Of a DNA stretch of 64,000 nt, positions 1 to 64,000 are shown in pieces. The notes below the pieces were generated by a model. It saw nothing but the letters and a program-made list of their open reading frames with translations. It was not told the DNA's origin and made no database searches. This stretch comes from an uncultured Acidobacteriota bacterium (GTDB lineage: Bacteria; Acidobacteriota; CAIWXX01), in NCBI GenBank assembly GCA_903916735.1, contig CAIWXX010000082.1, forward strand, positions 1 through 64,000, read 5' to 3'. The translations under genes were made by a program, and so were the position numbers. The stretch's first letter is position 1. Each line of letters begins with the position of its first letter.

Positions 1-1802
1 CCCTCACCTTTGATGTAGTCCCCTGAGATGGGCGTACCCGACATCAAGCAAGCAAAGTTCGCTCGCGCGAGTTTAGTGCCGTTCTTAGCCGCCTCCACAT
101 TCTTCGGCTTGCCCACCTTCACCTTGAAATGATATCCCCTGGGAGCGCCGGCCTCCGGCCGGCTCCCCATAGACGCATCCAAAATCACCGGCTCGACATA
201 TGCCTCCTTGCCCGCCTTGGTGGAAAGCATGAAAGTCGAAGCCAGCGGCACATCCACATTTGCGAAGGCAGGGTTCGGGCTCTTCACCGTACGCGCCCAG
301 AGCCAGGCGATGACAGTGAGCTGCCTGCCGACATAGGGCTTGAGGTCCTTGCGCTCTTTCGCCATCTCCGCCGTGACCTCGATCTTCGGATAAAGGCACC
401 CAATGCGCTTCTCAGCCTCATCCCGCATCCACTTCCCATAATAACGAACATCCTCAGCCAGCCCCTGCGCCCCCTGCCAAATGCCTGGGACCGCCGCCGT
501 CCCGGCGGCTTTTACGGCGGCTTTTACGGCGGCTTGTACGGCGGCTGCACTACTCCAAGGCCACTCCTCTCTGACCGTTGCAAGTCCCGCCTTGACCGGG
601 TTCTCTTCGATATAGTTCACACATACATCGAAGTGATTTTCATCCCGGATGAAGCGGTCGTAGTATTCACGAAACCAGAATTCGCCTTTTCGGCCGAGGA
701 GCTTGTTGGCTTCGTGGGCGGTGAAGGATTTCCATGAATGGATTATTGATGCTAAAGATGCCTTTAAAGATGCCGTTAAAGATGCTGATGCTGGTTGGGA
801 AGCCGCCGGGACGGCGGCGGTCCCAGGTAGGGTTTCTATGAGGACGTGGACGTGGTTCGGCATGATGCACCATGCCAGCAGTCGGTACCGTTCGCCATCG
901 AAATGTTGCAGGGCGCCCTGCACCAGTGCGGCGATGCGGGGGTCCCGCAAGGTGCAATCGCCATGTCCAACGTCTTCGTATTTTGTGATACGTTCGCGCA
1001 GTTCCACTTGCCGCGGGTCGGTGGCAGGCAAGCCTTCCACACATTTGAGTTCCGTGCGCCAGGCGGCGACGACGTGATCGGGGACGGCGTCGTGGAGACG
1101 GAAGGTGATGGACTGGATCATGCCGGGCTGGTCGAAGTGAGGGATGTAGCCTCGTGTTCGCCAGGATGAAGAAGCCGGCGAGACGCCGGCGCTCCCAGGT
1201 GTGGTGCTCCCAGGAATAGAGCCAAAAAGGGTTCTTCTGTGATCGGGGTTCATGGGGGGTTGGCCGGCGAACTTTGGCGGAATCTCAATCATCGCCTTGT
1301 TGATGAGCACTGCAACCGGATTCAGGTCGCTCGCATAGGCTTCGAGCCCCAGCCGTTGCGCCTCCAGAGGCAGCGATCCACCGCCGGCAAAGGGATCATG
1401 GAAGGCAGGGAGCTTGTGCCGATCGAACAACTCCTTCGCGCGTGGGTGGCCGGCGTTCTCGGCGCAAGTGTAGCGCCAGCTCTGCCAGATCTCATCCCGG
1501 GCTTGCTGCAGTACCTTTTCGTTTGTCGTGTTCTCCCATAGCACAAGGTCCTCGATGATCCTGAACAGCCGCTGCCGTTCCTTCTCCTGCGCCTTCTCGG
1601 TCTTGAAGATGTCAGGATGCCCTGACGGGTCATCAACCATCTGTGCAAAAATCACCGCACGCGCCGCCGCCAGCGGCCGCCTCGCCCACCACAAATGTAA
1701 TGTGCTCGGGTGCCCGTGCCGGATCGACTTCTCCCGCGCACTGGCCTCGTTGATTGCTTGTAGCGGGAGGGCAACTTCAATGAGCTTCTTTTTCGTGGTC
1801 AT
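1..1802 (-). CDS. DUF1156-type DNA methylase, partial, with an in-frame RAYT transposase inside it
   Basis: One open frame runs from an ATG at 1802 off the left edge with no stop. Residues 1-190 read like the N-terminus of DUF1156 adenine-specific methylases, including [20 protein letters not shown] and the SAM-binding loop DPFAGGG at about 136-142. From about residue 442 the same family resumes ([20 protein letters not shown], then [20 protein letters not shown]). Between them, at about residues 197-440, lies a complete REP-associated tyrosine transposase in the same frame. A REP-like hairpin is also read through near residue 546. The catalytic DPPY-type motif would lie beyond the window. 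DUF1156 proteins usually sit in defence islands, and the SNF2/DUF3883 helicase upstream on the same strand fits that. Whether the chimera folds into an active methylase is unknown. I judge the family assignment secure and activity doubtful. Confidence 0.85.
138..164. repeat. REP-like hairpin inside the methylase frame
   Basis: This GC-rich imperfect palindrome carries the same CTCCCAGG-type end (here as CCTGGGAG) as the copies around the transposase. It is translated in frame as part of [10 protein letters not shown], interrupting otherwise recognisable methylase sequence. Confidence 0.6.
484..511. repeat. REP-like hairpin, left copy of a perfect inverted pair
   Basis: This 28-bp unit is the exact reverse complement of 800-827. 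It marks the boundary where the transposase ends and methylase sequence resumes. A 12-bp tandem repeat, read as VKAA units, follows at about 508-545. Confidence 0.8.
800..827. repeat. REP-like hairpin, right copy of a perfect inverted pair
   Basis: This is the exact reverse complement of 484-511. It is read in frame as GTAAVPAAS in the middle of the transposase, beside a short serine/alanine tandem expansion (about 755-795). Confidence 0.8.
1173..1214. repeat. REP-like hairpin at the transposase start
   Basis: An imperfect palindrome ending in GCTCCCAGG at 1191-1199 is followed by a second GCTCCCAGG at 1206-1214, so the end motif is duplicated. It lies immediately before the transposase N-terminus and is read in frame as [15 protein letters not shown]. 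Confidence 0.65.
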
Positions 1803-1971
1803 GATGCTTCTTTCTTGGTTAGTGCGTAAAACTCATATGAAGTGATGCGTCCACGGCAATTGTCGCACGAGCGGTGCGACTTTCTTGTCGCCTCGGTATG
1901 CGTCGCAGAACAGCCGCATTCGAAAGAGATTCGCTCACTCAACCACTCTCGCACAGGGTGAATCGTATTTG

Positions 1972-4900
1972 TCATGCCGGTTCCTCCGCTCGCAGGATCA
2001 GCTCAGTGAAGTCGTAGTTCACACTTGTTACTCCGAAGTCCGGTTCACGTTGGAAAGGCTTACGGACGTACATAACCCGGTGAGCGTCGTCTTGGTGAAA
2101 CTCGACTATGGCAAGGATAAAGTCCTCCGGCTTATTGAGTGAATAGAGGATCTCGTTTTTTGTAACCGTGATTGTTTTAGCGTCTACAACACGGCCTTTC
2201 ACTTCAATGAACCGCAGTTTACCAGTACCATGGATTCGGCTCTCGATGTCGTAGCCGAGTTTTTCGAACTCACGATCGGTCGGCTCAAATCCGAGGCCGC
2301 GCTCGATCTCCATGACGATAGCACGAGCCAACGCAGCGCTAGCCTGAGTATCAGCCGGTGTTGTCGGTGTCGCCATCGGCTGCCCCGCCATAGCCGCGAG
2401 CAGACTCATAGGCACCACCAAAAGACCTCCAAGTACTACGGGAGGAAGCGGTGAAATCTGGGCTTCGAGCTTTAGATCTTCCAGCCGTTTCTGCAGCCGT
2501 CCTTGAAGATTGTTGGCACGTTTGCGCGCCTCGCCCGAGTTGAGCTTGGCGCCAATCTTCCCGGCCTGTTCCTGGAGCTTGAGTTGCTCAGCGCGGTAAT
2601 CCCAATATGTGATTTCCTTCGTGAGGCGATCCTTCACAGCCGCCTCAGTCTTGGCAATAAGTGAAAGTTTGGCACTCCGAACTTCCGCTAAGTGCTCCGG
2701 TACGACGTGCGCGACCGCGTACCCCTGTGCCTGCTGCTCCAACCCGCGGGTGATCCACGCACATTCAGGCCGGTCTAGAATTGCATCCACCCCTGGTTCG
2801 CCCTTCCGCAGAGGTCTGTAGTCGAGATAGGGCGCGTAGTGAACATGGCGCGTGGCGCCGTCCGAGTCTAATTCCACGTAGAGCATGCGTTTGGAGACGA
2901 TCCGGCGGTCGCCGCTGCGGGTGAGGCTCGCGTCCTGAATCGCATGTTCAAGGTAGAAAAGCATGCGCGGTTGAGTGCCGGGATCGCGTTCGTCCACCAG
3001 CACGGTGCCGCGTTTCAGGAGATCACGGTGGCGTTCAAGGGTGAGGTCGATGACCGAGTCGAGCAATGGATGACCCGGGCAGACAAAAGCAGCTAACGGT
3101 TCACCCTGCGGTGCCACCAGCGACTTTTCAAAAGCGATGCGTTCGTAGCGTGGCAGCACCGGTTCGCCGATACCGATCAAGCGATCACGGTGGTGCACGG
3201 GAGCGGGGACGTGTGTCACCTCATATCGGCGAGGCTCGCGCTGCTTGGATGAACCGCCCAGGCGTTGAAAGGCTTCAAGAAAGAATGACTCGATGTAGTG
3301 CGGCTGCAGGCGGCGGGCTTCGGCGCGCTCCATGTCCTCGCGGATTCGCTGGACGCTGCTGGCGTCCATGGCATCGTGGACAAGCACCCGTTCTTCAAGC
3401 AGGTCCTGCAAGTGGTCGCGGTCGAGCGCATTTTCGAGCACGGTCGTGAGGCGGGCGCGCACCTCGGGCTGATCGCCATAGCGAATGGCCTGGATCAGCA
3501 GATCGCGCAACGGTTTCCCCTCGAACTGGAGCTTGCCGAGTACATCGAACACCTGGCCACCGAGGGCTTGACGGGCCTGTTCGAGCTTTTCGAGAAGTCT
3601 GCGATAGACATCGCCTTCGCGGGTCTCCTCGGCTACCAGGTTCCACAGATGGCATACCTCGGTTTGGCCGATACGGTGGATTCGGCCGAAACGCTGCTCG
3701 ATGCGGTTGGGATTCCATGGGAGATCGTAGTTCACCATCAGATGCGCCCGCTGGAGGTTGATGCCTTCACCTGCGGCGTCGGTGGCCAGGAGCACCTGCA
3801 CTACGGGGTCGTGCTTGAATGACTCCTGCGCCTTCATACGCTCTTCGCGGCCCATGCCGCCGTGGATGATAACAACGGCTTCCTTGCGGCCAAGTAGTGT
3901 AGTGATGCGGTTCTCGAGATAGCTCAGCGTATCGCGGTGCTCGGTGAAGATGACGAGCTTCTGATGCGGCGAGGGCGTGGGCCGCGGAATCAGGCCGGCG
4001 CCATATGGGGCGACCGGTTCGGCCACGCGATTGGCGATGGCGGCGGGGGTAAAGATTTCGTCGAGTACGCTTGCCAGCTCACGCCATTTGGAATCTGTGC
4101 CGCTGCGACGGACGCCGAGAGCAAGCGACTCCAGACCTTTCAGGGTCTCAATCTCAGCCTTCAACTCGGCAATAGAGCGTGCGGCGGTTGCCTGATCGAG
4201 GATCTCTTCTTCGGCTGTTTCGACTTCATTGTCTGGTGCGTCTTCGAGATCTTCGACATCCTCGGCATCCAAAACCAGGACGGGCGCAGCTTGGCCACCG
4301 CGCTGCAGCACTTCGAGCTCGCGCAATCGGCTCTCCAGCCGCTCACGTCGGCGACGCAATGACTGATAAATCGCTTCGGGTGAGGATGCGAGGCGCCGTT
4401 GCAGGATTGTCAGGGCAAACCCGACCGTGCCGGCTCGCTTATCGTTCTCGAGCGCTTCGGCGCGGTTGAATTCCTCGCGCACGTAATTAGTGACTGCCTT
4501 GTAGAGAAAGGCTTCCGCATCCGAGAGCTTGTAGGGTACGGTGTAGGCGATCCGCTCGGGGAATAGCGGCCTGCCGTCGAACTTGAGAAGGCCCTCTTTT
4601 ACCATGCGGCGCATCAAGTCCGAAACATCGGTCACATGAACTCCGTCACGGAACCGTCCCTCGAAGCGGTCGCCATCGAGCAGTGCCATGAAAAGCTGGA
4701 AATCCTCTTCCTTGCCGTTGTGCGGTGTCGCTGTCATCAGGAGGAAGTGCCGTGTAAGGGTCGAGAGAAGTTGGCCGAGCCGATATCGTTTGGTGTACTT
4801 GGTCTCGCCGCCGAATACTGAGGCCGACATCTTATGGGCTTCGTCGCAAACCACGAGATCCCAGCGGCAGTCGGGTGCTCGAAGCTTCTGCTGTACGTCT

Positions 4901-5538
4901 TCGTTGCGCGAGAGCTTGTCGAGACGGGCGATGACAAGGTTCTTTTCAAGGAACCAGTTGCCAGTGTGCGCGGCCTCGAGCTTGTCGTTGGTCAAGATAT
5001 CGAATGGCAGATGGAATCGGCGGTAGAGCTCGTCCTGCCATTGCTCGGCGAGGCTGCCCGGGCAGACGACGAGGCAGCGTTGCAGGTCGCCGCGTGCGAT
5101 CATCTCCTTCATGAGAAGCCCTGCCATGATCGTCTTGCCCGCGCCCGGGTCGTCGGCGAGAAGGAAGCGAAGTGGCTGGCGGGGCAACATGGTTTCGTAT
5201 ACTGCAGTGATCTGGTGCGGCAGCGGGTCGACGATTGAAGTGTGCACGGCAAGCACCGGGTCGAACAGGTGCGCGAGGCGAATGCGTTGCGCCTCGGAGA
5301 CAAGGCGGAAGAGTGCGCCGTCGCCGTCAAAGCTCCACGGCCGGCCTTGCTCAGCCAGCTCAAGGCGCATTTCATCGTGGCGATACAACAATTCGTTCGC
5401 GACCTTGCCGGCAGGCGTTTTGTAGGTGAGCTCCAGTGCTTCGGATCCAAACCATTGCACACCAACAACGGTGACCAGGCAGTCCGGGAGAATGCCACGC
5501 ACAGATGCCTTGGGTTGTAGATCTTCGAGTTTGATCAT
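1972..5538 (-). CDS. SNF2-like superfamily 2 helicase with C-terminal DUF3883, defence-associated
   Basis: This is a 1188-residue protein of the large SNF2/Rad54-like helicases found beside DUF1156 methylases. Visible motifs are Walker A DDPGAGKT (about 129-136), the DEAH box in VVCDEAHK (about 229-236), TATPHNG near 270, and motif VI QRFGRIHRIGQ in the second RecA-like domain. A Glu/Lys-rich coiled coil separates the two lobes. The last 110 residues match DUF3883 (RFIEVKGR, EILYSLNKPEDFILAI), a nuclease-like fold usual in defence proteins. I chose the ATG at 5538 (MIKLEDLQP), although the frame stays open 66 codons further, because those codons overlap the integrase C-terminus in another frame. 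The methylase start lies 169 bp downstream. DrmD-like helicases of DISARM are similar, but no drmA, drmB or drmC is visible, so I do not name the system. Confidence 0.85.
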   Translation of the reverse strand: MIKLEDLQPKASVRGILPDCLVTVVGVQWFGSEALELTYKTPAGKVANELLYRHDEMRLELAEQGRPWSFDGDGALFRLVSEAQRIRLAHLFDPVLAVHTSIVDPLPHQITAVYETMLPRQPLRFLLADDPGAGKTIMAGLLMKEMIARGDLQRCLVVCPGSLAEQWQDELYRRFHLPFDILTNDKLEAAHTGNWFLEKNLVIARLDKLSRNEDVQQKLRAPDCRWDLVVCDEAHKMSASVFGGETKYTKRYRLGQLLSTLTRHFLLMTATPHNGKEEDFQLFMALLDGDRFEGRFRDGVHVTDVSDLMRRMVKEGLLKFDGRPLFPERIAYTVPYKLSDAEAFLYKAVTNYVREEFNRAEALENDKRAGTVGFALTILQRRLASSPEAIYQSLRRRRERLESRLRELEVLQRGGQAAPVLVLDAEDVEDLEDAPDNEVETAEEEILDQATAARSIAELKAEIETLKGLESLALGVRRSGTDSKWRELASVLDEIFTPAAIANRVAEPVAPYGAGLIPRPTPSPHQKLVIFTEHRDTLSYLENRITTLLGRKEAVVIIHGGMGREERMKAQESFKHDPVVQVLLATDAAGEGINLQRAHLMVNYDLPWNPNRIEQRFGRIHRIGQTEVCHLWNLVAEETREGDVYRRLLEKLEQARQALGGQVFDVLGKLQFEGKPLRDLLIQAIRYGDQPEVRARLTTVLENALDRDHLQDLLEERVLVHDAMDASSVQRIREDMERAEARRLQPHYIESFFLEAFQRLGGSSKQREPRRYEVTHVPAPVHHRDRLIGIGEPVLPRYERIAFEKSLVAPQGEPLAAFVCPGHPLLDSVIDLTLERHRDLLKRGTVLVDERDPGTQPRMLFYLEHAIQDASLTRSGDRRIVSKRMLYVELDSDGATRHVHYAPYLDYRPLRKGEPGVDAILDRPECAWITRGLEQQAQGYAVAHVVPEHLAEVRSAKLSLIAKTEAAVKDRLTKEITYWDYRAEQLKLQEQAGKIGAKLNSGEARKRANNLQGRLQKRLEDLKLEAQISPLPPVVLGGLLVVPMSLLAAMAGQPMATPTTPADTQASAALARAIVMEIERGLGFEPTDREFEKLGYDIESRIHGTGKLRFIEVKGRVVDAKTITVTKNEILYSLNKPEDFILAIVEFHQDDAHRVMYVRKPFQREPDFGVTSVNYDFTELILRAEEPA

Positions 5539-5548
5539 TGTCAATTGG

Positions 5549-6097
5549 TCATCTCCACAGTCTCTGGAATCCGGCGGGGCCATTGGCGACATAGATTGTT
5601 GCGTTCCGGATATTACGGTGTCCGAGGTAGTCTCGGATGAGGAAGGCATCTGCACCTTGATCGGCCAACGCGAACCCGCAGGCGTGACGCAGCATGTGTG
5701 GATGCACTTCAATGGGAAGATGCGCCCGACGACCATACTCGCGGATCAGGTGGCCGACCGTGCGACGGCTAATAGCTTTTTTCCGAATCGCTCAAGAACA
5801 AGTGAGGATCACCTGATAAGGGCCCCGTGTCAGCCATCGTCTGAGCGCGTGAACCTCATCCGGCTGCAAAGGGTGAGTGGTGCTGAGACCGTTCTTCAGG
5901 TGGTGAACGGGGAGCTGCCGGGCCTCTAAATCGACCTGAGCGAGTTTCAGCCCGCATGCTTCGGAGACTCGCGGGCCGTGCCGGCACATGAGCAGTATCA
6001 GAGCGCGATCTCGATGCCCATGACGATCAATCTTTGCGGCTTCAAGAAGCCTCTGGATCTCCAGATGGTTCAAGTGTTTCCGATCGAGTGTTTCCAT
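5549..6097 (-). pseudogene. Compact tyrosine recombinase (FimB/FimE-sized integrase), disrupted
   Basis: The 183-codon frame opens with a good ribosome site (GAGGAG) before the ATG at 6097. It carries only the catalytic core of tyrosine recombinases: the first Arg in GPRVSEACGL, the H-x-x-R box in HMLRHACGF, and GHRNIRNATIY with the nucleophilic Tyr. An in-frame TGA at 5792-5794 interrupts it. Around that TGA the neighbouring frame reads DPHLFLSD, which suits the family better, so two compensating indels are the simplest explanation. The gene ends 11 bp before the helicase start. Either it is a dead remnant of the element that brought in the defence genes, or the sequence has local errors. 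Confidence 0.75.
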
Positions 6098-6576
6098 TTC
6101 CGCTCCTCACTGAAATGGGCAATCTCGCTTCTGCAGGTGCGGAGTATTTTCAATCAGTTTGGGTACGATTGTCAACGAAGATTGCCCGGTATGGTTGATT
6201 TGGGACATACCAGGCATCCCAATGTCCGTTTGTGCCATTGCAGTTTCCAGAGATGGGCGGAAGCTTTGATCCATAGTGATTGCACTCCTCACCCACTGCG
6301 ACCTGGCTCACAATAAATCCGGAGCCAGAGCCTCGGCCGGTTCTTGGTGGATCTGCACACTCCACGATTGTAAGGCCTCCTCCGCGAGCCTCCACTCCGC
6401 TCCGAGACTGCGTCGGCGGCATCGCCCTCTGTGACAATGCGTGCTGATGTCCGTCGGGTCCTGATCGCATCATTCGTCTCCTCGCCATCTACACTAAACT
6501 CGGCAAGGGGGCTGTCTCAAGCACATTGTCACAGAGGGTTACTCTCTGGTGCTCCTTCGCTCAATCACCTCCGTTA
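6098..6576. other. Region without a convincing gene; holds a 15-bp inverted repeat
   Basis: One open frame on the minus strand (6150-6488) has several Cys residues but no ribosome site and no family that I recognise. I do not call it a gene. The inverted repeat listed separately lies here. Confidence 0.5.
6425..6538. repeat. Perfect 15-bp inverted repeat flanking 84 bp
   Basis: CCCTCTGTGACAATG at 6425-6439 is repeated inverted at 6524-6538. It could be the termini of a very small non-autonomous element or a long stem-loop. It sits about 330 bp upstream of the compact integrase. Confidence 0.6.
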
Positions 6577-7110
6577 TTACATGCCGAAATAGTACTGCAG
6601 AGAGAAGCCGTACGCTCTGACATCTGCCGTTGAACTCGCGCGGTTCATATAAATTTCCAGGAAGTAATAGTAGGAAGCAAAGTCCCACGCCGTGGTGACA
6701 TTCAAATATTTCTCCTGAACTCCAGTGCCTGAGAATCTGTTGCTGTCGAAGCTGACAATATTGGTCATGGCCCCGGTAGCCCGTGAGACCCTCTTCAAGT
6801 TGACTTTCAACTGTGAACCCGTCCCTGTAGCATCGGGATCCTTGTAGGTGACGTACAGGCGGTCCCAGCCCGGGTTTCCACCGCCGTCCGAAGGATTCGT
6901 GACGCCGCATCTCAGATAGATACCTCCTGTCACACCCGTCGCATGCGATACATATCCGAGAATAGAGGCAGCAAATCTGTGGACATCCGTGTCATCGACG
7001 GCGCAGCCAACAGCTTCCTGTTGCCACAGGCTCTGCGCTTGAGTCAGTGGCGCAAGACACAGAGTCAATACTACGCTCAATAGAATCCTTAGGCCTGTCC
7101 TGTGGTTCAT
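6577..7110 (-). CDS. Secreted hypothetical protein
   Basis: This 177-residue protein has a clear signal peptide (hydrophobic LSVVLTLCLAPL, cleavage probably after TQAQ at about residue 26). The start has a good ribosome site, AAAAAGGAGAA before ATG. The mature part is rich in Gly, Ser, Thr and aromatic residues with alternating beta-strand character, ends in an aromatic-glycine tail (LQYYFGM), and has only two mature Cys. I recognise no family. It lies 221 bp downstream of the FG-GAP cysteine peptidase on the same strand and might share its surface or secreted setting. Nothing in the sequence shows an enzymatic role. Confidence 0.7.
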   Translation of the reverse strand: MNHRTGLRILLSVVLTLCLAPLTQAQSLWQQEAVGCAVDDTDVHRFAASILGYVSHATGVTGGIYLRCGVTNPSDGGGNPGWDRLYVTYKDPDATGTGSQLKVNLKRVSRATGAMTNIVSFDSNRFSGTGVQEKYLNVTTAWDFASYYYFLEIYMNRASSTADVRAYGFSLQYYFGM

Positions 7111-7331
7111 TCAAATTCTCCTTTTTCATACGTTTCTGAAATTGCCAATCGATACTCCAAACACCGCCCGCAGGTATATGTTTTTGAGTTCTCCCTGTGT
7201 CTCCTCCTTTCCTCCAGCTTCACGCCGGTTAACAATGATGTGATTTTTCGGAACTTTGTGTCGTTTCCTTTTTTCCTTCAGGAGCGTGTAAAGACAAGAC
7301 CGATCTGTTGGTGAAAGACACTCTCTTCCCC

Positions 7332-9389
7332 TTATAAGCGCGGGAAATAAACGTCATAGACGCTTTCATGGGGATCCCACCACGTCGGTCGAGAGTAGAA
7401 CCATTTCTGAGTATCGCCCCAACCCCAATTGCCCAAATATCCGCAGACATCGGATCCGCTTCGATCAATGTAATGCACAGCCTCAATGCAAATGTAATGG
7501 TTCAAATTGATATACATGATCACCGGCCTGTCATTCTTGATTTCGTCTCTGATCGCTCTCCATTTGGCACGTTCTTCTCCTCTCCATCGGACGCAACTCG
7601 CACTGTCGTACCCTTGATCCTTTGCATACTGGATTCCATCGGGCATATTGCCGGGCAAAGTGGCACCCCATTTGTCATCCCCCGATCCCCCCCAGAATGT
7701 ATCCATGATTTCAGCGAGATCCCACATGACGGAACAGATGGTGCCGATGTTGGAGTCGCTAGCATTAGTACGCGTTCTCAAATCCAGTCCGCCGAACAGT
7801 GCGGTCTTGCCCTTGAATTGTCTCCAGTAGGCGTACACCATGGCCCAAGCTGTGCTTCCGCATCCGACAGGATAGTCATCCCGATTATGGGGCTGAGTCC
7901 ATGATGGAAGATGCCAATTCCAGCCCGTATCGCCCCAGGGTCCGTAGTTGCTGTCGGTTGTTGTATTCCGGTTATAGTCATACCACCAGCTGCCATCCGT
8001 CGGCCGGTAAACGGCGATATCATCACGACGCCCATCTGCATCAAAATCTCCACATATCGGCAAGTCCCCGTTCTCAGCCCAGTAAGCAACGGTGGCATCT
8101 GTTGTTGCATTGTGCGAATAGTCATAGAACCAGCGTCGCTCATTTGAGCGAAAAACACCGACATCGTCGCAGTAGCCATCACTATTAAAGTCCCCGGCGA
8201 CGGGAATATCATTCGTGACGCCCCATGGACCTCGTGCAGCGTCGGTGGCCGTCCCGTCATGGTTATAATTGTAGTACCACATTTTTGTCGATGGCCGGTA
8301 CACGGCTATGTCATCTGTGAATCCGTCACGGTCAAAATCTCCAGCCAGAGGAAGATCCGTTGTGGCACCCCAATTTGCCAATGTACTGTCAGTGTCGCCG
8401 TCATGGTCCATGTCGAAATACCATGTTCGGACCGAGGGGCGGTAAAGGGCCACATCATCCTCGTATCCATCACTGTCAAAATCGCCCGCGACCGGAATGT
8501 CTTCAATAGCTCCCCAGTTATTCCTCGTCTCGTCCGTCCTCCCATCACGGTCATTGTCAAACCACCAATCCCGATCGCAGTGGTTGTAAATACCCACATC
8601 ATCTCTTCGGCCGTCACGATCAAAATCCCCGGCGACCGGAAGACCGCCATCAATTCGAAAGATATACTTAAGGAAATATCTCGTATTGGTGTCACCGGAT
8701 AGAGGTTGGATTACCTTCTTACCAGATATTTCTCCGGAAGCATCGGCCGTCGGAGCCGAATTTTCCTTCTGGCGGATGTAGTACTCATCGACAGATTCCT
8801 TCAGGTAGAAAGGGACACAATGCTTCTGCCTGGCGGCATTCCGGTAGGACCAATCAAATTCTTCGACAACTTTCCGCAACTCCCCGGATCCTGATCCGTC
8901 AAGCACTCTGACATGGGGGGATTCATCAAACCCCAGCGTCGCGACAATCCTATAACCATTGCCCGACTTTCTGCATGCCGCGCTCCTGAACCAGTCATAT
9001 CGTAAGATTTTGAGATCGTTGTGCCGCGTCTGTTTGGCATACATTTCGGTCAATGTCAGGCCTCGTGCCGTCAACTCCGGCACCTCAGTATCGGAATTAT
9101 TCACATTAACGAGAATATAGCCCGCATCCTTCAGGTCCGTCTTGACCTTGACTTCATAGTAGGAAACTTCGTCGATCCCTGGCATATAAACCGGGTAAGC
9201 TGCTACCGGGCGCGAATCAGCCGTCCAGCCTGATTTCCCCTCCCGGGTAAAATCGTCCAGCACTGCCTGCGCGATGGAGATCGCGTGATCCCGCACGTTT
9301 GCCGGACTCGCATTGCAGGGGTTGCCCGATAATGTCAGAACGGAAAGCAGCAGTGGGATTCCAATTTGCGATACTCTCATGGCCTTCAT
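7332..9389 (-). CDS. Secreted FG-GAP/VCBS-repeat protein with C-terminal papain-like cysteine peptidase
   Basis: This is a 685-residue exported protein. Residues 1-28 form a signal peptide. Residues 30-230 resemble the prodomain-like region seen before streptopain-type peptidases. Residues 250-490 hold five repeats of about 48 residues built on PVAGDFDRDGRRDDVGIY and WWFDNDRDG, the calcium-binding FG-GAP/VCBS blade pattern. The C-terminal domain has a papain-like nucleophile, VGCGSTAWAMVYAYW (Cys510), a His in NLNHYICIEAVHY, and Asn/Trp in LGNWGWGD, suggesting a C39- or C10-like peptidase. The start is preceded by AAAGGAGAAAAATAA. The likely role is an extracellular protease with a partial beta-propeller for binding or calcium stabilisation. 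Putting the blades between prodomain and peptidase is an unusual order. Substrate unknown. Confidence 0.75.
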   Translation of the reverse strand: MKAMRVSQIGIPLLLSVLTLSGNPCNASPANVRDHAISIAQAVLDDFTREGKSGWTADSRPVAAYPVYMPGIDEVSYYEVKVKTDLKDAGYILVNVNNSDTEVPELTARGLTLTEMYAKQTRHNDLKILRYDWFRSAACRKSGNGYRIVATLGFDESPHVRVLDGSGSGELRKVVEEFDWSYRNAARQKHCVPFYLKESVDEYYIRQKENSAPTADASGEISGKKVIQPLSGDTNTRYFLKYIFRIDGGLPVAGDFDRDGRRDDVGIYNHCDRDWWFDNDRDGRTDETRNNWGAIEDIPVAGDFDSDGYEDDVALYRPSVRTWYFDMDHDGDTDSTLANWGATTDLPLAGDFDRDGFTDDIAVYRPSTKMWYYNYNHDGTATDAARGPWGVTNDIPVAGDFNSDGYCDDVGVFRSNERRWFYDYSHNATTDATVAYWAENGDLPICGDFDADGRRDDIAVYRPTDGSWWYDYNRNTTTDSNYGPWGDTGWNWHLPSWTQPHNRDDYPVGCGSTAWAMVYAYWRQFKGKTALFGGLDLRTRTNASDSNIGTICSVMWDLAEIMDTFWGGSGDDKWGATLPGNMPDGIQYAKDQGYDSASCVRWRGEERAKWRAIRDEIKNDRPVIMYINLNHYICIEAVHYIDRSGSDVCGYLGNWGWGDTQKWFYSRPTWWDPHESVYDVYFPRL

Positions 9390-10273
9390 TTATTTTTCTC
9401 CTTTAAGCCAATGGACCTTTCTCTTCGACTGATACGAACGTGCATGATTCATTCCTTCACCCTTATCTTCGCCGCGAATCGATTTTGCCGTTGATTCTCT
9501 GTATCGTAAGCCTAACGGAGTTCGATGAATCCTTCGAATGGCCCGAATTGAATGACATGCAAATCAACTCCTTTCACCACTATTCTCGTTCGCGAGGTTT
9601 CTAAAATCCTGAGCATTAAGCCAAGATCAACCGGAATCTTCATTAGGAAATCCTCAGATTAATCCTCAGATTTCTTTAGGGCTTTATTTATCTGTGAGTT
9701 GTGTTGGAAATGGATCATTCGCTGTTAATGAAAGGGAGTGACCTAACCCGGCGGAGCCAGAACCAAAGACGGTGGCCGCACCACAGAGCGACTCCAGACC
9801 TCTCAGGGAGCTAGGAAGGGAGGGATGCAGGAACGGATTGTTATTTATGTCGGGGCGGATTAGAAGCTATAGGCCTCTGAGCCGGCGCCATCGTCACAAT
9901 CCGGTTCCGGGGAAATGACCGGCGGCGGGCGATCCAGTCCACATAGTCAAGAGTTCTGGAGTCGGGTTCAAACAGAGCTCCGATATCTCGGTCAGGCTGT
10001 GTGCCCTTCGCATAATATTTCAGTGGGGGGGTCCATCATCGAGAACAAGACGGCCGGAAGCGGACGGCGCGCGGACGGTGTACATGCCGATCTGTACGAT
10101 CTCCTTCAAATCGTCCATATTTAATTTTACTTGCAAAATCGGCGCATTATTGCCGACTCTCATATGGCCTTTGGCGTGTCTTCAGTTGCAGGGTCGATTC
10201 ATTCTTCAGCAGTATCGAGTCCCGATCGCGACTCGACAAGATTCATCTGCTTGAGTATTCTGCGGATCGTCAT
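9390..10273. other. Long intergenic region between divergent genes
   Basis: I see no convincing gene in these 884 bases. A 12-bp direct repeat (AATCCTCAGATT twice in tandem) lies near 9652-9675. The 26-bp semi-palindrome listed separately is at 10133-10158, 115 bp before pbpC. A short minus-strand frame beginning MDDLKEIVQIGM (about 32 codons, ending near 10030) is too short and too isolated to call. Confidence 0.5.
10133..10158. repeat. 26-bp semi-palindromic intergenic element, copy 1
   Basis: The core TCGGCGCATTATTGCCGA has TCGGC and GCCGA as an inverted repeat. The 26 bases match 63541-63566 (reverse strand) at 25 positions and 60202-60227 at 24. It lies upstream of pbpC and is preceded by a T-rich TTTTACTT stretch, as is copy 2. 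Confidence 0.7.
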
Positions 10274-12616
10274 ATGAGTCCCAATGATGCCATCAATCCA
10301 ACGCACTTCGCTTCGCATGTATTATCCCGGCGGCGAATTTGCATCGTCACAGGATGCTTGTCCTTCTTGCTGAGCGTTTTTATCTGGATCCGTTGTTGGC
10401 CTCTGCCTGAACATTTCCTCGATCCGGAACCCCATCGTTCTCTGCTTCTCACCGACCGACATGGCATCCCCCTTTACGAGTCTCTCTCTGAGAAGGAAAC
10501 TCGCAGCCGGTGGCTGCCGGCCAATGCGTTGCCTGAGAATCTGGTTCAAGCCACATTGGCCGCGGAAGATCGCCGATTTTTCCATCATGTCGGCATCGAC
10601 CCGCCGGCTCTTGCTCGAGCGGCCTGGATTAACCTGCGGTCGCTGCGAATCGTCGAAGGCGGTTCAACGATCACGCAACAGGTCGTCAAACATCTGATGT
10701 CGCGGAGCCATACGATCGGCGGAAAGCTCAAGGAAATGCTCTATGCCCTCCGTTTGGAACATCGACTTTCAAAGAAAGAAATCCTGGCTCTCTACCTCAA
10801 CCTCGCCCCCTACGGTAACCAGTACGCAGGCGCTCAAGCAGCCTCTCTCGGCTATTTCGGTTGCCCGACATCGCATCTGACTCCCGCTCAATCATCGCTT
10901 CTTGCAGCTTTGCCTCAGCGTCCATCGGCTCTCGATCCCTATACGCACCTTCAAAGCGCACTCCGTCGTCAGCGTTGGGTCCTGAATCGGATGAAGGACC
11001 TGGATATGATAAACGAAGTCGCCTATGAAAGAGCCTGTTTCGAGCGGCTGTCAATCAAGGATCCTCGGCACACATTCGAAGCCCCGCATTTTGTTGAACA
11101 CGTGCTGGCCACGTTGCCCTTAAAGATGGCGCAGGAAGTCCGAACGACACTCGACCTTGATCTCCAGCGTGATGTGCAGGGGATTCTCAACTCTCACCGA
11201 CGATTCCTTCTCTCGAAAGATATCCACAACATGGCAGTGATCGTTCTTGAAAATGATACGGGAGACATATTGGCCTGGGAAGGTTCAGGCGATTACTTCG
11301 ATTCAGAACATGGAGGCACAATCGACGGTGTGACAACGCCACGGCAGCCAGGCTCAGCGCTGAAGCCCTTCACATATGCACTTGCTTTCGAACATGGCAT
11401 GACACCAGCCACGGTCTTGCCCGACATTCCCAGTCATTTTCCGACAGCCGAAGAAGGCGTACTCTACAGCCCGAGGAATTATGATGGCGTTTATCGAGGC
11501 CCGATGCGCGCTCGAAAAGCGCTTGCGGGCTCCGAAAATGTTCCTGCTGTGTGGACGCTTTCCAAGGTCGGAGTTCCGCACCTTCTTGATTTCCTGCGTC
11601 GCATCGGGTTCACCACATTCGATCGAACAGCCGACTACTATGGCTTCGGACTGACTCTTGGAGATGCCGAAGTCCGGCTGGATGAAATGGTTGCCGCCTA
11701 TGCATGCATGGCAAGAGGCGGGCTCGCCAAGAAGCCTCGCCTTATCATGGATTCCGACGCGGACTCCGGACGACGCCTGTTTTCCGAACGGGCTGCTTTT
11801 TGGATCACCGACATCCTGTCCGACGTTGAGGCACGCGCTTATGCATTCGGGAGAGGCGGCTCATTGGAATTCCCATTCCAGGTGGCGGCAAAAACCGGCA
11901 CATCCCAGGGCTACACCGACAACTGGACGATCGGCTATACCAAAGACATCACCGTCGGTGTCTGGGTCGGCAATTTCGACAGGACTCCATTGCGATCCTC
12001 ATCCGGTGTCACCGGCGCGGGTCCTATTTTTCATGATGTGCTCGTGTGCGCACAGAAGCGGGTCACCGGCCGACTCCCGACTGAACTCGACCCATCCATC
12101 GTTTCTGTTCCGGAGGAGCTGAGGCGGATATCCATATGTGCGCTTTCTGGAATGAAAGCCGGGACGGCCTGCCCCTCTGTCGTGGAAGAGTGGTTGGAAT
12201 CCGATCAATTGCCGCCCATCTGTTCGTGGCACACACAGACCGATGCACAGACGATGACGGTGTGGCCGCCTGAATACCAGAACTGGGCGAAAGGGCACGG
12301 ACTCAGCACCGCTCAGTTTCGATCGACCACGCTCCGGCAACCCGGAAAGCAGAAGCCGGCGATCATCATCGAGAATCCGCCTGACGGGACAACCTACTTA
12401 ATCGATCCGACCCTCAGAATGGAATACCAGTCACTCGAACTCCAAGCAATTTGTGGTGATATGCAAAGCAACATCATTTGGAAAATAGATGGTGAAGTCA
12501 TCGGATCGAGTTCCGCCGACAGGCCTCTCTTCTGGCCACTTCGCCGAGGCAAGCATATTCTTGAAGCCATCGATACGCTCAAGCAACGATCCTCCGTCAC
12601 TTTTCTTGTAAAATAG
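10274..12616 (+). CDS. pbpC: Penicillin-binding protein 1C, bifunctional peptidoglycan synthase
   Basis: This 780-residue inner-membrane enzyme polymerises and cross-links peptidoglycan. A single membrane anchor lies at about 23-41. The GT51 glycosyltransferase (about 60-230) has the catalytic stretch AAEDRRFFHHVGID and EGGSTITQQVVKHL. The transpeptidase has the SxxK nucleophile in PGSALKPFTY, the SxN triad in GSENVPAVW, and KTGTSQGYTDNW. The last 90 residues match the BiPBP_C cap found only in the PBP1C branch. Length is normal for the family. The ribosome site is weak. No alpha-2-macroglobulin gene (yfhM type), often next to pbpC, is seen. The yciI-like gene follows after 15 bp and could be co-transcribed. 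Confidence 0.93.
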   Translation: MSPNDAINPTHFASHVLSRRRICIVTGCLSFLLSVFIWIRCWPLPEHFLDPEPHRSLLLTDRHGIPLYESLSEKETRSRWLPANALPENLVQATLAAEDRRFFHHVGIDPPALARAAWINLRSLRIVEGGSTITQQVVKHLMSRSHTIGGKLKEMLYALRLEHRLSKKEILALYLNLAPYGNQYAGAQAASLGYFGCPTSHLTPAQSSLLAALPQRPSALDPYTHLQSALRRQRWVLNRMKDLDMINEVAYERACFERLSIKDPRHTFEAPHFVEHVLATLPLKMAQEVRTTLDLDLQRDVQGILNSHRRFLLSKDIHNMAVIVLENDTGDILAWEGSGDYFDSEHGGTIDGVTTPRQPGSALKPFTYALAFEHGMTPATVLPDIPSHFPTAEEGVLYSPRNYDGVYRGPMRARKALAGSENVPAVWTLSKVGVPHLLDFLRRIGFTTFDRTADYYGFGLTLGDAEVRLDEMVAAYACMARGGLAKKPRLIMDSDADSGRRLFSERAAFWITDILSDVEARAYAFGRGGSLEFPFQVAAKTGTSQGYTDNWTIGYTKDITVGVWVGNFDRTPLRSSSGVTGAGPIFHDVLVCAQKRVTGRLPTELDPSIVSVPEELRRISICALSGMKAGTACPSVVEEWLESDQLPPICSWHTQTDAQTMTVWPPEYQNWAKGHGLSTAQFRSTTLRQPGKQKPAIIIENPPDGTTYLIDPTLRMEYQSLELQAICGDMQSNIIWKIDGEVIGSSSADRPLFWPLRRGKHILEAIDTLKQRSSVTFLVK

Positions 12617-12631
12617 CCCCCAAGGAGACAC

Positions 12632-12931
12632 ATGAAGCACTTCATTATCGAGATCACATTCACGGTTCCTTTTGAACGCATGAGTGAAACAGTCCCAGAA
12701 CACCGGCGCTTCTTGCAGACCGGCTACGATCGCGGCTGGCTGCTCTGCTCGGGGCCGCAATCTCCGAAAGTGGGCGGTATGATCGTCGCCCGGGCGCCAT
12801 CGCAGAATGAAATCCAAAGCTTCTTCAAAGACGATCCTTATCAACAAAAGGGCCTCGCCACATATCGCTTCATCGAATTCGAGCCCGTCCTGCGACAAGG
12901 GATTCTGGAAGAGTGGATCGTAAAGGACTGA
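12632..12931 (+). CDS. YciI-like protein
   Basis: This 99-residue protein has the dimeric alpha+beta fold of the YciI family. Recognisable parts are the N-terminal strand HFIIEITFTVP, the His in PEHRRFLQTGYDRGWLLCSGP, which corresponds to the conserved H-x2-FL-x3-G pattern, and the C-terminal EFEPVL strand. YciI members are small cytoplasmic proteins of mostly unknown function, some with dehydrochlorinase-like or muconolactone-isomerase-like chemistry. The start has AAGGAGACAC before ATG, and the gene follows pbpC after 15 bp. The function here cannot be stated. Confidence 0.8.
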   Translation: MKHFIIEITFTVPFERMSETVPEHRRFLQTGYDRGWLLCSGPQSPKVGGMIVARAPSQNEIQSFFKDDPYQQKGLATYRFIEFEPVLRQGILEEWIVKD

Positions 12932-13012
12932 AGCCACCCCTCGATCCGCGACGAAAGAAAAACTTACATCAAAAAGCTTCCGGATATTTTTACTTTTTAT
13001 TCCGTATCGTCT

Positions 13013-13025
13013 GCGCATTATTGCC
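13013..13025. repeat. Partial copy of the 26-bp intergenic element core
   Basis: GCGCATTATTGCC is identical to the core of copy 1. Like copy 2, it is preceded by TTTTTACTTTT (12988-12998). It lies 85 bp upstream of the selenoprotein start. The flanking half-site Cs differ, so this is a weaker member. Confidence 0.45.
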
Positions 13026-13109
13026 CTCTTTGGCTCAGCCCTAAGGCTTGTCAACCTTCCTCTCAAACACGAACCGGAATTGTGGTAGATTAATGAGCGG
13101 AGGTTTCAC

Positions 13110-14108
13110 GTGAAGAAGCTTGCGATCATGTTGAGTCTCGGTTGGGCCGCGGCCGTGATGCTGCACGCCGCTGATCAGACTGCCAAGCCGGCATTTGCCA
13201 TCTACTTCAACAGCGAAGTGCGCGGCGCCGTCGATCCGTGTGGTTGAAAGGTCAGGCCACTGGGAGGTCTTCCCAGGAGAGCAACATTCTTTAAAAAGGC
13301 GGCTGCAACAATACCGGCAGCCATCAAGGTCGACATCGGGCGGCTGCTGAGTTCAGCCGGCCCCGCCAATGAGGCGCAGACGCGTTTCGTCGTCGACGCC
13401 ATGGGAAAACTCGGCTATAACCTCGCCAACGCCTGCTTTGGGGATATCGCCGAGGATCCCGCATTCTTCATGCAACTTCGGGAAAAAGCGCAATTCCCAT
13501 TTATTTCTACAAATGTAGTAAAATCGACAACCTCGGAACCTTACTTCGCACCCTATCGAATCATCAACATCGGCGGGCCCTGGCGAATCGCGTTTCTCGG
13601 CGTGAGCGCCCCACAAACCAAACCCATCACGCTTCCTGATGGGACGACTCTTGTCGCCGCCGATGTCATCCAATCCGTTGGGAAATATGTCAAACTGTTA
13701 CGCTCACAGGTGCATCTCATCATAGTCCTGGCTCATATCCCATTTGATCAGGCGAGCGCTCTGGCGAAAGCATATGATGATATTGACATGATTCTCGGCG
13801 GGGACGGCACCCTCGTTCACTTTGAACCTCAATTCGTCAATAACGCTTACATCATGTACGGCGGGCAGGAAGGCAAGTATGTCGGAGTGATGGAAGCCTT
13901 TCCCAGCGGGAATGTTCTGGACAAGCTCGGTTGCAGGATCGTCGCACTCGACACAGCCTTCGCGGATGACCCGGAAATGGCCGAGTCGCTGAATAATTAC
14001 CGCACCGAGGCGCAGAAGAAATTCGGGAAAAAAGTCTTACAGTTTGAAGTCGGCGATGAATCTTCTGCGGCGCCGGTTCCTGATTCACCGCAATCTCAGA
14101 AAAAGTGA
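13110..14108 (+). CDS. Probable selenoprotein: exported UshA-like metallophosphatase-fold protein with Cys-Gly-Sec motif
   Basis: The GTG at 13110 has GGAGG eight bases upstream and opens a 332-residue frame containing one TGA at 13245-13247 (residue 46). Before it come a signal peptide (about residues 1-20) and AFAIYFNSEVRGAVDPCG; after it comes KVRPLGGLPRRATFFKKAA. The frame then stays open to 14108. From memory, UshA-like 5'-nucleotidase relatives have a PCGC element followed by a GGLxRRA stretch here, so Sec replaces the second Cys. A SECIS-like hairpin begins 12 bases after the TGA. The rest (FPFISTNVV, LLRSQVHLIIVLAHIP, DIDMILGGDGT, YIMYGGQEGKYVGVMEAF) follows the metallophosphatase N-domain order, but several usual metal ligands (for example the GNHE motif) are absent. 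A nonsense mutation is the alternative, but the conserved frame and stem-loop make it unlikely. The next gene overlaps by 4 bp. Confidence 0.85.
13245..13276 (+). promoter_or_regulatory. Bacterial SECIS element for UGA recoding
   Basis: The TGA is at 13245-13247. A stem-loop, CTGGGAGGTCTTCCCAG at 13260-13276, has a perfect 6-bp stem and a GGTCT apical loop. The loop begins exactly 18 nt after the TGA. E. coli fdhF has the same spacing and the same GGUCU loop bound by SelB, as I recall it. The stem also falls on codons for LGGLPRR, so it must satisfy protein coding as well. Confidence 0.85.
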
Positions 14109-14509
14109 GAGCTCTTCTCGATATTCTCCTGAACGCCGGCCGGGGGATGGTTGACGAAACGGGCTTTCATCTGGCTCTCATTCGCGGCGCCTGGCGCCGT
14201 ACCGTCGGCGAAACTATCGATTCGAAGACAAAAATCACGAGCTGGTCGGGGAGAACATTGCAGGTCGTCTGTGCCGACCGGACCTGGCAAAAACAGCTTG
14301 ACTTGTTGCGCCCAGAAATTCTCAGAAAACTCGATTGCCTCGGGCGGCAGGCTCCACTCGATATCCGCTTCACCGTCGAAAACGATCCGCCGCGCCCGAA
14401 GAGAATTCGAGGCGGACGGCCGAAGAATATCAGTCAGAGTCGGAAAGCTCAGACCAGTGTGGTAAAGAAGAGTACGGTGTCTGCATCAAGGAAAAAGCGG
14501 GTAAAGTAA
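14105..14509 (+). CDS. DUF721 (DciA-like) protein
   Basis: This 134-residue basic protein has the DUF721 core: WRRTVGETIDSKTKITSWSG, then RTLQVVCADRTWQKQLDLLRPEIL, a KH-like fold. The C-terminal 40 residues are Lys/Arg/Ser-rich and probably disordered. The related DciA proteins load or operate the DnaB helicase in bacteria lacking DnaC. Here that role is an inference from the family only. The GTG start overlaps the stop of the selenoprotein gene (GTGA), so the two are translationally coupled, an odd pairing that suggests only shared transcription. A strong terminator follows. Confidence 0.75.
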   Translation: MRALLDILLNAGRGMVDETGFHLALIRGAWRRTVGETIDSKTKITSWSGRTLQVVCADRTWQKQLDLLRPEILRKLDCLGRQAPLDIRFTVENDPPRPKRIRGGRPKNISQSRKAQTSVVKKSTVSASRKKRVK

Positions 14510-14572
14510 AAATTTCAGTTTCACAGCGAGTGGTCCCATTGTGACCATGGGATCTGCCGAGGAGCCAAAGAG

Positions 14573-14610
14573 CGGGGTTGCCACTCGCGCGAGGGCAACC
14601 CCGGTTTTAA
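14573..14610. terminator. Bidirectional Rho-independent terminator
   Basis: A perfect 10-bp stem, CGGGGTTGCC at 14573-14582 with its complement at 14594-14603, has an 11-nt loop and is followed by GTTTTAATT. It lies between the convergent DUF721 and S53 peptidase genes. Confidence 0.85.
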
Positions 14611-14615
14611 TTACA

Positions 14616-16391
14616 TTATTTCGCGACGAGGAGTGATGCGAGAGCGTCGGCGTGAATCGTTCCAACACCGGTGCAAAGATCGTAGCCTGGTGTGGCTTTG
14701 TACTTGACGTTGTTACCGACCTTGATGTCATGATAGGCGGATGCCGCGGATGTGCTGAAGATACTGTAAAGCGCAGGATTGACGAATCCCAGATACGACT
14801 TGCCGGCTGCCTTCCGCTGCTCGTTGATCCCTGCGAAAAAGCTGGCAATGGCTGGACTGCTGGCTGAGGTTCCTCCGAAGAAATAGGCGCTGCCTCCAAA
14901 AACGACATAATAGCCGGTCTTGGGATCAGCATCGAGAGAAACGTCGGGCACACAACGGTTGTTGCTACCTGGCACGCCCAAACCGGTCTGCCAGCTTGGC
15001 TTTGTGAAGATCGTGGACAATCCGCCACCCGTGCTGGACCCGCTTGGCCTGAAGCCATTTTTGGTTTTCCAAACGGTTTCATTTTTCCACACCGGATTGC
15101 CGCCGCTCAATTGAGTGAATAACGCTGTGCCGCCGACTGCCGTCACATACGGTGATGAAGCGGGCCATGATGGTTGAGGAGTCTTATCGCCCCATGGAGC
15201 TCCGCCTTGCGATCCATCATCACCCGAGGAAGCACAAACGGTCAACCCCATAGCCGCTGCATTCTGGAATACCGCCTTTTCGGCATTGCTGATCGAATTG
15301 ATCAGTTCGCCGATTCCAAAGCTGAGTGATGCCACTTTCGGACCTGTTGGTGTTTTTCCATCCACTACAAATTTTTGTCCGGCTTTCAAGGTGCTATTAG
15401 GATAGGCATCCTTGGCGATGTAACATGTGACTCTTGGTCCGGTCGACCGAGGCGCCTTGTCGACAGGCATGCCCTGAGATGCGAGCGCCGTCGAGACGGC
15501 AGTGAACGAGGATGAATACTGCGTATCCAACGCCAACTCCGCATCTTCGCCACTTTCGCTGAACGCCGGCGGGCTGGCACCGACGCCGATAACTTTCACA
15601 TTGTTGATGCTTTGCGCAATCCCCCATGTCGCCCAAAAATTCTGGAGATCCGTTTTGTTGATATTGGAATGCCACAGGATGACCGCGACATGCTGCCCGG
15701 TCCCATCGTTGACACCCGCATGAACTGTCAATTGATAGATGCTTTGAAATTCAGGTGGACCGTAGGGAGGTTTCCCGTTGGATGCAGTCTGGAAAGTGCG
15801 CTTGTTCACCTTCTCCCCTCGAATCGAGTTGGTGTGATAGCGATACATCGTATCGAGCCCGATAATGCCGTCGACCGCATCCGCGAGAGCGGCAGGAATA
15901 GAGGGCGTTTCCGCGGCGGCGTAGGCTTCACGCCCTTCGAATCGATAGCGATTCATGGTAACCCCGAATGCATTCTCGACGGCGCGGGCACTTGCCCGAG
16001 CGCCAACCGTCAAGCGATTTTCCCAGGCATCAGTAATCGTGAACCCGTTGTGCCGGAGAAATTCCAGCACACGTGCATAATCACCGGCTCGCGGCGAATA
16101 TCGATCCACAAACTGTTCCATCGTCAGGTACCGGTGATAGACCGGCGATGCCGGATCCTGCACATCCACCAGGAACTGTTCGAGATCCGCCTGATTGTGC
16201 ACTTTGAGAGATATCGTGATATCCATCGGTGTTTCGCCGGCGAGCTGACCAAGATACTCCGCTCTTTCGACAGCTGTGATTCTGCTTCCTGGAAGCATCC
16301 CCTTCGCATTCGTCTTCATGACTCGGAAGGACATGGCTGTGGATAAAAGAACCCCGAGTGCCATGGCAACCAATAATTTTCTGCGCTGCAT
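14616..16391 (-). CDS. Secreted S53 family serine-carboxyl peptidase (sedolisin/kumamolisin type)
   Basis: This 591-residue acid-active endopeptidase is made as a secreted proenzyme. A signal segment spans about 1-20. The Pro-kumamolisin activation domain covers about 35-185 (PVYHRYLTMEQF, ENAFGVTMNRYR). The catalytic domain has the Glu/Asp pair in GEDAELALD (Glu285, Asp289), the oxyanion Asp in SSGDDGSQGG (Asp391) and the nucleophile in GGTSASSPA (Ser509). The calcium site is formed by DIKVG and GYDLCTGVG near the C-terminus. I chose the ATG at 16391 because AGAGAGGAAA precedes it; the frame is open 20 codons further. Such peptidases are abundant in Acidobacteriota and serve in protein scavenging. 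Convergent with DUF721 across a shared terminator. Confidence 0.92.
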   Translation of the reverse strand: MQRRKLLVAMALGVLLSTAMSFRVMKTNAKGMLPGSRITAVERAEYLGQLAGETPMDITISLKVHNQADLEQFLVDVQDPASPVYHRYLTMEQFVDRYSPRAGDYARVLEFLRHNGFTITDAWENRLTVGARASARAVENAFGVTMNRYRFEGREAYAAAETPSIPAALADAVDGIIGLDTMYRYHTNSIRGEKVNKRTFQTASNGKPPYGPPEFQSIYQLTVHAGVNDGTGQHVAVILWHSNINKTDLQNFWATWGIAQSINNVKVIGVGASPPAFSESGEDAELALDTQYSSSFTAVSTALASQGMPVDKAPRSTGPRVTCYIAKDAYPNSTLKAGQKFVVDGKTPTGPKVASLSFGIGELINSISNAEKAVFQNAAAMGLTVCASSGDDGSQGGAPWGDKTPQPSWPASSPYVTAVGGTALFTQLSGGNPVWKNETVWKTKNGFRPSGSSTGGGLSTIFTKPSWQTGLGVPGSNNRCVPDVSLDADPKTGYYVVFGGSAYFFGGTSASSPAIASFFAGINEQRKAAGKSYLGFVNPALYSIFSTSAASAYHDIKVGNNVKYKATPGYDLCTGVGTIHADALASLLVAK

Positions 16392-16644
16392 GAGTTTCCT
16401 CTCTTTCAAATCAGACTCATTTTTGTTCATCGTTTTCCTTGTGCGCCTCACAATATATCCAATTATACTTCAGCCGAAAGACAATAGCCGGAGCCCATTG
16501 GAGTCTCCATACGAAAAGCTGTGACGGAGTCACCATCAAAACGGCTGCAATGAGTGCAAAGAAAATGCACGCTGGAATGAAAAGTGAGCGGGAACATCCG
16601 CCGGCATTTATGATATGCTGGCGCGTTGGCAGGAGGATGGATTC

Positions 16645-17778
16645 ATGGCCGTTACTGAGGATAAAAATCAAGCACGATCCAAGGCTGTAGAGCTCGCTGT
16701 CGGGCAGATCGAAAAAGCATTCGGCAAAGGTTCTATAATGCGCCTCGGGCAGCGCGATGCGCTCGTCCAGGTGCCAGTCATTCCAACCGGATCGGTATCG
16801 ATCGATTCTGCGCTTGGCATCGGCGGCTTCCCGCGCGGCCGCGTTGTTGAGGTGTACGGCCCGGAAGCCTCCGGCAAGACGACACTCGCTCTGCATGTCG
16901 TTGCCGAGGCACAGGCCAAAGGGGGAATGGCTGCGTTCATCGACGCTGAACATGCCCTCGATCCGCGTTACGCACACAATCTGGGCGTCGATGTCGATAA
17001 TCTCCTGCTCTCCCAACCGGACTCGGGTGAACAGGCTCTCGAGATCTGTGAAATCCTCATTCGTAGCAATGCTATTGACATCTGCGTCATTGACTCGGTT
17101 GCAGCTCTCGTCCCCAGAGCCGAACTTGAAGGCGAAATGGGCGATCAGCAAATGGGACTGCAGGCACGGCTGATGAGCCAAGCTCTGCGAAAACTGACTG
17201 CGATCGTAAGCCGTAGCCATACCTGTCTGGTTTTCATCAACCAGATCCGCGAAAAAATCGGAGTCTTTTTTGGTAACCCGGAAACGACCACGGGCGGGCG
17301 CGCACTGAAATTTTATTCATCACTTCGAGTGGAGGTCCGGCGAGGCCAATCGATCAAGGATGGCGACAAGATCATCGGGGCCGAAACCAAGGTCAAGATC
17401 GTGAAGAACAAGCTGGCGCCGCCGTTCCGCGATGCCATCGTCGAGATCTATTACGGCGAAGGCATTTCGAAGGAGCTTGATCTTGTCGATGTCGGCGTCG
17501 AGCATAAGATCGTCGAAAAAAGCGGTGCCTGGTATTCACTTGATGGCGAACGCCTCGGCCAGGGTCGGGAATCCGTGAGGAAGTTCTTGCGCGAGAACCA
17601 TGACATTCGGGGAAAACTCGAAACCCGTGTCCGAACGGCACTTGGGTTTATCCCGCCTCTGCCACCGGTGGCGCCGCAGGCTGACGGCAAACCGGCTGCT
17701 GACGGCAAACCGGCTGCTGACAGCAAACTTGCTGCTGAGGGCAAACCGTCAAAGGAACACACTCCCGCAAAATCGTAG
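16645..17778 (+). CDS. recA: Recombinase RecA
   Basis: This 377-residue protein is the strand-exchange recombinase and SOS co-protease. It starts at the ATG at 16645, with AGGAGGA seven bases upstream; the frame is open ten codons earlier. The Walker A motif GPEASGKT is at 72-79. Walker B lies in [18 protein letters not shown], loop L2 in [22 protein letters not shown], with the core otherwise normal. The C-terminal tail is unusual: four near-perfect six-residue repeats of DGKPAA type replace the acidic tail. No LexA box that I recognise lies upstream. It is convergent with the FHA-kinase gene. Confidence 0.97.
17683..17748 (+). repeat. recA: 18-bp tandem repeat encoding the RecA tail
   Basis: Units start at 17683, 17701, 17719 and 17737 (last one partial). 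The first two are identical and read DGKPAA. The third and fourth differ at a few bases. Confidence 0.85.
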
Positions 17779-17834
17779 CCACGGATTCTCCTCCGCGATT
17801 CCCATTCTGGAGAGGCGATGAATCCGAGACGATT

Positions 17835-19478
17835 TTAATTTCCTGATGTCGGCGTCGGGGTTGCCGGCGTTGCCCAAATCGGCAGTGTCACGTGGATTGT
17901 CGTTCCTTGCCCCTCGGCGCTTTCCACCGCCACCTCACCGCCATGCACTTCCACGAGCTTCTTCACGATAGCCATCCCAAGGCCGATCCCGCGCCTCTTT
18001 CCGTATGTGACGAAGGGTTCGAAGACCGTCTTCCGGATCGGTTCAGGCATGCCGCAACCGGTATCGGTAAAAGACACATGCATGCGGCGCTCTTCTTCGT
18101 GGACTGTAACGCTGAACATCCCGCCATTCGGCATTGCCTCGCGCGCATTGTTGGCAATGTTGAAGATAACACGAGAAAATTTATCGCGGTCCAGCATCAC
18201 GGCACCGTCAAAGTGGAAATCCTTGATGACTTGAATTCCGCTTCGCGCCATGCTTTCTTCAAGCGACTCCAATGCCTCATCCAGCACATCCCGGATGTTG
18301 CATTTATTTGTATTGAGTCGCTCTTCGCCTGAGGCATAAGCAAGAATCTCCCCGGTCATGCCGACGAGCCTGTCGATTTCCCTGAGAATTCGTGCCGACC
18401 AGCTACGAATCTGATCGTCATTCGTGCTCATGCTGATCATCTCGGCCCAGCCGCTCACCGACGCGATCGGATTCTTGAGATCGTGAATGATGCTGCTGGC
18501 CATCCGCCCGATCGCGCTCAGTTTTTCGCTTCGCTTGCTCTCTTCGATCAATTGCATATTTTCGATGGCCATTGCCGCCTGGTTGGCGAAAGCTTCAAGG
18601 AGATTGATGTCCTCATGTTGAAACCGGGAAAAGCGGCTGCCCAGATAGATGACGCCGATAACCTGCTGTTCGCGGTTCTTCAAAGGGACGCAAAGAATGG
18701 CTTTCAAATTCAGTCCAACGACACTCCGCTGGTCTCTGAACCTTTCGTCTTCAAAGGCATTCTCAGTGATAACGGCCTTGCCGGTGCGGCTGACCTCCCG
18801 TGCGATGCTCATCGAAAAGGCGGCTTCCTGGACATCCCGCCGTTCCATGCCTCGAGCAATGCGGATGTCGAGCTCTCCCGAGGCGTTTCGAAGCATGAGG
18901 AAGCCATTCTCCGCATGGAGCACGCCGATCGCCAGATCGATGACTTTTTCAAAAAGAAGCCCGGTTTCGTGAACCTCATTCAGAGTGCCGGCGACTTCAT
19001 AAAGAGTTGTCAGCCGTCGGTGTTCTCGATCCAGCAATTCGGCGCTGTCCAAGGCTCGCCGCAACCCTGTTTCGATTTCCGCAAGCCCCAGGACTTCGCC
19101 GGCTTTCTTCTTTGACCTGCCGACGCCGCTCTGCAAAGCTCTAACATTTTCAATCAGCGACGTTACAGATGTGCTGATGTTGCTGGAAGTTGCATTTTTG
19201 CCGGAACTGTCGATGTAATGATAAATGACCTGTCCGAAACGAATCTCGTCGCCCATATTCAAAGTAGTTTCGACAATCCGCCGTCCATTGACGAATGTGC
19301 CCAGCCGGCTATTGAGATCTTTTAAAAACGCGTTCTCACCCTCGAACTGAATTTGGGCGTGAATGCGCGAAATCGAACCATGCCGTAGGATAATCGTATT
19401 CTGATCGCTGCGGCCTATCGATATGACTTCTCCTTTGAGTGGGATATCGTTTCCGCCGGCGTCTCTCAGGTAAGGCAT
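17835..19478 (-). CDS. FHA-GAF sensor histidine kinase
   Basis: This is a 547-residue soluble kinase. Residues 1-95 form an FHA phosphothreonine-binding domain (GEVISIGRSDQNTIIL, GSISRIHAQI, LNSRLGTFVNGRRI). Residues of about 165-310 form a GAF domain (TLYEVAGTLNEVHETGLLF, AILCVPLKNREQQVIGVIYL). The kinase core has the His in SSIIHDLKNPIASVSGW and ATP-binding boxes NIANNAREAMPNGG, DTGCGMPE and GIGLGMAIVKKLVEVHGG. There are no membrane segments, so it senses an internal signal or receives phospho-signals through FHA. This architecture is typical of Deltaproteobacteria and Acidobacteriota. No response regulator is adjacent, so it is an orphan kinase. Confidence 0.9.
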   Translation of the reverse strand: MPYLRDAGGNDIPLKGEVISIGRSDQNTIILRHGSISRIHAQIQFEGENAFLKDLNSRLGTFVNGRRIVETTLNMGDEIRFGQVIYHYIDSSGKNATSSNISTSVTSLIENVRALQSGVGRSKKKAGEVLGLAEIETGLRRALDSAELLDREHRRLTTLYEVAGTLNEVHETGLLFEKVIDLAIGVLHAENGFLMLRNASGELDIRIARGMERRDVQEAAFSMSIAREVSRTGKAVITENAFEDERFRDQRSVVGLNLKAILCVPLKNREQQVIGVIYLGSRFSRFQHEDINLLEAFANQAAMAIENMQLIEESKRSEKLSAIGRMASSIIHDLKNPIASVSGWAEMISMSTNDDQIRSWSARILREIDRLVGMTGEILAYASGEERLNTNKCNIRDVLDEALESLEESMARSGIQVIKDFHFDGAVMLDRDKFSRVIFNIANNAREAMPNGGMFSVTVHEEERRMHVSFTDTGCGMPEPIRKTVFEPFVTYGKRRGIGLGMAIVKKLVEVHGGEVAVESAEGQGTTIHVTLPIWATPATPTPTSGN

Positions 19479-19657
19479 ATTAGTCGTCCCTTAATAATAC
19501 CATCTTGGCATGGCGCAGAAAAACGAGGTGGAGAAAAGGAGCAATGGATATTCTCCCTCCGGCAGCCATCACTGTAACTTGATCGCATTCCGGCTTGTCT
19601 CCAAGCTCATCCTCCAGTAGCATATCAATCGACAATTTGGAGGAACGTGGCCCACTC

Positions 19658-20365
19658 ATGAAAATGACCGTTATCATCCCGACATACAACGAGGGCGAAA
19701 ACCTCCGCTTGCTGACGGAATCGATCCTACAACTCGGGCTTGATTTTCGCATTCTGATCGTCGATGACAATTCCCCCGATGGAACGGGTCGGATCGCCGA
19801 CGACATGGCCGCGGCAATCCCCGCTATCGGCGTGTTGCATCGGCCCGGCCGCGAGGGCTACGGACGCGCTCTGACGGCAGGATTCCGACATGTACTGGCA
19901 CACGAGCCCGAGGTCGAGGCGCTACTCAGCATGGACGCTGACTTCTCTCACCAACCCCGTTACCTTCCGGTTTTTGCACAGGCACTCATCGACCATGACG
20001 TTGTGATCGGGTCGCGATATGTCCGCGGCGGGGGGGTTGCAAACTGGGGCCTTCATCGCCGACTTCTCAGCCGGGGCGGCAACCTGTACACGCGATGCAT
20101 CACCGGGCTCGCCATCAGAGACTGCACATCGGGATTTGCAGCATATCGCAGGCGAGTACTCGAATCTCTCAAATTTGAAGACCTGGGAGCCCAAGGTTAC
20201 TCATTCCTCATCGAGCTCAAATTCCTGATTGCCCAGAGCGGGGCGTCGGTTAAGGAGATTCCGATCACCTTTATCGAGAGGCAACGAGGCACATCAAAGA
20301 TGCATCTCGGAATCGCAGCTGAAGCTCTGCTCCTGGCCTGGAAGTTGAGGGCCAAACGTCGCTAA
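19658..20365 (+). CDS. Polyprenol-phosphate mannosyltransferase-like GT2 (DPM1 type)
   Basis: This 235-residue cytoplasmic-face glycosyltransferase transfers a sugar from an NDP-sugar to a polyprenyl phosphate. The N-terminus MTVIIPTYNEGENL and RILIVDDNSPDGTGRIAD are standard GT2. The metal-binding motif is in LLSMDADFSHQP, and GSRYVRGGGVANW and CTSGFAAYRRRVLE are characteristic of the DPM1 subfamily. It lacks the C-terminal membrane domain of many bacterial members. I prefer the ATG at 19658; the frame opens 21 codons earlier with a serine-rich run unlike the family. Donor sugar and final acceptor are not shown. Confidence 0.88.
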   Translation: MKMTVIIPTYNEGENLRLLTESILQLGLDFRILIVDDNSPDGTGRIADDMAAAIPAIGVLHRPGREGYGRALTAGFRHVLAHEPEVEALLSMDADFSHQPRYLPVFAQALIDHDVVIGSRYVRGGGVANWGLHRRLLSRGGNLYTRCITGLAIRDCTSGFAAYRRRVLESLKFEDLGAQGYSFLIELKFLIAQSGASVKEIPITFIERQRGTSKMHLGIAAEALLLAWKLRAKRR

Positions 20366-20418
20366 ACGGTCGGCATTTTTTTCGCGGGACCGATCACACC
20401 CCAGCAGTGGTAGTCAGC

Positions 20419-20919
20419 CTACTTGTGTCCGGGCATACAGGTGAATTGTCCTTTGGAAATATAAATGTCAAATTGAAAAGACCGAACATCGTATTCTCCG
20501 AGGCTGGCGGGCATATCAGGCAGTCCAAAACGACCGTTGCTATATGCCGAATAAGACCAATCCAGGTAGGATCCGGTAAATGCTCCATTTTCATTGTAGT
20601 GAAAGTCAAAACTCCACTGGTCCCTCGTTGGACAATTCCTGATGTAGAACGGCGTGAAATAAGGCTGATTGAGCACCGCGTCCACAGTACCATTTCCGAA
20701 TGGAGGGTATGACTCATCAATCACATATTCTTCGATTGCGGTTGACATATTGCGGAGGTCCGACATAGTTCTCTTCTGTTTGCCTCGGTGGATCGCCGAG
20801 ATGAGCCCAGGTATTGAGAGCCCGGCAATGATACCAATAAGCGCAATCGTGATGAGGAGCTCGACAAGAGAAAACCCCGCTGACTTTCGACGCAAACAGA
20901 AAAACGCGCTGAAATTCAT
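20419..20919 (-). CDS. Type IV pilin-like / type II secretion pseudopilin
   Basis: This 166-residue protein has a short positively charged leader (CLRRKSA) and the class III cleavage site GFSLVELLITIALIGI, with Gly before the N-methylated Phe and the conserved Glu at +5. A hydrophobic helix then a globular domain resemble GspG/PilE pseudopilins (NMSTAIEEYVIDESYPP). GGTGA lies about eight bases before the ATG at 20919; a GTG four codons earlier is possible. No other secretion or pilus genes are near, so it is an isolated minor-pilin-like gene whose assembly machinery must be elsewhere. Confidence 0.85.
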   Translation of the reverse strand: MNFSAFFCLRRKSAGFSLVELLITIALIGIIAGLSIPGLISAIHRGKQKRTMSDLRNMSTAIEEYVIDESYPPFGNGTVDAVLNQPYFTPFYIRNCPTRDQWSFDFHYNENGAFTGSYLDWSYSAYSNGRFGLPDMPASLGEYDVRSFQFDIYISKGQFTCMPGHK

Positions 20920-21049
20920 AATGATAGTCACCGCAAAACTGGTGCCATATTAATATATTCTTAACAATCAGTAATTTATAGTGAATATGTGGCCACCAGG
21001 AGCAAAAAAATGTCGATGTGTGACAAAATTTTGGCACAATAAAGGCGGG

Positions 21050-21119
21050 GAGCATTCGCGATTATGCCCTATCACAGGTCTTGCCATTTTGTACACAGAT
21101 TTCACCGATTAGGCACTAA
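21050..21119 (-). repeat. Dispersed intergenic repeat of about 60-75 bp, copy A
   Basis: The reverse strand of 21061-21120 aligns without gaps to 37409-37468 at roughly 80% identity. Shared runs include ATCGGTGAAAT and ACAAAATGGCAA. Similarity fades toward 21045. It begins at the cysE stop codon. Confidence 0.7.
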
Positions 21120-22042
21120 AGTTCTTCCTCTCGTGTGATCCGCTGTAAGTGTGGTTCATGAGTGACTTTGGTGTAGGGAGGAACCGAGCTTGTAAGCCAC
21201 ACATTCCCACCTATGACTGAACCACGCCCGATGACCGTATTGCCGCCCAGGATCGTTGCCCCAGAATAAATGATGACATCATCTTCAATGGTCGGGTGCC
21301 TTTTATTCCCTCGTATGATTTCACCCTCCTTACTTTTCGGAAAACTCAGAGCCCCCAAAGTCACGCCTTGATAAATCTTGACCCGATTGCCGATATCGGT
21401 CGTCTCTCCAATAACAATCCCCGTGCCATGATCCATGAAGAATGACTCACCGATTCGAGCCCCTGGGTGAATATCAACACCGGTCCTGCTGTGAGCGAAC
21501 TCGGTCATGATGCGCGGCAGGAGAGGCACGCCGAGTTCCTGAAGGCTGTGAGCAATGCGGTAAATGGTGATCGCCCTGAACCCTGGATAGCTGAAGATGA
21601 CTTCGTCAAAGCCCGTCGCCGCCGGATCCCCATCATAAGCGGCACGCACATCCATCGCAAGAACGCGGCGGATTTCAGGAAGGCTTCTCAGAAGCTCCAC
21701 CACAGCATCCTCGGCGAACGGCCGGCATTCCGACTCCGGCATCCGGCAATTACGACGGCATCGGTGCATAATGGCCAGATAGACCTGATCGGTGAGATCT
21801 TCGGCCAGTGTGTCCATGACAGATCCGACGTGAAACTGGATGTTCCCCGCGCTCAGATCTTGGAAACCGAAATATCCAGGATAGAGAATCTCCAGGATGC
21901 GCTCCAGGATGGATATGACCATTTCGCGTGATGGTAGCGGGGATCCGCCGATATTTTCCTGGTTTACATCGAAACGCCCGTATGTGGCAACCAGGTCGCC
22001 GACAAATGCCGAAAGTTGCCCCTTGATCAGATCCTTCCCCAT
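21116..22042 (-). CDS. cysE: Serine O-acetyltransferase
   Basis: This 308-residue enzyme acetylates serine with acetyl-CoA as the first step of cysteine synthesis. The N-terminal helical half resembles the long EpsC/CysE form. The C-terminal half is a left-handed beta-helix of hexapeptide repeats ([52 protein letters not shown]). The conserved [15 protein letters not shown] loop with catalytic His is present. It lacks the usual C-terminal Ile that docks to cysteine synthase and ends REEEL. No cysK is nearby. Confidence 0.93.
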
Positions 22043-22401
22043 ATCTCTATCTCCTCTGTCTCTCTTCTCTCATTCACTGAGCGATTATAGCAGAGGATAG
22101 AAAGTGCCGCCGCGTAACGGAGGAGGGCGCCGAAATCCGCGGATAAGGAATGGCGGCAAGCCATCAGATAATCTCGATAGACCCGGCATGACGGCTCGGC
22201 AGGAGCCTCGCCCTCCCAAACCATCGATCAGGGTAATGCTTGATATGCAGAGGAGATGGCTCGGCATCCTCGTGAGGGCCATGCCCGCAGAGGCTTCGAA
22301 GCCATTTTGTCGCAACAGGCGTGTGCTTACTCGTGGATAGGTGGGGCTGATAGCGCCTTGACTTCCTAGGCAGCGGATGGTAGAAATACACCGCCCTGAG
22401 C
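22043..22401. other. Intergenic region upstream of tRNA-Asp with a REP-like element
   Basis: I find no gene. A GC-rich REP-like palindrome lies at 22193-22218. Frames crossing it give the GRGSCRA/EGEAPAEP peptides often mis-annotated from such repeats. Confidence 0.6.
22193..22218. repeat. REP-like palindrome
   Basis: GGCTCGGCAGGAGCC followed by TCGCCCTCCCA resembles, with changes, the AGCCGGC...GCCGGCGCTCCCAGG elements around the transposase at 483-1214. This suggests a non-autonomous relative mobilised by a RAYT. Confidence 0.5.
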
Positions 22402-22478
22402 GGGGTCGTAGTTCAGCTGGTTAGAACGCCGGCCTGTCACGCCGGAGGTCGCGAGTTCGAGTCTCGTCGGCCCCGCCA
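22402..22478 (+). tRNA. tRNA-Asp (GTC)
   Basis: A 77-nt cloverleaf: the acceptor stem GGGGTCG pairs with CGGCCCC, the D-arm is GTTCAGCTGGTTAGAAC, the anticodon stem CCGGC/GCCGG closes loop CTGTCAC with anticodon GTC at 22436-22438, the T-arm is GCGAGTTCGAGTCTCGT, and CCA is encoded. Confidence 0.97.
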
Positions 22479-22584
22479 TTCATTTATTGATGCTGAAAGC
22501 ATCGAGTGATCTCGCTTCGCGCTGCATCTCTCTTTCTTCCGGCTGATCACTTCGGCCAGAGCCATTCACTTCCCAGGTCGCTCT

Positions 22585-24900
22585 TTACGAACTGGTTTCC
22601 TTTTCTAAGGTCATTTGCCTGGATGGTTCTGGAGCAGGGCTTTGAGGAAGACTTTTATAATTGAAAACCAACAGATCATCCTGCACGTCAATCGTGACTG
22701 TTCCGCCGCCTTCGAGCCGGCCGAAAAGGATCTCCTCAGTGAGCGGATTCCGAACGTCGGTCTGGATGAGTCGAGCGAGTGGCCTGGCTCCATAAATTGG
22801 ATCGTAACCCTTCTTCGCCAGCCAAGCTCGTGCATCGGGCTGCAGGGTGATGGCCACATGCCGTTCAGCGAGCTGCGCTTCCACCTGGAAGACAAATTTT
22901 TCGACGATCATTTCCATGACGTTCGGCGTGAGGGGAGCGAAGTGGACGATGACATCCAGGCGGTTGCGGAATTCCGGGCTGAATGTCTTCTCGATGGCGT
23001 TCCGTGACCGCGCCTGAGCTTCCCCTTTTTTATTTTCCGTAAACCCGATTGATCCCTCACTCATCTCCCGCGAACCCGCATTCGAAGTCATGATGAGGAC
23101 GACATGGCGAAAATCCGCCTTCCGGCCGTTGTTATCCGTCAACGTGGCGTGATCCATGACCTGAAGCAGGATGTTGAACAGATCAGGATGCGCCTTTTCG
23201 ATTTCATCCAGCAGGACGACGCTATAGGGATGAGTGCGAACAGCATCAACCAGCAGCCCGCCCTGTTCGAATCCAACATAGCCGGGAGGAGCTCCGATGA
23301 GACGGGCCACAGAGTGTTTTTCCATGTATTCGCTCATGTCGTAGCGAAGGAATTCATTGCCTAGATGAAGAGCCAGCTGCTTGGCGAGCTCCGTTTTGCC
23401 GACTCCCGTGGGTCCGGCGAACAGAAAGCATCCAACGGGACGATCGGGCTGGCCGAGTCCCGCGCGCGACCTCTTAATGGCCGTGGCGACGGCCGCCACG
23501 GCTTCGCTCTGTCCGAAGACGACGCGCTGGAGCGATTCTTCAATCGTCTTCAGCCGTTTCTTCTCGGATGCCGTTGCCTGTTGCTCGGGAATGCCTGCCA
23601 TGCGCGCCACGATTCGTTCTATCTCGGCAACACCGACGATCTTGGGAGTATCGAATGGAGTCTGCAGCTTCAACATCGCGCCCGCTTCATCGAGAACATC
23701 GATGGCGCTATCGGGGAGGCGCTGACCACGAAGATGTCGCGCCGCAAGCTTTGGCGCCGCATCCAGCGCTCCCTCCGTATAGGTCAGATGGTGATGTTCT
23801 TCGTATCGGGGTTTCAGCCCGTGCAGGATGCGAATGGTTTCATCAATGCTTGGCTCTTCGATCGGGATTTTTCTGAATCGTCGAGCCAGGGCGTGATCCT
23901 TTTCAATTTGCTTGAACTCTTCGAAGGTCGTGGACCCGACGACGCGCATGCTTCCATCGGTGAGCACCGGCTTGATCAGATTCGCAAGATCCAGTGTGCC
24001 GCCGCTGGCGGCACCCGTCCCGATGAGCGTATGGATTTCATCGATGAAAAGGATCGGCATCGTTCGCTTTTTCAAAGCCGCAACAACATTTTTAAAACGC
24101 TCTTCAAAATCGCCGCGATAACGGGTCCCGGCCAGGAGCGATCCGGTGTCCAGAGCGAAGATTTCGGCGCCCTTGAGTGATGGCGGTATGTCGTCATCCA
24201 GCAGTCGGCGGGCGAGGCCTTCGGCAAGGGCCGTCTTGCCGACTCCCGTTTCACCGACGAAAACCGGATTGTTCTTGCGGCGGCGACAAAGGACTTCGAT
24301 GGTCCGCTGCAGCTCCGTCGTTCGGCCAATCAACGGATCCAGCTTGCCCGCCCGGGCCAACTCAGTCAGGTTCAGCGTAAAGGCGGCGAGGATGTCGCGT
24401 ACGGGAGCAGGCGATGATTCATCGCCCTGTGGGTCCTTTGATGGCGATAACGGCTGTTCGGCGAAAGGGACTTTTGAAATTCCATGCGATATATATCGCA
24501 GCACATCCAGGCGTGTGACGCCCTGAGATGCGAGGAGATAGGCTGCGTGGGAACGGGGCCGTTCGAGCACGGATGCGAGCACATCTCCGGCATCGGCTTC
24601 TTTCCGGCCTGAACTCTGGACATGGAGAACAGCCGTTCGGAGCACGGTTCGGAAAGCAATCGTCTGATCCGGTTCACGAACAGCGCCGGGCGGAAGATGC
24701 TCCAGCGTTTCTTCGAAAAACGCTTCGAGATCCTTTTTTAAGGCCGCCACATCGGCACCGCACGCGGTGAGAATTTTGTCCCCGTCCAGATCGTGTAGGA
24801 GAGCGTAGAGAAGATGTTCGAGCGTCAGGTAAATATGGCGTCGCGTAATGGCTTGGCGCCGAGCGTCGTTCAGAACAATTTCAAGCGCAGGGCTAAACAT
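22585..24900 (-). CDS. clpA: ATP-dependent Clp protease ATP-binding subunit ClpA
   Basis: This 771-residue Hsp100 unfoldase feeds substrates to ClpP. The start at 24900 (MFSPALEIVLNDARRQA) matches the ClpA N-domain and has GGAGAAGG upstream; the frame remains open 112 codons further but those codons do not fit the family. Domains are Clp_N (1-150), D1 with Walker A GETGVGKT and DEIHTLIGTG, and D2 with Walker A GPTGVGKT, LLDEIEKAHPD and GARPLARLIQ. The ClpP-docking loop is SIGFTENKKG (IGF in place of the usual IGL). There is no M-domain, which separates it from ClpB/ClpC. It lies 205 bp downstream of clpS, the adaptor for N-degron substrates. No clpP is in the window. Confidence 0.95.
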   Translation of the reverse strand: MFSPALEIVLNDARRQAITRRHIYLTLEHLLYALLHDLDGDKILTACGADVAALKKDLEAFFEETLEHLPPGAVREPDQTIAFRTVLRTAVLHVQSSGRKEADAGDVLASVLERPRSHAAYLLASQGVTRLDVLRYISHGISKVPFAEQPLSPSKDPQGDESSPAPVRDILAAFTLNLTELARAGKLDPLIGRTTELQRTIEVLCRRRKNNPVFVGETGVGKTALAEGLARRLLDDDIPPSLKGAEIFALDTGSLLAGTRYRGDFEERFKNVVAALKKRTMPILFIDEIHTLIGTGAASGGTLDLANLIKPVLTDGSMRVVGSTTFEEFKQIEKDHALARRFRKIPIEEPSIDETIRILHGLKPRYEEHHHLTYTEGALDAAPKLAARHLRGQRLPDSAIDVLDEAGAMLKLQTPFDTPKIVGVAEIERIVARMAGIPEQQATASEKKRLKTIEESLQRVVFGQSEAVAAVATAIKRSRAGLGQPDRPVGCFLFAGPTGVGKTELAKQLALHLGNEFLRYDMSEYMEKHSVARLIGAPPGYVGFEQGGLLVDAVRTHPYSVVLLDEIEKAHPDLFNILLQVMDHATLTDNNGRKADFRHVVLIMTSNAGSREMSEGSIGFTENKKGEAQARSRNAIEKTFSPEFRNRLDVIVHFAPLTPNVMEMIVEKFVFQVEAQLAERHVAITLQPDARAWLAKKGYDPIYGARPLARLIQTDVRNPLTEEILFGRLEGGGTVTIDVQDDLLVFNYKSLPQSPAPEPSRQMTLEKETSS

Positions 24901-25105
24901 GTCCTTCTCCACGCGATACACATGCTGACGTGCACCGTCCATAGTGATGGTAGCACGAGAGAGCGATGAAAAGCGATCTGCCCAGATGAAATACGGGAGG
25001 GCGAGTCCCATGGCCGGCCGTGAAGCCATTTCGAGGACGCCGTGCGAGGACGCTCGCTTTCCCAGCACCCGACCGATGGTGTGATGATGAACACACGACG
25101 ATCCG

Positions 25106-25420
25106 CTATGCCTCCTCGATGCTGGCTCGCAGCGGAAACCCCTCTTCAGCCGCGCGTTCATGGACCCGGGCCACTTTTGTCTCGGCAACTTCATAAGGAT
25201 ATGCGCCACAGACGCCATGCCCCTCCAGATGCACATGCATCATGATTCGATATGCCTCAGCCGGGGATTTTTGAAAAATGGATTCCAGGATTTGAACAAC
25301 AAATTCCATGGTCGTGTAATCGTCATTATGCAGTATGACGCGAAAAAGATCCGGCTTTTTAACTTCAGGAGCGGTCTTCTGGAGGATCTCCCCCTCAGTC
25401 CCGCGCTTCTCAGTCGGCAT
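25106..25420 (-). CDS. clpS: ClpS, N-end rule adaptor for ClpAP
   Basis: This adaptor of about 104 residues delivers proteins with N-terminal bulky residues to ClpA. The core RVILHNDDYTTMEFVVQILESIF contains the N-degron-binding Asn and Asp pair; HVHLEGHGVCGAYPYEVAETK is the usual second half. I place the start at the ATG at 25420 (MPTEKRGTEGEIL); a GTG at 25453 is also in frame but falls within a strong stem-loop. Synteny with clpA on the same strand supports the call. Confidence 0.93.
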   Translation of the reverse strand: MPTEKRGTEGEILQKTAPEVKKPDLFRVILHNDDYTTMEFVVQILESIFQKSPAEAYRIMMHVHLEGHGVCGAYPYEVAETKVARVHERAAEEGFPLRASIEEA

Positions 25421-25431
25421 CGCTGTGACGT

Positions 25432-25463
25432 GAGCCCCGCGCGGCACAGCCACGCGGGGTCTC
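25432..25463. other. Stem-loop between fmdB and clpS
   Basis: CCCCGCG at 25435-25441 pairs with CGCGGGG at 25453-25459 around an 11-nt loop, with outer GAG/CTC pairing. No T-run follows on either strand, so it is more likely an mRNA-stability or attenuating hairpin than a terminator. It covers the alternative GTG start of clpS. Confidence 0.5.
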
Positions 25464-25476
25464 AGTTGTTGGCAGG

Positions 25477-25779
25477 TTATGTTTCCGAAGAAACGCGGGT
25501 CCCGTCAGAAGAAGCCGCCGTCGAAGTTTCCTTCGATACAGAGCTCTTCTCGACGGTTGTCTGTGGTGAGCTTTTTGCGCCGGAGCCATTGTTGTCTCCT
25601 TTGCGCCCATAATCTGTGATATACCACCCGGTACCCTTGAAGTGGATCGCAGAGGACGAAATCAATTTCTCCACTCTGCCTCCACAGGTCGGGCAGATTT
25701 TTAACGGGGCATCAGAAAATTTCTGGATGACCTCGGTTTTTCCATCGCAATTCAGGCAACTGTACTCATAAAGGGGCAC
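25477..25779 (-). CDS. FmdB family zinc-ribbon protein
   Basis: This 100-residue protein starts MPLYEYSCLNCDGKTEV. It has the zinc-ribbon pairs CLNC and CPTC and the KLISSSAIHFKGTGWYITDY stretch that ends the conserved FmdB core. A Ser/Thr/Lys-rich unstructured tail follows. FmdB-like proteins are widespread and are called putative regulators, without a proven common function. It precedes clpS-clpA by a short gap that carries a stem-loop. Confidence 0.88.
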   Translation of the reverse strand: MPLYEYSCLNCDGKTEVIQKFSDAPLKICPTCGGRVEKLISSSAIHFKGTGWYITDYGRKGDNNGSGAKSSPQTTVEKSSVSKETSTAASSDGTRVSSET

Positions 25780-25986
25780 TGAAAACCATCACCTCCCTCT
25801 CACCTTACAATTTCAATGGTAGCTCTTACGAGCGGTGCTGTCAAGGCAGCCGCCTTCATGCCCAATGCTTTCTATTAAAAATCAATAAGATGAAACGCAA
25901 CTAGAATAGGCTGGGGCTAACCAACATGAGCTATTAAGCACTCATTTCTCATATCATTTACAAAATAAGAGTAAATTTCATAGTAT

Positions 25987-26328
25987 ATGTATAATTTGAG
26001 GCAATTTTTGAACGCCATTGGGAATTTTAGGAAAAGCGCCCTTCTCACTCTCATGTTCGGATTCCTCTTCAGCGCACGCAGTGCGTCGCCAGCCGTCCAT
26101 GAGGGGGATTTAATATTCCAAACTTCGCTTTCTACCCAGAGCATAGAAATTCAGCGCGCTACCGGTTCTCTCTACAGTCATATGGGAATCATCTTCTTTG
26201 ATAATGGCAAGCCATTCGTCTTCGAAGCGAAACTACTGGGTCGTCCTGCAGAGAGAGCGATGCGCGATAGACGGGTGCTTCCACTTCGATTCGCCACAGA
26301 ACGTGGTTCACACACTTCTTCTCTTTAA
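25987..26328 (+). pseudogene. Truncated YiiX/YebB-like (NlpC/P60-related) cysteine hydrolase
   Basis: The 113-codon frame has a hydrophobic leader, then [20 protein letters not shown] and [20 protein letters not shown], which are the N-terminal half of YiiX/YebB-like C92 hydrolases with the catalytic His in YSHMGI. The sequence then loses similarity ([12 protein letters not shown] onward) and stops where the family should continue for another 60-100 residues with its second catalytic region. This looks like a 3'-truncated remnant. The surrounding 25860-26040 stretch is unusually AT-rich. Confidence 0.55.
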
Positions 26329-26371
26329 TATGGTATCATTTTTCGGTATAGCGACATCAGAGGGGGTGTTC

Positions 26372-29083
26372 ATGGGCAAGAAACTGTCTCAAGTTCTCGA
26401 AGAATCCGGAATTCCTTTGAATTTTCAAGCCGGCGGCACAGCATCCGGCGAGGTGGCGAATCGGGAGATCACACGCGAGCCGGGTGAGCGAGCCAAGAAA
26501 CTGAGGGATCTCTATTTCCAGACGCTTTCATCCGCCACTAATGAATTCCCATATTGGTATACACGCAAATACCGGGAGCTCGACAACGAAGTCCCGGTCG
26601 TCCGCCGTGCATTAGCTTTGAAGACGGCATTTTCCCACCTCACTCCGGTCATCTATCCGGGAGAGTTGCTTGTGATGGGCAAGGCATCCTACTACCGCGG
26701 GTCGTTCCCGATGCCCTGGCTCTCTGAGGGCTATTACATGGCGCGGGAAGATGAGTTATATCAAGCCGCACTCGCTCGCGGCAGCGCCAGCGCCGATGAA
26801 GTTTCAAAGTTCGGTGCCGGCGGCGGAAACGTGACTCGGGATTTCGGGAAGGTCATATCCATCGCCGGAAAATTCGGGATGCGGCGCGAAGAAGTCCCCG
26901 CCATGCTCAAAGTGGCGAGAGAATGGGTGAATAAATCTGTCGACGACCTCGGGCACAAATACGAGCAAATGGTTCCCGGCTACGATATCAAAGAAGCCAT
27001 CATGCGGTCCGTGGTCTGCATGTTCGACTCGGGCTACACGCTGCCGCAGGGGCGTGAAGTCATCAACTACTACTATCCGCTCCAGTACGGCTTCGACGGG
27101 CTGATGGCGATTGCACGGGAGAAAAAGGCCGATGTCGCCGGAAAACCCGGCGGCGACGGCATGACCGGCATGAACCGCCTTTATAACTACGAAGCCGTTA
27201 TCCACGTGCTCGAAGGAATCCAGGCATGGATCCTTAATTATGCAAAGGAAGCACGACGGCTCGAATCCATCGAAGAGAACCCGCAACAGAAGCGGGAATA
27301 TGGAGAAATCGTCGAGTGCCTCGACTGGATCGCGCACCATCAGCCTCGGACATTCCGCGAGGCACTGCAGCTGAGCTGGATCATTCACATCGCCGTGCTC
27401 AATGAGGATGCCATTTCCGGCTTGTCCCCGGGTCGCCTGGGCCAGGTGCTCTCTCCGTGGTTCGAACAAGACATCGAATCCGGTGGAATCACCGAGCGCG
27501 AAGTCATCGAGCTACTCGAATGCATGCGAGTCAAATTCACATGCATCGATTGTTTCGCGTCAATGGGTGTCGTTGGAGGCGTCCTCTCGGGCAATACCTT
27601 CAACAACCTGAGCATCGGCGGGCTCACGCCGGACGGCAAACCCGCGTGCAACAGGCTCGAGACGCTCATCCTCGAAGCATCTATTTCCTGCATGACCACG
27701 CAGCCCACACTGACCGTGCTCTATGACGACAAGCTGCCCGAGGATTTTCTCCTCAAAGCAATCGAATGCGTCAAGACGGGCACCGGCTACCCTGCATTCG
27801 TCAATAACCGGGTGGCGGTAGAATTCCTCATGAATCACTATCGACCCGAAGGAATGACGCTCGATGAAGCCCGGTCCTTCGCCATCGGCGGTTGCCTTGA
27901 AACATCGCCCTGTTCCTGGATGCCGCTCACGTTGAACGGCAAGAAAAGCATGATTCCCGGCGGATCGGGTCAGCCGACCAGCGTCGGCGTTCATTTTATC
28001 TCGCTGCCCAAAATCCTCGAGCTGACGCTCTTTGACGGGATGGATCACCGGACCGGGATCCGGGTATTCCCTGCGCATGAAAAAAAACTCGATACTTTCG
28101 AAGAGCTTTTCAATCAGGTCAAAGCCTATTTCGCGAAATCAGTGGAAGTCCTGTCACTCACCAATAACATTCAGCACGATATCTGGCGGAAGAACAACAT
28201 GGCTGTTTTCAATTCCGTTCTGAAACCTGATTGCCTGGAGAAGGGCCACCTCATCAACGAGCTGGGATATCGTTATAACGCGACTCACAACGTTGAAATC
28301 TGCGCAGCAATCAACCTTGTCAACAGTCTGGCCGCGCTGAAGAAGATCGTCTACGAGGACAAAATCCATTCTCTCGATGAGATGCGTGAAGCGATCAGGG
28401 CCAATTTTGGATTCAAAAACGCGTCCGAAGTGGGATCTTTCTCGCTCGCCGATCAGGAAAAGCACGACAAAGATGACCGGTTCGATCGGATTCATCATCT
28501 CTGCCTGACGGCCCCTAAATATGGCAATGATGACCCTTATGTCGATTCCATCCTCAGGGAATGGGAAAACTGGTTCTGTACGATGTGCTACGACTTCGAA
28601 TCCCTGAATGCAAGGAAATACTATTCCTGCCAGATATCCGTTTCGACGCATGCACCTATGGGCGCCGCCACGTTGGCTTCGCCTGATGGAAGACTCAGCG
28701 GGACGACATTCGCCGATGGATCCATGTCGGCGTATCCCGGCACCGACCGCAAAGGCCCTTACGCTCTCTTCACATCGGCCACATGCTGGGACCATTCCAA
28801 ATCTCAGAATTCTCAAATGAATTTCAAAGTCCATCCGACGGCCGTGCGCGGAGTCGCGGGATCGCGGAAGCTCCTGGAGTTAACGCGAGCGTATCTGCGG
28901 AATGGTGGATTTCACATTCAGTATAATGTAGTGGACTCACGTGTGCTCAAGGACGCTCAAGCGCGTCCTGATCAGTACCGCGACCTGCTCGTGCGGGTGG
29001 CGGGGTTCACTCAGTATTGGGTCGAAATCGGGAAACCCATACAAGACGAAGTTATCGCCCGGACTGAATACGAGAGGGTTTGA
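26372..29083 (+). CDS. hpdB: 4-hydroxyphenylacetate decarboxylase large subunit (glycyl-radical enzyme)
   Basis: This 903-residue glycyl-radical enzyme would decarboxylate 4-hydroxyphenylacetate to p-cresol under anoxic conditions. The thiyl Cys and adjacent Glu lie in GGCLETSP (Cys508, Glu510) and the radical Gly is in [12 protein letters not shown] (Gly878). Compared with the Clostridium scatologenes enzyme as I remember it (Cys503, Glu505, His536, Glu637, Gly873, Ser344, Phe405), all seven occur here at a constant +5 offset, including His541 and Glu642 of the substrate pocket. The start at 26372 has GAGGGGG upstream; the frame opens earlier without family similarity. The small subunit gene overlaps its stop by one base and the activase follows. 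Phenylacetate and indoleacetate decarboxylases are the alternatives; the small subunit and pocket favour the hydroxyphenyl substrate. Confidence 0.88.
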
Positions 29084-29367
29084 TGGTAAGCGAGACACTG
29101 ACCCATATGGATTGCCGGAATTATGCCCCCGTAGATGCCGCTAAAGGCATCTGTCACAGGACCAAACAATTGGTCGTGGCCGATGATCATCGATGCGATG
29201 CTTTCACTAAACTCCCCAAGTGCAAGCACTGCGAGCATTATCTGGCCGGCAAAGAGCTCTATACCGGCATCTGCCGCGCCGTCAAAGACACCCCGATGAC
29301 ATACCCTGACCTCGCAGCCGTCACCTGTGACTGGTTCCAGTGGAATGACAGGAAGCCCCAAAAATAA
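29083..29367 (+). CDS. hpdC: 4-hydroxyphenylacetate decarboxylase small subunit, two [4Fe-4S] clusters
   Basis: This 94-residue iron-sulfur protein is the partner unique to the Hpd branch of glycyl-radical decarboxylases. It retains the eight-ligand pattern: HMDC (His8, Cys11), KGIC, HRC for the first cluster; KCKHC, GIC and TCDW for the second. The family length is about 85-95. The ATG at 29083 overlaps the hpdB stop (TGATG), implying tight stoichiometric coupling. In the Clostridium enzyme the small subunit stabilises the complex and may control the radical. Its presence is the best genomic mark separating this from phenylacetate or indoleacetate decarboxylases. Confidence 0.88.
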   Translation: MVSETLTHMDCRNYAPVDAAKGICHRTKQLVVADDHRCDAFTKLPKCKHCEHYLAGKELYTGICRAVKDTPMTYPDLAAVTCDWFQWNDRKPQK

Positions 29368-30310
29368 CAGCCATGACACCGAGCCGATGGGCGTCATTTT
29401 CGATATCCAGGGGTACTCTGTTCATGATGGCCCCGGTTGCCGGACCGTGGTGTTTCTCAGCGGCTGTCCTCTGAGGTGCCTCTGGTGCGCCAATCCCGAA
29501 GGACTTGCACTGAACCCCAAGCTGCTGTTTTTGCAAACCCAATGCCGGCACGATTGCCGTCGCTGTGCGGATGCATGCCATCATAATGCCGTCGCATTCA
29601 CCCGGGAAGGGCATCCGCAGTTTGATCGTTCCCGTTGTGATCGGTGTGCAGCATTCGAGTGTGTCGCAGCATGCTTCAATGGCGCTCTGAGGATTGCCGG
29701 AAAGACGATCCTGCTTCCGGATCTTATGAAGATCCTCAATCGGGATAGGAACTTCTGGGGTGAGAAGGGTGGGGTGACATTTGGAGGCGGCGAGCCGTTA
29801 TTTCAGAAGGATTTCGTTCTTGCGGCATTGAAACAATGCCGGGACGCGTATATTCACACAGCCCTCGAAACGTCGGCCCATGTTGAAGGCGGGGTTTTCC
29901 AAGAAGCTCTCCGCTGGACTGATTGGCTGTTCATTGATCTCAAGCAGATGGATGAGGAGGCTCATCGGAGAGCAACCGGGATCGGAAATGTACTCATCCT
30001 CAGGAATCTCGCATCGATTGCCTCTTTGGGCTGGCCGGGGCGAGCCATCGTCCGTATTCCAATTGTTCCCGAGTTTAATGACAGCTCTGAGAACATTAGA
30101 AAATCGGCGGAGTTTCTCCACTCCGTGGGTTTGCATGAGGTCCAGCTCCTCCCCTTTCACCGGCTCGGGAGTTCAAAATACCGCCAGCTGGGAATGGCAT
30201 TTGATCTCGATGAGTTGAAGCCGCCATCTGATGAATCGATGAGAGTCATTGCAGAGATCTTCATCTCTAAAGGCTTTTCCTGCTACATCGATCACGAAGC
30301 GCCGTTCTGA
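29345..30310 (+). CDS. hpdA: Glycyl-radical-enzyme activase (radical SAM), Hpd type
   Basis: This 321-residue radical SAM protein generates the glycyl radical on HpdB. The SAM-cluster motif is SGCPLRCLWCANPEG (C-x3-C-x2-C). A ferredoxin-like insert follows with two further cluster motifs, CRHDCRRCADAC and CDRCAAFECVAAC, as in HpdA and other long activases. GGGEPLF and the IPIVPEFND strands complete the barrel. I take the ATG at 29345, which overlaps hpdC by 23 bp; MGVIFDIQGYSVHDGPG at 29387 is an alternative start. With hpdB and hpdC it makes a compact three-gene unit. Confidence 0.88.
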   Translation: MTGSPKNNSHDTEPMGVIFDIQGYSVHDGPGCRTVVFLSGCPLRCLWCANPEGLALNPKLLFLQTQCRHDCRRCADACHHNAVAFTREGHPQFDRSRCDRCAAFECVAACFNGALRIAGKTILLPDLMKILNRDRNFWGEKGGVTFGGGEPLFQKDFVLAALKQCRDAYIHTALETSAHVEGGVFQEALRWTDWLFIDLKQMDEEAHRRATGIGNVLILRNLASIASLGWPGRAIVRIPIVPEFNDSSENIRKSAEFLHSVGLHEVQLLPFHRLGSSKYRQLGMAFDLDELKPPSDESMRVIAEIFISKGFSCYIDHEAPF

Positions 30311-30511
30311 GGACAGATCACTCATAGGTTGTGGAATTCGATGATGGTATTGCGGTGTGAGTCATGACGACGGCCAGGATGGAGCTCCGGGGTCTGTTGA
30401 TCACCGAAAAGGAGAAAGGCTGTTTCAGGGCTTGAACAGTTTCGATGGCATCGTGACATCGAAAGGTTCGCCCGATGTCGAGGATTATCCATGCGAGCCG
30501 GATACATTATC

Positions 30512-30541
30512 TTGACAGTGCCGATTGGTCGGCACTAAGAT
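30512..30541 (+). promoter_or_regulatory. Sigma70-type promoter with a palindromic operator as spacer
   Basis: TTGACA at 30512-30517 and TAAGAT at 30536-30541 are separated by 18 nt. Those 18 nt, GTGCCGATTGGTCGGCAC, form a perfect 7-bp inverted repeat around TTGG. It lies 180 bp before the TonB-receptor start and is the only strong promoter-like match I see in that gap. Confidence 0.6.
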
Positions 30542-30720
30542 GACAATCTTGCATCGGGGACGATCAACAGTCCCTCGAAAACACACGATTAAATTTCTCA
30601 CCTTAACGGATGGGGAAATGGCAACGAATGAACTTGCCTGCTCATTCTCCAGAGAATCTAGCCCGCGGACTTTCTCAAAATGAAAAAAACAATACATCTA
30701 TTTTTTCAGGAGGTGAAGCT

Positions 30721-33700
30721 GTGAAGAAACACACACGGCTGTCTTTGCCTATGTGTTTCGCTATCGCGATCGTCATAATCCTTGGCTGCATCCGCGTTTC
30801 CGCTCAATCGATTCAGTACGGGAAATTGACCGGATCGATCACGGCGGAGACCGGTGAAGCACTCCCGGGTGTATCGGTTGAGATCAGCAGCCCTGCCCTT
30901 GTCAGCGGGACACGATCGACGACCACCACGATTACGGGTTCCTATGTTTTTCTCAATTTGCCGGTCGGCGTGTACAAAATCACGGCGACGCTGGAGGGAT
31001 TCAAGACGGCCATTCATGAGGGTATCGTCATTGACGCCGGCTCTGCGGCGACGATCGATATTCCGATGGCAGTGGGGGGAATCAATGAAAGCATCACCGT
31101 GACGGCGACGGGTCCGGTCATCGACACCCGGAACTCGACGGTCGAAACGAGACTCGACAAGGAGCTCATCGAGAAACTGCCGACGAGCCGTGATGCTTTC
31201 TATGATCTGGCACTGACGGCTCCCGGCATGTTCGATGCGGGCAAGGATGCCAGCTGGCTGCCCAGTCCGACTGCCTATGGCAGCGGGACCAATGAAAACG
31301 CCTTTCTGGTCAACGGCGTCAATACGACGAACCCGCGAGGTGGATCCTTCGGATCCCTGGTCAACGTCAACTACAACGCCATCGAAGAAGTCAGGATTGT
31401 CTCGCTGGGCGCAAAAGCCGAATACGGCAGTTCAACCGGCGTGGCGGTCGACGTCATCACGAAATCAGGAAGCAATGAGCTCGGCGGCAACGTGAGCGTT
31501 TTCTCCCAGCTCGGCACCCCCTCCGACAATATGCCCGATCCAAGCAATTTCGATGATAGAGGCTGGTTGGTGCTCGATCCCACCACCCATCTCGTGAGCA
31601 AAACACATAAGGACGAGGAATTCAACGCAACCCTGGGCGGCCCGATCGTCAAGAATAAAGCCTGGTTTTATGGTGGGTTCGATTATGTTCGCGAAGATCT
31701 GAAGAAGCCTCTATGGCCTGTTATTCTGAGCAGCAAGGGCCGCTATGCCGACATCAAGGTCACGACAGAGCCTTTGAAAAACAACCGTGCCTGGATGGCT
31801 TATCACTTCGAGCGAGGCACGGATTCCGGGGACACGTGGGGCGATAATGTACCGTGGGATTCCGAGCTTCAATTCGGCGATGCCAAAACCAACCATACAA
31901 TTTCATCCGAGTGGCAGTGGTTCCCGAGCTCGACAAATCTTCTTACATTCAAGTACCTCGGCTTCTGGACCGACTGGAATCCCAACCCACCCGAAAACGC
32001 GCCGCAAAATCCCGGCTACATCAACTGGTGGAAATGGCAGGCGTTCGGCGTCAATGGGCATTTCCCGTTTATAGAAGGCCGCAATGCGAACCGCCAGACG
32101 ATCCAGGCCGATTTTTCGAAGTATATCGAAGATTTCCTGGGCGAACAGGATATCAAGTTCGGAGTTCAATATACGAAAGGCCACGATAATGAGCTTAACG
32201 GCTATTTCGTTGGATACGGAAATTTCGCCTATCCTCTCCGATGGAATCAGGACATCAATTATTGTGTACAGAACTATGGCGACACCGGCATGCTGTGGTA
32301 TGTCAACCAGACATTCCTCCCTCCCACGTTGACAGCCACTCAGTTCAAGCAGGGTGGGTTCTTTTTCGATGACCAGTGGACCCCCATGAAGCGCTTGACC
32401 GTCAACGTGGGGCTCCGCTTCGACAACATGTCGAACAAGTACGGCATCGGGAAAGTCTATGACAATCCAACATCGCCGAACGATGTTCCCGACAATCTTC
32501 GAGTGGTCCGCGATCGAAAGGGCACGGACAATGTTTTTGATTTCAACAATTGGTCTCCGCGAATCGGAGCGACCTACACGATCACCGAGGATGGAAAGAC
32601 GGTTGTTCGAGGCAACTTCGGTCGATACTATTCGCCTGTCGGCACGGAGAACCTGCGACGAGTCGGGCCGGATATGCCGCTGCTCCGGACTCACGAACTT
32701 TACATGAACATCCCATGGGATCTTGTCGATCTCAATCACAACGGCTATATCGATCCTGAAGAAGTCACCGCCGCGGCACGGCTGTTGAAGGGCAGGACTC
32801 CCTACGCTGATAAATGGACCGAGTCCGATCCGTCGTGGCTATGTAAGGTGGCTCCGGGCACAAAGAATCAGTTCTCCGATCAATTGACCTGCAACTTCGA
32901 ACGGGAGATCATGCGGGATCTCTCTTTCTCCGCCACATTCATGCATAAGCGCACAGGAAACATCCTCATGAACTGGCCGATCAACCGTGCAACCGGGAAG
33001 CCGTACGAATACGAACGGAAACACTGGACGACGCCATATGGCAGAGAGGTTGATCTCTACAGCATTGTCTGGAAGGACTACAATGGCGACGGTGTCGTTG
33101 ATTTGAATGACGTCGAGTGGATCAACCTGAATACCGATTACGTTGTCCAGAACCTGCCGAAAGGGTTTGAGGGAATCGACTCAGACCGAACCTTCAACGG
33201 CCTGCAGTTTGTGTTGAACAAGCACTATGCCGATCGCTGGCAGATGCTTTTCTCGTTCCTCTATTCCGATTCCAATGGGCCGGCAAACCGCACCAACTAT
33301 CAGGATTGGAACATCGAAGGGCCGGAGATCATGGACGCCGCTTTCGTCAGCAGCCCCAATCAGCTCCTTAATAATACGGGCCCTTTGCCGTTCACGTCCA
33401 AATACGAGGTCAAGCTTTCCGGGACGTATCAAATCCCCAAGACCGGGATCGATGTGGGAGCACGCTTTAGATACAACTCGGGGCGCGCCTACTGGTTCCT
33501 CGCCGAATATCCTCGCATTACGCCCGACACGCAACCAGTAAACGGCGTCATCGATACCGGTAATTTGATCGTCGGCATCGACCCAAACAAACCTCTGCGC
33601 CTGCCTCCGGAGAAGATCCTTGATCTCAGATTGGAACGTACAATCGACATGGGGAAATACAATAACCTCACCGTGAGTTTTGATGTCTTCAACATTTTCA

Positions 33701-33807
33701 ACTCCAATACCGTCGTGAACGCCGACTATCAATATGACCCGGGCAAGGTGACCGCTGTCGTTGCTCCTCCACGCAAATTCAAACTCGGTGTTTCCTATAC
33801 ATTCTAG
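30721..33807 (+). CDS. TonB-dependent outer-membrane receptor with N-terminal carboxypeptidase-regulatory domain
   Basis: This 1028-residue outer-membrane protein has a signal peptide (cleavage after RVSAQ), a CarboxypepD_reg beta-sandwich (GKLTGSITAETGEALPGVSV), a plug domain (RLDKELIEKLPTSRDAFYDL, FLVNGVNTTNP) and a long barrel ending in aromatic PRKFKLGVSYTF. The start is the GTG at 30721 with TCAGGAGGTGA immediately upstream; the frame opens 37 codons earlier. This large form, lacking an obvious TonB box, is the Acidobacteriota/OMP-repeat type that takes up oligosaccharides or peptides. The ExbB/ExbD/TonB set is at 53133-55510. Next to a glucosaminidase operon, a chitosan- or chitin-derived ligand is a reasonable guess. 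A terminator follows. Confidence 0.9.
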   Translation: MKKHTRLSLPMCFAIAIVIILGCIRVSAQSIQYGKLTGSITAETGEALPGVSVEISSPALVSGTRSTTTTITGSYVFLNLPVGVYKITATLEGFKTAIHEGIVIDAGSAATIDIPMAVGGINESITVTATGPVIDTRNSTVETRLDKELIEKLPTSRDAFYDLALTAPGMFDAGKDASWLPSPTAYGSGTNENAFLVNGVNTTNPRGGSFGSLVNVNYNAIEEVRIVSLGAKAEYGSSTGVAVDVITKSGSNELGGNVSVFSQLGTPSDNMPDPSNFDDRGWLVLDPTTHLVSKTHKDEEFNATLGGPIVKNKAWFYGGFDYVREDLKKPLWPVILSSKGRYADIKVTTEPLKNNRAWMAYHFERGTDSGDTWGDNVPWDSELQFGDAKTNHTISSEWQWFPSSTNLLTFKYLGFWTDWNPNPPENAPQNPGYINWWKWQAFGVNGHFPFIEGRNANRQTIQADFSKYIEDFLGEQDIKFGVQYTKGHDNELNGYFVGYGNFAYPLRWNQDINYCVQNYGDTGMLWYVNQTFLPPTLTATQFKQGGFFFDDQWTPMKRLTVNVGLRFDNMSNKYGIGKVYDNPTSPNDVPDNLRVVRDRKGTDNVFDFNNWSPRIGATYTITEDGKTVVRGNFGRYYSPVGTENLRRVGPDMPLLRTHELYMNIPWDLVDLNHNGYIDPEEVTAAARLLKGRTPYADKWTESDPSWLCKVAPGTKNQFSDQLTCNFEREIMRDLSFSATFMHKRTGNILMNWPINRATGKPYEYERKHWTTPYGREVDLYSIVWKDYNGDGVVDLNDVEWINLNTDYVVQNLPKGFEGIDSDRTFNGLQFVLNKHYADRWQMLFSFLYSDSNGPANRTNYQDWNIEGPEIMDAAFVSSPNQLLNNTGPLPFTSKYEVKLSGTYQIPKTGIDVGARFRYNSGRAYWFLAEYPRITPDTQPVNGVIDTGNLIVGIDPNKPLRLPPEKILDLRLERTIDMGKYNNLTVSFDVFNIFNSNTVVNADYQYDPGKVTAVVAPPRKFKLGVSYTF

Positions 33808-33831
33808 AATCAAGGGGAGCGAACATCAGAT

Positions 33832-33865
33832 GCGGGAAGGCCGGTCAACGACCTTCCTGCTTTTT
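33832..33865 (+). terminator. Rho-independent terminator
   Basis: GCGGGAAGG (33832-33840) pairs with CCTTCCTGC (33852-33860), with one mismatch, and is followed by TTTTT. It ends the TonB-receptor transcript. Confidence 0.8.
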
Positions 33866-34062
33866 CAAATGGCCCTGGGGTATCGATCGGTTTCAGGGAT
33901 TTCATCGCCCCCTTTTATCGGACGAAGATGACTGAGAGGCATCGCCGGTCATGGCCGCTCTCGGCTCTCCGCCAACGCCGTTTTCCTTCAATGAGATTCC
34001 CGCTGGACATATGAGGTTCGCTCGGTGATGCGTATCAGAATTCTCTCTTGTAGAATGCACGC

Positions 34063-36432
34063 ATGACCAAGATGAAATTTGTCCGGCGGGGTTTGCTTGG
34101 GTTCGCCGGCATCGCCGCATGCGCCGGCGCCGCGTTTCTGATATATCGGCATAGACTCTTGCCCGATCGCTCAATGACCGAGTCATTGAAGGAACTCGCA
34201 CTCTCTCAGCCAAACGTTGTCATCATCACCATGGACACGACGCGTTCCGATCATCTGTCCTGCTACGGATCCGTGGAAAGTGAAACTCCAAATCTGGATG
34301 CGATTGCCCGACAGGGCATCCTTTTCCGCCAGTGCATCACAGCAGCCCCATTGACGCTGCCCTCCCACTGCTCAATCATGACGGGTCTCTATCCCACTTA
34401 TCATGGCGTCAGAGTCAACGGCAACACGGCGCTCTCTTCGGTGAGCACGACGATGGCCGAGGTCTTCGCCAAGAGTGGCTATCATTGTGGAGCGTTCATC
34501 GGGGCCTTTGTCCTCGACGGGCGCTGGGGCCTGAATCAAGGATTCCACAACTACGATGACCAGTTCGATTTAAAAAAATATAAAAAACTGGACCTCGGCC
34601 TCGTCCAAAGGCCCGGAAATCAGGTCATGGACGCGGCATTGAAGTGGCTCGACGGAGTGGCTGAAAAGCCGTTTTTCGCATGGATTCATCTCTATGATCC
34701 TCATACGCCCTATGAGCCGCCCGAACCCTATCTATCGCGATACGCATATCGAGGCATCAGAGGGCTCTACGATGGCGAAATCGGGTTTATGGACGAACAG
34801 ATCGGCCGTTGCATGGAATGGCTTCGCCAGAAGGGACTCGACAGCAAGACCATCGTGGCGCTCGTGGGAGATCATGGGGAAGGATTGGGCGAGCACGGAG
34901 AATTGACTCATGGATATTATATTTACGATGACGTCGTTCACGTGCCTTTTTTGATGTCGACTCCTTTCAAATCGCTACAGGGAGTCGATGTCTCCACTCA
35001 AGTGAGAACCATCGATATCTTTCCGACCTTGTGCGAAGCGGCAGGCATTCCCGTGCCGAAGGAAGTGCAGGGGAAATCGCTCTGGCCTGTTGTCGCTCAA
35101 GGTGGGAAAGGCGATGATCTCCCCGCCTACAGCGAATCGCTCACACCCAGTCTGCAATATGGTTGGAGTCCCCTGTTCAGCCTGCGCAGTGCCGGATACC
35201 AATACATCGATGCGCCGCGCGCCGAGCTGTATGATCTGAAAAATGATCCCGGAGAACAGATCAATCTGAACGCGACATCTCCTCTTTCAGCTCAGAAAAT
35301 GGAAAAAGCGCTGCATGAGATCATCGCAACATCCAGTACTGGTGCACCTGTGCCCGTGGCCGCCGATCTGGATAAAGAAACAATCGAACGGCTGGCAAGC
35401 CTTGGATATGTGGGCGCGCCGCTGCCTCAACCATCTCCATCAAATTCCGGCAAAGGCTTGATTGATCCCAAGGATATGTTCGATGTTTATGATTCCATTC
35501 AAAAAGCCGGAGAGCTGAACAATAGCGAGCAATATGTTCAGGCGGCCGGTATTCTGGAGTCCGTCATCAAGATTGATCCGGAAAACCCACAAGCCCGACT
35601 GCAGCTCGCAGCCGCCTATGTTGAATTGAACCGCCCGGCTGAGGCCCAGGAGCATCTTGATCATATTCTTAAACGTGATCCCAACAACATCCATGCCCTG
35701 ATCTGCCTCGCCAACATTCTTCAAAAGCAAGGCCGGCCGGACGACGTGATCGGTCTCTGCGAGAAAGCCATACAGGTCGATCAACGGAACACACAGGCAT
35801 ACTCGCTGATCGGCGAATCCTATATGGATGAGAATAAGTTCGATCAAGCCCTGCCCTCTCTTGAAAAGGCCCTCGCCATTCAACCGAAACTCACTCAGAA
35901 TCGCCTCAACCTCGCGGCCTGTCTCATCGGGTTGAAACAGTACAGCCGTGCTGAAAGCATGCTCGATGAACTGATCAAAGAATCCCCAAAATTCCCTCTG
36001 GCTCACTTTCATCTGGGGCTACTGTTCGAAGAACAAGGGGAGATGCAAAAAGCCAGTCAGGCATATCAGGACGAGATCACCCTCTATGGCAACAGTTATC
36101 GAGCGCGTTTCAATCTCGGGCGACTTCTCCTCAGTCAGGGAAACCTGCAAGGTTATCTTGATCAGATGAAGGAAGTCGTTCGCATCGCTCCACAGAATCC
36201 CCTTGGGCGCCTCTTTCTGGCTCGAGGTCTTCTGCGCAAGGGGATCGATAACGACGACGTGCTGGATATGGTTCGACAAGGACTATCTTTTGCGCGGACA
36301 ACCGAACAGAAAGCCCTTGGCTATTTCCTTCTGGCCGATCTTTATAACCGCCGGAACCAGCCACAGATAGCGCGTGAAGCCTTAGAAAAAGCGGATGCTT
36401 TCAAATCACAGTTAACTGGGAGAACTCAATGA
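34063..36432 (+). CDS. Sulfatase-superfamily hydrolase fused to TPR repeats
   Basis: This 789-residue membrane-anchored protein (hydrophobic segment about 10-27) has an alkaline-phosphatase-superfamily domain to about residue 440: NVVIITMDTTRSDHLSCYG with the first metal Asp residues, and ALVGDHGEGLGEHGELTHGY with the second metal site. At the nucleophile position the formylglycine signature C/S-x-P-x-R is replaced by TLPSHCSIMTGLYP, so Thr is the candidate nucleophile and Arg is His. I therefore avoid calling it a true sulfatase. Residues of about 475-780 are about eight TPR units. The pattern is common in Acidobacteriota. It overlaps the next TPR gene by 4 bp (ATGA). Substrate unknown. Confidence 0.85.
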   Translation: MTKMKFVRRGLLGFAGIAACAGAAFLIYRHRLLPDRSMTESLKELALSQPNVVIITMDTTRSDHLSCYGSVESETPNLDAIARQGILFRQCITAAPLTLPSHCSIMTGLYPTYHGVRVNGNTALSSVSTTMAEVFAKSGYHCGAFIGAFVLDGRWGLNQGFHNYDDQFDLKKYKKLDLGLVQRPGNQVMDAALKWLDGVAEKPFFAWIHLYDPHTPYEPPEPYLSRYAYRGIRGLYDGEIGFMDEQIGRCMEWLRQKGLDSKTIVALVGDHGEGLGEHGELTHGYYIYDDVVHVPFLMSTPFKSLQGVDVSTQVRTIDIFPTLCEAAGIPVPKEVQGKSLWPVVAQGGKGDDLPAYSESLTPSLQYGWSPLFSLRSAGYQYIDAPRAELYDLKNDPGEQINLNATSPLSAQKMEKALHEIIATSSTGAPVPVAADLDKETIERLASLGYVGAPLPQPSPSNSGKGLIDPKDMFDVYDSIQKAGELNNSEQYVQAAGILESVIKIDPENPQARLQLAAAYVELNRPAEAQEHLDHILKRDPNNIHALICLANILQKQGRPDDVIGLCEKAIQVDQRNTQAYSLIGESYMDENKFDQALPSLEKALAIQPKLTQNRLNLAACLIGLKQYSRAESMLDELIKESPKFPLAHFHLGLLFEEQGEMQKASQAYQDEITLYGNSYRARFNLGRLLLSQGNLQGYLDQMKEVVRIAPQNPLGRLFLARGLLRKGIDNDDVLDMVRQGLSFARTTEQKALGYFLLADLYNRRNQPQIAREALEKADAFKSQLTGRTQ

Positions 36433-37385
36433 AGACAACCCTTTGTTTCATACGGCCATTTCCGGCCCTCTCTGTATTGCTCCTCTTCTCTTTATTGCTT
36501 CACGCACAATACCGAGAATATGTCATCACAGGCAAGATCCTGAATAAGGATGGGAATGCTCTGCCCGGCGTTGAGATCCAACTTCGGGATAAGGAAACGG
36601 CCCGCAGCTTTTCCATGAAGACCGACGACAAAGGTGACTTTAAGCTCGCCGGATTGCCGCATGGAATCTATGAAGCCTCCATCACCAAACAGGGCTATCA
36701 AAGCAGGACAGAGGAGTGGAACTTTGCGGCACCGCAGGAACGAATGCAAAAATCCGAAATCCCACCCATCCGCCTGTTGACTCGGGACCAAGTCGAGCAA
36801 ATTGAAACCTCTCAGGAGCTCAGAACAGAGTTCACGGAGGCGAAGGAAAAAATTCAAAAACAGGATTTTGACGGAGCTTTAATCATCCTGAAAAAGATGC
36901 TCGACAAAGACCCCAAAGATCCGAATGCGCTTTATCTCAGCGGCATTTGCGATTTCGAAAGAGAGAAGTATCCCGAGGCGATCGAGCTTTTCAATCGGGT
37001 TTGCGCCATCAATCCGAAATTTGCCGGCGCTTATATCCACCTGGGTCTCTGTCACCAAAAGCTCAAGGACCAGGGCAACGCCATTCTCAATTATCAAAAA
37101 TCATTGGATCTCGATCCAAACAATCTTGTCAGTGTCGCCAACCTCGGATTCATATATTACGAACAGGGCAAAGTCGCCGAGGCGATTCCTTTGCTGGAAC
37201 TGGCGTTGAAGCAGAAACCAGACGATGAAGAAATACTGGAAACGACCGGGCTTTGCTATGTCAACCAGGGCAATTTTCCAAAAGCACTCGACGATCTTGA
37301 AAAGGCGAAAAGCCTGACAAAAAATCCCGATAAGATCCAGACACTCGATACGCTGATTGAATCGCTGAAAGCCCAGGCGAAATGA
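36429..37385 (+). CDS. Exported carboxypeptidase-regulatory plus TPR protein
   Basis: This 318-residue protein has a signal peptide (residues 1-26, LLHAQ), a CarboxypepD_reg beta-sandwich at about 30-120 (GKILNKDGNALPGVEIQL, MKTDDKGDFKLAGLPHGIYE) and five TPR units from about 135 to 315 (DPNALYLSGICDFEREKYPE, FAGAYIHLGLCHQKLKDQGN, NLGFIYYEQGKVAEAIPLLE). It probably acts as a periplasmic scaffold. The start overlaps the stop of the sulfatase-TPR gene, so the two are translationally coupled. The beta-sandwich echoes that of the TonB receptor upstream. Confidence 0.85.
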   Translation: MKTTLCFIRPFPALSVLLLFSLLLHAQYREYVITGKILNKDGNALPGVEIQLRDKETARSFSMKTDDKGDFKLAGLPHGIYEASITKQGYQSRTEEWNFAAPQERMQKSEIPPIRLLTRDQVEQIETSQELRTEFTEAKEKIQKQDFDGALIILKKMLDKDPKDPNALYLSGICDFEREKYPEAIELFNRVCAINPKFAGAYIHLGLCHQKLKDQGNAILNYQKSLDLDPNNLVSVANLGFIYYEQGKVAEAIPLLELALKQKPDDEEILETTGLCYVNQGNFPKALDDLEKAKSLTKNPDKIQTLDTLIESLKAQAK

Positions 37386-37408
37386 ACGACAACCGAAGAA
37401 ATTGCTTG

Positions 37409-37480
37409 CTTAGTATCTGATCGGTGAAATTTGTGCACAAAATGGCAAAAGCTGTGATCAGGCAGAATCGTGAATTCCTG
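37409..37480 (+). repeat. Dispersed intergenic repeat of about 60-75 bp, copy B
   Basis: It aligns without gaps to the reverse strand of 21061-21120. It contains TTTGTGCACAAA, a perfect 12-bp palindrome that is degraded in copy A. It lies just after a stop codon, as copy A does. Confidence 0.7.
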
Positions 37481-37600
37481 AGAGGTTCGGATGCAATGGT
37501 TGTCGAAGCCATCTTGTTTGGTTGCGGCTATGCCGCGCAAGGAATCGATCAAATCCCGCGGCCTTCCGTCAGGCTGCGCCTTCTCATGGGGGGATTACAA

Positions 37601-40231
37601 ATGACCATATCGCGCACCGTCATCCTGTTCGTCATCGCTGCTTCTCTGGCAATTCCGATCTGTACATGGGGATCCAATCCGGTCTCTCTTGAGTCGCACA
37701 CAATTGTCTTGAAGGACGGTTGGCGTCTCCAATCTTCGGCGGTCTGTGCAGCGGAAGGCGAAACCATCTCGATGGCGGGATTCGGCTGCAAGGGATGGCT
37801 TCCTACGGATGTTCCATCAACTGTCCTCGCCGCTCTTGTGAAAAACGGCCTTTATAAAGATCCCTATTTCGGCAAGAATATGGAAGGCATATCGAGCGAA
37901 CCTTTCCAAAAATCCTGGTGGTATCGTCGGGAATTCGATGTTCAAAATTTTCAACAGTCGACGCGCGCTCGTCTGATTTTTGAAGGGATCAACTATCGAG
38001 CCGACATTTTTCTGAATGGCGAAAGAATCGGGTCGGCAGACCGGATCTTCGGGGCTTTCTTGATCTTCAACTTCGATGTGACGCGGATCATCAAAGCGAA
38101 AAGGAACATTCTCGCGGTTGAAGTGCTCCCGCCCCAGCCGGGGGATTTCACCATAGGGTTCGTAGATTGGAATCCGACGCCGCCAGATCGGAACATGGGG
38201 CTGTTCCGTGAAGTGAAACTGCGCCTGTCAGGGCCCGTCTCGATAGACAACGTCTTCGTTCAATCGAAACTGACTCTGCCGTCCTTGAAGGAAGCCTCTC
38301 TCACGATCACTGCAGATCTTATCAACCAGGGTGAGTCGGCGGTTTCGGGAACGGTCGAGGGCACGATCGGATCAATCAAGTTCGCACAGCCATACTCACT
38401 CGATCCCCGCGAAACCAAAGAGATTCATCTCACATCCGACCAGATCCCGGAGTTGTCGATTAAAAATCCTCGCCTCTGGTGGCCGAACAACCTCGGGAAC
38501 CCGGATCTGTACACTCTCAGCATTGCAGCTCGTGCCGGAAAATTACTCTCAGATCATGAGAGTGTGACCTTCGGCATTCGCGACGTGAAAGATTACATCA
38601 ACGAGCAAGGGTACCGAGGCTATCAGATCAATGGCAGGAAGGTATTGATCCGCGGCGGTGGATGGGTCGATGATCTCATGCTCAAAGAAAATGAAAAGAA
38701 TCTTGAGGCTCAATTTATATACGTGCGTCACATGAATCTGAATACGGTACGGCTGGAGGGCATCTGGGGAAGCAGCCAGAAATTGTATGATCTCGCCGAC
38801 CGCTACGGAATACTGCTGATGGTCGGCTGGAGTTGCCAGTGGGAATGGAAGGACTATCTCGGCAAAGACGTGGATGATGACTACGGCGGCGTCAGATCGC
38901 CCGAGGACATCGAACTTGTCACACATTACTTTCGCAATCAGGTTACCTGGCTGCGCAATCATCCGAGTATTTTCGTCTGGGTGCTTGGCAGCGATCTCCT
39001 GCCCAGGCCTGAGCTTGAGAAAAAGTATCTCGCCGACCTCGCCCGGATCGATCCCACAAGGCCGACACTCTCCTCCTGCAAGGATCATGAAAGCGCCGTC
39101 ACCGGCCGCACAGCCGTCAAGATGAACGGCCCCTACGATTATGTGACACCGAACTACTGGTATCTGGATACTGAGAACGGCGGCGCTTTCGGCTTTAATA
39201 CTGAAACGGGGCCCGGGCCGCAGCCACCGCCGATCGACAGCATGAAACGAATGTTGCCACCCGATCACCTCTGGCCGATCGACAACTTCTGGAACTATCA
39301 CTGCGGACGAAACGAGTTCAACACACTCGACATCTACAAGAAAGCCTTCGACGCTCGTTATGGCGAGGGACACGACCTGAGCGACTTCACGCGCCGAACT
39401 CAGGCCGCCAGCTACGAGGCACTCAGGGCCATGTTCGAGGCTTTTGGAGCACGGAAGCCCGTGACGACCGGCGTCATCCAATGGATGCTGAATGCCGCAT
39501 GGCCCAAGCTTTACTGGCAATGCTATGACTACTATCTCATGCCGGGAGGCGCTTATTTTGCGACGCGCAAAGGATGTCAGCCGATCACTTTGGTTTACGA
39601 CTATGGCGATCATTCCATTGTCGCCGTCAATGATACATATCAGCCGCTCAAGGATTTTAAGGCCGACATACAGATATTTTCACTAGACTCCCACCAGCTT
39701 TTTCTACAATCAATCCCCGTTCAGCTCGGTGAATATGAATCCAAACAAATCCTGAAAATTCCTCCCTTGAAGGATCTCTCACCCGTATATTTTGTAGACC
39801 TGAAAATGAAAGATGCCGCCGGGAAAATCGTTGCGGACAACTTTTACTGGCTGTCGACGAAAGAGGATGTGTTGGATGAAGAGCACACTGACTGGTTCTA
39901 CACTCCCAACAAATCCTATGCCGATTTGACGTCATTGCAGAATTTGAAAGAAGCAATGCTGAAAGTGGAACACCATGTTTTATCAACCGGGAAAGAAGAA
40001 AAAATCAATATCGTGTTGAAGAATTCAAGCCCGCACATCGCCTTCTTCGTCGAACTAAAAATTGTTGGCAGCCAGACTGGTGAACCGATTCTCCCGATCC
40101 TCTGGAGTGATAATGACGTCTCGATTCTTCCCGGTGAGACCAGGACCATCTCGGCCACCGTCACAAAGGATCATCTCCGCGGCCAAAAGCCGGTTCTGCA
40201 TTACTCCGGCTGGAATGTGACTGGCAAATGA
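37601..40231 (+). CDS. Exported GH2 exo-beta-D-glucosaminidase-like enzyme (CsxA type)
   Basis: This 876-residue glycoside hydrolase would release glucosamine from the non-reducing end of chitosan oligomers. Signal peptide about 1-24. GH2 sugar-binding, Ig-like and TIM-barrel domains follow in order. The exo-chitosanase signature replaces the usual Asn-Glu acid/base with Gly-Ser-Asp: VWVLGSDLLPRPELE (Asp465). The nucleophile is in GFNTETGPGP (Glu535). These match Asp469 and Glu541 of the Amycolatopsis CsxA as I recall them. TGVIQWMLNAAWPKLYWQ and DYYLMPGGAYFATRKG are also characteristic. I start at the ATG at 37601 (GGGGGGATTACAA upstream). The permease and kinase that follow suit uptake and phosphorylation of the released sugar. 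Confidence 0.87.
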   Translation: MTISRTVILFVIAASLAIPICTWGSNPVSLESHTIVLKDGWRLQSSAVCAAEGETISMAGFGCKGWLPTDVPSTVLAALVKNGLYKDPYFGKNMEGISSEPFQKSWWYRREFDVQNFQQSTRARLIFEGINYRADIFLNGERIGSADRIFGAFLIFNFDVTRIIKAKRNILAVEVLPPQPGDFTIGFVDWNPTPPDRNMGLFREVKLRLSGPVSIDNVFVQSKLTLPSLKEASLTITADLINQGESAVSGTVEGTIGSIKFAQPYSLDPRETKEIHLTSDQIPELSIKNPRLWWPNNLGNPDLYTLSIAARAGKLLSDHESVTFGIRDVKDYINEQGYRGYQINGRKVLIRGGGWVDDLMLKENEKNLEAQFIYVRHMNLNTVRLEGIWGSSQKLYDLADRYGILLMVGWSCQWEWKDYLGKDVDDDYGGVRSPEDIELVTHYFRNQVTWLRNHPSIFVWVLGSDLLPRPELEKKYLADLARIDPTRPTLSSCKDHESAVTGRTAVKMNGPYDYVTPNYWYLDTENGGAFGFNTETGPGPQPPPIDSMKRMLPPDHLWPIDNFWNYHCGRNEFNTLDIYKKAFDARYGEGHDLSDFTRRTQAASYEALRAMFEAFGARKPVTTGVIQWMLNAAWPKLYWQCYDYYLMPGGAYFATRKGCQPITLVYDYGDHSIVAVNDTYQPLKDFKADIQIFSLDSHQLFLQSIPVQLGEYESKQILKIPPLKDLSPVYFVDLKMKDAAGKIVADNFYWLSTKEDVLDEEHTDWFYTPNKSYADLTSLQNLKEAMLKVEHHVLSTGKEEKINIVLKNSSPHIAFFVELKIVGSQTGEPILPILWSDNDVSILPGETRTISATVTKDHLRGQKPVLHYSGWNVTGK

Positions 40232-40313
40232 ACTTTCGGAACCCCAAGGAACGCGCGTTTTGCTTTGGTCGTATCGCTCTTGAATTTCGATAAATTAAAG
40301 GAGGCGATTCTCC

Positions 40314-41576
40314 ATGGAAAAAAACTCCCCGCAAAGAAACTATGCAGCCGTGATCCTGGTCTTTCTGATTTTCTGGGTCATCTCCTTGTTGACCAACATT
40401 CTGGGGGCGCTCAACCCTGATATCATTCAAAGCTTCCATCTCAGCCTGGCGATGGTGGCCTTTCTTCCGTTTTCGTTCTTCATCGCATATGGCGTCATGT
40501 CGATCCCTGCCGGGATCATGTTGGAGAAACTGAGTGAGAAACCCGTGCTCGTCGCCTCTTTCTTCCTCGCCTTTCTCGCGTCGCTTCTGTTTGCTCTACT
40601 TCCGAAATTTTCCGTCGCGCTTCCTTCGCTGTTTCTCATCGGCATCGGAATGGCGATGTTACAGGTCGCCATCAATCCGCTATTGAGGGCATCCGGCGGA
40701 GAAGAGCATTTCGCCTTCTTCTCAGTCTTTGCTCAACTCATCTTCGGCTCAGCCTCCTGGATCAGCCCTCATATCTATTCGTACCTCGTACTCAACTTGA
40801 AGGATTATGCAGGAGGCGGCAATGCGCTTATCTCCATGCTCGCCCAAGTCGTCCCTCCACACTTGCCCTGGATCTCGCTCTATTGGGTCTTTGCCGCCGT
40901 CTCACTCGCCATGGTCATCGTCATTATTCTCTATCGATTGCCGAAAGTGGAATTGAAAGAGGATGAAAAAGCCGGCGCCTATGAAGCCTATGCACAGCTC
41001 TTCAGGAGCAAGACCGTCATTCTCTTTTTCATCGGCATCTTTGCCTACGTCGGCACCGAACAGGGTGTCGCCAACTGGATATCCAAATTCCTCCAGACAT
41101 ACCATGGCCTCAGACCCGAAATCGAAGGGGCGAATGCCGTCGCCGGTTTCTGGGGGTTGATGACGATTGGTTGCGCTATCGGCCTGATCCTACTCAAGTT
41201 GATGGATTGTCGATGGGTTCTGGTTGGCGCCGCGATTTGTGCCATGATCACACTCACGCTGGCTCTCTTTGGTCCCGTCGGAGTTTCCAAAGTCGCCTTT
41301 CCATGGATCGGCTTTTTCGCTTCCGTGATGTGGTCGATCATCTTCTCGCTGGCGCTGAACTCGGTCGATAAACACCACGGTTCTTTCTCCGGGATCCTCT
41401 GCACCGGGATCATAGGGGGAGCCATTGTCCCATTAATAGTCGGTTGGATCGGCGATCATCTCGGCCTTCGTTTTGGATTGCTCTTCATCTACATCACGTT
41501 GGGGTACATTCTGAGCATCGGCTTCTGGGCACGGCCTCTTATCAAAAACGCCACTGTTTGGGGAAACAATCAATGA
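40314..41576 (+). CDS. MFS sugar:proton symporter of the FucP/NagP-like family
   Basis: This 420-residue integral membrane protein has twelve hydrophobic segments and the FucP-like landmarks: FLIFWVISLLTNILGALNPD in helix 1, FFIAYGVMSIPAGIMLEKLS between helices 2 and 3, and LIGIGMAMLQVAINPLLRAS. Members import fucose, glucose, galactose or N-acetylglucosamine with protons. Placed between an exo-glucosaminidase and a ROK kinase, glucosamine or a related aminosugar is the likely substrate. AAAGGAGG precedes the start; the stop overlaps the kinase start (ATGA). Confidence 0.88.
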   Translation: MEKNSPQRNYAAVILVFLIFWVISLLTNILGALNPDIIQSFHLSLAMVAFLPFSFFIAYGVMSIPAGIMLEKLSEKPVLVASFFLAFLASLLFALLPKFSVALPSLFLIGIGMAMLQVAINPLLRASGGEEHFAFFSVFAQLIFGSASWISPHIYSYLVLNLKDYAGGGNALISMLAQVVPPHLPWISLYWVFAAVSLAMVIVIILYRLPKVELKEDEKAGAYEAYAQLFRSKTVILFFIGIFAYVGTEQGVANWISKFLQTYHGLRPEIEGANAVAGFWGLMTIGCAIGLILLKLMDCRWVLVGAAICAMITLTLALFGPVGVSKVAFPWIGFFASVMWSIIFSLALNSVDKHHGSFSGILCTGIIGGAIVPLIVGWIGDHLGLRFGLLFIYITLGYILSIGFWARPLIKNATVWGNNQ

Positions 41577-42430
41577 AACAATCTGCCATTGTCGGCATTG
41601 ACCTCGGCGGAACCAACATTCGATCTGGAAAGGTCCGGAACGATACGATTGTGAAAAGCTATTCTTCGGGAATCTCATCTCAGGAAAGCGAAGAAGTTGT
41701 TGTGAAGGAGGTCATCAGCGCCATCGATAAGGTTTTCGACGCGGAGATCGCAGGAATCGGTATTGGAGTTCCGAGCCTCGTCGATGTTGAAAAGGGAATT
41801 GTTTATGCTGTTCAGAACATACCATCATGGAAAGAGGTCCCCCTGAAGGAGATCCTGGAGGCGCATTTCAAGGTTCCTGTCTATGTGAATAACGACGCCA
41901 ACTGTTTTGCTCTGGGTGAATGCCACTTCGGCAAAGGACGCGATTTCCATCACATCATCGGCATCACTCTGGGAACAGGCCTCGGCGCCGGTATCATCAT
42001 TGATCGCCGCTTATATAGCGGCGCCAACTGCGGTGCCGGCGAGATCGGAACCATCCCTTATAAAGAGCAGACAGTGGAATATTACTGTAGCGGACAGTTC
42101 TTTTCGCGAAACTACGGAGTCAGCGGGAGAGTCCTTTACGAGAGGGCGCAAAAAGGCGACTCTAACGCGTTGCACGCCTTTCGGGAATTTGGCAACGAAA
42201 TGAGCCATGCCCTCATGACCGCTCTCTATGCATTCGACCCCGAGATCGTTATCTTTGGCGGGTCGGTGAGCCAGGCGTTCCCTTTCTTTGAAAAGGCGAT
42301 GCGAGAAAACCTTGTTTCATTTGCCTATCAACATGCTTTGGAGCGACTGGTGATTGACAGGTCCGAACGGCCGGATATCGCACTTCTCGGAGGCGCCGCC
42401 CTTTATCTGGATTCGCTCGCAAAGGCGTAA
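41573..42430 (+). CDS. ROK family sugar kinase
   Basis: This 285-residue cytoplasmic kinase has the phosphate loop GIDLGGTNIRSGKV, the substrate loop VYVNNDANCFALGECHFGKG with the catalytic Asp, and GITLGTGLGAGIIID. The ROK signature region reads GANCGAGEIGTIPY, but the zinc-binding CxCGxxGCxE motif is missing (YYCSGQFFSRNYG instead), so it belongs to the zinc-free ROK group. No N-terminal helix-turn-helix is present, so it is a kinase, not a ROK repressor. It is coupled to the permease by ATGA overlap. The likely substrate is glucose, glucosamine or N-acetylglucosamine. Confidence 0.87.
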   Translation: MKQSAIVGIDLGGTNIRSGKVRNDTIVKSYSSGISSQESEEVVVKEVISAIDKVFDAEIAGIGIGVPSLVDVEKGIVYAVQNIPSWKEVPLKEILEAHFKVPVYVNNDANCFALGECHFGKGRDFHHIIGITLGTGLGAGIIIDRRLYSGANCGAGEIGTIPYKEQTVEYYCSGQFFSRNYGVSGRVLYERAQKGDSNALHAFREFGNEMSHALMTALYAFDPEIVIFGGSVSQAFPFFEKAMRENLVSFAYQHALERLVIDRSERPDIALLGGAALYLDSLAKA

Positions 42431-42444
42431 GGAGAAAGCCCCCT

Positions 42445-43380
42445 ATGATGAGACATATTAAGATTCTCAATATCAGGATTTGCATCATAGTGCTTCTCGC
42501 CATAACAGCCTGCGCATGCGCAACCAAAGGGCATGAACCTCGCCCGCTCTCGGAGATTGGAAAAGAGCTGCGAGCGGGCCTTCGAGCATCCCCCTATGGA
42601 CCCCGCACTCCTTTTCCCGAGCCCTCCTATTGGAGAAAGTCCGGTGAATCCATGGCATCGCGTTTCCGAAATTCTGTGCCGGCGGTAATTTGGATTGTGA
42701 GCACGATGGAAGCAACCGATGAGAATGTTCACTCGGATACCTTCGCATCCCGAACGAAACTTAACATGCCGCCTTCAGGTACAGCGTATGAAAACATCAT
42801 ATTCAACAAGGCCGACAAGAACGAGGAATACATCGATCTTTTCGACCGCGCCGGATTTCGGGTTTGGCTTCAAGTGGAGCCTGCTCAAGCCGATGTTGTC
42901 ACACTCATCGACCTGGTCATGAAACGGTATTCATCACATCCCAGTGTCATCGGCTTTGGAATTGATGTTGAATGGTACAAATGGAGCAAAGATGTGAATC
43001 CGGAAGGCGCCGGCGTCAGCGATGCTGAAGCTCGGCTGTGGAGCGAACGCGTGCGAAGTTACAATCCATACTACAGGCTGTTTCTGAAGCACTGGCTCGT
43101 TTCCAAGATGCCACCGACGTATCGCGAAGGCATCGTCTTCCTCGATGACAGCCAGGAATTTAGAACACTCGATGAGATGGTGGCCGAGTTTCAGCTCTGG
43201 GGGAAGGCATTCGCGCCGTCTCCTGTGGGGTTCCAGTTCGGGTATCCCGCGGATCGAGCATGGTGGCAGAAGCTGAAGAACCCACCTCGGGACATCGGAA
43301 AATCAATTCTGGAAAAAATTTCCAATACATCAGACCTCTACTGGGTCGACTTCTCACTGAAGCAGATTTGGCCTTATTGA
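42445..43380 (+). CDS. Lipoprotein of unknown function
   Basis: This 311-residue protein begins with a lipoprotein signal (hydrophobic run, then ITAC at about residues 20-23) and has AAGGAGAAAG before the ATG. The mature protein contains long helical and strand segments reminiscent of a TIM-barrel hydrolase: AGFRVWLQVEPAQADVVTLI, SSHPSVIGFGIDVEWYKW, FLKHWLVSKM, PVGFQFGYPADRAWW and LYWVDFSLKQIW. The acidic residues Glu/Asp in GFGIDVEWYKW could be catalytic, but I recognise no family. It follows the kinase after 14 bp, so it belongs to the glucosaminidase unit and may bind or cleave the same glycan. Confidence 0.7.
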   Translation: MMRHIKILNIRICIIVLLAITACACATKGHEPRPLSEIGKELRAGLRASPYGPRTPFPEPSYWRKSGESMASRFRNSVPAVIWIVSTMEATDENVHSDTFASRTKLNMPPSGTAYENIIFNKADKNEEYIDLFDRAGFRVWLQVEPAQADVVTLIDLVMKRYSSHPSVIGFGIDVEWYKWSKDVNPEGAGVSDAEARLWSERVRSYNPYYRLFLKHWLVSKMPPTYREGIVFLDDSQEFRTLDEMVAEFQLWGKAFAPSPVGFQFGYPADRAWWQKLKNPPRDIGKSILEKISNTSDLYWVDFSLKQIWPY

Positions 43381-43442
43381 GAAATATCTTAGGCGAGCGG
43401 CACCGAAAACTTCGCGATCCGTTGAAAGGCGCCTCTTTCAAA

Positions 43443-45557
43443 TCACTTCATCTTCTTCAATTCCTCGATTTTGCGCTGTATATCAGGCTGATCGTTCTTT
43501 AATTGAATCGATGCTTCGAACGCAGACAGGGCCTGCTTCGGATCGCCAACGGCGAGTGAGATATCCCCAATCCTATTCAGAAGGTCCGGATCGCCAGGTT
43601 TGAGTCGATTGGCGTCCATCAACTCCTTGAGTGCTTCTTGATTTCTTCCGAGTCCACTCAGGGATTCGCCTTTGATACGATGATAGCTGGAAACTGCATT
43701 TTCAGCCCCGCCGAGCCTTTCCGCCTCTTGTAAGGCGACAGCATATTTTTTCAGATGAAGCTCATTTTCCAAAAAAGCCTCAACCCCGGCCAGATACTCG
43801 GGATTGGCCCGGATGCCTTGTTCAAAATAGGACTCGGCATCTGCGAATTTCTCCAGCCCGGCATATTGACTCCCCACAGTACAATAAAAAGGACCCACGC
43901 CTTGAATCCGGGAATACATTTCCGTTGGACGCGATAGCTGGAGCATCGGAGCCACATTGAAGAGAATGCGTTTGACATCACGTGGCTTGGCGGGCTGATC
44001 AAAGAGGCTCACGGTCAACTCATACTCGCCGCTCGACGGAAAAACCTCGGGACAATCATAAAAGCTATTGACATCAGCGAGAGCGGGAAAGTCCTTAAGC
44101 TCAATGCGCCCATCCTTAGTGTAAGGATGTTTTTCATCAACCGCTTTGATAGACCATTCTATCCATGCTGTTTCCTGAAAGCGCGGATTGAGCTCGTGAG
44201 CACTCAACCAGATAATCGGTCGATCTTCACGTGAAAAGACCAGATCAGCATCGACCAACAGACGGGTTGACTCAGCTGAATAGGCCGTGAATGAGGCGCG
44301 ATCCTGGTTTTCTTTCCGATAGCCCAGCACCGGAGTCCCTAGATACGGGCCGGCTCCGGACTCCGGGATTTGCAGAACCTCATTAAAAAAAGTGAATTCC
44401 CGGCCCACCTCGTTCTGCACAAAAACCATCAGCTCGCATGCGCCCGGTGCGACGGGGAAGAAGTCTTCAATCGCCACTCCCCCTGCCTTCAGCACATCGA
44501 GATCCTTTTTCTCCAGATAGCAATCAAAATTTTTGGAATACTGATGGATGAATCGGCCATCGCGTTTGAGGCTGACGGAAAATTTGAAGTTGAAAAAATA
44601 CCTATCTTTTTCTCGATTATAATCAACAGAAATTTTCCTGGGCTTGATTGTAAAATGAACAAAATTCAAATTGACTCGGCTATCCCTGACTATTGAAACC
44701 AGGTGCGTATTCTCTATATACCTGGTCAGCAATTCCGATTGAACAAACCCCTTATACTTGAGGAAATTCGTCGCATAGCTGAGATTCACCTTCTTCGTCG
44801 GGCATTTATATATGTTCGCCATGATGATGCTATTGAGAGGCGAAGGGACATGGCCACCGGCAACCTGGGAGGGTACCATCGAGATGGAGGGGCCGGCGAG
44901 AGTCGGCGCGGCCTCCTTCACTTTCTGGTACAACCTCTGATAATTTGAAACGCCGATCTCTTCGCCATTCACAAGCAGCGCCGCGGGCCCGTCAGCGACC
45001 GGATCATACAATTTCCACTCGCCTGTGCCATACGGCTTATAGAAAGTAATGTTGAAATAGTTCGGCAGCCCGGCAGCCTGATCTCCATAGTAATACCAGA
45101 CCTGCGCCGGATAGAGCTCGAGAGATGAATTGAAATCCTCAGTGCTGTTGGGTTCGCCCAGGATCATGTAGATCCTGCCCATATCAGTCATCCAACCCGG
45201 CTTGGGTGTCCCGCGTGAAAAATACTGACTGACGTGTAAGAACCGACGTTCCATTTCAATCTTATATTCATTGTCATCGGTACCAGGAGTCGCGTCTCTT
45301 TGTTGCCAGAACAGCCTGATAAAGGCTTCGCGATCCGAGCCACTCCTCAATTGAAGGAAAACCCGCAGCTCTTCTTTTGTGATGATGTACGCGACCTCCG
45401 TGAGCCATTGTTGGTATTTTTCTTCAAGTCGTTTGTAGCTATCATCATGCAAGAAATCAGAAATGGCGCCTGTGTTTTTCGAATTCTCAGACGCAGTGGA
45501 AATACCGGAGACAAGTCCAATCAGGATAAAGAGAAACCCCATAAGAAGTCTTTTCAT
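43443..45557 (-). CDS. Exported GWxTD-domain protein with TPR tail
   Basis: This protein of about 704 residues has a signal peptide (MKRLLMGFLFILIGLVSGIS). The GWxTD domain lies at about 50-190: FIRLFWQQRDATPGTDDNEY, then PGWMTDMGRIYMILGEP with the name-giving motif, and PAQVWYYYGDQAAGLPNYF. A beta-rich middle follows, and C-terminal TPR units (about 580-700, SLSGLGRNQEALKELMDANR). GWxTD proteins are common in Acidobacteriota and a few related phyla; their function is unknown. It is transcribed away from the lipoprotein and is convergent with it. Confidence 0.88.
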   Translation of the reverse strand: MKRLLMGFLFILIGLVSGISTASENSKNTGAISDFLHDDSYKRLEEKYQQWLTEVAYIITKEELRVFLQLRSGSDREAFIRLFWQQRDATPGTDDNEYKIEMERRFLHVSQYFSRGTPKPGWMTDMGRIYMILGEPNSTEDFNSSLELYPAQVWYYYGDQAAGLPNYFNITFYKPYGTGEWKLYDPVADGPAALLVNGEEIGVSNYQRLYQKVKEAAPTLAGPSISMVPSQVAGGHVPSPLNSIIMANIYKCPTKKVNLSYATNFLKYKGFVQSELLTRYIENTHLVSIVRDSRVNLNFVHFTIKPRKISVDYNREKDRYFFNFKFSVSLKRDGRFIHQYSKNFDCYLEKKDLDVLKAGGVAIEDFFPVAPGACELMVFVQNEVGREFTFFNEVLQIPESGAGPYLGTPVLGYRKENQDRASFTAYSAESTRLLVDADLVFSREDRPIIWLSAHELNPRFQETAWIEWSIKAVDEKHPYTKDGRIELKDFPALADVNSFYDCPEVFPSSGEYELTVSLFDQPAKPRDVKRILFNVAPMLQLSRPTEMYSRIQGVGPFYCTVGSQYAGLEKFADAESYFEQGIRANPEYLAGVEAFLENELHLKKYAVALQEAERLGGAENAVSSYHRIKGESLSGLGRNQEALKELMDANRLKPGDPDLLNRIGDISLAVGDPKQALSAFEASIQLKNDQPDIQRKIEELKKMK

Positions 45558-45588
45558 CAAGCAATCGTAACGCAGGTCGATGTTTGAT

Positions 45589-46347
45589 TCAAGAAAGCTC
45601 GCTGCGCATTCGAGCCCGATAGCAGCGGCTCCAGGTGAGCATCGTACCGTCTTTCATAATGACACGATAATCACCATGGAACCAGGGCTGGAATTCGGCG
45701 ACAGCCTCAAGCCGGACAATTTCGGATCGATTGATGCGACGGAATTTCTCAGGATTGAGCCGCTCTTCAATGGCGTTGAGTGTTCCTCGCCTGAGATACA
45801 CCCCATTACTTGTACGAAAAAGGAGATAGTTCCCTTCGGAGAGGATTCGATGGACGGTGTCGAGCGACAGTAGAATGCGCCGTTCACGGCCCCGTTCCAC
45901 CAGCAGTTGACGGAGGTAACGCGGAGCCGGGCTCAACGCTCCCATGAGCCGATCGATTCTTTGTGCAAAATCGTGAGGGGCAAAGTGAACGAGCTGCCGG
46001 CGGACGCGTTCGAGCACCGTTCGAAAGCGGCTGGGTGAAAAGGGCTTGAGCAGATAGTCAAGAGCGTTCACGTCGAAGGCCCTCACAGCATGCTCATCAT
46101 AGGCTGTAATAAAAACAACCAGCGGCATGCGGTCGACACCGACAGAGTCGATGACTCCGAAGCCATCGAGGCACGGCATTTGAATATCGAGGAAAACCAG
46201 ATCAGGAGAGACACGATGGATGAGGTTCACCGCTTCCACCCCATTGGCTGCCTCTCCAACAACCTCAATATCCGATTCCTTCGCCAGCAGATAACGGACC
46301 CTTCGCCGCGCCGAAGCTTCATCATCAGCGATCAGTGCGTGAATCAT
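45589..46347 (-). CDS. LytTR-family response regulator
   Basis: This 252-residue regulator has a receiver domain (HALIADDEASARRRVRYLLA, phospho-Asp in PDLVFLDIQMPCLDG, then ITAYDEHAVRAFDVNALDYL with the conserved Thr and Lys region) and a C-terminal LytTR DNA-binding domain (RRGTLNAIEERLNPEKFRRI, SEIVRLEAVAEF, MKDGTMLTWSR). It is of the LytR/AlgR type, which binds tandem direct repeats of about 9 bp. It overlaps the end of the kinase gene, which is broken, so in this strain it may be driven by another kinase or act unphosphorylated. Confidence 0.92.
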   Translation of the reverse strand: MIHALIADDEASARRRVRYLLAKESDIEVVGEAANGVEAVNLIHRVSPDLVFLDIQMPCLDGFGVIDSVGVDRMPLVVFITAYDEHAVRAFDVNALDYLLKPFSPSRFRTVLERVRRQLVHFAPHDFAQRIDRLMGALSPAPRYLRQLLVERGRERRILLSLDTVHRILSEGNYLLFRTSNGVYLRRGTLNAIEERLNPEKFRRINRSEIVRLEAVAEFQPWFHGDYRVIMKDGTMLTWSRCYRARMRSELS

Positions 46348-46959
46348 GAATTCGACAACCCCGCTGCTTTATAGGGCCATCTGGCCCTGACGAGGAATCC
46401 GCCGTCGAGATCGGTTCTCGCTTCAAGGGAAGACTCATTTTCATGGAGCAGCTTCAGAGGTTCAGCCGTCGCGGACATTCCAACTTCTTGTTTCTCAATA
46501 TCCTGGCCGATCGACGTGCCGGGCCCATCATCTTTGATCTCCAGAACAAGATGATCATCAACCTTGCGGGCATGAATATCAATCCCCCCTTTCCCGATGC
46601 GGCGGACGTTGCCATGCCGAATGGCATTTTCGACGAGAGACTGCAGGAAAAGAGAAGGCACCAGAGCCTCCTGAGCCTCAACACGCATCGTGATGTGCAA
46701 CCCCTCACCGAATCGAGCTCGCATGAGGGCCAGATATCTTTCCAAAAGATCGGGCTCGACGCAGAGGTGTACTTCGTCGGTTTGCGCTGTGCGGTGAGAG
46801 GCTCGCAAGAGCTCCGAGAGCTGATCGAGCATCTCATCCGCTGCGGCCGGATCACGGTACATTGTCGATAAGATGGTATTCAAAGCGTTGAAGAGAAAAT
46901 GTGGTTGCAGCCGCAGGCGTAAATTGCGAAGTTGAGCTTGAGCGAGATCGCGTTCAACT
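46344..46959 (-). pseudogene. 5'-truncated LytS-type (HPK7/8) sensor kinase
   Basis: The frame encodes the tail of a LytS/YehU kinase: LRLQPHFLFNAL with the phospho-acceptor His, SLFLQSLVENAIRHGNVRRI as N box, and EIKDDGPGTS as G box. A TAA at 46920-46922 stands directly before the His-box segment. Upstream, one frame over, VERDLAQAQLRNL continues the family until another TAA at 46960-46962. No sensor or membrane domain is found before the next gene. A one-base indel plus 5' deletion explains this. A start inside the His box would give a kinase without acceptor context. Confidence 0.7.
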
Positions 46960-47035
46960 TAGTCATCCCATCCGATTCCACTACTCAAATTTAATGGCTT
47001 CGTTCAGCCCGCGCAAATCCCGGATGAAAGAAATC

Positions 47036-50000
47036 CTATTTTTCAACGTTCATCGCCACAGGAAATTTCACCTCATACCGCCCGCCGCTCAGAAGAAATC
47101 CCTTCGCCACGACATCATCCCCTGAGAAAACCTCCCAACTCGGAAGCCCTCGTTGATACTGCTTCGTCATCCGATAGAGCTCGATCGCACTGTTGGAAAG
47201 GAACAAGTAGAGCGTCCGCTTGGGATTGTACGGGTTGGGGATCACAAGAATCAAACCATCTTCCTGCCGAGCATACGTCTTGTCTTTCCAACGGAACATG
47301 TTTTTTGAAATCTCAACCGGCAGCCGCTTTTCGGCCATGAGCTTCCGGATCACTTCATTATCAGCCAGTCCACCGAGGACAAAAAGATCTTTTCCCGCAA
47401 GTTCCTCCTCCGTGACTTCACAATCCTTCCGCACCGGCGTCAAATACTCCGAGAAGGCATCACCCAGAGTTGTGCTCCAGTTCTGCGCCAGAGTTCGGCC
47501 CGCTTCGATCTGACGGACAGTACCGTAGATGATGAGAGAATTATTGAAGTCATCGGCAAAATTAGCCAGTGTGTAATAATTCGCGGCCGGCGCCGGGAAA
47601 TCGGCGACCGGATTGAAAACCAGCTTCACCGGCGCATCCGGCACATGGATGATCACCTTTTCCGTGGCTGAGGTGATTTCCACCTTTCGATAACAGACCG
47701 ACTTCGCGGTCTCAATCTGAACGCAGAAAACCAGGTGGTATGGCAGGCCATGTTGGCGGGCAGCAAGTGTTACGGCAAAGTCTTTCCCTGTTTTCGATTG
47801 AGTCGCCGTGAATTCCACATCGGGTAAACCAGTTCGCTCCAGCCACTGCATGATGAAGGACCGAAGATCCAGTGTGGAGATCTCGTTGGCCATCCGGATG
47901 AAATTCTCAGTGGTCATCGATTGCCCCGCGTACCGGCTGTGCACAGCATCCATGATTTTGCCAAAAGTGGAATTGCCGAGGAGGAGACGGAGCTGGTGGA
48001 GTAAAATCGTCCCTTTGATTCGCGGGAGCAAGTACTGACCATACCGGTCATACACCTTCTTTGCAGCGAGGGGAGCTGTATCGTCCTCTCGAGATGTCAT
48101 GTACAGAAAACGGGAATTGAGCTCGGGGAGCTTTTCCATCATGTAGTCGAGTGCCTTTTCCGGTTTATCCGGAAGATCCCGGAGAATCCTCCAGTATGCT
48201 GCCGTACCGCTAACAAACCAGCCCTCGGCATCAGAAGCTGGAAAAACCGTGTTCGCCCAAAGCAATGATTTGGGATAGCTGAAGAATTCTTCCACGCCCT
48301 TCAGATCGACATTCTTTGCAGGTGCAGTGCCTTTGGTATCAGACTTCTTATCTGCTGCGGAGTTCTGATGAAGCGCTTTCAGTTTCTCTGTGACAAAGAT
48401 CGGGGAGAAGGTGGTGTAGCCGAGGCTGAGGTGAGGAGTGGCACCGGGCAGATCGGCGATAAAGCGGCCGCCAATCATCTTCTCACGCAAAGTCGTCTTG
48501 CCATAGTGCGCCATTACCATGAGTTGTTCGGCCATCTCCGCGGTTTCGACTTTTGCGTCGCATGCATGAGGACGATTCATTGGAGATGTGGCGCACAGAT
48601 TGATCGCGGCTGTTGAATCGATCTTCCCCTCCCCGTACCGGCGATAGAACTCAACAAACTGGATATCTCTGTTCCAGGGGTTGAAAATGAGATCAAAAGG
48701 GGCATTTTCCGGATGTGGGATGAATTCCTTTCGCACCTCGGGATCACGGCAGTTGTTATTGGCCCAGATGTAGTCCTTGAGCCCGCCGGGAGTGTCGGCG
48801 GGAATCGTATCCGTTCCGGTTCGCCACACTTTCCATTTTTTTGTCCCGAGCATCAGATCAGCAACCTCGTCCGATTTGGCATCAGCGATGGTCCAGTCAT
48901 TGGTGTAGAGGCCGTTGTTTTTGTCAGTCAATATTCCGACGACGTCATCGATGCTGGCGGCATATTGGGCCGCCTTTCGAATTCTGTTTGATTGCGGTGT
49001 GCCATCAGGATTAAAAGGCGTCTGCGCCGTCGTCGTCTCACCGATGACGATTCCCGCATCATTGACGTAGAAATCGGACCCGGAATGAATTCCCGCTGGG
49101 AATGTTTCGTAAAGCAGCCGATGTCCTTTGGTCGGAACCACATCAACGAAAATCTCCCAGTTGACGCCGGTGTAGCCGTTCCACATAAACATCTGGGCAA
49201 AGACAAAGCGGCCGTTTGTCGTCGCCGAATGCGTCGCAACGAAAGAAGAGCATTTATTTTTGTCATCGGGGATTGCCATCTCATCGTCGGCCCTGAAGAA
49301 ATTGCGGCCTGTGAGAGGAGTGGCAGTCACTCCGACTGCCGACGACAATTGTCCAATGTCGATCGCCGAGTTGATGGCCACGATATCGAGTAAATCCAAA
49401 GGCCGATCGTTGAACATCGCACCTGCTTTGGCCGCCCCATCGGCGATTCCACGCATCTCTTCCAGATACTCGGCATCAAATTTTCTGAGGAATATCGCAT
49501 CGGTCATCAAGCGGATGTCGTTCCACCCTTGGTTGGGATCTTTTTCATTCTGGCGAATGGCAAGCTTCTTCATATAACGAACAATCTCACCGGCCACGAG
49601 TTCGCCATATTGCCGGCCGCGGGGATAGGGATCTCCTTCGATGTGAACAAAAATCCAGCCATGATCATCATATCGATATCCAGGACCGGACCAGCGCACG
49701 GTTTCAAGTGGTATGTATTCCCTGATGTCTTCAACTTCGTCGACACGCAGATCATCAAACCATGCGGTTCCGATACAATTGCCGTTGCGCCCGAGGTGAA
49801 CGTGCACGCAATCAGCGCTCCGTGTCGCGAAGAAAAGAGCAGAGACATCACGCCAATCACTCGTTCCACCAACGGCCGACGAGGATTCCTCGAAAGGAAA
49901 AGAGCTCATGGACAGGCACGCCGGCACCGGCGTGGGATACCGGGCCACCGGATCGGTGATGGCGCCCTGCGTCTTGATCCAGCCGCTCAGGCGATAGAGA

Positions 50001-50311
50001 TGTCCGACCTTGAGCTGCATCGGTTCGGATGAGAGAGTCACTGTGGTCTGGGTGGTATTATGAATGACCAGGCTCGTCTTCCCGCTATGGTTGACATCAG
50101 TCGCGACGGCGACCATTCCGCCAGGCAACAGAGCCCCTGACGTCACGGCCCATCCTGTGGGCGTGGCCGCATTATCGAACCACTCAAAGCCCCCATTGGC
50201 AGGCCCGGCAGTCGCCGTCGTCGAAACCTCCTTCTCAACGGCCCACAAAGAAATCGCCATAAAAAGTGCAACGATAGGAACCATGAACCATCGAACCTGA
50301 GCGGAATTCAT
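47036..50311 (-). CDS. Large exported C45-like Ntn-hydrolase with N-terminal carbohydrate-binding-like domain and M1-peptidase-like tail
   Basis: This is a 1091-residue exported protein. Signal peptide about 1-25. Residues 37-190 form a jelly-roll resembling carbohydrate-binding modules (NGGFEWFDNAATPTGWAV, YRLSGWIKTQG, IGTAWFDDLRVDEVE). Residues of about 215-600 resemble the C45/acyl-coenzyme A:6-aminopenicillanate acyltransferase and phospholipase-B-like Ntn hydrolases: YPRGRQYGELVAGEI, then KCSSFVATHSATTNGRFVFA with Cys354 as the likely autoprocessed nucleophile. Residues of about 740-900 look like the helical end of M1 aminopeptidases (MTTENFIRMANEISTLDLRS, MQWLERTGLPDVEF), but HExxH is absent. 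The combination is unusual. Cleavage of an amide in a lipid or peptide is the most one can infer. Confidence 0.7.
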   Translation of the reverse strand: MNSAQVRWFMVPIVALFMAISLWAVEKEVSTTATAGPANGGFEWFDNAATPTGWAVTSGALLPGGMVAVATDVNHSGKTSLVIHNTTQTTVTLSSEPMQLKVGHLYRLSGWIKTQGAITDPVARYPTPVPACLSMSSFPFEESSSAVGGTSDWRDVSALFFATRSADCVHVHLGRNGNCIGTAWFDDLRVDEVEDIREYIPLETVRWSGPGYRYDDHGWIFVHIEGDPYPRGRQYGELVAGEIVRYMKKLAIRQNEKDPNQGWNDIRLMTDAIFLRKFDAEYLEEMRGIADGAAKAGAMFNDRPLDLLDIVAINSAIDIGQLSSAVGVTATPLTGRNFFRADDEMAIPDDKNKCSSFVATHSATTNGRFVFAQMFMWNGYTGVNWEIFVDVVPTKGHRLLYETFPAGIHSGSDFYVNDAGIVIGETTTAQTPFNPDGTPQSNRIRKAAQYAASIDDVVGILTDKNNGLYTNDWTIADAKSDEVADLMLGTKKWKVWRTGTDTIPADTPGGLKDYIWANNNCRDPEVRKEFIPHPENAPFDLIFNPWNRDIQFVEFYRRYGEGKIDSTAAINLCATSPMNRPHACDAKVETAEMAEQLMVMAHYGKTTLREKMIGGRFIADLPGATPHLSLGYTTFSPIFVTEKLKALHQNSAADKKSDTKGTAPAKNVDLKGVEEFFSYPKSLLWANTVFPASDAEGWFVSGTAAYWRILRDLPDKPEKALDYMMEKLPELNSRFLYMTSREDDTAPLAAKKVYDRYGQYLLPRIKGTILLHQLRLLLGNSTFGKIMDAVHSRYAGQSMTTENFIRMANEISTLDLRSFIMQWLERTGLPDVEFTATQSKTGKDFAVTLAARQHGLPYHLVFCVQIETAKSVCYRKVEITSATEKVIIHVPDAPVKLVFNPVADFPAPAANYYTLANFADDFNNSLIIYGTVRQIEAGRTLAQNWSTTLGDAFSEYLTPVRKDCEVTEEELAGKDLFVLGGLADNEVIRKLMAEKRLPVEISKNMFRWKDKTYARQEDGLILVIPNPYNPKRTLYLFLSNSAIELYRMTKQYQRGLPSWEVFSGDDVVAKGFLLSGGRYEVKFPVAMNVEK

Positions 50312-50504
50312 AGTCTCTTACTCCGTTTAAATAAATGGTGATTGCGACAGGTGCCAAACATAGCCAATCGAGTGCTCATCTCTTCCGTCAGGAATGAGGA
50401 GCGGCAGGATTGCTCGGAAATCCCCAATCGGTCGGATCTTGAGTTTGATGAGTCTGTGGCATCGGGTATTCGAAGAAGGCCTATTCGCGAGAAAGATTGC
50501 GTCA

Positions 50505-51110
50505 CTAATTCATGAACCTGCCTCGATGATCAATCCACGCCGATTGACCACGAAGGACCACTTTGGCTTTCTCATTACTGAAATCCCCGGCGGACTCGAA
50601 GATGGGCGCAATGACAATATTGCCGGTATGATCGATGTATCCCCATTTACCACCCTGGATGATGTGATGTTCACCCTGGCTCTTCTGACTGCATCCATGA
50701 CAAAAGGCAGCGAGGCTTTCATGAAATGAAGACGCAAAATCAAACTGCGGCTCAATGACGATTTCGCCCATAATATTGAAGAAGCCGAATTTGCCGTTTA
50801 ACGTGAATCTCGCGACACCTTCCAGAAAATAATCAGGGCCATTATCGATGACAAATGGCCTGACGATGATGTCGCCTGTCATGTTGATGAAAGCCCAGCC
50901 GTCTTGATCGAGCACCGAAGCGATTCCTTCTTTTGAGAATTCGTTCGCAATGATGAAGACGGGCGCGATGATGACTTTGCCGTGTGCATCCTTGTAGCCG
51001 TACTTCTCATTCTCCTTAAAGGGTGTCGGTGTATTACCCGCGCGACCGGCTGCCGCAGTAAGAACCATCAGAAGACCCGCCACGAGTATTTTGGCTATTA
51101 CCTTCGACAT
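50505..51110 (-). CDS. Exported WG-repeat protein
   Basis: This protein of about 201 residues has a signal peptide (VIAKILVAGLLMVLTAAAGRA) and four WG beta-repeats: KYGYKDAHGKVIIAPVF, GWAFINMTGDIIVRPFV, KFGFFNIMGEIVIEPQF and KWGYIDHTGNIVIAPIF, each about 45 residues apart, with a fifth partial (SAWIDHRGRFMN). WG repeats occur in surface and periplasmic proteins with no defined activity. I start at the ATG at 51110, which has GGAGAG upstream; an in-frame ATG six codons earlier is possible. Confidence 0.87.
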   Translation of the reverse strand: MSKVIAKILVAGLLMVLTAAAGRAGNTPTPFKENEKYGYKDAHGKVIIAPVFIIANEFSKEGIASVLDQDGWAFINMTGDIIVRPFVIDNGPDYFLEGVARFTLNGKFGFFNIMGEIVIEPQFDFASSFHESLAAFCHGCSQKSQGEHHIIQGGKWGYIDHTGNIVIAPIFESAGDFSNEKAKVVLRGQSAWIDHRGRFMN

Positions 51111-51224
51111 GCTGCAACTCTCCTGCATGAATATGTCCGCGATTATATCACTCGATGCAGACTTCCGGAATTACCAACATGCATTCCGGGTGAGGGGACA
51201 GTCCGTGTGGCGACGAGCAGATGA

Positions 51225-52862
51225 TCAACGGCTCATGACGTCGACAGGCCTCATGATGACCGGTGAACCTGTGCTTTCGAGCCAGGATGAGCCCTCAATC
51301 ACCATATCGAACTTGAACAGATATCGGCCTGGATCCAGTTGAACCGGTATATGAAGTTCAATCTGTATGTCACTACTCGGGGGCACATCACGCGGGAGAA
51401 CCGTCCGGCCGAGATCGTCGCGCAGAAAAGCTCCATCCTCACGCATGACTCGAATTCCGACAGACATAGGCCCGCCGAACGATTCCTGCCGGGACGGCCA
51501 TGTAATGGCACCTGTGTTGCGAAGGCGAGCCAGACAGGTGATCACATCCCCAGAAATAACCCGGGACGGCGTTTCCGAGAGAATCATTTCTGCGCTCAAT
51601 GGAACGACCTCCACGGAGTGCTGTGTTGCCTGAGATCCATGGTGCTCAAACCAAGCCAGATTTTCGATGACCATATCATATTTGAGAATGTATCGACCTG
51701 GATGGAACATCGCCGGAACCGGCATCTCAAGCAGCACTTCGCCGCCGGGCGGCGTGTCCTGTGGTAGGAAAGTGCGACATAGATCCTCCCGGATCAGCGC
51801 GCCCTCTTCCGAATACACCTTGACCCCCGCCATCACATTTCCACCAAACGGACTTTTGCGAGCCAGCCACAGAACATCTCCAACATTTCGCACGGAGATG
51901 CGATCCCTGATAAGCCCGCCGGCCGGTGCATATGTGGTCGATTGAAGCACCTTTATATCGGCACGAAGAAGATGACTATAGAGAACCGCTGCCGGCATCG
52001 CAGAATCCACCGGCCGGGTCGGCCCCTTTTCGAGAATGAAACAGGAATGCTCGCGAATTGATTCCGAAGCCAAATCCCACATGCGGCGAAGAGCCTCTTC
52101 GTCAGCGGGACCAGCGGAATATTCAAACTCATAGCGGAAGGGATGCACCAGAGGGACAACTCGCATCCGATCGAAACCGGCTCGCCTGGCCAGCACGAAC
52201 AAAAGCGGCAAGGGCGTACTTTTTTCCAGAACGCCTATTTCTTTCATTCTGGCCTGCGTCAGCGGATAACGGGCATGCGCAGAGCCTGGTTCTGAAAACG
52301 CTGCACGGCCTCCTTCTTTGAGCACCCGATGGATTTCCTTCAACGCCTCCAGGTAGTTCGGCATATGATGGAGAGCATTCATGCAAAGGACGCCGTCAAA
52401 TGTGCCGTCAGGGAAAGGGAGTTGAAGTGCGTCGCCGGCCGCAAACTGCGCATTGACAACCCTGTTCAAGCGACGATCCTGGCGCAGCCTTTCCCGCCCG
52501 CGTCGCAGCATCTCTAAGGAAAGATCGACTGATACTGTGCGGATTCCAAAACGATTCAATAGTTCTGCAACCCAGCATGGGCCCGCCGCATAATCAAGGA
52601 TGAGATCGCCGGGTCTACAGGCCATGATCTGGCCCAGCAAAGAGATATTGAAAAGATACCTCCATCCGATATCCCAGTGCCGCCAATGCAACGGAAAATC
52701 CATTGTGACATCCGCCGCCAGGTCGTCGCCGCGAACTTCAGCCAGGTGAGAATACGTGACGACCTCGGGAACATCGGCATTCTCCCAACGACGCAGCGCG
52801 TCCTCATCCAATTCAAACAGGCGATCCTCTTCGGGGACCCCCGTGAATCCAAAGCCTTTCAT
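51225..52862 (-). CDS. SAM-dependent methyltransferase with two C-terminal beta-sandwich repeats
   Basis: This protein of about 545 residues has a class I methyltransferase core: LILDYAAGPCWVAELLNRFG (motif I), VNAQFAAGDALQLPFPDGTF, VLCMNALHHMPNYLEALKEI and LKEGGRAAFSEPG. Two repeats of about 110 residues follow, each with an RNVGDVLWLARKSPFGGNV or RNTGAITWPSRQESFGGPM segment and a P-G-R-Y-I/L-x-K-x-D-M-V-I end. They resemble the Wzt C-terminal carbohydrate-binding fold. A role in modifying or capping a surface polysaccharide is an inference from that. The start at 52862 has GGAGGAAGC upstream; the frame is open 30 codons earlier. Confidence 0.82.
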   Translation of the reverse strand: MKGFGFTGVPEEDRLFELDEDALRRWENADVPEVVTYSHLAEVRGDDLAADVTMDFPLHWRHWDIGWRYLFNISLLGQIMACRPGDLILDYAAGPCWVAELLNRFGIRTVSVDLSLEMLRRGRERLRQDRRLNRVVNAQFAAGDALQLPFPDGTFDGVLCMNALHHMPNYLEALKEIHRVLKEGGRAAFSEPGSAHARYPLTQARMKEIGVLEKSTPLPLLFVLARRAGFDRMRVVPLVHPFRYEFEYSAGPADEEALRRMWDLASESIREHSCFILEKGPTRPVDSAMPAAVLYSHLLRADIKVLQSTTYAPAGGLIRDRISVRNVGDVLWLARKSPFGGNVMAGVKVYSEEGALIREDLCRTFLPQDTPPGGEVLLEMPVPAMFHPGRYILKYDMVIENLAWFEHHGSQATQHSVEVVPLSAEMILSETPSRVISGDVITCLARLRNTGAITWPSRQESFGGPMSVGIRVMREDGAFLRDDLGRTVLPRDVPPSSDIQIELHIPVQLDPGRYLFKFDMVIEGSSWLESTGSPVIMRPVDVMSR

Positions 52863-53132
52863 GCTTGCTTCCTCCAGTGGAAGACGGCGGCTCAGGCGAA
52901 TGAGGTGCCATCGAGGAGAATGCGCAACAACCAGTCTCCTCGGCAGTTTCACGAGGATCTCGACGTTCAGAAATCAAACCGTTGTGCTGAAAGCCGAACC
53001 CAGAGATTCGATGCACACAGCGCCATCCCTCAAAGACTTTTCATTAATCGAAAGGGATCGTGAATGTGACCGACGAATGATCCTGCGATGGCGGGCCTTT
53101 TCATAGGTCCGCCATCGAGGATCAGTTGATGC

Positions 53133-53558
53133 CTATTGCGGTGTTGTGGTCGCTCTTTCCGTGATGATGCCGACCGTATCGACACCCGCTCCCTTGCACG
53201 CATCCATTAGCTTGACGACTTCGCCGTATTTGACCGTGCTATCCGCCTTAACGAAGGCGGTCTTATCGGCTCGAACGTCGAAAATCTCCTTCAAACGCCC
53301 GAGAAGCAGTGACCGATCCACCGGCTCCTGGTTGATGAAGATTCCGCCTTCCTTTTTGATGTTAACGACAATGAGGTTGGGAGTCGGCCCAGTGGTGGGT
53401 GTGTTTGTTTGTTCCGGGAGCTTAATGTCGATGCCATGCTGAGCCATCGGCGTTATCATCATGAAAATAATCAAGAGCACAAGCAAGATGTCGCAAAGCG
53501 GCACAACGTTTGGTTCGGATTTGACGACGCCGCCGCCGCCGCCGACTGACATTCCCAT
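53133..53558 (-). CDS. exbD: ExbD/TolR biopolymer transport protein (second copy)
   Basis: This 141-residue inner-membrane protein has a short cytoplasmic Gly-rich start (VGGGGGVVKSEPNVVPLCDI), one transmembrane helix with the proton-carrying Asp in CDILLVLLIIFMMITPMA, and a periplasmic domain ending in DTVGIITE. With the copy upstream and ExbB it uses the proton gradient to energise TonB. The 24-bp gap and shared design point to a tandem duplication. AGAGAAGGAG precedes the start. Confidence 0.92.
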   Translation of the reverse strand: MGMSVGGGGGVVKSEPNVVPLCDILLVLLIIFMMITPMAQHGIDIKLPEQTNTPTTGPTPNLIVVNIKKEGGIFINQEPVDRSLLLGRLKEIFDVRADKTAFVKADSTVKYGEVVKLMDACKGAGVDTVGIITERATTTPQ

Positions 53559-53582
53559 AGGAACTCCTTCTCTAACGCGCCG

Positions 53583-54008
53583 TTATTGCGGCGCGCCCTC
53601 TGTACGCTGTTCGGTGATGACACCGACGTTCTCGACGCCTGCTTCCATTGCGTAATCGAGAACATCGATCACCGTTCCGTAATCCAGCTCCGCATCCGCC
53701 TTAAAGTACAGCACCTTGTCCTGCGCGCTTTCGATCGCATCGGCAATCTTGTCCTTGAGCTGAGTGCGATCGGCGATGATTTCGGAATTGAGGTAAACAG
53801 TGCCGTCTCTTTTAACGGCCAGCACGACAGGAGGGTTCTCAGGTTGTTCCTTGGTGAAGCCGGCTTCGGGCAGCATCACGTCCACACCCTTTTGAATCAT
53901 GGGGGTGACGACCATGAAGATGATGAGCAGCACCAGCAGGATGTCACAGAATGGAACCACGTTGGGTTCACTCTTCATCCCTCCGCCACCGCCAATGTCC
54001 ATACTCAT
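53583..54008 (-). CDS. exbD: ExbD/TolR biopolymer transport protein (first copy)
   Basis: This is also 141 residues, with DIGGGGGMKSEPNVVPFCDI, the Asp-bearing helix DILLVLLIIFMVVTPMI, and a periplasmic domain with KRDGTVYLNSEII and GVENVGVITEQ. It differs from the second copy mainly in the periplasmic half, which may give the two ExbD proteins different contacts in a mixed complex. It lies between exbB and the second exbD, all on one strand. Confidence 0.92.
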   Translation of the reverse strand: MSMDIGGGGGMKSEPNVVPFCDILLVLLIIFMVVTPMIQKGVDVMLPEAGFTKEQPENPPVVLAVKRDGTVYLNSEIIADRTQLKDKIADAIESAQDKVLYFKADAELDYGTVIDVLDYAMEAGVENVGVITEQRTEGAPQ

Positions 54009-54059
54009 GGATGAAACTCCTTTCTGGTAACCGTGGTTTTGAGAAACCCCTTACGATTC

Positions 54060-54737
54060 TTAGGCTACTGCCTTCTTCTTGAGAAAGTAGTTGAGGAGTT
54101 CCGCCGAGGAGTTGTCCATCTCTGCGCCGAAGATTTCGATCTTATTCGTGTAGTAGTTGTAGAACCATACAGCCGGAACAGCCACAAACAGACCGAATGC
54201 CGTCGTAATAAGAGCTTCAGCTATACCGGCCGACACGGCACCGAGTCCGCCCGATCCTGTGAGCGCCATGCCTGTGAAGCAGTTGATGATACCGAATACA
54301 GTTCCAAACAATCCGACGAAGGGGGCGGTGGAACCGATGGTAGCGAGCCCGTTCAGGCCTCTCTTAAAATCCTGCACTCCGATAACCGTGGCTCGTTGAA
54401 GAGCGCGTTTTGCCGAATCGATCTGCATATCGAAATCGACGGACTGATCGCCTTCCTGAAACTGGAATTCCTGCAAGCCGGCCACCAGCACCTTGGCCAG
54501 GTGCGAGTGCTTATTCTTCATCGATGCGTCAATAGCGTCCTTGACGCGGCCATCCTTGAGGCACTTGGCGAGGTAGGGGGCGAGTTGCCGCGATTCCTTG
54601 CGTGCCTTGCCGAACGTCATATAACGTTCGATTGCGATTCCGATCGACCAGACCGACATGATGGCCAAAACTATCATGACGCCACGCGCCACCCAGCCCA
54701 TCTGTTCGAGCATACCCAAAATTGTCATGCCTTCCAT
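54060..54737 (-). CDS. exbB: ExbB/TolQ/MotA-type proton channel protein
   Basis: This 225-residue inner-membrane protein has three helices: residues about 15-35 (WVARGVMIVLAIMSVWSIGI), and the channel-lining pair near 130-195 (LATIGSTAPFVGLFGTVFGI, ALITTAFGLFVAVPAVWFYN). The conserved Thr residues for proton passage are in place. It forms a pentamer around the ExbD dimer. The ATG at 54737 has AGAGGAGGAAGC upstream. It lies between tonB and exbD. Confidence 0.94.
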   Translation of the reverse strand: MEGMTILGMLEQMGWVARGVMIVLAIMSVWSIGIAIERYMTFGKARKESRQLAPYLAKCLKDGRVKDAIDASMKNKHSHLAKVLVAGLQEFQFQEGDQSVDFDMQIDSAKRALQRATVIGVQDFKRGLNGLATIGSTAPFVGLFGTVFGIINCFTGMALTGSGGLGAVSAGIAEALITTAFGLFVAVPAVWFYNYYTNKIEIFGAEMDNSSAELLNYFLKKKAVA

Positions 54738-54769
54738 GCTTCCTCCTCTGGCAATATCTGACGGGTTTT

Positions 54770-55510
54770 TTATCTCAGTGTAAAAATAACAGTAACTGTG
54801 AAAATGACGGGTTGCGGTTTCCCGTTCAAGTAAACGGGCGTGTACACCCACTGCCGCACAGCTTCGATCGCAGACTGATCGAGCAACGGGATTGATTTCA
54901 GCACACGCACATCAATGACGCGGCCGTTGGTATCAGTCGTGGCTTCCAGGATAACAACACCCTGAACGCGCGCGGCTGCGGCAATGGCCGGGTACCGGGG
55001 CTCGACCCTCTTGATGAGTTTCGGCGGTTTGATGTCGCCACCGACGCGAATTGGAGGGGCTTCAAGATCCCCACCGACCACTCCTCCGATGACACCTCCA
55101 ACGACGCCTCCGACAACGCCACCGACGACACCGCCTTCGACGCCACCCTCGACACCACCCTCAATCCCAAGATCGATCGGCTCTTCAGTGATCTCCTTCG
55201 GAACTTCCGTCGGCGCCACGAATCGACCGGCATCCGGCGGCGGTGTGTCGATTTTCTTGACCTCCACGATCGGCTTCTTGGCCGCGGCAGGCGCCGGCGG
55301 AGGAGGCGGTGGAGGCGGTGGAGGCGGTGGTGCTGTAAGGAACGCGTTGATCGCCGCAATCTGCGGAAGGTTCGTGTTCGACATTAGAGGAACGACGATC
55401 AAAAGACCGACGATCACAAAGTGGACGACAAGCGCCGCGGTGAACGTGAATGGTCTTTTGCTCCGATCTCCTTTCCTCTCAGTCGAATCGATCATCGACT
55501 CTACAAACAT
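54770..55510 (-). CDS. tonB: TonB energy transducer with Gly-Gly-Val repeat spacer
   Basis: This 246-residue protein has one N-terminal helix (FTFTAALVVHFVIVGLLIVV), a Pro-rich stretch (PPPPPPPPPPPAPAAAKKP), an unusual run of about nine G-G-V/I-x units at about 130-160 (VEGGVEGGVVGGVVGGV), and the C-terminal TonB fold (RVEPRYPAIAAAARVQGVVI, AVRQWVYTPVYLNGKPQP). The GGV run replaces the usual rigid Glu-Pro/Lys-Pro spacer. It starts an operon with exbB and two exbD genes and would power receptors such as the one at 30721-33807. Confidence 0.92.
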   Translation of the reverse strand: MFVESMIDSTERKGDRSKRPFTFTAALVVHFVIVGLLIVVPLMSNTNLPQIAAINAFLTAPPPPPPPPPPPPAPAAAKKPIVEVKKIDTPPPDAGRFVAPTEVPKEITEEPIDLGIEGGVEGGVEGGVVGGVVGGVVGGVIGGVVGGDLEAPPIRVGGDIKPPKLIKRVEPRYPAIAAAARVQGVVILEATTDTNGRVIDVRVLKSIPLLDQSAIEAVRQWVYTPVYLNGKPQPVIFTVTVIFTLR

Positions 55511-55643
55511 GATCTCTCACCCACCTTTCTTTGCCCATCCATCTCGGTACTGGATAGCCGACCATACTTTAGCATAAATATCCCCCGCCGCGTGCATGCT
55601 TTTTTCTCATGGAATCCATGCTGCGCTTGAATCCCGCGATATC

Positions 55644-56849
55644 TTATTTCCCGGCCTTTCTCTTGGCGATGGCACGAACTTTTCTCAATTCGGCGATCTG
55701 TTTCCACCAGAGGAGGATTGGGCAGGACATGTAGATCGTTGAATAGGTCCCGGAGATCACGCCGACGAGCATTGTGAAAGCGAATGGATGGATGACATCT
55801 CCGCCAAAGAAAAACAGAGAAAGAACGGTGACAAAAACTGTGCCCGTCGTCAGGATCGTCCGGCTGAGTGTCTGGTTGATCGAGCGATCGCAAATTTCAG
55901 CCCAGCCTTCCTTCTTCATCAGCTTCACGTTATCGCGAATTCGATCGAAGATGACGACCGTGTCGTTGACGGAATAGCCAACGATGGTGAGGACCGCCGC
56001 CAGCATCGTCAAATCGAAATCATAGTTGAAAAGTGAGATCATGCCGACCACCACGAGAACATCGTGGGTGAGTGTCAGGATTGTGCTGATGCCGTAAACA
56101 AGCTCGAACCTGAACCAGATATAGACCAGCATGCCGATGAGAGCCCAGATGGTCGCGAGCACTGCCTTGTGCCTCAACTCGGCTCCAACCTGCGGCCCAA
56201 CAATTTCCGTGCGGATGACGGACATCGTCCCCAGGAATGCCTTATCCTTCAACCCGCTGTAAACAGCATCCGGGATTCCAGCCACCAATTTCAATTCATC
56301 GAAATTATGGAAGAGCCCGCCGAGTGAAGCTTTCTTTTCCAGAACGCTTTTTGCGATTGCGTGAGTCGCCGGCGTTGCCCCACCGGTGGATGAGACCATG
56401 GGTTCGATGAAAGTCGTCAGCCGATCGACACCGATGTTGTTAAGGTCGATCTTGCCCTCGGTGATGAGTTTCCGTTCGCCTTCATCCTGAAACCCCTGAA
56501 CCACTTTTGCCTTGATAACATCCAGCTCTTCGGCAGATTTGCCGGCGTACTGTTCTCGTTCTTTCGTACTCTGCTCGATTCTCAGCAAATACTCGTTCTG
56601 ACCGCCGAGCTGTTGAATACGGCTTCCGCTAAGGCCGATCTTGTGAAGGCGGCTCCGAAGAGAGCCGATATCCTGTGGAACCGAAAACTTGAATTGAACG
56701 ACCGTACCGCCCGCGAAATCGACTCCGTAGCTGAGGCCGCCCTTCATGAAGTAGGAAATACCTCCGACGCAGACAACCACTATCGATAGGCAGAGGTTGA
56801 TCCACCGGAGGCGCATGAAACCAATGTGGGTCTCTTTAAAGAATTCCAT
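55644..56849 (-). CDS. secF: Protein translocase subunit SecF
   Basis: This 401-residue protein has six membrane helices and a periplasmic first loop of about 150 residues, longer than in E. coli. Conserved parts are YGVDFAGGTVVQFKF, GPQVGAELRHKAVLATIWAL and GYSVNDTVVIFDRIRDN. It works with SecD and YajC to pull exported proteins using the proton gradient. It follows secD by 18 bp. Confidence 0.95.
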   Translation of the reverse strand: MEFFKETHIGFMRLRWINLCLSIVVVCVGGISYFMKGGLSYGVDFAGGTVVQFKFSVPQDIGSLRSRLHKIGLSGSRIQQLGGQNEYLLRIEQSTKEREQYAGKSAEELDVIKAKVVQGFQDEGERKLITEGKIDLNNIGVDRLTTFIEPMVSSTGGATPATHAIAKSVLEKKASLGGLFHNFDELKLVAGIPDAVYSGLKDKAFLGTMSVIRTEIVGPQVGAELRHKAVLATIWALIGMLVYIWFRFELVYGISTILTLTHDVLVVVGMISLFNYDFDLTMLAAVLTIVGYSVNDTVVIFDRIRDNVKLMKKEGWAEICDRSINQTLSRTILTTGTVFVTVLSLFFFGGDVIHPFAFTMLVGVISGTYSTIYMSCPILLWWKQIAELRKVRAIAKRKAGK

Positions 56850-56867
56850 ATGTCTCAGTCCGCCTTG

Positions 56868-58418
56868 CTAAATGCTGAGTTTATCAATCTTCGGCTTCGT
56901 CCCCATGACCAGGTCGAACATAAGCCGCGAGACGAAGATCGACGTGAACATGCTCGCTGCGAGGCCCAGGATCAGCGTGACCGCATAGCCCTTGACGGCC
57001 CCGGAACCGAATTGGAAGAGGAAAGTCGCCGAAATAACGGTTGTCATATGTGTATCAAAGATCGTCCAGAAAGCCTTAGTGAATCCGGCGGCGACGGCCG
57101 ACCTCACGGTCTTGCCCATGCGCAACTCTTCGCGGATTCTCTCGAAAACAAGAACATTCGCGTCTACCGCCATACCGACACCGAGGATCACACCGGCGAT
57201 GCCGGGCAGTGTCAGCGTTGCATGGAAGTAAGCCATGCATCCAAGAAGGATGATCGTGTTGAAGAGAAATGCGATCGTCGCATTGATTCCGGCTTTCTTA
57301 TAATAAACAAGCATGAACCCGATGACTCCGATGAGTGCCACCGAGAATGCTCGAAGCCCCTTCTGAATGGAGTCAAGTCCGAGCGATGGTCCGACTGTCC
57401 GCTCCTCCAGGAACCGCAGACTGGCCGGCAGCGAACCGCTCCGCAGAACCAGCGAAAGGTCTTCTGCGGCTTCCGGTGTAAAATTCCCCTCGATGATCCC
57501 CGAATCTTCGATACGAGCATTAATTCGCGGGGCCGATTCGACCTGCCCATCCAGTATGATGGCCAACTGCTTTCCAATATTCTCGCCAGTCACCTTCGCG
57601 AACTTGGTCGCGCCGTCCGGAGTCAGTGTGAAACTGACAGCCGGAAGATTGTACTGGTCGGAGCTTCGCTTGGCGTTGCGGAGGTCCCTTCCATTAACAG
57701 CCGCGACCTTGCGGACCATGTAGTAGGCCGGGCCGCCTTTTTCATCACCTCTGGGCTTGGCTGGAATAACATCCATGCCGTCAGGCACGATACCGCCGGA
57801 TGATGCAAGGATATCCTCACGGCTGGAACCGGATTTTTCGACAAGCTTCAATTCCAACACAGCCGTGACCCTGATCAAGTCCTTGACGCGCTGCGGATCA
57901 TCAACACCCGGCAGTTGCACAATGATTGTGCTGGAAAAGCCCTGCCGCTGTACCAGAGGTTCAGCAACGCCGAACTCGTCGACACGGTTGCGAATCGTTT
58001 CGATCGCTTGGTTGACGGCTTCTTCGCGAAGTTGCGTCTGCAACTCGGGCTTCATGTCCATTGTGACGGTGCCGGGGTTCGTCAAATACTTCCAGCTCGG
58101 GAAGTCGTTCTTAATGATATTGCTGACGAGCATATCATCTTTTGGATCGACGCCGTCGATGATGATCTGTCCGACATCGCCGGCGTGAATGGATTTGACC
58201 GTGATGGCTTCTTCTTTGAGCTTGTCGTCGAGCCTGATGGCTTCCTGATCACGGTGGACATTAAGAGCGTCATCGGTCTGTACCTGAATCACAAGATGCA
58301 TACCGCCCTTGAGATCGAGGCCGAGTTTGATTTTATCTTTCGGCGGCCAGAGGAGCGCCAAGCCTCCGCCGATTATGAATACTGTGAGTACGACTTTCCA
58401 AACGAGGTCTCTACGCAT
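56868..58418 (-). CDS. secD: Protein translocase subunit SecD
   Basis: This 516-residue protein has the first-helix motif KLGLDLKGGMHLVIQV, a large periplasmic domain (P1 with DEFGVAEPLVQRQGFSSTII), and the C-terminal helices with GMAVDANVLVFERIREEL and KAFWTIFDTHMTTVISATFL. Length and order are normal. It lies between yajC and secF on the minus strand, the usual operon. Confidence 0.96.
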   Translation of the reverse strand: MRRDLVWKVVLTVFIIGGGLALLWPPKDKIKLGLDLKGGMHLVIQVQTDDALNVHRDQEAIRLDDKLKEEAITVKSIHAGDVGQIIIDGVDPKDDMLVSNIIKNDFPSWKYLTNPGTVTMDMKPELQTQLREEAVNQAIETIRNRVDEFGVAEPLVQRQGFSSTIIVQLPGVDDPQRVKDLIRVTAVLELKLVEKSGSSREDILASSGGIVPDGMDVIPAKPRGDEKGGPAYYMVRKVAAVNGRDLRNAKRSSDQYNLPAVSFTLTPDGATKFAKVTGENIGKQLAIILDGQVESAPRINARIEDSGIIEGNFTPEAAEDLSLVLRSGSLPASLRFLEERTVGPSLGLDSIQKGLRAFSVALIGVIGFMLVYYKKAGINATIAFLFNTIILLGCMAYFHATLTLPGIAGVILGVGMAVDANVLVFERIREELRMGKTVRSAVAAGFTKAFWTIFDTHMTTVISATFLFQFGSGAVKGYAVTLILGLAASMFTSIFVSRLMFDLVMGTKPKIDKLSI

Positions 58419-58427
58419 GAGTCTCCC

Positions 58428-59926
<1,499 letters not shown>

Positions 59927-60201
59927 TCATGAGTCGGCAAGGAAATGCGTTGGTTGTGGCAGAGGAGCCGTACCTCCATTTCGGTCGCCTCATCCGGGTC
60001 GACTGTCGGAGATAAGACCAAGGGACTTTAACGCAGAGACACCAAAGATCTGAGGGCGCACGGGGCAATTTTCAGGGCAACGCAAAAGTTCAGCCAGTGC
60101 CTCATCAGAAAATTTTGAATGAGTGAAGTCTCAATAATAAGTTAAAAGGGAAACCTCAATTAAAACGCCTCCTGAATTTTTTACTTTTCATTTATGACTT
60201 C

Positions 60202-60227
60202 GCAAAATCGGCGCCGTATTGCCGACT
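60202..60227. repeat. 26-bp semi-palindromic intergenic element, copy 2
   Basis: It matches copy 1 (10133-10158) at 24 of 26 positions, with CG for AT in the centre; the half-sites TCGGC and GCCGA are intact. It lies 23 bp upstream of a consensus -35 box. Confidence 0.7.
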
Positions 60228-60250
60228 TTGACGTGGCGTTGTCCGTACGC

Positions 60251-60279
60251 TTGACACTCATCGGCATGCGGCCTATATT
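60251..60279 (+). promoter_or_regulatory. Near-consensus sigma70-type promoter
   Basis: TTGACA at 60251-60256, a 17-nt spacer, and TATATT at 60274-60279. It faces the STAS gene. Confidence 0.7.
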
Positions 60280-60424
60280 CGCCGCATGATCCGCCGTTTC
60301 ATGATCGAATCGTGGTGTCTCTTTCTGTCGCAATTCCGCTCCGCCAGGCAACGATCGCGAGCGGTGTCAGCGGCGTTGAAACAATCCCTTATGCGCGGCG
60401 TTTGACTGCAAAAGGAGCCGAGCC

Positions 60425-60718
60425 ATGGTTCAATACATCATCTGTGAGGGTAGTTTGATCTGCACATTCTCCGGCAAACTTGATACTGCCGGCTGCAGCG
60501 AAATCGGGGATGAACTTATCAGGAAAGTCCAGGAAGCCAAGATGCCTGTCGTCTTTGATATGAAGAATGTGGACTATGTCGCGTCGGCTTTCCTGCGGCT
60601 GTGCCTTCTGATCGTAAGAGAAGTTGATGTCGACAAGTTCTCGATAATCAAGGTGTCGCCAAACGTGAAAAAAGTTTTCAAGATCGCCGGATTAGACAGA
60701 CAGATGAGAATCGAGTGA
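60425..60718 (+). CDS. STAS-domain anti-sigma-factor antagonist-like protein
   Basis: This 97-residue single STAS domain has GSLICTFSGKLDTAGCSEIG, PVVFDMKNVDYVASAFLRLC and a final NVKKVFKIAGLDRQMRI. The Ser in VDYVASAFLRL corresponds to the phosphorylated Ser of SpoIIAA/RsbV, so partner switching with an anti-sigma kinase is plausible. None is adjacent. AAAAGGAG precedes the ATG. The strong promoter and 26-bp element upstream suggest it is well expressed and regulated. Confidence 0.85.
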   Translation: MVQYIICEGSLICTFSGKLDTAGCSEIGDELIRKVQEAKMPVVFDMKNVDYVASAFLRLCLLIVREVDVDKFSIIKVSPNVKKVFKIAGLDRQMRIE

Positions 60719-61003
60719 TCCGGCCGAGGGGCTTCCCTATTCGAATGCTTTTCATCCCTGTTCAGTAGAATCACAGACGACTCGAATGAGGCCTGGTTCG
60801 GTCATCCGGGAAGGAATTCGAACCTGCTATAAGGGAACAGAGAAAGGCGAAAACTGCTCATGAATCAAGCTGCGGAGCGGTATGGACAGGTTGAAATGCC
60901 GGCGCGTGGATTCGGGGAACCTTGCCACACTTGATTTTACCGAAAACATTTGCAATACTCCCGCCCATATTTGAGGCTCACACTCAGGGGGAAGGCACCA
61001 GAA
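60719..61003. other. Intergenic region, no feature seen
   Basis: I find neither a gene nor a convincing terminator here. Confidence 0.4.
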
Positions 61004-61135
61004 ATGAAATCCGCTCGTATGTTGACATGGAGCCTCTTGCTTGGCTTTGGGTTGCCATATGCGACCACAGGGCTATTCCGGTGGACGCCGGCCGAACAGC
61101 CGCTCCATCCAGTGGATCAATATCGGGCTTTTTGA
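61004..61135 (+). CDS. Possible 43-residue membrane or exported peptide
   Basis: The frame MKSARMLTWSLLLGFGLPYA is followed by TTGLFRWTPAEQPLHPVDQY and ends RAF. It has a Lys/Arg start and one hydrophobic stretch. It ends 20 bp before the pyrophosphatase and runs the same way. The ribosome site is weak and there is no family match that I know, so it may be chance. Confidence 0.35.
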   Translation: MKSARMLTWSLLLGFGLPYATTGLFRWTPAEQPLHPVDQYRAF

Positions 61136-61155
61136 ATTAAAGGAGCTAAAAGGAG

Positions 61156-63390
61156 ATGGGAAGCACATTTCATCTGATTTCCCTTGTTATCGGTTTTAGC
61201 ATATTTGGGCTCTTGTTCGCAGCCTACCTCGCCAGATGGGTGCTGCGCCACTCAACGGGCTCGGAAGCTATGCAGCGGATTTCCAACGCCATCAAGGAAG
61301 GCGCCGAAGCATTTCTGAGGCGGCAAAACACGACGATTCTCATCCTGGCTGTTGTTTTCGCGGCTATTTTGTTTATCGGCTATGGATTCATCCGCAGCCA
61401 TCGGCAATGGGATCCGGTCGGCAGTTCATTGGCACTGGCGTCATGGATTACGTTGTCCTTTGTTTTCGGCGCCGTCTGTTCCGTGTGTGCCGGCTATATC
61501 GGAATGTGGATTTCCATTCGCAGCAACATCCGCACCGCACACGCGGCCTTGTCGAGTCTCAATAGTGCCCTGCAGATTGCGCTGCGCGGCGGCGCGGTTT
61601 CGGGGTTGCTCGTTGTGGCCATGAGCCTCCTCGGCGTTTCGGGGCTGTATGCGCTTGTGAGCGCCACCGGCGGATGCGAACCAACGAAAATTCCGCTCTT
61701 AATCGTCGGATATGGATTCGGTGCATCCTTTGTTGCGCTCTTCGCACAACTCGGCGGCGGTATCTACACGAAGGCCGCTGATGTCGGCGCGGATCTCGTC
61801 GGCAAGGTCGAAGCCGGCATCCCCGAAGATGATCCGCGAAATCCAGCCGTCATCGCAGATCTCGTCGGCGACAACGTCGGCGACTGTGCAGGCCGCGGCG
61901 CTGATCTCTTCGAATCGACAGCAGCCGAAAACATCGGAGCGATGATTCTCGGGGCATCCCTCGCGGCGGCCGCCGAAAAAGCCGGCATGGGATTTTCAGC
62001 CGGTATTGTCGGCGTCATGATGTTCCCGCTCGTCGCACGCGCCTTCGGAATCGTCGCTTCCATCGCCGGCATTATGGCGGTCCGGATGGACAAGGAAGAA
62101 AAGATGGATCCGATGGAAGCTCTGAATCGCGGCTACTACATCGCCGTCATCCTGGCCATGGCCGCATTCGGAGCCGCCACCTACTGGCTCCTCAACAGCC
62201 CGGCCGCTCCACACGCCTGGCTGCATTTCTTCGCCTGCGGAATCCTGGGTGTTCTCACCTCAGTCGCCTTCGTCTACATCACACAGTACTACACCGAGTA
62301 TCGCTATCGGCCTGTGCAATCGATTGCCGAAGCATCCAAGACCGGACCAGCCACCAATATCATCGCCGGCATCGGCGTCGGACTCGAATGCACCTGGATG
62401 CCGGCACTCGCGATGGGCGTCGCGCTGCTCGGGTCATATTACCTCGGCGCTTCCAGCGGCCTGCCGCATGCGGGACTCTTCGGCACGGCCGTTGCAACGA
62501 TGGGCATGCTGGCCACGGCTGCGTACATCCTTGCCATGGACACCTTCGGACCAATCACGGATAACGCCGGCGGGATCGTCGAAATGTCACAGCAGCCGGA
62601 AGAAATTCGCAAGAAAACGGATCGTCTGGATGCCGTCGGTAATACGACAAAAGCACTCACAAAGGGATACGCCATCGGCTCGGCCGGGCTCGCAGCATTC
62701 CTCCTCTTCCAGGCCTATATGGATGAGATTGCGCAGTACGCCGGTCAAGAGATGAAGGCCGTTAATCTTGCCAATCCCGTCGTCTTCGTCGGCGGGCTGC
62801 TTGGCGCCATGCTCGTCTTCCTCTTTTCCTCGATGGCCATTCGAGCCGTCGGCCGAGCAGCCCAGGCTATTATCCAAGAAGTCCGGAGACAATTTTCCAA
62901 ACTGGAACGGATCAACGACATCATCCAATTCCCAGCTGATTTCAAACCCGATTATGGATCCTGCGTCGATATCGTGACGAAATCCGCTCTCCGGATGATG
63001 GTTGTGCCGGGACTGCTCGTCATCTTAATGCCCATTTCAGTGGGCCTCCTCTTCAAGGTCTTCATCACTGAAACTGATAAGCTGATCTCCGCCGAAGCCG
63101 TGGCTGCACTCCTGATGGTCGGCACCATCTGCGGAATCCTCATGGCCCTGTTCCTCAATAATGGTGGAGGCGCCTGGGACAACGCTAAAAAGTATATCGA
63201 ATCGGGCGCTCACGGAGGCAAGTACCTGATTGCAGCAGACGGATCAAGAACCAAGAATCCGACGCACAGCGCAGCCGTCGTCGGCGACACAGTCGGCGAT
63301 CCGTTCAAAGACACTGCCGGCCCGTCACTTCACGTGCTCATCAAGCTGCTCAGCACGATCACGCTCGTTCTGGCGCCGCTTTTCATCTGA
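61156..63390 (+). CDS. hppA: Membrane-bound proton-translocating pyrophosphatase, K+-independent type
   Basis: This 744-residue integral membrane enzyme couples pyrophosphate hydrolysis to proton pumping. About 16 helices are visible. Signatures are DVGADLVGKVEAGIPEDDPR, DNVGDCAGRGADLFES and the C-terminal NNGGGAWDNAKKYIE with GDTVGDPFKDTAGPSLH. The residue that separates K+-dependent from K+-independent enzymes lies in GNTTKALTKGYAIGSAGLA: Lys, not Ala, so K+-independent and H+-pumping by family rule. AAAGGAG precedes the start and a strong terminator follows the stop. It would conserve energy during anaerobic growth. Confidence 0.95.
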   Translation: MGSTFHLISLVIGFSIFGLLFAAYLARWVLRHSTGSEAMQRISNAIKEGAEAFLRRQNTTILILAVVFAAILFIGYGFIRSHRQWDPVGSSLALASWITLSFVFGAVCSVCAGYIGMWISIRSNIRTAHAALSSLNSALQIALRGGAVSGLLVVAMSLLGVSGLYALVSATGGCEPTKIPLLIVGYGFGASFVALFAQLGGGIYTKAADVGADLVGKVEAGIPEDDPRNPAVIADLVGDNVGDCAGRGADLFESTAAENIGAMILGASLAAAAEKAGMGFSAGIVGVMMFPLVARAFGIVASIAGIMAVRMDKEEKMDPMEALNRGYYIAVILAMAAFGAATYWLLNSPAAPHAWLHFFACGILGVLTSVAFVYITQYYTEYRYRPVQSIAEASKTGPATNIIAGIGVGLECTWMPALAMGVALLGSYYLGASSGLPHAGLFGTAVATMGMLATAAYILAMDTFGPITDNAGGIVEMSQQPEEIRKKTDRLDAVGNTTKALTKGYAIGSAGLAAFLLFQAYMDEIAQYAGQEMKAVNLANPVVFVGGLLGAMLVFLFSSMAIRAVGRAAQAIIQEVRRQFSKLERINDIIQFPADFKPDYGSCVDIVTKSALRMMVVPGLLVILMPISVGLLFKVFITETDKLISAEAVAALLMVGTICGILMALFLNNGGGAWDNAKKYIESGAHGGKYLIAADGSRTKNPTHSAAVVGDTVGDPFKDTAGPSLHVLIKLLSTITLVLAPLFI

Positions 63391-63410
63391 TCGCAGATTC
63401 GAAATAGCAC

Positions 63411-63445
63411 AAGGCAGCAGGTGCTCAGCACTTGCTGCCTTTTTC
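63411..63445 (+). terminator. hppA: Rho-independent terminator of the pyrophosphatase gene
   Basis: GGCAGCA at 63413-63419 and GTGCT pair with AGCAC and TGCTGCC, ending at 63439, and are followed by TTTTTCC. One bulge on each side leaves a long stem. Confidence 0.88.
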
Positions 63446-63540
63446 CATTTCAGAGGTGAAGGACGCCATGACGGTAAGGCTCCGGTCGAGCCGCCCTTTT
63501 GAAAGTGCTCAGCCTTGCGTCCTCCGCAAGGCGGCGTCAC

Positions 63541-63566
63541 AGTCGGCAATAATGCGCTGATTTTGC
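63541..63566. repeat. 26-bp semi-palindromic intergenic element, copy 3
   Basis: The reverse strand matches copy 1 at 25 of 26 positions. It lies between the convergent ends of hppA and the aminotransferase, so it cannot be a promoter operator for either gene. Confidence 0.7.
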
Positions 63567-63604
63567 AAAGATAGCCGGGTCGGGATCTTCGCCTCGGTAT
63601 TTAC

Positions 63605-64000
63605 TTACAGTTTTCCCGGGTAGACTTGCAGCGCTTTTTCCAGGATTGTCACAGCCTGCCGCAGGCGAGGCTCTTCGACGACGTAAGCGATTCTCACTTC
63701 CCGCTGCCCCTTGCCGGGCGTCAGGTAGAAGCCATTGGCGGGCGCGAGCATGACCGTGGCTCCTTCATGGTTGAAGTCGGTAAGGAGCCAAGAGCAGAAC
63801 TTGTCGGCATCTTCCACAGGGAGTTCCGTCAGCATGTAGAATGCGCCTTCAGGTTTGTGGCATTTGACCCCGGGTATTTTCTGAAGTCCATCGGTCAGCG
63901 CATCGCGGCGCTTGCGGTATTCGTTGGTGACGCCGGCATAATAGTCCTTGCCCAAATAGAAGAGCGGCACGCAGGCATGCATGTCGAAAGTCCCCGCCGA
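63605..64000 (-). CDS. Class I/II aminotransferase, C-terminal part
   Basis: The frame continues to the right edge without a start. The 131 residues visible are the C-terminal domain of a PLP-dependent aspartate/aromatic aminotransferase (class I, fold I): VTNEYRKRRDALTDGLQKIP, CHKPEGAFYMLTELP, VMLAPANGFYLTPGKGQREV and IAYVVEEPRLRQAVTILEKA. The Arg in EVRIAYV is the carboxylate-binding Arg of the family. The catalytic Lys lies outside the window. Aromatic amino acid transamination would link to hydroxyphenylacetate formation, but the substrate cannot be judged from this fragment. Confidence 0.85.
   Translation of the reverse strand, partial: SAGTFDMHACVPLFYLGKDYYAGVTNEYRKRRDALTDGLQKIPGVKCHKPEGAFYMLTELPVEDADKFCSWLLTDFNHEGATVMLAPANGFYLTPGKGQREVRIAYVVEEPRLRQAVTILEKALQVYPGKL

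Follow-up and report, generated by a model that had tools for sequence, protein, structure and literature searches.

The window, i.e. the whole stretch of 64,000 nucleotides analysed here from an uncultured Acidobacteriota bacterium, almost certainly contains a genuine selenoprotein gene of a known UshA-like family, as judged by comparison with homologues. What is new here is that the predicted SECIS-like hairpin of the window lineage is displaced from the site used by most of the homologues with selenocysteine (Sec). The best explanation as a whole, which we consider rather probable, is a selenoprotein of a known family that has lost its hydrolase chemistry and has an exported redox or sulfur role. 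The gene adds a deep, haem-less lineage to this uncharacterised selenoprotein family.

The in-frame TGA and its decoding

The UshA-like gene (13110-14108, plus strand) encodes 332 residues, from a GTG start at 13110 to the stop TGA at 14106-14108, and is preceded by a Shine-Dalgarno sequence (GGAGG, 13099-13103, plus strand) recognised by reading the sequence. Codon 46, directly after Asp-Pro-Cys-Gly, is a TGA (13245-13247, plus strand), and 286 sense codons follow up to 14105, with LGGLPRRA next to the Sec46. None of 2000 base shuffles left 286 codons open, although this is a weak null. The earlier note had described the start, the Shine-Dalgarno site, the TGA and the open frame, and on re-reading its coordinates proved correct. 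It also took the protein to be exported, which is probably right: residues 1-22 (13110-13175, plus strand) make up a hydrophobic N-terminal helix, modelled as residues 2-24, which is a putative signal peptide.

If the TGA were a true stop or a sequencing error, the gene would be broken, or expressed from a downstream ATG at 13401. A mechanical ORF finder yields indeed only this shorter frame (13401-14108, 235 aa). Against this, a second genome has the same TGA and the same hairpin, substitutions show a codon-position bias on both sides of the TGA, and 50 homologues have a TGA at the corresponding codon, making a stop or an error highly improbable. For sequencing error, which the earlier note had raised as a test, the independent genome gives the answer. 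Both the pseudogene and the sequencing-error readings were ruled out by the comparison with homologues.

The machinery for Sec decoding, which the earlier note had proposed to look for, is encoded in the draft genome (5.4 Mb, 98.7% complete). SelA (405 bits), SelB (328 bits) and SelD (318 bits) score above the curated cut-offs, and one tRNA-Sec (76 bits) above the gathering score. SelB and the Sec-tRNA would read UGA 46 as Sec, directed by a GGUCU hairpin 18 nt downstream. SelD is itself Sec-containing (locus L018, G000 contig C55:140576-141499). Its in-frame TGA (SDCAGU) is accompanied by a hairpin with a GGA triloop 17 nt downstream, an internal example of Sec decoding.

The sole close relative found, from a groundwater MAG of an “Acidobacteria bacterium” of the same family (G001, JACPPM010000040.1), has 51-53% protein identity and shares the TGA, the PCGU motif and the 17-nt hairpin with the window gene. 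The contig scan that gave this one relative used two patterns, one of which had Cys codons where Sec would be and was blind to Sec genes there. When 396 genomes of the phylum were searched with a profile, 309 had matches, and many of these are probably ordinary nucleotidase relatives. Of the 81 motif-bearing homologues of the phylum, 50 have TGA at codon 46 and 31 have TGC or TGT, in line with the Cys-Gly-Sec motif and PCGC relatives described by the earlier note. The comparison shows UGA 46 to be under selection as Sec or Cys, with a matching predicted SECIS. An IQ-TREE phylogeny, with good support for 52 of its 78 inner branches, needs 12 changes between Sec and Cys, and it groups the window gene with its JACPPM010000040.1 relative on a single deep branch with full support. 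These 12 changes in the tree of one phylum, with a SECIS that comes and goes to match, make the family a clear case of Sec/Cys exchange.

The set of 81 sequences was chosen by motif, and the invariance of C44, G45, G52 and G53 in it is partly by construction. Other fetched profile hits, the 13 loci outside the set, were therefore checked for C-x-C/U, which is present in 59 of the 60 fetched hits. One strong family member, L120, is without both of the C-x-C/U residues (EDPGLARAPGGG). Another locus, L161, is a Sec variant with C-D-U in place of C-G-U.

Placement of the SECIS-like hairpin

The hairpin of the window gene (13260-13276, plus strand) consists of a perfect 6-bp stem (CTGGGA at 13260-13265, TCCCAG at 13271-13276) and an apical GGUCU loop (13266-13270), located 18 nt after the UGA. 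It is identical in L024/L053. The 17-nt element has a folding energy of -8.0 kcal/mol and, as the earlier note had suggested checking, it forms when the 43-54 nt downstream of the TGA are folded to their minimum free energy (MFE). The published bSECIS criteria ask for a loop of 3-9 nt with G in the first two positions, a stem of 4-16 bp, a distance of 16-37 nt from the UGA and an MFE of -7.5 or lower (PMC13188914). With its five-base GGUCU loop, 6-bp stem, 18-nt spacing and -8.0 kcal/mol, the window hairpin falls within all of these limits.

The SECIS of E. coli fdhF also has a GGUCU loop 18 nt past the UGA, and the earlier note was right about this likeness in loop and spacing. The stem sequences differ, however, and the window hairpin encodes the LGGLPR of a protein unrelated to that of fdhF. 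With both strands of the window counted, there are 2558 TGA triplets, and the one at codon 46 alone combines GGTCT at +18 with a stem of at least 6 bp. The general folding energy of the region is unremarkable (z -0.26 for 54 nt, -0.04 for 43 nt), therefore the significance of the hairpin rests on its place and its conservation. The codons of P50-R56 are seven out of seven identical to those of the 52%-identical relative, compared with 48% of the codons of conserved residues elsewhere (p about 0.006, or 0.0005 with residue-specific rates).

Sec homologues usually have their hairpin at the L-A-R-R-A codons, as CUGGCCC-GG(C/A)-GGGCCGG, and its GGC or GGA loop typically begins 28 nt after the UGA, or 25 nt in genes that are one codon shorter here. 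At this canonical place 44 of the 50 Sec genes have an uninterrupted stem of 5 bp or more, versus two of the 31 Cys genes. In the window gene and its relative the canonical hairpin is gone. The GGUCU hairpin over L-G-G-L-P-R is found instead, about 10 bases nearer to the Sec codon than in most relatives. Four further Sec genes do not have the hairpin at its canonical place. Loops of GGUCUG or GGUU are found at 18-19 nt in L144 and L157, another kind of hairpin at 23 nt in L128, and only a weak stem in L163. The tree needs at least three to four changes in hairpin place.

The new stem of the window lineage is built by the codons of Leu51 and Pro55, and position 55 is Ala in 66 of the 81 homologues. 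We infer that the stem drove these two residues. There is an even chance, in our estimate, that within this one family the hairpin moved repeatedly between L-A-R-R-A (usually 28 nt) and L-G-G-L-x-R (18-19 nt), imposing changes on the protein. If so, the family would offer a natural series for the tolerance of SelB to loop position and for RNA signals shaping protein sequence. The displaced hairpin makes the evolution of SECIS elements inside coding sequence testable.

Genome G345 has two paralogues, L141 with Sec and L136 with Cys (TGT). L136, one of the two Cys genes with a canonical stem, retains a 7-bp hairpin and adjoins the Sec copy of the same genome on the tree. This is apparently a recent change from Sec to Cys with a relic SECIS.

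Family, fold and the putative active centre

To the earlier note, selenoproteins of this type seemed undescribed. This was wrong, because an UshA-like CxU family was reported in 2008, with 76 sequences, in the selenoproteome survey of the Global Ocean Sampling (GOS) (PMC2398784), and these COG0737 CxU selenoproteins have been listed since in later reviews and modelled as NCBIfam NF041198, UshA_like_PCGU (see also PMC9312934, PMC13188914). The proposal of an UshA-like fold, on the other hand, held. NF041198 is the best NCBIfam match of the window protein (E 1.7e-47, residues 17-262); the score is 162 bits, where the cut-off is 275, and the match covers only profile positions 12-264 of 519. Full-length acidobacterial members reach 260-267 bits, also just under the cut-off, which thus narrowly excludes the phylum in general, rather than the window protein as foreign. 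Matches to SoxB (TIGR04486, next best in NCBIfam; E 3.4e-20, 72 bits, cut-off 550) and to NF049981, UshA-like family 2 (40 bits, cut-off 140), are also below their cut-offs, and a Pfam search of the protein gave no domain.

Within the UshA-like PCG(U/C) group the window protein is a divergent form without haem. It shares with the COG0737 CxU/NF041198 proteins the C-G-U (C44-G45-U46) followed by GG-L-x-R-R, the alternation of Sec and Cys, and a presumably exported UshA-like domain. Unlike NF041198, it is without the C-terminal part, and its SECIS is placed unlike that of most acidobacterial relatives. Family 2 is similarly short, without a C-terminal domain and with a similar N-terminal fold, but it is listed with a CxxU motif, in contrast to the CxU of the window protein.

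The AlphaFold2 model (pLDDT 87, pTM 0.84, Sec modelled as Cys) has as best Foldseek matches in the PDB the E. coli nucleotidase (3ive/3ivd), with SoxB (2wdf, 4uwq) close behind, at a TM of about 0.72. The N-terminal metallophosphatase fold is thus shared with both UshA/5'-nucleotidase (1ush, 3ivd) and SoxB. Unlike these, the window protein has no C-terminal domain, which in UshA binds the nucleotide, and its metal ligands are mostly lost. The nucleotidase metal motifs were mapped through profile alignments onto the family alignment, rather than taken from a metal-bound structure. Of the dinuclear ligands D, H, D, N, H, H and H/Q, one histidine (H209) is kept. In the alignments, the D of motif I corresponds to E36, its H to R38, the bridging D to R78, the GNHE region to C109-F-G-D, and the GHxH histidines to D232 and T234. 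Among the 81 homologues the nucleotidase ligand positions vary, while C44 and Sec/Cys46 are retained. The description of the protein as metallophosphatase-like, made in the earlier note, thus holds for the fold and not for the metal site, because the ligands are mostly gone. Metal-dependent phosphatase activity has quite likely been lost.

The window protein is most likely an exported thiol/selenol redox protein and not a phosphatase. The mechanism would involve a 5'-nucleotidase/SoxB N-terminal fold, presumably exported, that has lost most of its dinuclear metal site. The working centre would be Cys44-Gly-Sec46, beside the conserved GG-x-x-R loop, as a site of thiol/selenol redox chemistry or sulfur transfer. 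We lean slightly toward redox or sulfur chemistry at this C-G-U.

Alternatively, the Sec/Cys pair could be a metal or haem ligand, in a metalloenzyme rebuilt in the old nucleotidase pocket. The location of C-x-C/U, immediately behind what used to be metal motif I (D-x-H-G), would fit. So would residue 36, with D in 38 and E in 17 of the 81 homologues, and D75, kept in 67 of the 81. However, there is no conservation of the H, the bridging D, the N or the GHxH histidines, and Sec is rare as a structural metal ligand outside Mo, W and Ni enzymes. Such a rebuilt site is unlikely.

Similarly doubtful is a SoxB-like role in sulfur metabolism, in which the Cys/Sec would carry or attack a sulfane or sulfonate group. 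The substrate of SoxB is a sulfonate bound to cysteine, and SoxB ranks second among the NCBIfam matches and near the top of the fold matches. Yet SoxB needs for its hydrolysis a metal site that is degraded in the window protein, none of the neighbours examined was recognised as a sox gene, and the similarity may reflect shared ancestry only.

Haem domains and gene neighbourhood

Support for the thiol/selenol redox reading comes from a C-terminal multihaem domain, usually with four CxxCH (Cytochrome_C554, PF13435), in 44 of 80 homologues. Its presence changed about 10 times on the tree. In about half of the relatives, electrons would pass between this fused c554-type tetrahaem domain and the Cys-x-Sec/Cys. 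The window gene is a haem-less short form, in which a separate partner may take over this electron role. Neither the surroundings of the window gene nor those of the eight other short forms inspected contained a multihaem cytochrome gene. For a family whose name comes from UshA alone, the combination of C-x-C/U and tetrahaem domain, together with the erosion of the phosphatase site, offers a concrete redox hypothesis.

The neighbours are housekeeping genes (DciA, Maf, RuvX), which give no redox pointer and count against the redox reading. A DciA (DUF721) gene follows directly (14105-14509, plus strand; PF05258, E 2e-9), its GTG start overlapping the UshA-like stop by 4 nt. DciA follows the UshA-like homologue also in L053, L090, L094 and L104, hence in five genomes including the window. 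Common neighbours are Maf (18 of 26 loci) and RuvX/MltG (11 of 26), and TatC flanks the gene in others. This conserved neighbourhood suggests vertical inheritance and not function; the locus is thus probably an inherited chromosomal one.

Elsewhere in the window, both on the minus strand, 14616-16451 encodes a kumamolisin-type (S53) protease precursor, with matches to Pro-kuma_activ and Peptidase_S8, and 7332-9389 a secreted-looking protein of 685 aa with FG-GAP-like repeats and, by eye, a C-terminal cysteine-protease-like region.

Follow-up and report, generated by a model that had tools for sequence, protein, structure and literature searches.

The question raised by this locus is whether a palindrome lying between the two boxes of a receptor promoter is the target of a dedicated dimeric regulator, as a first-pass annotation had proposed, or an incidental feature of an ordinary promoter. 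In the window (the whole 64,000-nt stretch of DNA that was analysed), the -35 box TTGACA (30512–30517, + strand) is preceded by C, giving CTTGACA. It is followed by the 18-nt spacer GTGCCGATTGGTCGGCAC (30518–30535, +), an inverted repeat whose 7-bp arms enclose TTGG, and by the -10 box TAAGAT (30536–30541, +). The coordinates, the boxes and the 18-nt distance had all been given exactly, while the statement that the whole spacer is an inverted repeat holds for the perfect arms GTGCCGA/TCGGCAC and fails for the TTGG that they flank, which is non-symmetric. The dyad centre coincides exactly with the spacer centre, and the last base of the -35 box together with the first base of the -10 box lengthens the arms to 8 bp (AGTGCCGA/TCGGCACT). 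An extended dyad, TTATCTT-(GAC)-AGTGCCGA-TTGG-TCGGCACT-AAGATGA (30507–30543, no strand), spans both boxes, its outer CTT/AAG pairing being given by the CTTGACA and TAAGAT boxes themselves; folded alone, 30506–30547 scores z -4.9 on one strand and -5.7 on the other.

The boxes match sigma-70-type hexamers at 10 of 12 positions, the spacer is within the 16–18 nt criterion, and this is the only promoter-like match on either strand of 30200–30900, where shuffled sequences average 0.8. The gene which the promoter was said to face is a real TonB-dependent receptor gene (30721–33807, +) with CarboxypepD_reg, Plug and OMP_b-brl_4 domains, most likely starting at the GTG at 30721 behind AGGAGG (30708–30713) rather than at the ATG at 30610, and this part of the annotation is upheld, as is the sigma-70-type promoter. 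RNA polymerase would bind CTTGACA/TAAGAT and begin near 30548, about 7 nt past the -10 box, to yield a predicted leader of about 173 nt (30548–30720, +), the predicted fold of which (z -2.0) was equalled by 4 of 100 shuffles.

Position is the property of this promoter that is shared with distant relatives. An orthologue search found matches at E 1e-60 or better in 13 of 247 sampled genomes of the phylum. The 19 matches comprise seven orthologues (50–54% identity), the receptor itself, a paralogue in the same genome (56%), and ten at 29–34% identity that were left out of the upstream comparison. Three further orthologues (48–54% identity), from contigs named Candidatus Aminicenantes, brought the total to ten, with start codons picked by script. 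CTTGACA is present 162–248 nt ahead of the start codon in all ten orthologues examined (-210 in the window), and the paralogue has CTTGACC at -97; the frequency of CTTGACA is 0.04 per 400 nt in the orthologue loci, with the matches themselves counted in, and 0.0125 in the window. A -10-like hexamer was placed by script 17–19 nt past CTTGACA in eight of the ten, at 19 nt in five of them, and TATTAG was recognised by eye at the -10 position in the remaining two. The ten are not independent, since the upstream regions of three (L022, L023 and L025) are nearly identical. Among the matches listed no close relative with the same receptor gene was found, the orthologues being 48–54% identical at the protein level. 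Within its own genome, CTTGACA-N18-TAAGAT with at most one mismatch occurs at 11 sites, that of the window included, versus 1 for the reversed pattern. These results support the prediction that a sigma-70-type promoter precedes the receptor, at about the same place as in distant orthologues, and what they offer is a promoter, conserved in position, for a TonB receptor that Candidatus Aminicenantes genomes also have.

The reading that we prefer, with a probability of about 0.52, is that this is an ordinary sigma-70-type receptor promoter whose palindrome is a by-product of a larger foldback, or chance, and not the dedicated target of a regulator. The annotation had made the spacer the operator of a dimeric regulator, and one form of this proposal involves a TetR-, LacI- or GntR-like repressor, a helix-turn-helix protein acting as a dimer from a gene elsewhere in the genome, which would block polymerase at the dyad until a ligand releases it. 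Operators of repressors that overlap the spacer form a general class of sigma-70 promoter regulation, and the geometry in the window would likewise let a dimer block polymerase, the arms being perfect and exactly centred in an otherwise strong promoter. This is the main rival explanation, which we regard as possible, if somewhat doubtful. Unlike such operators, the site in the window has no regulator that could be found for it, no second site and no conservation. The suggestion that the promoter may couple receptor synthesis to a ligand drew no support from these data. By script, the spacer arms are 2–4 bp long in the eight scoreable orthologues and 3 bp in the paralogue, all of them distant relatives, so that the palindrome, whose conservation upstream of orthologues had been named as the test of the operator proposal, is absent from every spacer scored. 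The exact sequence GTGCCGA-N4-TCGGCAC occurs once in the 5.37-Mb genome, which leaves no second copy for autoregulation and none upstream of other receptors or of a regulator gene, where the annotation had suggested looking. Near matches are not in excess either: at two mismatches or fewer there are 21 sites in the genome versus 31 for the reversed control, and the two sites with one mismatch fall within open frames from a mechanical listing.

Of 297 genomes of the phylum, 11 contain the exact palindrome, at 12 sites versus 4 for the reversed control, an unexplained excess which speaks for an operator. On the other side, no promoter context was seen by eye at ten of the eleven sites outside the window, with no TTGACA/TANNNT abutting the palindrome; the second site of genome G104 was left unread. 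Several of the phylum copies sit, by eye, in hairpin-like repeats. A regulon of the palindrome was considered and rejected on the single exact genome site, the missing excess of near matches and the ten phylum sites outside promoters. Pfam scans of 27 window proteins, which also bear against a spacer operator, found no MerR, TetR or LacI protein; what they did detect were histidine kinases, a response regulator of the LytTR type and a ROK protein for which no DNA-binding domain was reported. The 26-bp element that was said to have TCGGC/GCCGA half-sites as well could not be found, a search with one arrangement of them giving 0 matches. As far as could be seen from these comparisons, the palindrome is lineage-specific and occurs in the promoter of this genome alone, and any function for it is putative.

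The geometry had also been likened to that of MerR-type promoters, where an activator would untwist an over-long spacer. MerR-family promoters are described as having a palindrome in a spacer of 19–20 bp (PMC8113463, PMC1526738), and the window has in common with them an inverted repeat centred between the -35 and -10 boxes. The best -10-like hexamer, 19 nt on in five of the eight scored orthologues, would also suit such a mechanism. Unlike these promoters, the window has an 18-nt spacer and a target that is a TonB receptor beside hpdBCA, and its orthologues are without the spacer palindrome. At E 0.001, MerR_1 (PF13411) has only three matches in the genome, on contigs C117, C149 and C120, and none on the contig of the window (C82). 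Given the spacer length and the lack of a MerR match on the contig, a MerR site was rejected, its probability being very small.

How surprising a palindromic spacer is depends on what it is compared with. There are 10 perfect hairpins with 8-bp arms and loops of 3–8 in the window, so a palindrome by itself is not rare. The 8-bp-arm pattern, at three mismatches or fewer, has one match in the window, and 25 of 100 shuffles give one or more. When promoter-like sites were defined by hexamers and spacing in 1,254,159 bases of this genome (n = 625), spacer arms of at least 7 bp were found at 3 of the 625 sites versus 5 of 5139 in 11 permuted-hexamer controls, and dinucleotide shuffles gave 0.2 such sites per replicate. 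The Fisher p values are 0.047 for arms of at least 7 bp, 0.095 for arms of at least 6 bp and 0.22 for centred arms. Given that the window contains 27 promoter-like sites, such a spacer would turn up at least once by chance with a probability of about 2.6%. The geometry is suggestive, not strongly so, of more than chance, and it would be encountered if many windows were scanned. A frequency of only about 1 in 1000 at control sites favours a spacer operator, while the exact centring and the window-level chance of about 2.6% point to more than accident and count against our preferred reading, as does the weak genome-wide excess of arms of at least 7 bp. Also on that side is a second promoter of similar layout on the same contig (L045:8833–8868, at about 112.8 kb), TTGACA-17-TATTCT with the palindromic spacer ATCTAA-CC-TTAGAT near its centre. 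The gene behind this second promoter is presumably Fur/PerR-like, and the TTAGATATATTCTAA found there resembles an autoregulatory box.

The spacer palindrome lies towards the inside of a larger foldback (30388–30576, no strand); in our preferred reading it would be a by-product of this foldback, or of chance, that happens to sit in a working promoter, probably without a function of its own. The foldback consists of an outer stem (30390–30402/30562–30574), a hairpin (30440–30464), the inner stem CCCGATG/CATCGGG and the promoter dyad. On the + strand, 30388–30576 folds with z -4.74 (0 of 200 shuffles as good), and a slightly longer piece gives -3.91 and -5.00 on the two strands. Cutting out the promoter dyad leaves z at -4.4 for either strand, a value reached by 0 of 100 shuffles. 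Against an origin in the foldback, 30385–30505 alone is unstructured (z -0.6 and -0.9), and the whole 415-nt intergenic stretch (30311–30725) reaches z -1.26 only, 11 of 100 shuffles being as good.

The same fold could be read as RNA, with transcripts reading through from the upstream hpd genes folding across 30388–30576 as an intercistronic stabiliser, a processing site or a switch, the promoter dyad being one arm. We consider this unlikely. Its best evidence is the + strand score just given, to which may be added that no terminator-like site was found in 30200–30900 and that only 4 of 652 tiles of the window (20 shuffles each) reach z -3.9 or lower, one of them over the foldback. That tile scores -4.41 on the minus strand and -3.28 on the plus strand. 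The two strands of the foldback itself fold about equally, as expected of a DNA palindrome, and this argues against an RNA element, as does the low score over the 415-nt stretch. An RNA function would moreover need read-through from hpdA, because a transcript from the internal promoter is without the 5' half of the stems. No Rfam family matched even at E 10, save a chance match outside the foldback, and no convincing relative emerged: a one-sequence covariance model (R1) run with strict filters on 297 genomes returned its own copy and G118 at E 0.055, which was taken as chance, and the model found no relative in 1.17 Mb of its own genome.

Nor did BLAST reveal a second copy of the foldback region in its own genome, where the other matches have E 0.98 or worse, and the fetched part of that genome holds no copy besides the foldback itself; on these two grounds a repeat or mobile element was rejected. 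In 98 relatives and the genome itself, BLAST with 30311–30700 returned short matches only, the best outside the own genome among the matches listed having E 0.0096. The outer arm GGGNCTGTTGATC has 48 matches at one mismatch or fewer versus 7 for its control, with two exact ones outside the element. CTAG is a rare word in bacteria; nothing can be inferred from the excess of GGGNCTGTTGATC, since the reversed control contains CTAG.

When 150 of 190 intergenic gaps in this genome were sampled, 5 of 300 strand-windows had z -3.9 or lower, and four of these five belong to two repeat families. Strong foldbacks, mostly in these families, are on this count not rare in the genome, and in so foldback-rich a setting a palindromic promoter spacer is weak evidence for an operator. 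Should a regulator bind it nevertheless, the palindrome would provide a handle on ligand control of the receptor in a poorly studied group. Copies of the first family, which is about 230 bp long (CCTCTCAGGAATGCAGGAAG ... CTTCCTGAGAGG), were seen in the window at 37409–37537 and 21054–21119 and at L101:5881–6150, and, in 1.25 Mb of the genome, in at least seven further loci (L120, L053, L121, L113, L089, L125 and L124). The second family is represented in the window at 22155–22341, just ahead of a tRNA-Asp gene (22402–22478), and at L136:12251–12385, where it fronts another TonB receptor; there are further copies in L056, L053, L134, L118, L101 and L137.

Upstream of the receptor lies hpdB-hpdC-hpdA (26372–30310, +), encoding 4-hydroxyphenylacetate decarboxylase and its activase. 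Both the large and the small decarboxylase subunits exceed the NCBIfam cut-offs, and the activase, at 406.8 bits, is slightly under its cut-off of 420. This neighbourhood allows a combined reading, in which the promoter sits inside a structured element (30388–30576) and hpd read-through, RNA folding and internal initiation would be mutually exclusive or adjust one another, thereby tying the supply of receptor to anaerobic decarboxylation of 4-hydroxyphenylacetate; we think it improbable. The hpd large subunit was found at E 1e-150 or better in 6 of 396 genomes, the own one included, and in three of the five others (L152, L153 and L155) no counterpart of the foldback was seen by eye in the sequence after hpdA. 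In L152, CTTGACA appears soon after hpdA, ahead of a different gene.

In Clostridioides difficile, the hpdBCA promoter is reported to have, ahead of hpdB, an inverted repeat, AAAAAG-N13-CTTTTT, which shares bases with the -35 box and whose regulator was unknown there (PMC7925072). The window is similar in having an inverted repeat at an hpdBCA-associated promoter; unlike the clostridial repeat, that of the window has another sequence and is placed in the spacer and downstream of hpdA (PMC7925072). Among the titles and the beginnings of abstracts returned by a literature search, no paper was apparently about the present element.

The receptor is followed by genes for a sulfatase-TPR protein, a TPR protein and a GH2 enzyme, and then for MFS and ROK proteins. 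By eye, sulfatase-TPR-like and TPR-like genes stand before the receptor in a relative (G177, locus L156) and after it in the window (30721–37385). Ahead of hpdB there is a short open frame of 113 aa (25987–26328), the product of which we take to resemble a truncated papain-like protein of the YiiX type.

The leaders of the orthologous receptors have features of their own. They share AAAGGAGGTGGGAAT, which was seen by eye in six of the eight loci L022–L026 and L040–L042 and, in looser form, in L041 and L042. In L022–L026 it is followed by a mini-ORF of 10 codons, e.g., MKAVFNRESV, and next in the orthologue leaders comes a stretch that looks like a hairpin, CTTCCTG..CAGGAGGAAG or GTTTCTGCCGGG..CCCGGGAGAAAC. 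The orthologue leaders scanned gave no match to an Rfam family, and the succession of AAAGGAGGTGGGAAT, mini-ORF and hairpin was not seen in the receptor leader of the window. The latter leader has an AT-rich hairpin, TGAAAAAA..TTTTTTCA (30681–30708), which ends at the ribosome site of the receptor and could affect its translation.
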